From the IMG/VR virus record IMGVR_UViG_3300037502_001652, positions 1-20,443 of that record: a DNA stretch of 20,443 nt; one strand, given 5' to 3'. The position numbers were made by a program, and so were the translations under genes. This DNA is from a virus. Below are positions 1 to 20,443 of this stretch, one piece after another (the stretch's first letter is position 1; each line of letters begins with the position of its first letter). The notes below the pieces were generated by a model. That model did no database searches and had not been told where the DNA came from. It saw only the letters and a program-made list of their open reading frames with translations.

Positions 1-51
1 CCGCGCCTTGGTACCCCGCGGCTGCTTCGCAAAAAACTCCTGCAACGTCAT
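1..51 (-). CDS. Cro/YdaS-like transcriptional repressor, N-terminal fragment (runs off the left edge)
   Basis: Read on the minus strand, an ATG at 51-49 follows an excellent ribosome binding site (AAAGGAGGGG, 3-4 bases upstream). It opens a frame of 17 codons that is still open at the window edge: MTLQEFFAKQPRGTKAR. The MTLQ(E)-F/Y ... P-RG-x-x-A-R opening is typical of small phage Cro/YdaS-type helix-turn-helix repressors, where it leads into the first helices of the DNA-binding domain. The gene diverges from the + strand early operon, which is the usual position for a phage repressor, and a 17 bp palindrome lies just upstream of it. The HTH itself is outside the window, so the family is inferred from the start motif and the context only. 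Confidence 0.65.
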   Translation of the reverse strand, partial: MTLQEFFAKQPRGTKAR

Positions 52-72
52 ACACCCCTCCTTTAAGTTAAG

Positions 73-89
73 GTGAAACAATGTTACAC
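73..89. promoter_or_regulatory. Candidate operator: 17 bp near-perfect palindrome
   Basis: The sequence GTGAAACAATGTTACAC has an 8 bp left arm (GTGAAACA), a central A at 81, and a right arm (TGTTACAC). The reverse complement of the right arm is GTGTAACA, which matches the left arm at 7 of 8 positions. It sits in the intergenic region between the divergent repressor start (51) and the first early gene (166). A dimeric Cro/CI-like repressor would be expected to bind there, controlling its own gene and perhaps the early promoter. The palindrome is directly visible; binding is inferred. Confidence 0.5.
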
Positions 90-104
90 GAAATTAAATG
101 AAAG

Positions 105-133
105 TTGTACTTTTTTGATAGGTGGGTTACTAT
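105..133 (+). promoter_or_regulatory. Candidate early promoter (sigma70-like, weak match)
   Basis: TTGTAC (105-110), a 17 bp spacer and TACTAT (128-133) lie about 30 bp upstream of the first early gene's ribosome binding site. The -35 matches the consensus only in TTG and the -10 at four of six positions. The surrounding sequence is AT-rich. The -35 sits inside a 13 bp palindrome (101-113). The call rests on position as much as on motif quality, and other hexamer pairs in this AT-rich stretch are possible. Confidence 0.3.
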
Positions 134-165
134 TCTTTTGCACTCAACCACGACAGGAGGTCTAC

Positions 166-351
166 ATGGGTGAATGGCAGCAGTTGATGGAGGAGCGTCA
201 GCAGATGACCGAGGAGGCGCTGGTACGGGCTGAGCAGGGCATCGCGACGCAAGAGGACTGGAACATCATTTGGTCCGAATGTGGCTTGGCTAAGCGCCGG
301 CCTTTACTACCAATGCGAAAGGAAATTGAACATGGGTCTTATAGCGTCTGA
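166..351 (+). CDS. Small phage early protein, unknown function (61 aa)
   Basis: The ATG at 166 follows a strong ribosome binding site (ACAGGAGG, about 5 bases away) and gives a 61-residue charged, helical-looking protein (MGEWQQLMEERQQ...). An upstream in-frame GTG at 73 would add 31 residues, including a hydrophobic stretch. It is rejected because it lies in the operator/promoter region and has no comparable binding site. The gene is the first of the rightward operon and its end overlaps the next start (332) by 20 bp, which suggests translational coupling. No domain is recognised. Small acidic proteins of this kind commonly precede an SSB in phage early operons, but no role can be assigned. 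Confidence 0.7.
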   Translation: MGEWQQLMEERQQMTEEALVRAEQGIATQEDWNIIWSECGLAKRRPLLPMRKEIEHGSYSV

Positions 352-994
352 TAGCGGCAAAAGTTTTACCCCGATCCCGCCGGGAATGCATTTGGCGCGG
401 TGCTACCGCATCATTGATCTTGGTACTCAGAAGACTGAGTGGCAGGGCCAGATCAAGAGCCTCCCCAAGATCCTCGTGCAGTTCGAGGTGCATGGTGAGG
501 ACGACAACGGCAACCCCTTGAAAACATCTGAGGGCGAGCCGATGAGTATCAGCAAGAGATACACCCTATCGATTGGTGATAAGTCGACTCTTCGAGCTGA
601 CCTAGCATCTTGGCGTGGGCGTGATTTCACCCCGCAAGAAAAGCAAGGATTCTCGTTAAAAAACATTCTTGGTCACTGGGCAATGATCACTGTCTCTAAG
701 AATGTGGGGAAGGATGGTAAGGAGTTCACCAACATCGCCAACATCAATCCGGTGCCCAAGATCATCAAAGAACAAGGCCTGCCGGAAGGTATTAACCCGC
801 TGGTGAAATTCGACATTGATGACCCGGACATGGAGGTTTTTAATTCCTTGTCTGAGAAGCTGCAAGAGACCATCAAGTCTTCACCAGAATGGCAGATGTA
901 CCACGGTACCAAGACAGAGACCAAAGCGACCGACTATGCGAAAGCTAGCGGTAAGGGAGCGCTAAGTGATCTTGATGAAGAAATCCCCTTCTAG
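332..994 (+). CDS. Putative single-stranded DNA-binding protein
   Basis: This 220-residue protein has a ribosome binding site (AAAGGA) about 9 bases before the ATG at 332; the longer frame from a GTG at 281 has no such site and overlaps the preceding gene more. The N-terminus (GKSFTPIPPGMHLARCYRIIDLGTQ) and the strand-rich middle (KILVQFEVHGED, MSISKRYTLSI, HWAMITVSKN) fit an OB-fold-like phage protein family that is usually annotated as ssDNA-binding. The C-terminus is acidic and ends DLDEEIPF, very like the D/E-rich ...IPF tail by which SSBs recruit partner proteins. Expected role: coat ssDNA during phage replication or recombination in the cytoplasm, alongside the nuclease at 2699. The family call is by pattern recognition; the tail is the strongest direct evidence. 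Confidence 0.75.
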   Translation: MGLIASDSGKSFTPIPPGMHLARCYRIIDLGTQKTEWQGQIKSLPKILVQFEVHGEDDNGNPLKTSEGEPMSISKRYTLSIGDKSTLRADLASWRGRDFTPQEKQGFSLKNILGHWAMITVSKNVGKDGKEFTNIANINPVPKIIKEQGLPEGINPLVKFDIDDPDMEVFNSLSEKLQETIKSSPEWQMYHGTKTETKATDYAKASGKGALSDLDEEIPF

Positions 995-1277
995 TGGGTA
1001 TCAGCTCGGTCTTGATCTGCAAGCTCAGGGCATCAAGCGGGTCTCCAGTCAGCATCAGGACTGGTTGGCCCGTGCCCGGGCTGTAGCAGTAAAGATCGCA
1101 CGCGAAAACGGGGAGGTATCCAGCGACGATATCCACGAGGCCCTGCCTCTGCCTCCGGAGGCCAATCCGGCGTTGATGGGTGCCGTGTTCAAAAACATTG
1201 GCCTGCGCGTAGTGGGGTATCAGAACACGAGACGCCCCCAGGCTCATGGCCGATTGATCAGGGTGTACGGTCCATGA
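966..1277 (+). CDS. Small phage early protein, possible DNA-binding (103 aa)
   Basis: The frame opens with GTG at 966, 6 bases after AAGGGAG; an ATG at 975 is the alternative but is 15 bases from that site. The gene overlaps the SSB end by 29 bp and is coupled to the next gene by ATGA at 1274. The protein has a helical, Arg/Ala-rich half (QDWLARARAVAVKIARENGEVSSDDIHEAL) followed by PPEANPALMGAVFKN and GYQNTRRPQAHGRLIRVY. The pattern W-x3-AR ... NG-x-V-x2-DDI ... N-x3-GAVF ... G-x-R-x-x-HGR-x-I recurs in small phage proteins of replication regions and looks like a winged-helix-type fold. No catalytic residues are evident. A nucleic-acid-related role is inferred from context only. Confidence 0.75.
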   Translation: MILMKKSPSSGYQLGLDLQAQGIKRVSSQHQDWLARARAVAVKIARENGEVSSDDIHEALPLPPEANPALMGAVFKNIGLRVVGYQNTRRPQAHGRLIRVYGP

Positions 1278-1540
1278 AGAAGACTTTCACCATAAAAGAC
1301 TTTGCTAAAGACTTGCGGATATCCGAGAAGGTTGCGCGACGGCGTCTTAGCGACATGGAGATTAACCGTAAGGTGATGCGCGTGAGCGATGGATATCCAA
1401 TCGTCTACACCACGTCTTTTCATACCGCGAAGTGGCACGACCCATTCAACAAATGTATGCGAGGGGATCATGAAAAAATTATTGATTGTGTTATTGCTAG
1501 TTACGTCAAGCGCAAAAGCTCAGTTTCTGACGGGCAATGA
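1274..1540 (+). CDS. Small helix-turn-helix-type protein (88 aa)
   Basis: The gene starts at an ATG overlapping the previous stop (ATGA), so translation is probably coupled. The first 60 residues are basic and read as an HTH: FTIKDFAKDLRISEKVARRRLSD resembles helix-turn-recognition helix of MerR/excisionase-like or other small phage DNA-binding proteins, followed by a beta-type segment (VMRVSDGYPIVYTTSFHTAKW) and HDPFN. The last 24 codons run out of frame through the signal-peptide region of the next gene, a 71 bp overlap. That is long for this operon and suggests that the C-terminal tail is an extension past an ancestral stop. Likely a DNA-binding or regulatory protein; the target is unknown. 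Confidence 0.7.
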   Translation: MKKTFTIKDFAKDLRISEKVARRRLSDMEINRKVMRVSDGYPIVYTTSFHTAKWHDPFNKCMRGDHEKIIDCVIASYVKRKSSVSDGQ

Positions 1541-1796
1541 TTTATATTCGCGGCTTACGTCTAAAGACAGTCTGGAAAAAATCTTTGCGGCAGGGTATGT
1601 ATCTGGTGTCTTTGACACTGGCCACGGCACTTTTCATTGCGCCACAGGGACCAACGTTACCATCGGTCAGGTCTCTGACATTGCAAAGAACTACTTGGAA
1701 CAAAACCCGGAGGTTCGGAACATTTCCGCTGATTTACTTGTGACCGCATCATTCGCTAGAGTGTGGCCATGCTCTTTGAAAAAGAAGGGCACCTAA
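1470..1796 (+). CDS. Secreted Rap1a/Tai-like immunity-domain protein
   Basis: This 108-residue protein starts at ATG 1470, 5 bases after GAGGGG. A classic signal peptide (MKKLLIVLLLVTSSAKA, probable cleavage after AKA) sends it to the periplasm. The mature part matches the Rap1a/Tai pattern: NDLYSRL ... AAGYVSGVFD ... FHCATGTNVTIGQ ... AKNYLEQNPEVRNISADLLVTASFARVWPC. Family members are periplasmic and bind or neutralise type VI secretion amidase effectors, or are uncharacterised relatives. Only two cysteines (in FHC and WPC) are seen; I recall additional N-terminal cysteines in many relatives, which here would be replaced. In a phage early operon it may protect the infected cell or alter the envelope; this is inference. 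An in-frame upstream start at 1389 is rejected because it lies within the previous gene and bypasses the signal peptide. Confidence 0.75.
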   Translation: MKKLLIVLLLVTSSAKAQFLTGNDLYSRLTSKDSLEKIFAAGYVSGVFDTGHGTFHCATGTNVTIGQVSDIAKNYLEQNPEVRNISADLLVTASFARVWPCSLKKKGT

Positions 1797-1810
1797 TCAT
1801 GGAGGCACTC

Positions 1811-2041
1811 ATGGAACACAAAGAACCGTTCTGGATGGGCACGCTGTTCGGATCACTCATGATGCTGTTGACCGTTCTTGCGTATGACCGACTGATGTCT
1901 AGTTCGCATCCCAGTGCTGTAGATATGCCAAAAAATGTTGTCGAGGCGTATCGCATGGGACTGAAAGATTCACTCAAGACCAATCCGCCCAGCCTGGATC
2001 TTGAGGCTACATGCATGGAACTATGGGCCAATAAACAGTGA
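1811..2041 (+). CDS. Small single-helix membrane protein (76 aa)
   Basis: ATG 1811 is preceded by GGAGG at exactly 5 bases, the best site among three in-frame starts (1763 GTG, 1799 ATG, 1811 ATG). The 1799 start is a plausible alternative and adds MEAL. One hydrophobic segment near residues 8-27 (WMGTLFGSLMMLLTVLAYDR) is a clear transmembrane helix. It is followed by a soluble C-terminal tail of about 48 residues (VDMPKNVVEAYRMGLKDSLKTNPPSLDLEATCMELWANKQ region). It follows the secreted Rap1a-like gene by 14 bp, so the two envelope proteins are probably made together. No family is recognised. It could be an inner-membrane partner of the Rap1a-like protein or a host-membrane modifier. Confidence 0.7.
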   Translation: MEHKEPFWMGTLFGSLMMLLTVLAYDRLMSSSHPSAVDMPKNVVEAYRMGLKDSLKTNPPSLDLEATCMELWANKQ

Positions 2042-2048
2042 GGGAAAA

Positions 2049-2321
2049 ATGACAAGTCCAGTTATTCGTATGGGTAAAAGTATGGTCGAGTGTTTTGTGG
2101 CCAAGATGAATTACAACGGCAATAAGGTTGACGTGTTGCTTGTACCGCAATTTGGTAACAAGCCCGGTTGGGTGGGGCCAGGATACTGGCAGCCAAATCT
2201 AGATGACTTACGGCTTCGCTCAGAACCACCTGCGTTCAATTACAACACCAAGGTGTACACACGGGAAGAGCTGGTGGCCGCAGGCGCCAAACCGAAACTT
2301 GAGCATCTCTGGATGCGCTAA
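2049..2321 (+). CDS. Phage early protein, unknown function (90 aa)
   Basis: ATG 2049 follows GTGAGGG at 4 bases; the binding site overlaps the stop of the preceding gene, so the two are coupled. The 90-residue protein starts MTSPVIRMGKSMVECFVAKM, contains a beta-type core (NKVDVLLVPQFGNKPGWVGPGYWQPNLDDLRL) and ends with a short helix (TREELVAAGAKPKLEHLWMR). No signal peptide, membrane helix or catalytic motif is visible. Placed between the membrane protein and the HTH-DUF3310 gene, it belongs to the early operon, but no function can be proposed. Confidence 0.65.
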   Translation: MTSPVIRMGKSMVECFVAKMNYNGNKVDVLLVPQFGNKPGWVGPGYWQPNLDDLRLRSEPPAFNYNTKVYTREELVAAGAKPKLEHLWMR

Positions 2322-2331
2322 AGGGAAGAAG

Positions 2332-2706
2332 ATGAGAAAACCAATTTCAAAGATTGCAAAGATTACGAACTACCTTGCTAAGCATGGCACTACTGAAAAG
2401 GCGGGAGACGTCGCTAAAAAATTGAAGGTGAGCGTGGCGCTTGTGTATAAAGCACGAGCGCAATACGCCATACCCGCGGAAAAGTGGCCTGAACCCGCTC
2501 AGGCAGCCAACACCCGGCAGGAAGGTGGAAGCCACTATAAGACCCTGGCCATCCAGCCCTGGGATTACATCGTCCAGAATAATCTGGGGTTCCTGGAGGG
2601 CAACGTCATCAAGTATGTGACCCGCTGGAAAGATAAGGAGGGCGTGCAAGACCTTCAGAAGGCCCGTCACTTTTTGGACAAGCTCATCGAGGTAAACAAT
2701 GGCTGA
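2332..2706 (+). CDS. HTH + DUF3310 (gp1.7-like) protein
   Basis: ATG 2332 lies about 5 bases after AAGGGAAG; upstream in-frame starts fall inside the previous gene. Of 124 residues, the first ~50 form a basic HTH-like segment (ITNYLAKHGTTEKAGDVAKKLKVS, VALVYKARAQY). After a Pro/Ala linker, residues ~64-120 match DUF3310: GGSHYKTLAIQPWDYIVQ, NLGFLEGNVIKYVTRW, KEGVQDLQKARHFLDKLIE. In T7 the DUF3310 protein gp1.7 is a nucleotide kinase that affects dTTP/ddT metabolism, so a role in nucleotide supply or early host-phage control is plausible. The HTH suggests DNA binding as well. It overlaps the nuclease start by 8 bp. The domain call is strong; the activity in this fusion is unknown. Confidence 0.85.
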   Translation: MRKPISKIAKITNYLAKHGTTEKAGDVAKKLKVSVALVYKARAQYAIPAEKWPEPAQAANTRQEGGSHYKTLAIQPWDYIVQNNLGFLEGNVIKYVTRWKDKEGVQDLQKARHFLDKLIEVNNG

Positions 2707-3460
2707 GATCACCATCCGCGCTACTGAGGCGGGGCACTGGTACACCCGAGAGGGTGAGCCCATGTACACCATCGAGGCCGCCAAGGGCGGTTATAGGCCC
2801 ACCACGCTCCGCGATGCCCGCAAGCACAACCTAGTACCTAGCGTGACCACCATCATCAACGCGGCCGCGAAACCGGCCTTGTTGCAGTGGATGCAGAAGC
2901 AGGTGCTCCTGGCTGCGCTTACCCTGCCGAAGATCGCATCCGAGACCGAGGAGCAGTATTTCGAGCGGATCATCAACGACAGCAAAGAGCAGTCCCGTAT
3001 GGCCGCGGATGCCGGCACCGACATCCATGCTGCCATTCAGAACTACTACGAGGGCGGCGCGGTTAAGTGGCCAGACCATACCAAGAGCATCGAGGCCTTC
3101 CGCTCCGCGGTGGACCAAGCTTTCGGACCCCAGGTCTGGAAGTGCGAGCAGTCATTCGCCCACGAGATGGGATTCGGTGGAAAGGTCGACATGCACTGTG
3201 ACAGCGTCGTGGTGGATATCAAGACCAAGGAGTTTGCTGACCCAGACAAGGTCGACGTCTACGACGAGCACCTGATGCAGTTGGCTGCGTACCGGGTTGG
3301 CCTGGGAATGCAGAACGCTCGATGCGCCAACGTCTTTGTGTCTCGATCGGTACAGGGGCTCGTGGTCGTTAAGGAGTGGAGCTCGGAGGATCTGCGTAGG
3401 GGCTGGCAGATGTTTTACCATCTGTTAAATTTCTGGCAAGCAAAGAACAATCACCAATGA
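2699..3460 (+). CDS. PD-(D/E)XK exonuclease, RecB/Cas4-like
   Basis: This 253-residue protein carries the motif series of RecB-family nucleases: SVTTII near residue 48, GTDIH with H110, E150 in KCEQSF, GGKVDM with the metal-binding D164, VVDIKTK with D173 and K175, and QLAAY (Q194, Y198), the QxxxY motif that marks the RecB/Cas4 subgroup. All expected catalytic residues are present, so it should be active and Mg-dependent. In phages such enzymes resect DNA ends for single-strand annealing recombination or process replication intermediates, working with an SSB such as the one at 332. No cysteine cluster for a Fe-S site of true Cas4 is apparent. It starts 8 bp inside the previous gene and ends in an ATGA overlap with the next. 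Confidence 0.9.
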   Translation: MAEITIRATEAGHWYTREGEPMYTIEAAKGGYRPTTLRDARKHNLVPSVTTIINAAAKPALLQWMQKQVLLAALTLPKIASETEEQYFERIINDSKEQSRMAADAGTDIHAAIQNYYEGGAVKWPDHTKSIEAFRSAVDQAFGPQVWKCEQSFAHEMGFGGKVDMHCDSVVVDIKTKEFADPDKVDVYDEHLMQLAAYRVGLGMQNARCANVFVSRSVQGLVVVKEWSSEDLRRGWQMFYHLLNFWQAKNNHQ

Positions 3461-3663
3461 AACAGATCACTGCATACGAAACGAGGGACGGGAAGGTCTT
3501 CACTGACCAGGAGGAGGCCGCTTATCACGAGTCTTTTCTCGACCAGCATCTAATTATTGAGAAGTGCCTAGACGAGTTTAAGTACCAAGGCGCAGCTCAG
3601 CGTGCGGTCGCTCGGCAGGCAATCGCGCATTGGGAAAATTGGAGAACAAAAAATGTTAAGTGA
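3457..3663 (+). CDS. Phage early protein, unknown function (68 aa)
   Basis: The gene starts at an ATGA overlap with the nuclease stop. The 68-residue protein begins with a short beta-hairpin-like segment, MKQITAYETRDGKVFTDQEEAAYHE, of the type seen in small phage proteins, where residues after a G-x-x-F turn begin a helix. It continues with a charged helix (QRAVARQAIAHWENWRTKNVK). It shares its last 11 bp with the next gene. Nothing indicates a catalytic role; tight coupling to the nuclease suggests co-expression. Confidence 0.65.
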   Translation: MKQITAYETRDGKVFTDQEEAAYHESFLDQHLIIEKCLDEFKYQGAAQRAVARQAIAHWENWRTKNVK

Positions 3664-3823
3664 TGACGATATCAAGCAGCTCTTTATGTACTGCGAGAAT
3701 AATGATGAGAAAGGCCTTTACGCCGAGGTGGACGTGCTGGAGTTTGCCCGGAAGATCGAAGCCTTCGTTTTAGCGACCATGGAAAAAAACCCCCCCAACG
3801 AAGGGGGGCAAACCCGTTGGTGA
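3653..3823 (+). CDS. Last gene of the early operon, small acidic protein (56 aa)
   Basis: ATG 3653 follows GGAGA at about 7 bases; the in-frame start at 3602 lies inside the previous gene. The 56-residue protein starts MLSDDDIKQLFMYCENNDEK and is mostly helical and acidic (EVDVLEFARKIEAFVLATMEK). Its last 14 codons (from KNPPNEGG) are encoded by the hairpin that acts as the terminator of the opposing late operon, so the C-terminus is constrained by an RNA signal on the other strand. It ends 17 bp before the stop of the converging late operon. Function unknown. Confidence 0.65.
   Translation: MLSDDDIKQLFMYCENNDEKGLYAEVDVLEFARKIEAFVLATMEKNPPNEGGQTRW
3783..3809 (-). terminator. Intrinsic terminator of the late (minus-strand) operon
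   Basis: On the minus strand the sequence reads GCCCCCC-TTCGTT-GGGGGGG followed directly by seven T residues. This is a 6 bp all-GC stem with a short loop and a perfect U-tract, as expected of a rho-independent terminator. It lies 32 bp past the stop codon of the last late gene (3841). On the plus strand the same hairpin has no T-tract after it, so it should not terminate early transcripts efficiently. It lies entirely within the coding sequence of the last early gene. Confidence 0.9.
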
Positions 3824-3840
3824 CATCAACGGTGGAGAAG

Positions 3841-5091
3841 TTAAGGCGCCATTAAATCCATGGGTGGGGGAGGCGGTTCAGCTCCCCTTTTTAATCCTTG
3901 CCGAAGCATTGGAGCACCAATAGCAAGCGGCAAACCAATCGGAGCAGTTGCGGGGAATAGCGACAAGCCCGCCCCCAAAGCTCCAAGACCAGAAAGCCCT
4001 ACGTCAACATAGTCTGGCTTTTCTTTCTGAAACTCTCTATAGCCCCCCAGAGCCTCTCCAAGACCTGACGCCAGGGCCAAGGGTGGCAAAGCATACCGAG
4101 CGGCACCACGACCCGTTGCGGTGGCTGCCTGACCTAGTGGGGTCTGAGCCATGCGTTGAAACATACTGGTAACCTCCTGCAAACCAGTTCGCACAGGCGG
4201 GGCATTCTGAGCTGCGATACGCCCAATATCCAGCGGGGCACCAATTCCGTACTTCTGCGCCAAAGGTTTACTGACCTTTCCGCTTGGCATAGCCCGCCGG
4301 TAATCAGAAGCAGCCTCCACCACCGACTCAGTACCCGGTCTGACAACGCCTGTGACGGCCTGGGCCCATCTTTGACCTGGAGTGGTAGCTTGCACCTGAC
4401 CGGGGCCTGGGAGGGCGCCTGCGGGGGCCGGTGGGGCTGTACGCATGGTTCCCATAGCGGTAGGCGGTGCAGGCGGCTGTGCGGGCGCCTGGGGGAACCC
4501 ACGGACCACGTCTTTTGCCAACCGGCCAGTAGTCAGTGCACCACCAGCGATGCCACCAAGAACCTGCCCCGTGCGGCGCTCGGCCTCCACGTCTGCGTCG
4601 CTGATTAATTCACGTAATACAGGCTGCGAGCGCAGCGCGGCATCTGCTTCATTAAGCAATCGACGGTTATCAGGTTCCATTTCTTCAGGACCACCAAAAG
4701 CTTCATCTGCGGACGGAGCCGCAAAAACCGAGGGCACATTTTTGCCAAAGCTCTGAATTAAGCTTTCAGCATTGAAGATAGCCTCGTCCGGAAGGTCCGC
4801 AATATTCATTGACTCGGCGAAATCCGAACCAGACCCGCCCGCAAAGAATGCCGCCGCAATCTTTACGGGGTCGCCTTTTAACGTTTGACCAAGGTCTTTA
4901 ATTGTGTTGATGTAAACGCCGATATTCTCGTTGACCTCTTCCGGAGAGTCGCCCATTAAAGATGGCTGAAACTGGCTCTCTTGAAAAATTAGCTTGAGTA
5001 CAAAGTCTGGGTTGAGCCCCGACTTCCGCGCTTCCTGAACAATTTTCTCAGCGAGAAAAATCTGTTCATCAGTCATGTCGCGTGGGTTCAT
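3841..5091 (-). CDS. Virion/ejection protein with shortened lytic transglycosylase-like N-terminus (416 aa)
   Basis: This is the last late gene; its ATG overlaps the upstream stop (ATGA). Residues ~8-95 resemble a goose-type lysozyme/SLT domain: GLNPDFVLKLIFQESQFQPS has the E38-S-x-F-x-P catalytic-Glu motif, and NENIGVYINTIKDLGQTLKGD with KIAAAFFAGG corresponds to the usual ...YL..L...F.GD...AAYNAG block. The GA-x-GLMQ segment normally between them is missing and AYN is replaced by AFF, so activity is doubtful. Residues ~200-240 are a Pro/Ala linker and the C-terminus is Gly/Ala/Leu-rich and hydrophobic (LSGLGALGAGLSLFPATAPI), possibly membrane-active. T7 gp16 also carries its transglycosylase at the N-terminus and is the last internal core protein gene; a comparable role in crossing the cell wall during DNA entry is inferred. 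Confidence 0.7.
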   Translation of the reverse strand: MNPRDMTDEQIFLAEKIVQEARKSGLNPDFVLKLIFQESQFQPSLMGDSPEEVNENIGVYINTIKDLGQTLKGDPVKIAAAFFAGGSGSDFAESMNIADLPDEAIFNAESLIQSFGKNVPSVFAAPSADEAFGGPEEMEPDNRRLLNEADAALRSQPVLRELISDADVEAERRTGQVLGGIAGGALTTGRLAKDVVRGFPQAPAQPPAPPTAMGTMRTAPPAPAGALPGPGQVQATTPGQRWAQAVTGVVRPGTESVVEAASDYRRAMPSGKVSKPLAQKYGIGAPLDIGRIAAQNAPPVRTGLQEVTSMFQRMAQTPLGQAATATGRGAARYALPPLALASGLGEALGGYREFQKEKPDYVDVGLSGLGALGAGLSLFPATAPIGLPLAIGAPMLRQGLKRGAEPPPPPMDLMAP

Positions 5092-6908
5092 TGTCCACCC
5101 CCCTGTTTTGCTGCTGCTGCACGTCGCTGATCCGCTGCTCTCTCTATTTCTTTAGCAAAGCTGCCACCCGCGGCTGGAGCGCTAGGTGCAGCAGGCGCCC
5201 TTGGAGTTGCAGGAGCGGACGGAGCAGAAGGTGCAGAAGATGTCTGCCCAGGTTTTTTGAGGTTGAATGTTCGGTAGAGATCGTCGTTATATTCTTCTCT
5301 AATGCGTTTGAATTCATCAGAGCGAGTAAATTTCAAATAATTGCCACGAGGATTTTGCTCCATGTAATCCTGGAAGGCCTCAATCCGTTTGCGATCAAAG
5401 TCAGAGCGCTTCTGAAGCAGCGTCATCTTCTCTTTGAGAACATTTGCGTTTGTTGAAAGCGTTCCTGGTATGCGACGAACAACAGCTCGCTCGCCTTCAG
5501 TCACAGCACCTTGACCTTTGATATAGAGCTGGGTGTATAGCAGCTCAAGCTCCGCAAGGTTTCCGGCTAATGAAGCGACCGCATTAAGTTTCTCTTGATC
5601 AGCGCCTTTGAGCAGACCTCTAATCGCGTCCTCGACCGCAGGAATACCAATTGACGTCTGGCCAATCTTGACGCCATCGGTAACAAGCTTTCCGATCGCA
5701 GCGCCAATTCCTGGTTTGGCAAGAATTCCAAGCAGATCCGGCGCAGTATTAATCTGCTCCATCGCCTGCGTGGTAATAAATCCAATCTTGTCTGCTGTTG
5801 CAAGATCGCTTTCAAGCTGCTCTTCTTGTTTAACGCCCACTTCTGCGCGTTTGGTAGCGGTCGTTTTGGCTTCTTCTCTTTCCACTTCCGCTTCGCTCGT
5901 GCTTCTAAACGGCGATCCTACAGGGGCTGCTGGAGCACCTGCTGCTGGTGCGCCTGCTGTCGGTGCGCGACCAGGAAGAGCTCCGCCGGTTGTCGGTGTG
6001 GGGCCTCCGGGAGCGCCCTCTGGCTTCTTCACGCCATACGCTGAAGCAATACTCCAGTAAGTATCAAAATCACGATTGGCCCAGGCGTTATTGAGCCTGA
6101 ATGCGTCTTGCGCTGGCATCTTTATCGATTGTCTTGTATAGGCTATTTCAACCTCTTCCTGGCCCTTCGGGAATTGATACCACGTATTAAATTGGCGATC
6201 GAAAACCCCAGCGTCTTTGACATCGAAACGTTCGCGCTCCATTTGGGTGGCCTTCTGCATGATCGCCGCAGGATCTGCATTCGGGTCAAGGCGAGCCATC
6301 TCAATTAAATTGCGACTACTTATAAAATCTGGGTTTGGCGGTGCTATCTGAATTCCAGGCACTCCCTCCAATCCCGCCGGTTTAGCTTGAGCAGGTCTCT
6401 GACCAGACACAGGCAGAGCGCCACCAGAGGGCTGTGCAGTAGGTTTACGAACGACAGACGGAGGAAGCGCGGTTCCGCCTTCAGGGCCAGCAGGTAATGC
6501 ACCCGCAGGTCCGGTGGCAAGAGTGGTTCGCGTCGGGTCTCCCTGGCCAAGCATTCGAGCAAAAGCGGCATCGCGCTGACGCATTCTTTCTAAGCCAAGG
6601 CCAGCACCAGCAAGCTCAAGCTCCTGGCCAGCGATGGTCTTAGCAAGCTCCTGTTCTTTCTCTTGAGCGGCGCCAAGATTTCCGGCTACCCGACCAAAAG
6701 CCTCAAAAGCGCTACCAGTTCTAGTGGGAGCCAAAAACCCTTGCGCGGCCGCCAACCACATGGGATCAAAAGTGCGACCTTTACGGACATCCAATGTCTC
6801 GGCAAGTTTTTTTTGCGCCTCTATATAACGACGATTGGCCTCAGCCGCTTCCGGCGACACCTCCGGCAAGAACCCCGATAAAGCGCCTTTAGATTGTTGC
6901 GTAGCCAT
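5088..6908 (-). CDS. Large virion protein, probable internal/ejection protein (606 aa)
   Basis: The protein starts MATQQSKGALSGFLPEVSPE. The N-terminal ~130 residues are helical (AEANRRYIEAQKKLAETLDV, MWLAAAQGFLAPTRTGSAFEA), then a Gly/Pro/Ala linker (~135-190), a compact domain around 195-295 (SRNLIEMARLDPNADPAAIM, FDTYWSIASAYGVKKPEG), another Ala/Pro linker (~300-330), a long helical region ~345-555 containing GQGAVTEGERAVVRRIPGTL, and an Ala/Pro/Ser tail ending KQGGGQ. No enzyme motif is evident. Helical modules joined by flexible linkers, in a gene between other large late proteins and coupled by ATGA to the transglycosylase-like gene, fit an internal core or DNA-ejection protein like T7 gp15 by position. 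The function is inferred from context. The ribosome binding site before ATG 6908 is weak. Confidence 0.7.
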   Translation of the reverse strand: MATQQSKGALSGFLPEVSPEAAEANRRYIEAQKKLAETLDVRKGRTFDPMWLAAAQGFLAPTRTGSAFEAFGRVAGNLGAAQEKEQELAKTIAGQELELAGAGLGLERMRQRDAAFARMLGQGDPTRTTLATGPAGALPAGPEGGTALPPSVVRKPTAQPSGGALPVSGQRPAQAKPAGLEGVPGIQIAPPNPDFISSRNLIEMARLDPNADPAAIMQKATQMERERFDVKDAGVFDRQFNTWYQFPKGQEEVEIAYTRQSIKMPAQDAFRLNNAWANRDFDTYWSIASAYGVKKPEGAPGGPTPTTGGALPGRAPTAGAPAAGAPAAPVGSPFRSTSEAEVEREEAKTTATKRAEVGVKQEEQLESDLATADKIGFITTQAMEQINTAPDLLGILAKPGIGAAIGKLVTDGVKIGQTSIGIPAVEDAIRGLLKGADQEKLNAVASLAGNLAELELLYTQLYIKGQGAVTEGERAVVRRIPGTLSTNANVLKEKMTLLQKRSDFDRKRIEAFQDYMEQNPRGNYLKFTRSDEFKRIREEYNDDLYRTFNLKKPGQTSSAPSAPSAPATPRAPAAPSAPAAGGSFAKEIERAADQRRAAAAKQGGGQ

Positions 6909-6919
6909 GATTTAACCGT

Positions 6920-7924
6920 TCAATTTGGATCGTAAAAAGTGTCGTCAACCGGATTAAATCCTTCGTTACGAAGAATTTCTTCAAAGGCTTCTTCGGTCAT
7001 TCCTCCAGGTATCTCACCGCCAAACGTGCCTTTAACCCAATCAAAAATGCTACCGAGTCCGGTGCCTAATGCTGTTCCACCTGCACCAGTCGTGCCACCT
7101 TTTGCTGCGCCGAGCAACGAAATGATCCCGAGAACATTTTCGAGGTCCGACTTTTGATAATAATCCTGCCCTTTCGGCCCCACAAAGGTCTCTGTCTGAG
7201 TCGTAGGTACCGTATACCCTCGCATGAGCCCAGCGGCACTAGTAGCTGTTTTAAGAGGGGCATCAAGAATGCTCTGCTGATATGCCTGCCGTTCGGCTCC
7301 AGCCTTTGTTAATGCGCCAGCGCCTGTCAACCCCAAAGATTGCTCCGCGCCAGCAATATCAGCCTGCGTGCGAGCCGCTTGGTTAAGTAAACTACCCTCA
7401 TCAAGCGCAGCCTTAAGAGCTTCGCTATATCCCTTTGAAAGGGCGCCGTACTGCTGCCCAGTCAGGTTCGATTGAATGTCCGCCATGGACTGCCCAAGGG
7501 CCCCAGCGTACCGCCTACTACCTAAATTCCCGCCACCGACAAACCCGGCCTTCAGCATCGGCAGCACGTTACGCTGCACATTCTGCTGCGACAAACGCGC
7601 CATTTCATCGACGACGTTCTGCGTGTAGGGGTTCATTAGGGCGTTAAGGCGCTCAGGAGTGATGCCTCCAGCAGCCGTCGCGGCAGTCTGTCCAGCAGCG
7701 GTCAGACCAGGTCTATATGCGCCTGCCGCGCCTTCAACTTGACCGTAACCAAGCGTTTGGAGCGGATCATATCCAGCAACCATCTCTGATGGCGCCCGAC
7801 CGATCGCAGTCTGACCAGCTTGAGATAGATCACTCAGATAGTCCGTGTAATAACTTGGCGCAGTCGTCGCAGTCGTTTGCGTCTGCGTAATATCTGGTAA
7901 CGGCGACCCTTGCATGATGGACAT
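6920..7924 (-). CDS. Virion protein, probable internal/ejection protein (334 aa)
   Basis: ATG 7924 is preceded by AGGAGA at 6 bases. The centre of the protein (residues ~97-175) has the pattern MNPYTQNVVDEMARLSQQNV, KAGFVGGGNLGSRRYAGALG and ADIQSNLTGQQYGALSKGYSEAL, which recurs in late genes of aquatic podovirus-like phages. It is Ala/Gly/Gln-rich and mostly helical, with an N-terminal Thr/Gln-rich segment and a Gly-rich hydrophobic stretch near residues 262-292 (NVLGIISLLGAAKG) before an acidic tail. These properties suit a protein that is ejected with the genome and partitions into the envelope, the position equivalent to T7 gp14. No catalytic motif is visible. It is separated from its neighbours by 11 bp downstream and 2 bp upstream. 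Confidence 0.75.
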   Translation of the reverse strand: MSIMQGSPLPDITQTQTTATTAPSYYTDYLSDLSQAGQTAIGRAPSEMVAGYDPLQTLGYGQVEGAAGAYRPGLTAAGQTAATAAGGITPERLNALMNPYTQNVVDEMARLSQQNVQRNVLPMLKAGFVGGGNLGSRRYAGALGQSMADIQSNLTGQQYGALSKGYSEALKAALDEGSLLNQAARTQADIAGAEQSLGLTGAGALTKAGAERQAYQQSILDAPLKTATSAAGLMRGYTVPTTQTETFVGPKGQDYYQKSDLENVLGIISLLGAAKGGTTGAGGTALGTGLGSIFDWVKGTFGGEIPGGMTEEAFEEILRNEGFNPVDDTFYDPN

Positions 7925-7926
7925 GG

Positions 7927-10900
7927 TTATCTCCTAGCCTTTTGATCTTTGGAGCCCTTCTTAGGGCTGTTTTTCAAGTAATCCAATGGCGACTTAGCCG
8001 GTGGGGGCAAGTCTTTGGGATGCGCTGATCTTGCCTGTGCGCGGATCGAATGCATCATGTCGTAAAGCTTGTCGCTGCCCGCTTTTGTAGAGCCGTTCCC
8101 AAGGGCAGCCACCACGTCAGCGGGGAATACAAATTCACCGTCTGCCAACATGGCAGGAATGTCGTCCGATTGACCGTCTCCAGGACCGGTAACCGCATCG
8201 CCTTCGCGGAAATCAATACGGGGCTTGCCAGAGTGATGAATCACATTCAGCCCGCCCCCGGCATACCGGCCATACCTTGTGGTGCCGCCCTGATTGAAAA
8301 GGGGGGTAGATAAACCACCCGCTTTAAAATACGAAGTGCGGCTCGAATTAAACCCACCAAGAGGGTTAAGGGCTGACGCAATATCTGAATCGATGCTACG
8401 CGCAATATTCAGCGTGTCATCAATTTCCGATGGCTTACCGTAATTAAAATAACTGGGAGCAGGTTGAACGTTCATATCAGTCTTCGGAGTTTCGGTTTTC
8501 TGCCCCTCTAGCGCCATGAAAGGATCTTGGCCAGTATATGACTGACCCTCGACTTTTTCCAGAAATTCCTGTAAGGGGCCTTTGAATTCCTCGGTTGGTC
8601 CACCAGTCGTAATTGGTCTAAAAGGTCCAAATTGATCTTCTGATGCAGAAGGCGCTCGGGAGCCAAGAAATGCGCTTAAACCACCCATCAGAGCGGCCTG
8701 ACGCGTCGGTTGCTGTCGTGGCACCGTCGGTCTTGGTTGACCGCCACCCTCTCCGGTTCCATCCCCTTCGCCAGTCCCGGTTCCGGTACCCGTACCACCC
8801 TGGCCGATACCCGTACCTTCGGTGCCAGTACCCGTCCCCGTGCCTTCCTCGCCTCGGGCTGGGCCTTCGCCTGTACCGCCTGGGACTCCAGTACCTGTAC
8901 CACCGCCGGGAACCACTCCGGCCTCGCCACCGCCGGGTTCGGTGCCTGTGCCAAATCCACCCGCGCCGGGTGTTCCAGGTGTTCCGGTACCCGCAGCACC
9001 ACCCGCCAGTGTGGTTGATGAGCCTTCCGTGCCGGTCGGCGCAGAAGGAGCTGAGGGTGTCGTCGTAGGTAACTCAGGTGCAGGCGCGGGAGTCAGTGGT
9101 ACGTTTGCCCCCGTTTCTGTCGTCGAACCTGAAGTCGTTGGTACCCCGGTGGCTCCGGCTGTCCCGGTGGCCCCAGTGGTAGTCCCGGTGCCTGACGAGG
9201 TGGGTACTTTGTCGTACAAATACACATCGGCGGGATCACCACTTACACCTTTAAATAGTTCTTGATTTTCGCCGCTAACTGCGCCGGGCGGTGTCGTAGT
9301 CTGAGTCCCCGGTGCTGGCTGTGCATCCCCAGGCACGCCTTCTCGGCCACCTGTTGCTCCTTCGGCACCTGTTGCAGCGCCGCCCGCAGTTTCGCCAAGC
9401 TTCTTGGAAACTTCTTTGACCACCTCCGGAGAAGCTTGCGAAACCTCCACCTCCTTCATGATAGGAGTTTTTGTAACCGGATCTTGATAAAGCTCTACAA
9501 ATACCGGCACAGGTTCTGATTTGGTCGGCACCAGCACCTGACGGTCGGGCAGCAAAATAAGCGAATAAGTTTTTCCACCTACATCAATAATGTCGTTCGT
9601 ACCGGTCTGTGCGGCGCGGGCCACCAACGACCAAGTGGTCTCTTGCGGCGCACCACCAGCACCCGCCCCACCCATCGGACTAAAGATCGCTCGGTTCTGA
9701 CTCGTCGGGCTTCCCGCGCCGGATGTAAGAAGGTTGAATAGTGTGGTAGGCGACGGTGGCGCGTTACCCATCGGGGTACCCTGCATGTCGGTTGCAGTAA
9801 GGCTGTAATCAACGGTGGGTGCGCCGGGGGTAGAGGGTCTTACATTATATGAACCCGTTTCCGAGGAATATGTGACGTCCAGGCCAGAGATATCTTTAAT
9901 CTCTTTGGCGCTCAACTGTCGAATAGCCTCACCATCTTGGAATAAATACCCATAACCATTGATGCTCGTTCTACCATCTGGGCTTATATAGATTGATCGG
10001 CTTTGCCCCGTAGTAATTTCTATCCTTAGCGGACCCTCAGTCGGCGCTTGTGCGACTTGGGTAGCATCGGATGGCACCGTAATGTCTGGACGTGCTGCAA
10101 CCTCTTGAATCCGGTTGAACAGGTCTTGATCAACAGAGGACGTGGGTGGTACCTCGGCGGGTATCGTCGGAGTAACAGGCGCGGGCGGCGTGTATTCAAA
10201 CGGATCGACACGAGGTGCTGAGGGGGCAATCGGGGTCTCCACCGGCGCGGGCGTGGAAGTAACCGGTGTTACCACAGCAGAAGACGCAGGGGGAGCTGTC
10301 GAACGATCTTGTTGTGACTCAGCAAACAACGCATCTAGTCGATTTTGCGCTGCTATTTTGTAATATTCTGCTGTCTTAAGCGCACTTTGTTTAGATACAT
10401 CGGAATCATTTCTATCATACCAATCCGCGGTGTCTAGCCACGCTTGATGAGCATTTTTGAGCTGTTTGTACTCAGGATCTAATTGCGCTGATAGATCTGA
10501 TATTGCACGATCATAAGACTGATTTGTTCTCCAACCAAATTCTTCCGGAGTAATTTTGGTTTGTTTCCCAAAACCATCTGTCATTATTAGATCAGGAGAA
10601 ATACTTATATTCCTATCTTGATACAAAGGTTGTGTGATATCTATGCCAGCATTTGTTAAGTTTTGAAGTCTTTGATTGTAATCTTGTTCAAATTTTACTA
10701 ATGATTCTTTGTTTTTAATTTCTTGATCAAAAGCTCTTTGAGCCATTTCATATGCAACGCTCAAAGGCGCCCCTTCGGCGAGCGACGTCATATATGCCTG
10801 TACCGCAGCATCAGACTTCGATAGCTCTGAACCTATTGTCTCCTGCGGATCGGCGGACTTGAGCGTCTCCGTAACCGCACTCCCAGCCCTGTTAAACAGA

Positions 10901-12252
10901 TTTGCACTCTCAGTGCTTAATGTATTTACGAAATTATTGTATTCGCCAGAAAGCGCCGATAATTGGTTGTTAAGCTTATCAAATTCGGCTTTTGCTTCGT
11001 TGTATTGAGTGAAGAAGCCTTTATCCTCTAACTTTTTATAAGTAGAGTTAAGACCCTCAACAGCTGCATTGATGTCGGGTATGTACTTATCTCGTTCAGC
11101 CGCCATCTTTGCCGCAATATCATCAAAATATTCAGGAGTTCTTCCAAATTGTCCTTCATAATTCATCCAGAAAGGATCAGAACGCATCCTATCGGCTCTT
11201 TCTTGGTTCTCCTTAGCCCGCCTGTCGTACTTATCGTAGTATTCGTTTCTTAACCAGTTGTTACGATCCTGATAATATTTAAAATCATTTACGTCTTGCT
11301 GGTTATCTTTAATAATACCATTTACCTTTTCTGCGGCGGTGTTCGTATCTTTCTGGAGACCTTCAAGCTGTTGATGCTTCTTCTGAGCTTCAGATAAGGT
11401 AGTTCCTGCTTGTTGAGCCTTTAACGCATCGGCCATGACCTGACCAGTAGTGCGTGCAAGACTACCAATCACAGCATCGTTTACATCTTTATCAAGAAGC
11501 TTGGCCATCAAAGCAGAATTGGTAGCCCCCACCACGTAACGGCCAAGTGTCGGGTTGTCTTGAATAAGCTTTCCCAATTCTGGTACTTCATTGATCGCCT
11601 TAGCAACGATCTGCGTTGACTGCAAAAGCGAAGATAGCGCAGCAGTCTCAACATCTTGTCCCATGACCGCTGCTTGAGCGGTTGAAGAAAGCACATTTTG
11701 AACGGGTTGAGGTAGCGCTCGGAAATCTGCTGATTGTCCGAGAGAGAATGGAATAGTCTGCGCTACACCTGTAAGCAGCGCCTGATCAATCGGCTTGCCT
11801 GTGATTGCCGCCTCTACCGCACGCCCTGCCATATTGCCTGCAAGAGCACCAAAGACGGTAGGCGCAACACCGGCACCCAGAGTAGCACCAGTTCCAGCAG
11901 CAATACCCGTCCCCAGGCCGGCAGCAGTCGCACTCGTGGCGCCCGCGGTTACACCGGTAGTTGCGCCAGCACCGGCGGATACACCAGAACCCAGGGTCGT
12001 GCCTGTCGCGGAGCTCACGGAGCTTGTTACAGCGCTGGATACCATAGAGCCAACTTGAGCACCAACACCTGAGAGCACCGCACTTTTTAATACATCGCTA
12101 GCGCTGCCACCTTGAACAGCAGTTAAGGTACCGGCGATCACACCAGTTCCTACTGCGGTTGCGAATACTGACGCTCCGACAATGGCGGTGCCAATCGCCG
12201 CAGCCGCCCCAGAAGCGACCGCAGCACCAATAATTATTGGAGCGGCTGGCAT
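7927..12252 (-). CDS. Giant multidomain virion protein (1441 aa), probable internal/tail protein
   Basis: The ATG at 12252 directly follows the previous stop (TAAATG). Regions: residues 1-~240 are Gly/Ala/Val/Thr-rich and hydrophobic (PIIIGAAVASGAAAAIGTAI), with potential to insert in membranes; ~285-640 are charged and helical, coiled-coil-like (TNTAAEKVNGIIKDNQQDVN, DKYDRRAKENQERADRM); ~640-760 are Pro/Thr linkers; ~760-830 look beta-rich (SRSIYISPDGRTSINGYGYL); ~1000-1175 are a Gly-Thr low-complexity tract; ~1310-1410 form a conserved phage module with GPGDGQSDDIPAMLADGEF, VFPADVVAALGNGSTKAG and a Met/Arg helix; the tail is Lys-rich. No enzyme motif was found. Size and location among late genes fit the largest internal/ejection protein. 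The central coiled region is much more AT-rich than the rest. Confidence 0.75.
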   Translation of the reverse strand: MPAAPIIIGAAVASGAAAAIGTAIVGASVFATAVGTGVIAGTLTAVQGGSASDVLKSAVLSGVGAQVGSMVSSAVTSSVSSATGTTLGSGVSAGAGATTGVTAGATSATAAGLGTGIAAGTGATLGAGVAPTVFGALAGNMAGRAVEAAITGKPIDQALLTGVAQTIPFSLGQSADFRALPQPVQNVLSSTAQAAVMGQDVETAALSSLLQSTQIVAKAINEVPELGKLIQDNPTLGRYVVGATNSALMAKLLDKDVNDAVIGSLARTTGQVMADALKAQQAGTTLSEAQKKHQQLEGLQKDTNTAAEKVNGIIKDNQQDVNDFKYYQDRNNWLRNEYYDKYDRRAKENQERADRMRSDPFWMNYEGQFGRTPEYFDDIAAKMAAERDKYIPDINAAVEGLNSTYKKLEDKGFFTQYNEAKAEFDKLNNQLSALSGEYNNFVNTLSTESANLFNRAGSAVTETLKSADPQETIGSELSKSDAAVQAYMTSLAEGAPLSVAYEMAQRAFDQEIKNKESLVKFEQDYNQRLQNLTNAGIDITQPLYQDRNISISPDLIMTDGFGKQTKITPEEFGWRTNQSYDRAISDLSAQLDPEYKQLKNAHQAWLDTADWYDRNDSDVSKQSALKTAEYYKIAAQNRLDALFAESQQDRSTAPPASSAVVTPVTSTPAPVETPIAPSAPRVDPFEYTPPAPVTPTIPAEVPPTSSVDQDLFNRIQEVAARPDITVPSDATQVAQAPTEGPLRIEITTGQSRSIYISPDGRTSINGYGYLFQDGEAIRQLSAKEIKDISGLDVTYSSETGSYNVRPSTPGAPTVDYSLTATDMQGTPMGNAPPSPTTLFNLLTSGAGSPTSQNRAIFSPMGGAGAGGAPQETTWSLVARAAQTGTNDIIDVGGKTYSLILLPDRQVLVPTKSEPVPVFVELYQDPVTKTPIMKEVEVSQASPEVVKEVSKKLGETAGGAATGAEGATGGREGVPGDAQPAPGTQTTTPPGAVSGENQELFKGVSGDPADVYLYDKVPTSSGTGTTTGATGTAGATGVPTTSGSTTETGANVPLTPAPAPELPTTTPSAPSAPTGTEGSSTTLAGGAAGTGTPGTPGAGGFGTGTEPGGGEAGVVPGGGTGTGVPGGTGEGPARGEEGTGTGTGTEGTGIGQGGTGTGTGTGEGDGTGEGGGQPRPTVPRQQPTRQAALMGGLSAFLGSRAPSASEDQFGPFRPITTGGPTEEFKGPLQEFLEKVEGQSYTGQDPFMALEGQKTETPKTDMNVQPAPSYFNYGKPSEIDDTLNIARSIDSDIASALNPLGGFNSSRTSYFKAGGLSTPLFNQGGTTRYGRYAGGGLNVIHHSGKPRIDFREGDAVTGPGDGQSDDIPAMLADGEFVFPADVVAALGNGSTKAGSDKLYDMMHSIRAQARSAHPKDLPPPAKSPLDYLKNSPKKGSKDQKARR
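8730..9255 (-). repeat. Gly-Thr/Gly-rich low-complexity coding tract
   Basis: On the minus strand this stretch is a degenerate series of GGN-ACN codon pairs with interspersed GGT/GGC and GCN codons, encoding runs such as GTGTGTE, GGTGTGTGTGE and PGGGTGTGVPGGTGEG (about residues 1000-1175 of the 1441-residue protein). One full sequence line inside it (8761-8820) is 65% G+C by my count. It is not a perfect tandem repeat but has a strong hexamer-like periodicity. It probably encodes a flexible spacer and may be prone to length variation. Confidence 0.8.
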
Positions 12253-12675
12253 TTATAGCTCCACAATGTAAATGTACATAAGCTTTCCATCAATCTCTTG
12301 TTTAAGTTCTTTGATGGGTAATTTAGTTTGACGTGCAATACGTGCAAATCTTCGATCATCGGTATACGTATATGCCATCATCACGCCTATGCTTTTAAGA
12401 TACTCGGCAAGTTTCTGAAAGCCCTCAACTAAAGTGGAAGGAATTAAATCTGCCGCCATGGTATGAACTTCTACCGCGCCTTTACCACGCACCAAAATTA
12501 AAAACACAACATTTTTAATGTTGACTAATTTTGCTCCTGGTTCTTGCAAGACCGTTGCAAGTTTTGCGAGCATCTCATCTGCTTTGCGTTGATTGCCCTT
12601 AGACTCACGCAAAAAATATTTGCTGACGGTATTAAGAACTCGGCGCTCTTGGCCCTGAAAGTCATCAAAGTTCAT
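12253..12675 (-). CDS. GNAT-like small virion protein, T7 gp13-like position (140 aa)
   Basis: The gene starts in an ATGA overlap with the previous gene and its stop abuts the start of the 1441-residue protein. After a basic N-terminal helix (FDDFQGQERRVLNTVSKYFL), the protein has the strand-helix-strand order of a GNAT acetyltransferase fold: NVVFLILVRGKGAVEVHTMA, then LVEGFQKLAEYLKSIGV, then MMAYTYTDDRRFARIARQTK and a final strand KLMYIYIVEL. The acetyl-CoA loop (R/Q-x-x-G-x-G/A) is not evident, so it is probably not an active enzyme. T7 gp13 has a comparable GNAT-like organisation and lies directly downstream of gene 12, as here relative to the nozzle gene. The fold is inferred from pattern; moderate confidence. 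Confidence 0.65.
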   Translation of the reverse strand: MNFDDFQGQERRVLNTVSKYFLRESKGNQRKADEMLAKLATVLQEPGAKLVNIKNVVFLILVRGKGAVEVHTMAADLIPSTLVEGFQKLAEYLKSIGVMMAYTYTDDRRFARIARQTKLPIKELKQEIDGKLMYIYIVEL

Positions 12676-12935
12676 GGTCCAATAACCTGTGGGTTAATAG
12701 CAGCAAGCAGAGCTGATGCCCAATCAAACCAGTTATCAAATTGATCCGTGCTTGGTATCGCTTCGTTGGTGAAGATATCAATTGCTTTGAGGCCATCTCC
12801 CCACTCTTTCCAGTCGGTCTGAGGCGTGGGTATCGCAAGTTGATTAGCTGCGTACTGTTCGCACATAAGCGAAGCCCAAGATTCAAAAGTGTGAAACCTT
12901 GGATCGTATACGAGTGGAGGCGAAACGCTAGACAT
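12672..12935 (-). CDS. Small late protein, unknown function (87 aa)
   Basis: This 87-residue, acidic and tryptophan-rich protein begins MSSVSPPLVYDPRFHTFESW and contains WASLMCEQYAANQLAIP, WKEWGDGLKAIDIFTNEA and FDNWFDWASALLAAIN. It starts at a TAATG junction with the nozzle gene and ends in ATGA with the GNAT-like gene, so it is translationally coupled on both sides. No family is recognised. Position suggests a small tail or assembly protein. The spaced Trp/Phe residues in repeated helix-like units suggest a compact helical bundle. Confidence 0.7.
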   Translation of the reverse strand: MSSVSPPLVYDPRFHTFESWASLMCEQYAANQLAIPTPQTDWKEWGDGLKAIDIFTNEAIPSTDQFDNWFDWASALLAAINPQVIGP

Positions 12936-15157
12936 TAGTATCCTCTGACATCACCGTAAGTTGCGCTTAGTAACACGCGTCCAAGCTGATAGTTCCCACC
13001 GGCCTCATCAGACTCAAATTTAAGCCTCAATTCGCGGCGCTGTTCTTTCATATCAATCTTGTTGGTGTCCGGTCCAAAGATGTACGGATTGGAAGTGTCG
13101 TCTTCAGACTGCGCGTAGGGGCGACCAGTCACATAAAGCTTCATATTGCCCGACATCAAAAAGTCTGGCTCCACCCGCTCAAGTCTTAGCCATCGATTGA
13201 GACCTTCCATAGAGGGCTGAGAAGGACCGCCGGTTACCAAACCCAAATCGCTAGTCTCAAAATAGGACTGAATTGCTAGCGTGTTTTGCCCGTCCACTTC
13301 ATCAGTACCGATCTCGTGCTGGTATATCTTTACAAGATCGCCCTGAGTTCGGAACGTAAGAATCTCGGTGCCTGATGCTGTAGCGTTTGCATCCATGACA
13401 ATGTTCTGCACCCATATGGTGTCTACATCAATGCTGAACCCAGAACCACCGCCGATATCTGCGTCATCCACCGCAATCGTGTCTCCGACCTGGTACCCGG
13501 CTCCCGGGTTAACAATCGTCACCGTGGTGACAACACCCCCAGAAACCACAATATTTGCTGTAGCGGCGCCACCAGACCCGCCGGTAATTGCAACTCCGGT
13601 GTAGGTGTTGTCTGCATATCCTGACCCCGCTATAAGGTTTGTTAACGCGTTGATTGCACTTGTCTGAATTTCCTGCACCTGTGTACCCACAGGAATTCCA
13701 GGACCGACAATTACCTGCCCGACCTGCACCTGAGAGTTGTAAGTGTTTGAGGGGAGGTACGGGCTGCCGTTGGTCGTCGTGTAAGTCTCGGTGAAAACGA
13801 TCTCAGAGACCGTTGCCGGCCATGTCGCAGCGATCGGATAGGCAAACACCTGGGAAAAGTACCCAGCGGTCCTGCGGGCTCCTATAGCCTCTCCTGCGTC
13901 ATACCAAGTATTTTCACGGACGTTGTAAATAATTGCGTCATTGCACTCGGTTGAGTTGCCGCGTGGGTAATACCACCAAATCTCCCCGTACCTGGGGACT
14001 TTCTGAGCCCAAACTTTCTGACGCTGAGAGTAGTTCAGGTTGTCAAAGAAATAGTTCTGATTCATTGAGTTTGGAATCTCTTTGACCGTTCCATTGTAGA
14101 GAAGGAACCGGTCTACACCGCACCAGTAGTAGATACCGTCGTACTCAATGACGGATTGCGATGACATGATCGAGGTCTGGCTCGAAATAATGTCGTACCG
14201 CCAGAAAGTCGGAGCTGCATAATCAGCCGTTCCTGCAATTCCCAAGGACTGCGGAGCGTAGGACACACGGATTAAGCTATCAAGGCTCCAGAATAGGCCT
14301 GAAGGGCTGTTAGAGCCACCTCGAACCGGTAGCCCTTGAACGATCTTTCCGGTGGCCACGTTGTTTTCGTTCGCATCAGATGAAACCCAATCTTGGGCGT
14401 TACCGGCCGAACAGTTACGAATGAGACCATTGTTTCCATAAACGAAGACGTAAGGGTGCAGAACGACCACGCCGCCAGACACATCAACGTTATTGTCGAA
14501 GGTAGCGGTGACTGTTCCTGCGGAAACCGAGTTATTCAGCCCGATTGAAGTGCCGTTCACCGAAATGACCTCGGTTCCTGCGGGTATACCCGAACCTGTG
14601 ACTGTCTGGCCCACTCCTATTAATGGATTAACCACTGCAACAGTGACCGTGGCGGTGCCGGTGGCCGTAATCGTGTCGGTAAAGACACCAATCTTGCTCA
14701 TGGTCGTGCCGTTGATATCGCCAATCAACACCGGAGTGTTAATCGTGTCGTCGATTGAACCTAAGTCTTGCCCAGGGTGGGCGACCAAGCTTTGAACACC
14801 AGCGCCGGCAACATCAAAAAAACCGTCAAATTGCCACAGATTAAGGTCTGAGGCGGTGAAATTGTTGAGGGTGAAATTCTGAATGCCAGCCCCGATGCCG
14901 TTGTCATCAATCGTCAGCACTTGCAGGCCATTGTTATACCCGCTAAAGATCTGCGTGAAGTTGTTCTGACTATTGATCCAGATGCCTCGACTAGGCCCCT
15001 TGAGTTCATCAGAGATAACTCGAAATCCGCCCATCTTGCGTGGCCGACCACGCTGAAACCTTACCCACCGGCCATCGTTGTAGAACTGCTTGTCAAGGAT
15101 TGTTCCATCGCGCTGTATTCCTGGCTTGGTGTCGATGGAAAAGACTTTTTCGGTCAT
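12935..15157 (-). CDS. Tail tubular protein B / nozzle-like protein (740 aa)
   Basis: The N-terminus has the typical phage nozzle signature: PGIQRDGTILDKQFYNDGRW followed by VRFQRGRPRKMGGF. Repeated short beta segments follow (NNFTQIFSGYNNGLQVLTID, HPYVFVYGNNGLIRNCSAG, EYDGIYYWCGVDRFLLYNG, NTWYDAGEAIGARRTAGYF), as in the beta-propeller-type core of T7 gp12 and P22 gp10 relatives. Two extra modules interrupt it: residues ~160-225 (VGQTVTGSGIPAGTEVI) and ~475-590 (VGQVIVGPGIPVGTQV, then GSGYADNTYTGVAITGGSG and VNPGAGYQVGDTIAVDD), the latter like repeats in aquatic phage structural proteins. Role: lower tail tube that gates DNA exit. It follows the adaptor and fibre-like genes and shares TAATG junctions with both neighbours. 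Assignment by signature and synteny. Confidence 0.8.
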   Translation of the reverse strand: MTEKVFSIDTKPGIQRDGTILDKQFYNDGRWVRFQRGRPRKMGGFRVISDELKGPSRGIWINSQNNFTQIFSGYNNGLQVLTIDDNGIGAGIQNFTLNNFTASDLNLWQFDGFFDVAGAGVQSLVAHPGQDLGSIDDTINTPVLIGDINGTTMSKIGVFTDTITATGTATVTVAVVNPLIGVGQTVTGSGIPAGTEVISVNGTSIGLNNSVSAGTVTATFDNNVDVSGGVVVLHPYVFVYGNNGLIRNCSAGNAQDWVSSDANENNVATGKIVQGLPVRGGSNSPSGLFWSLDSLIRVSYAPQSLGIAGTADYAAPTFWRYDIISSQTSIMSSQSVIEYDGIYYWCGVDRFLLYNGTVKEIPNSMNQNYFFDNLNYSQRQKVWAQKVPRYGEIWWYYPRGNSTECNDAIIYNVRENTWYDAGEAIGARRTAGYFSQVFAYPIAATWPATVSEIVFTETYTTTNGSPYLPSNTYNSQVQVGQVIVGPGIPVGTQVQEIQTSAINALTNLIAGSGYADNTYTGVAITGGSGGAATANIVVSGGVVTTVTIVNPGAGYQVGDTIAVDDADIGGGSGFSIDVDTIWVQNIVMDANATASGTEILTFRTQGDLVKIYQHEIGTDEVDGQNTLAIQSYFETSDLGLVTGGPSQPSMEGLNRWLRLERVEPDFLMSGNMKLYVTGRPYAQSEDDTSNPYIFGPDTNKIDMKEQRRELRLKFESDEAGGNYQLGRVLLSATYGDVRGY

Positions 15158-16398
15158 TAGAACGCCCCACCAGAAATACCCGTCGTAAAGGTTCCAGATC
15201 CTGTGATGGTCAGTCCTGTCGATGTCAAACCAAACCTTTGAGACCCATTCACGGCCATACCAATCTCAAACGATCCTGGCCGGTAAATACCGGTATTGGC
15301 TTCCGAAGCAAAGTTCAACGACGGAGTGCTTGCCGTCCCGTCTACCAGCGAAATGCTGGTAGCCCCAGCAGCAATCGTCGAGGCATTCAAAACATTGACT
15401 GAGTCGCACAGAAGGATGACCTGCTCGCCCGCCGGCACCGTTGCAGTCGCACCCCCAGGCACTCCAGTTTCAAAAGTGATCGTATAGTTTGAGCCAGTAC
15501 CGTCAGTCTGATTGGTGATGTAGTACACCTGCACCGTTGGAGGAATCTCAACCGTCACATTTCCAGAAAGCGTACCTGTGTACTTCTGGATGACGTTGGA
15601 TGCCTCCGCGGAGGTCAAAGTCACCGTTCCTGTGGTAACCGCTTTGGTTAATTGCGTGAAGTTAAACTGAGTCGACTTGCCAAGACCGATTGTGAAAAAC
15701 GCGGTTCCTGAGCACGTAATAAAGCAGGAGTCAGCAGGCTGCAAGGCGATCGTTGCCGATCCATTAATCAGATCGCCACCTGTGGGTGCAATTGTCAAGG
15801 TTCCCGTACCGCCGTTTCTGACCACCATGAACCAGTCATTACCTAAAGTAGGCGCAGAAGTCAGGGTTAAGGTGCCTGCGCCGCCGGTCCAGACATAAGT
15901 CTCAGCACGGTCGTTGGCAACCGCGGTGTAGTTCGATCCAAATGTCGTGACATTGAAGGCAGTATTCAGAGTGGCTGCAATCGCCTTTAAACCGTTCCCA
16001 GCAAGGGCGGCGGCATCAATAGCAGACGACCCTACACCGAACGAGATCAAGCCCCATGTACCGGCTGTATTCGCGTTGGTGGTGATGTAGATGTACTTGG
16101 CTAGACCCGCCGCTACGGTGGCGATCGTATTGCCGTCATAGTCCGCAACCGTGAAAGTATTAGCCCCGACGTTACGAATAAGCGCGTCCTCACCAACCGA
16201 GGTTTGGTTTGCAGGCGGCATTCTCAGGGTCAGGCCCGCCGAAGAGGCGGTGACGTTCATAATCCTGGCAGCGACGTTATCCGTGGCGTTGCCATTAATC
16301 GGCCACTCTAGGGTGGTATTGGCGGAAAGCGTTACGGCCCGAAAGCTAACGTCGGTCGGCTGAATAACGTTTCCGGTAAATGGGCTAATAAAGCTCAT
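15157..16398 (-). CDS. Fibre-like/tail surface protein (413 aa)
   Basis: The protein is almost entirely Ser/Thr/Gly/Ala/Asn-rich beta sequence without cysteine clusters or signal peptide, as in trimeric phage fibres and decoration proteins. It contains repeated blocks of the kind YVWTGGAGTLTLTSAPTLGN, RNGGTGTLTIAPTGGDLING and GTVTLTSAEASNVIQKYTG. The C-terminus has the fibre motif LNFASEANTGIYRPGSFEIG followed by a MAVNGSQRFGL segment (about residues 361-390). In many phages this motif precedes a peptidase S74 intramolecular chaperone; here the protein ends about 23 residues later with no such domain. It lies between adaptor and nozzle genes (ATGA and TAATG overlaps). Role in attachment or tail decoration is inferred. 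Confidence 0.75.
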   Translation of the reverse strand: MSFISPFTGNVIQPTDVSFRAVTLSANTTLEWPINGNATDNVAARIMNVTASSAGLTLRMPPANQTSVGEDALIRNVGANTFTVADYDGNTIATVAAGLAKYIYITTNANTAGTWGLISFGVGSSAIDAAALAGNGLKAIAATLNTAFNVTTFGSNYTAVANDRAETYVWTGGAGTLTLTSAPTLGNDWFMVVRNGGTGTLTIAPTGGDLINGSATIALQPADSCFITCSGTAFFTIGLGKSTQFNFTQLTKAVTTGTVTLTSAEASNVIQKYTGTLSGNVTVEIPPTVQVYYITNQTDGTGSNYTITFETGVPGGATATVPAGEQVILLCDSVNVLNASTIAAGATSISLVDGTASTPSLNFASEANTGIYRPGSFEIGMAVNGSQRFGLTSTGLTITGSGTFTTGISGGAF

Positions 16399-17033
16399 GA
16401 TGCATCCCTTACTATGCTCTGACGGTCAGCCACCCGAGTGATGTCTTCGGCCTGCAAGGTGGTAATAACCTGTTGATATTGGGCCTGCCACATAGGAATG
16501 CGCTCGTCGTTTTTGAGGAAGGGCATGGCCTGCAAAAGAGATCCGTACAGCAGGGCTTGCGGCGCGTACTGAGTAAACCAGTTGCTCTGGTTTGACGAGT
16601 CTAATGGCTGGACCCGCTCGTAATAAAGCACCTCGTAGTCATAAGCCACATCAGGCGTGGGCGCCACGAGCCAGTGCGTGTAATCGTAATCGCAGTAAAA
16701 CTTCGGAATGTCGGTTTCTGTCGGATTTGGCCAGAACTCCCGCAGGTACTCGTATTTCCGTAGCAAAACGGGCTGACGGCTACCGGCCACCGTCACATTA
16801 AGCGAAACGGTTTTACGCCACCGAGCGGGCTTGTCGATCGTTGCTTGGCCAGCGACCATCTGAGAAGTGGCCACCGTCAGGTTACCGAGGAATTTGAGCT
16901 CAGTCGCGATGACCTGCTCAGCCAGCATGATGAAGGTAGGAATCTTTTCAAGCGTGGCCTGATCGGTCCGCTCCAGGTAGGTAGAGAGATCGTCTACCAA
17001 GCTGTCATAGGTCATTACGGCGGCAACGGTCAT
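16395..17033 (-). CDS. Head-tail adaptor (T7 gp11 / SU10-adaptor-like, 212 aa)
   Basis: ATG 17033 forms a TGATG junction with the upstream stop and lies 7 bases after AAAAGG; in-frame GTGs at 17039 and 17036 would be too close to that site. The N-terminal pattern MTYDSLVDDLSTYLERTDQA followed by LEKIPTFIMLAEQVIATEL is characteristic of podoviral adaptor/tail tubular A proteins. Next come a beta region (TIDKPARWRKTVSLNVTV, RQPVLLRKYEYLREFWPNP, KFYCDYDYTHWLVAPTPD, YDYEVLYYERVQPL) and a C-terminal helical part beginning NWFTQYAPQALLYGSLLQAM. It would form a dodecameric ring joining portal and nozzle. The gene order before the fibre-like and nozzle genes supports this. Confidence 0.85.
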   Translation of the reverse strand: MTVAAVMTYDSLVDDLSTYLERTDQATLEKIPTFIMLAEQVIATELKFLGNLTVATSQMVAGQATIDKPARWRKTVSLNVTVAGSRQPVLLRKYEYLREFWPNPTETDIPKFYCDYDYTHWLVAPTPDVAYDYEVLYYERVQPLDSSNQSNWFTQYAPQALLYGSLLQAMPFLKNDERIPMWQAQYQQVITTLQAEDITRVADRQSIVRDAS

Positions 17034-17425
17034 CACCACACCTTTTTCTTAATCGATTCGGGCTGGGGTACGAATTGCTTCCCGGCCTTTGTTCCTTCAC
17101 GCTTGGCTCGGGTGGTTGCCGCGTATTCAGAAGGGGTGAGCTTCTCTCGTGCCGCTTTTGGCAAATAACGTTCGCCAGTCGCTTCAGGGCCCTGCGTGGA
17201 CGGTTTTCCAGACTTGGTTCCCCAGTCCTCCTTCGACCACTTTGAAAGCGAATTATCCGCCTTTTTGGGGCCTTTGTAACCCCCGCCAGAGGCTTTGTAC
17301 TTCTGAGTGGCGAGTTGGGCCTTCCTAGCCGACCACTGCCCCGGAGAGCCGCCTTTACCCGACGCCTTCACCTGGGACTTGATGCGCTCCCACTTCTCCG
17401 GCTGGGTCTTGACGGCGGAACTCAT
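17033..17425 (-). CDS. Basic DUF5872-type protein (130 aa)
   Basis: The sequence is rich in Lys/Gly/Ser and begins MSSAVKTQPEKWERIKSQVK, then GKGGSPGQWSARKAQLATQK, GGGYKGPKKADNSLSKWSKE, DWGTKSGKPSTQGPEATGER, YLPKAAREKLTPSEYAATTR and AKREGTKAGKQFVPQPESIK. The KW-x-x-EDW ... G-x-RYLP ... LT-x-x-E ... GKQF-V-x-QP series is the DUF5872 pattern, a family seen in phages and large eukaryotic viruses with no assigned role. Here it lies between the one-helix membrane protein and the adaptor gene with ATGA and TGATG overlaps. High positive charge suggests nucleic-acid or capsid association. No membrane helix. Confidence 0.75.
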   Translation of the reverse strand: MSSAVKTQPEKWERIKSQVKASGKGGSPGQWSARKAQLATQKYKASGGGYKGPKKADNSLSKWSKEDWGTKSGKPSTQGPEATGERYLPKAAREKLTPSEYAATTRAKREGTKAGKQFVPQPESIKKKVW

Positions 17426-17643
17426 TTGTCGACCTTGTTATCTAGTTTGTCAAAGATCTTGTCGAGCATCTTCTTAATATCATTTACATCGTTGCGGTAG
17501 TCATCACGCGTCACGTACATGAGGGGCAGTTCCGATAACCGGTCCTCAATCTTGATGATAGATCTTGAAATGGAGTTGAGAATCCAGCCGCCAAAGGCGC
17601 CAGCAAGACCAAATCCAAGATTAATGAGAACCTGGGTATCCAC
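17422..17643 (-). CDS. One-helix coiled-coil membrane protein, lysis-associated (73 aa)
   Basis: The start is GTG 17643, supported by AAAGGAG at 6 bases. The protein has a single N-terminal membrane helix (LINLGFGLAGAFGGWILNSI, residues ~6-25) followed by a charged helical tail with coiled-coil character (IIKIEDRLSELPLMYVTRDD, YRNDVNDIKKMLDKIFDKLD). Proteins of this shape are very common beside phage endolysins and have been annotated as holin-like or i-spanin-like. It follows the endolysin by 11 bp in the operon. An i-spanin would need an outer-membrane partner, and no lipoprotein is seen in any frame here, so a general lysis/membrane role is the safest call. Confidence 0.7.
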   Translation of the reverse strand: MDTQVLINLGFGLAGAFGGWILNSISRSIIKIEDRLSELPLMYVTRDDYRNDVNDIKKMLDKIFDKLDNKVDK

Positions 17644-17654
17644 ACTGCGCTCCT

Positions 17655-18122
17655 TTACGCTACGAGTCCTGGGAGATAAACCGTCTTGCCGTCTTTACGT
17701 GTTGCTGTGAGATTCTGCTTCTTCAAGTCTTTGGGATCATACGAGACATGCACCCAGCCGCTATCCGGCACCCCGGGCGTGTAAAACTCAAGAATAAGTT
17801 GCGTGTACTCCAGATTATCCGCGATCCACTTTGCTAAGTCTGCGTTAGCCACGCCTGGAATTTCAATGTCGGCAGCCTGCCCGCGACAGTGATCACTGGT
17901 CTTTGACCCTCCCACCGCGGCATTGACCTCTGGTGACCGGTATCCGGAGTTGACCTTAACGCCCTTAGCAAAATGGTCCCGGACGGGCTGCAACACGTTT
18001 TTACATAGAATTCCAAGGTTGCCAATCTCGGTCTCCCCAGGGGTGTTGTCCATGCCTCTACGCAAAGCCGTCTCCGACTTCACCATCTCGGCCAGACTAA
18101 AGTTCTTGGTCAGTTGAGTCAT
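17655..18122 (-). CDS. Endolysin, peptidase M15 family (D-Ala-D-Ala carboxypeptidase-like, 155 aa)
   Basis: This 155-residue single-domain protein has N-terminal FSLAEMVKSETA, VNSGYRSPEVNAAVGGSKTS with the SGYRS-x-x-x-N-x-x-x-G-G motif, DHCRGQAADIEIPG (H78 and D85 are zinc ligands), LEFYTPGVPDSGWVHVSYDP (E112 and H125). All residues of the M15 zinc site and the catalytic acidic residue seem present. It cuts peptide cross-links or stems in peptidoglycan at the end of infection. It has no signal sequence, so it needs a holin to reach the wall; the 3-TM holin gene just upstream overlaps it by 4 bp (ATGA). It could also be described as a Peptidase_M15_3 protein. Confidence 0.9.
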   Translation of the reverse strand: MTQLTKNFSLAEMVKSETALRRGMDNTPGETEIGNLGILCKNVLQPVRDHFAKGVKVNSGYRSPEVNAAVGGSKTSDHCRGQAADIEIPGVANADLAKWIADNLEYTQLILEFYTPGVPDSGWVHVSYDPKDLKKQNLTATRKDGKTVYLPGLVA

Positions 18123-18550
18123 TTCATCAGATCCTTGATCTTCTGATCCTTCTCTTTGCTACCAGCAGAGCTGCCGAAGTAATACCCAAGCACCATGGTA
18201 ACCGCAGACGTTAGCGCACCAAGCACGTAGATCATGATGTCTTTGGACTGCTCATTGACGTCCACAAAGATGATGATGGCGTACAGAATGAAGGTCAGGG
18301 AGACCGTTCCCAAGGCCAACACTGGGGTCACAATCTTGTTGAGTAGAGGCGCTGCTTCACTGGTGGCAATCTGCACTTCACGATCGCGGGCCGAATCCAT
18401 TTCCTTAGCCATAAACTCCAGCTCGGCAAGCTGCCCCTTCTGAGCCATCTCCATGAGCTTAGCTTGGGCTTCTGCTTTAGCGGCAGGGTCCGGAATGACC
18501 TTGTCGAGTACCTTTTCTCCGATCGATAGCAGGGCGGCAATGGGCAGCAT
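18119..18550 (-). CDS. Holin, GTA 3-TM type (143 aa)
   Basis: ATG 18550 lies 5 bases after GGGG of AAAGGGG and forms TGATG with the upstream stop; an in-frame GTG at 18553 is less likely. The protein starts MLPIAALLSIGEKVLDKVIP, contains a charged helix (AEAQAKLMEMAQKGQLAELE, AKEMDSARDREVQIATSE) and then two strong membrane helices: NKIVTPVLALGTVSLTFILY with IIIFVDV, and IMIYVLGALTSAVTMVLGYY followed by FGSSAGSKEKD. This matches the holin family described from gene-transfer-agent release (GTA_holin_3TM). Its N-terminal segment could supply the third membrane helix. Immediately upstream of the M15 endolysin, it would release that enzyme to the periplasm. Confidence 0.8.
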   Translation of the reverse strand: MLPIAALLSIGEKVLDKVIPDPAAKAEAQAKLMEMAQKGQLAELEFMAKEMDSARDREVQIATSEAAPLLNKIVTPVLALGTVSLTFILYAIIIFVDVNEQSKDIMIYVLGALTSAVTMVLGYYFGSSAGSKEKDQKIKDLMK

Positions 18551-18963
18551 CACTTCCCCTTTCCGGTCGTAACTACGTCATCACCTTTCCGTACTATTAC
18601 CCGTTCGCCATCTACCGTGACTGCCATAGGCTCGGCTTTGTCTGCCAGCTTGTCTAGCCGGTCGATGAGGGTCTTGATGACTTCAAACTCTGGGCGCTCT
18701 TGCTTTGGCGCAGTACCAGCGATGCCATTGAGCATAGAGATTAAGGCGGTCAGCGAGGCCCCTAGAAGGCCCATTACGGCGGCCATCTTGCTCTCGTCGA
18801 GGAATATGCTGGCAATGACGCCGATAACTACTATGGCAGTAATGTAAGGAAGACCATTTTTGCCAATCGCTTTACCAGCAACATCTTTGGCAGCGGCCTG
18901 GGCTTCTAACTTATCAAGTTCGATCCTGGCTTGCGCCTTTAGTAATTCGATATCGGTGTTCAT
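18550..18963 (-). CDS. Two-helix membrane protein, holin-like (137 aa)
   Basis: ATG 18963 follows AAGAGG at 7 bases. The N-terminal ~35 residues are a charged helix (MNTDIELLKAQARIELDKLE), then two membrane helices: LPYITAIVVIGVIASIFL and MAAVMGLLGASLTALISMLNG. A soluble C-terminus of ~55 residues follows (FEVIKTLIDRLDKLADKAE, VTVDGERVIVRKGDDVV). It is one gene upstream of the 3-TM holin and overlaps it by 1 bp. It may be a second holin, antiholin or membrane-linked accessory. No family is named with confidence. Confidence 0.7.
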   Translation of the reverse strand: MNTDIELLKAQARIELDKLEAQAAAKDVAGKAIGKNGLPYITAIVVIGVIASIFLDESKMAAVMGLLGASLTALISMLNGIAGTAPKQERPEFEVIKTLIDRLDKLADKAEPMAVTVDGERVIVRKGDDVVTTGKGK

Positions 18964-18981
18964 AGCCAGCCTCTTTCATGG

Positions 18982-19368
18982 TTAAAGAGCAGTTTCCATC
19001 TCTTTCCACGAGGTCGTGGCCTCATCCCACGAGTACATCTTCGGGGGTTCACCTGTACCAGCGTCTTCAGGCATCGGAGTCGGTGCTTCCCACTGCGCTG
19101 TGTCATTGTTCAGCAGCCAAGATGCAAAAGGTTTGGGCGGGACAAATGCATCAATGTCAGCGTTGTAGGTGTACCCGATACCAGCGTAGTTCTTGCGAAT
19201 GTTGCCGTTATACGAGGTCTGCTTCCAGGTGCCACCAAAGAGTTTCTCGCAGAACGCAGCGCCGATGTATTCTTTCTCCACACCGTTAGCGTCTGAAGTG
19301 TCTTTGTTAGCCACCACGATGACCTGAGTCACCACGTTATTACCATCAATCTGGGCGAAGTGCGCCAT
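18982..19368 (-). CDS. MAHFAQI-family phage protein (128 aa)
   Basis: ATG 19368 follows AAAGGAG at 7 bases. The sequence belongs to a small family frequent in aquatic phages: MAHFAQIDGNNVVTQVIVVA at the start, then EKEYIGAAFCEKLFGGTW, KQTSYNGNIRKNYAGIGYTY, DAFVPPKPFASWLLNNDTAQ, W-E-A-P and PKMYSWDEATTSWKEME. The beta-rich, Trp/Tyr-containing layout suggests a virion surface or tail-associated protein, but no biochemical role is known to me. It stands between the oxygenase genes and the lysis genes. Confidence 0.8.
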   Translation of the reverse strand: MAHFAQIDGNNVVTQVIVVANKDTSDANGVEKEYIGAAFCEKLFGGTWKQTSYNGNIRKNYAGIGYTYNADIDAFVPPKPFASWLLNNDTAQWEAPTPMPEDAGTGEPPKMYSWDEATTSWKEMETAL

Positions 19369-19379
19369 TTAGATCTCCT

Positions 19380-19952
19380 TTACCAAGTCCATGAAACGTA
19401 TGAATAACGAATGCCCGATTTCACAGGCTTTACCTCATGCGGATACATGAAGTTACTGGGAAAAACCACTACCGCCCCAGCAGGCAGATGAATACGGTGG
19501 TCACCAAACATCATTAACTCACCGCCTTCATAATCATCATTTAAGGCACCCAATACCGTCAAGGTCGGCACCCCTTTACGCTGACCATCAAACATCGAAT
19601 GAATGTGGTCACAATGCAGTTTCATCTGTGTAGTCGGGTCGTACCGGTTAAACCGAATGTTGGTATATCCATTCCAACCGCCAAACCAAGGCTCAAAACT
19701 AGCAAAGTCCTTCAATACATAGCGCTCGACGGCAAACCAGACCTGCTTATTAATCTCGGCCTTCTGCGGTATGTCGTCGTGGCTAATGGCTAGTTCATGG
19801 TCGTAACTGACAAACGAGTCAGTCCCCGCCTGATAAAAGGTGTGCTGTTGCCAGTTGATCTTGTCTAGGTTCTCTGAGGCCGACTTGCATAGATCCGCAG
19901 GTAGGTGGTTCTCATACACCTTGACATAGTCGATGAGGTTCTGCGGCGTCAC
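19380..19952 (-). CDS. 2-oxoglutarate/Fe(II)-dependent oxygenase, prolyl-4-hydroxylase-like (190 aa)
   Basis: The start is GTG 19952 in a GTGA overlap with the preceding oxygenase stop. The facial-triad residues are visible: MKLHCDHIHS supplies H113-x-D115, MYPHEVKPVKSGIRYSYVSW supplies H172 and the 2OG-binding R182. Supporting features are FNRYDPTTQM before the HxD, LTVLGALNDDYEGGELMMFG (the GGE-L core strand) and AGAVVVFPSNFMYPHEV. This is the arrangement of the P4H-like 2OG-Fe(II) oxygenase group, often near 200 residues. Substrate unknown; hydroxylation of a virion or host protein residue is one inferred possibility. It lacks a signal peptide, so it should act in the cytoplasm. Confidence 0.9.
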   Translation of the reverse strand: MTPQNLIDYVKVYENHLPADLCKSASENLDKINWQQHTFYQAGTDSFVSYDHELAISHDDIPQKAEINKQVWFAVERYVLKDFASFEPWFGGWNGYTNIRFNRYDPTTQMKLHCDHIHSMFDGQRKGVPTLTVLGALNDDYEGGELMMFGDHRIHLPAGAVVVFPSNFMYPHEVKPVKSGIRYSYVSWTW

Positions 19953-20443
19953 AGGTGCAGCCCCGTCAATGATTCGTCATGCCCGAAGTTGCCAATGGGA
20001 AAGGTGTTAAACGACAGACTGATGCGTGTATCTTTGCCCTCTACGGTCTCAACCATGTGGGTCAGGTGCGAAGGGAAAATAAAGAGTCGGCCTGTGTAGG
20101 CTTCCATCCACCAAGACTCTGAGTTGTATGGATTCCAGTCTTCTGTCGGTGTCTTTAACTGTTGATAACCGTCTCTGTAAAAGTAAATCTTGTCTGTGTC
20201 TTTGTTCGCCTGGGGGTACAGAACACCACTGATAAATGAGTTAGGGTGAGCGTGTTTATGGTGAAACTGTCCAGGCTCAGTGTAGTTGCACCATGACTGC
20301 GTAATACGCAAGGTAGTCTCATTTTTGGGGGCGTAGACCGCTTTGAAATACTCGGCTATGGACTTTTCCACGAAGTCCTTCACACCCTTTAGTTCGGGGT
20401 TCTTTAGGATCGTGTTGTCAGCGCTGGTCGTATTGCCCATGTT
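19949..20443 (-). CDS. Second 2OG-Fe(II) oxygenase (2OG-FeII_Oxy_5 type), 5' end beyond the window
   Basis: The frame carries the pattern of the 'putative 2OG-Fe(II) oxygenase' family: ITQSWCNYTEPGQFHHKHAH with HPNSFISGVLYPQ, then GRLFIFPSHLTHMVETVEGK and DTRISLSFNTFPIGNFG. Candidate metal ligands are in the HHKHAH cluster (H60-H65, numbered from the ATG at 20440), with H128 and the 2OG-binding R139. A methionine at 20440 could be the start. However, relatives have ~30-50 residues before this point, and the frame remains open to the window edge (an Asn codon at 20443-20441), so the gene is probably truncated. It is coupled to the next oxygenase by GTGA. Confidence 0.8.
   Translation of the reverse strand, partial: NMGNTTSADNTILKNPELKGVKDFVEKSIAEYFKAVYAPKNETTLRITQSWCNYTEPGQFHHKHAHPNSFISGVLYPQANKDTDKIYFYRDGYQQLKTPTEDWNPYNSESWWMEAYTGRLFIFPSHLTHMVETVEGKDTRISLSFNTFPIGNFGHDESLTGLHL

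Follow-up and report, generated by a model that had tools for sequence, protein, structure and literature searches.

A probable Cro-type brake on early genes, with paired operators and no CI or integrase detected, in a family of uncultivated phages

In phage lambda, Cro has a lytic duty, repressing its own gene and closing both early operons once it has accumulated, and the cI-rex block separates the two early promoters, PL and PR. YdaS of the cryptic prophage CP-933P in E. coli O157:H7 has been described as an analogue of Cro whose footprint covers both promoters of its region; 18-bp palindromes with the half-site GTTTAGTAA occur there (PMC8630535). That study leaves open whether these repeats belong to YdaS or to PaaR2, both of which bind the region, and gives the precise YdaS binding sequences as still to be determined (PMC8630535). 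A further YdaS-type gene is found in the gonococcal record NZ_CP119142.1 (locus L229), which we read as a prophage; the order there is YdaS-type gene, divergent S24-type CI gene and a homologue of PHROG_862, a protein group of unknown function. MW202545.1 is an uncultivated phage from Manatee Spring, deposited as a complete circle of 57,457 bp. Phage SA97, which is reported to have an integrase and to be missing cI- and cro-like repressors (PMC4632378), was considered as a precedent and set aside as a different case. A small, non-exhaustive literature search did not find a description of the phage group considered here.

The stretch of DNA analyzed (the window) is the 20,443-base virus record IMGVR_UViG_3300037502_001652. 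A preliminary description had placed at its left end a repressor-controlled master switch working through a single strong 17-bp palindromic site and predicting a temperate or chronically regulated phage. The divergent gene pair in the window is real, and we consider it likely that it forms a hub of early control with two promoters, at which Cro alone would act to brake the early genes, most probably in virulent phages. The left end carries the following features, in window coordinates:

1-51, minus strand: 5' end of the gene for a YdaS/Cro-type repressor, truncated where the contig stops, 17 codons (MTLQEFFAKQPRGTKAR), start codon at 49-51
57-62, minus strand: AGGAGG, ribosome binding site for the repressor gene, read from the sequence
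71-89, minus strand: candidate left operator OL, GTGTA-N9-CACCT, in the register of the family and over the leftward promoter, the best matrix match in 51-165, aligned with the conserved OL
73-89, no strand: 17-bp palindrome GTGAAACAATGTTACAC, overlapping OL and not itself conserved
81-86, minus strand: leftward promoter -10, TAACAT (TATGAT in many relatives), placed by alignment with relatives
105-110, plus strand: rightward early promoter -35, TTGTAC, aligned with the TTGTAT/C of relatives
105-123, plus strand: position of the right operator OR, TTGTA-N9-TAGGT (TTGTA-N9-TAAAC in many relatives), second half lost or changed
128-133, plus strand: rightward early promoter -10, TACTAT, 17 bases past the -35
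155-160, plus strand: AGGAGG, strong ribosome binding site for the first rightward gene, read from the sequence
166-351, plus strand: first rightward early gene, 61 residues, ATG at 166
335-994, plus strand: second rightward gene, PHROG_862, function unknown (E 5.2e-25)

Like lambda Cro, the product of the minus-strand gene is a small repressor encoded first in the early operon on the replication side and would act at both early promoters; in lambda, however, cI-rex lies between the promoters, whereas those of the present family stand back to back within about 120 bp. The predicted fold is that of CP-933P YdaS (TM 0.86; PDB 8co2, 8c7k), and the CP-933P half-site, as reported, includes GTTTA, which is found here, and is close to the GTKTA of the present family (PMC8630535). 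The palindromes described for CP-933P measure 18 bp, against 19 bp here, and its CI analogue PaaR2 lies divergent to YdaS with YdaT after YdaS (PMC8630535), whereas neither was found in the relatives searched and the PHROG_862 operon takes the divergent place. The gonococcal locus likewise has its YdaS-type gene on one strand and a PHROG_862 homologue (40%) on the other, but an S24-type CI gene is divergent to the YdaS gene, some 3 kb before the PHROG_862 homologue; this gene alone takes 699 bp, against a start-to-start distance between repressor and PHROG_862 genes of 233 to 503 bp in 79 loci of the present family. We infer that the present layout corresponds to that of L229 minus the CI block, with no direction of change implied. 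By its annotation MW202545.1 has the same gene pair in the same two-direction layout, and its structural protein is 51% identical over 77% of the window's; its intergenic region differs in being without the 19-bp motif. The window's own structural protein (12935-15157, minus strand, 740 residues) also shows 43% identity over 66% with Caulobacter phages RW, RLK, KcrB and GB2A, a similarity that links the virion of the group to those phages.

Of the minus-strand gene only the start, 17 codons long, falls within the window, the remainder being cut off by the contig end; the start codon and the strong ribosome binding site noted in the preliminary description are both present in the sequence. The same frame is complete in a 56-kb contig (L003) with 92% identity to the window's first 1540 bases, where it forms an ORF of 68 residues. 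This protein scores narrowly above the cut-off of Pfam YdaS PF15943 (E 1.5e-7; 31.6 bits, cut-off 30) and matches PHROG_35, "transcriptional repressor" (E 1.5e-10). Its AlphaFold2 model (pLDDT 93.5, 27-row alignment) has YdaS of CP-933P as top PDB match (8co2, TM 0.86, Foldseek E 2e-3) and Cro of Xfaso 1 as the second-closest structure, with no Foldseek PDB match at E ≤ 0.001. Judged by profile and modelled fold, the L003 homologue is a predicted helix-turn-helix protein of the YdaS/Cro type, in agreement with the earlier expectations of a Cro/YdaS-type repressor facing the first early gene and of an HTH protein of about 60 to 100 residues on leftward extension. Across 15 relatives, the PF15943 profile search gave one YdaS match per genome in all 15, above the cut-off in 14, while HTH_3 matched 7 of the 15 records at E ≤ 0.1, one of them above the cut-off, all seven places overlapping the YdaS places.

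Relatives were collected with the second rightward gene (335-994) as anchor, and the best 80 of 228 loci were taken, picked by similarity and with near-duplicates among them. The divergent repressor/PHROG_862 pair is present in 79 of these 80; in the remaining locus (L076) the contig stops about 20 bp upstream of the PHROG_862 gene. An exact 20-mer scan for close relatives of the window returned only the contigs of L003 and L004, and a scan using the repressor protein returned the L003 contig again together with L137. In the window, the first rightward gene (166-351) matched nothing in PHROG at E ≤ 0.01 and no Pfam family above cut-off. A heuristic ORF listing of the L003 contig, which includes some spurious ORFs, places a junction between a short rightward operon, with the PHROG_862 protein and a PD-(D/E)XK exonuclease-like protein, and a long leftward direction of transcription, in which DUF1376 and RusA genes come after the repressor gene and structural genes lie farther along in the same direction. 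Because the pair occurs in 79 of the 80 loci and the divergent junction is seen in L003 and MW202545, the position looks like a regulatory hub, which upholds the place that the preliminary description had given to its master switch and provides an uncultivated phage lineage with a defined, testable regulatory hub. Two neighboring DUF1376 genes lie in the L003 leftward operon (1748-2506 and 2634-2960, minus strand) with a RusA-type gene beyond, and a winged-helix protein is encoded at 3827-4237 (minus strand; SarA/Rot-type Pfam match, E 3.8e-6), which could be a second regulator.

Alignment of the intergenic regions (46 non-redundant of 80) recovered two back-to-back promoters and not the 17-bp palindrome. 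In many relatives the leftward promoter reads GTGTATGAT-N3-CTTAAAC and the rightward promoter TTGTAT-N17-TACAGT with TTAAA within the spacer, TGTA-N9-TAAAC being common to both. A sigma-70 consensus scan of window positions 1-1500 gave no site above the scan threshold. The conserved signal of the family is a 19-bp inverted repeat, GTGTA-N9-TAAAC/TACAC, which lies over the leftward -10 and again over the rightward -35 and spacer. Among 50 non-redundant regions (86 distinct regions thinned at 88% similarity), strict TGTA-N9-TAAAC is present in the left arm of 16 and the right arm of 18, against shuffle means of 0.02 and 0.04; the other spacings from 4 to 14 gave a single match (left arm, x = 11), and the opposite strand of the 50 regions gave none. 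Relaxing the second half to TWMAC raises the counts to 26 left and 19 right arms of 50, and this form also yields 10 of 50 matches at spacing 6 in the right arm on the opposite strand. A left-arm matrix scores at or above the shuffle 95% point in 37 of the 50 right arms, although in some of those passing (L209, L080 and L178) the match falls at the rightward -10 and not at the -35; the 13 that fail are L081, L037, L177, L012, L224, L062, L213, L067, L004, L215, L143, L138 and L142. A left site scoring at least 10 is absent in 8 of the 50 regions, including the distant L138, L142 and L143. The single strong site proposed for this switch is not supported: the family has a putative site at each promoter, of which the window shows only the left one recognizably.

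A Cro-type early brake with paired operators is probable for the family and less certain in detail for the window, where the left copy is weak and no right copy was found. Scored with a matrix built from the left arms, that of L004 excluded (41 of 49, those with scores over 10), the candidate OL at 71-89 is the best match in 51-165, its score of 4.2 lying below the shuffle 95% point of 6.8, and no right operator was recognized by the matrix in the same interval. The window, L003 and L004 retain the first halves of both sites, GTGTA in the left one and TTGTA in the right one, with second halves of CACCT on the left (TACCT in L004) and TAGGT on the right, and the site gap in this clade is 15 bases against 24 in 32 of 78 rows. 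Since L008 and L012, whose helices read SKTW, have TTACCT as second half, the 71-89 sequence is plausible as a variant left operator, and we treat it as a candidate. With one clear half-site in OL and a degenerate OR, the window clade allows autorepression to be proposed more safely than control of the rightward operon.

From the computed gene pair, predicted fold, paired motif, co-variation of the motif with the recognition helix and missing integrase and CI matches we infer dimer binding, repression and its timing in the following form, as well as the life cycle discussed below. A small YdaS-family repressor would head the leftward operon, opposite the PHROG_862 operon, and a repressor dimer would bind the 19-bp inverted repeat (GTKTA being the half-site) that covers -10/+1 of the promoter of the repressor gene itself (OL). 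In many relatives the dimer would also bind the second copy over the rightward -35 and spacer (OR), such that the accumulated repressor may repress itself and close both early operons. The layout resembles a lambdoid immunity region minus CI.

Searches of 23 long relatives (0/15 and 0/8; records of 41-58 kb) gave no match to tyrosine integrase PF00589 or to the S24-type repressor PF00717, and none to serine recombinase PF00239 in 15 relatives; the control searches in 14 genomes were above cut-off in 14 for tyrosine integrase, 10 for serine recombinase and 10 for S24. The integrase negatives come from contigs without a completeness mark, MW202545 alone being deposited as a complete circle, and these phages may carry unusual integrases or repressors. 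Of what defines a lambdoid lysis-lysogeny region, neither a CI divergent from Cro nor an integrase was found, on contigs that may be incomplete. As CI and integrase were not found, the hub most likely serves virulent phages as a means of braking their early transcription.

A sole repressor might also maintain an unintegrated repressed state, as in pseudolysogeny or a phage-plasmid, with neither CI nor integrase. A repressor acting over both early operons could in principle silence the genome, and the single YdaS match per genome in 15 of 15 is in keeping with this. However, ParA-type PF13614 was matched in 0 of 21 records (control above cut-off in 14 of 14 genomes), the only PHROG_862 matches in the plasmid collection are two gonococcal records of 2.2 Mb, chromosome-like in size, and the repressor gene itself heads the replication-side operon, like Cro. 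We consider this quite unlikely.

The original proposal, a temperate master switch in which lysogeny is held via one strong 17-bp site at 73-89, appears to us very unlikely. The palindrome GTGAAACAATGTTACAC is present as described, with arms matching at 7 of 8 positions and an identical sequence in L003, and it overlaps the leftward promoter. It stems from the same GTGTA half as OL, read in a 17-bp register. An equally good 17-bp palindrome arose in 7.4% of 1000 dinucleotide shuffles of 51-165 (P 0.07), an equally good one of any length from 12 to 24 in 17.6% of 1000 shuffles (P 0.18), and the whole window contains 9 such 17-mers against 7.8 expected. The degenerate form GTGWAACANTGTTWCAC matched 52 stretches in the viral collection, one of them on the L003 contig, and in the other loci taken from that scan (L085-L135) neither the repressor nor its neighbor gene was matched. 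Within the family this form of the palindrome was found again only in L003; the other relatives carrying the gene pair lacked it, the outcome that the preliminary description had named as refuting. L004 has a repressor with 84% identity, yet the left arm of the palindrome is altered there. The palindrome was rejected as a conserved operator on the shuffles and the relatives, and the exact 17-bp form does not stand as the operator. The temperate life cycle fares no better, with neither integrase nor S24 matched in 23 of 23 long relatives, and a Cro-like gene is by itself no sign of a temperate phage. The perfect palindrome GTGTAACANTGTTACAC is found outside the family in 6, 7 and 6 copies in the viral contigs L087, L090 and L114 and in 2 copies each in L105 and L096, several of them shortly upstream of start codons, where it resembles an operator or promoter element in multiple copies; this recurrence in several copies means that the class of site may function elsewhere.

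That the gene is the toxin or antitoxin of a YdaS/YdaT pair, as the Pfam name of PF15943 (YdaS_toxin) and the "antitoxin" annotation in MW202545 might suggest, is extremely improbable, given that YdaT PF06254 was matched in 0 of 21 relatives at E ≤ 0.1 (a weak control, above cut-off in 1 of 14 genomes) and that YdaS and YdaT are argued to be Cro and CII analogues and no toxin-antitoxin pair (PMC8630535).

For the Cro-type early brake, the relation between repressor and operator can be followed across 78 regions, those whose left site scores 10 or more. The second half of OL is TTTCAC in all 15 rows with a TKQW helix, against 0 of 63 other rows, and TTACAA in 6 of 10 SRTW rows; the variable residues begin helix 26-33 of the AlphaFold2 model. 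The printed spacing is misread in 22 of the 78 rows (as 11-14), an earlier TTGCA/TTGTA word having been picked, and in 14 of the 17 rows with spacing 25 the word is TTGCA and not TTGTA. As far as the aligned regions tell, the second half of the putative operator varies together with the predicted recognition helix. Shared descent, together with the operator adjoining the gene, makes the association weaker than these counts suggest. A quick PHROG_862 protein tree, made without bootstrap, puts the TKQW rows (5 of 52) at two or more separate positions that are modestly supported. Co-variation and scattered TKQW placement are compatible with a lineage that has retained Cro, but no CI, in the form of an exchangeable cassette whose repressor and operator change specificity together, a reading that we put forward tentatively and regard as unlikely. 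If true, differing specificities would lead to repressor-mediated exclusion of cassette-sharing relatives without lysogeny. The natural helix-operator pairs are in any case material for decoding YdaS-type DNA recognition.

A scan of bacterial genomes for prophages gave five loci. Three of these (L141-L143) are metagenome-bin contigs that carry the repressor, one of them labelled Limnohabitans, and judged from these three contigs the hosts of the lineage are perhaps freshwater betaproteobacteria. L144, on a long isolate contig of Extensimonas perlucida, was considered as a prophage of the family; because it is missing among the repressor matches listed and has an integrase-like ORF, it was treated as a different element. 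Within about 10 kb it has the integrase-like ORF, a PHROG_862 homologue (34%) and capsid-like genes, the integrase and capsid calls having been made by eye from the ORF list, and it is flanked by apparent host genes; it is possibly a phage satellite.
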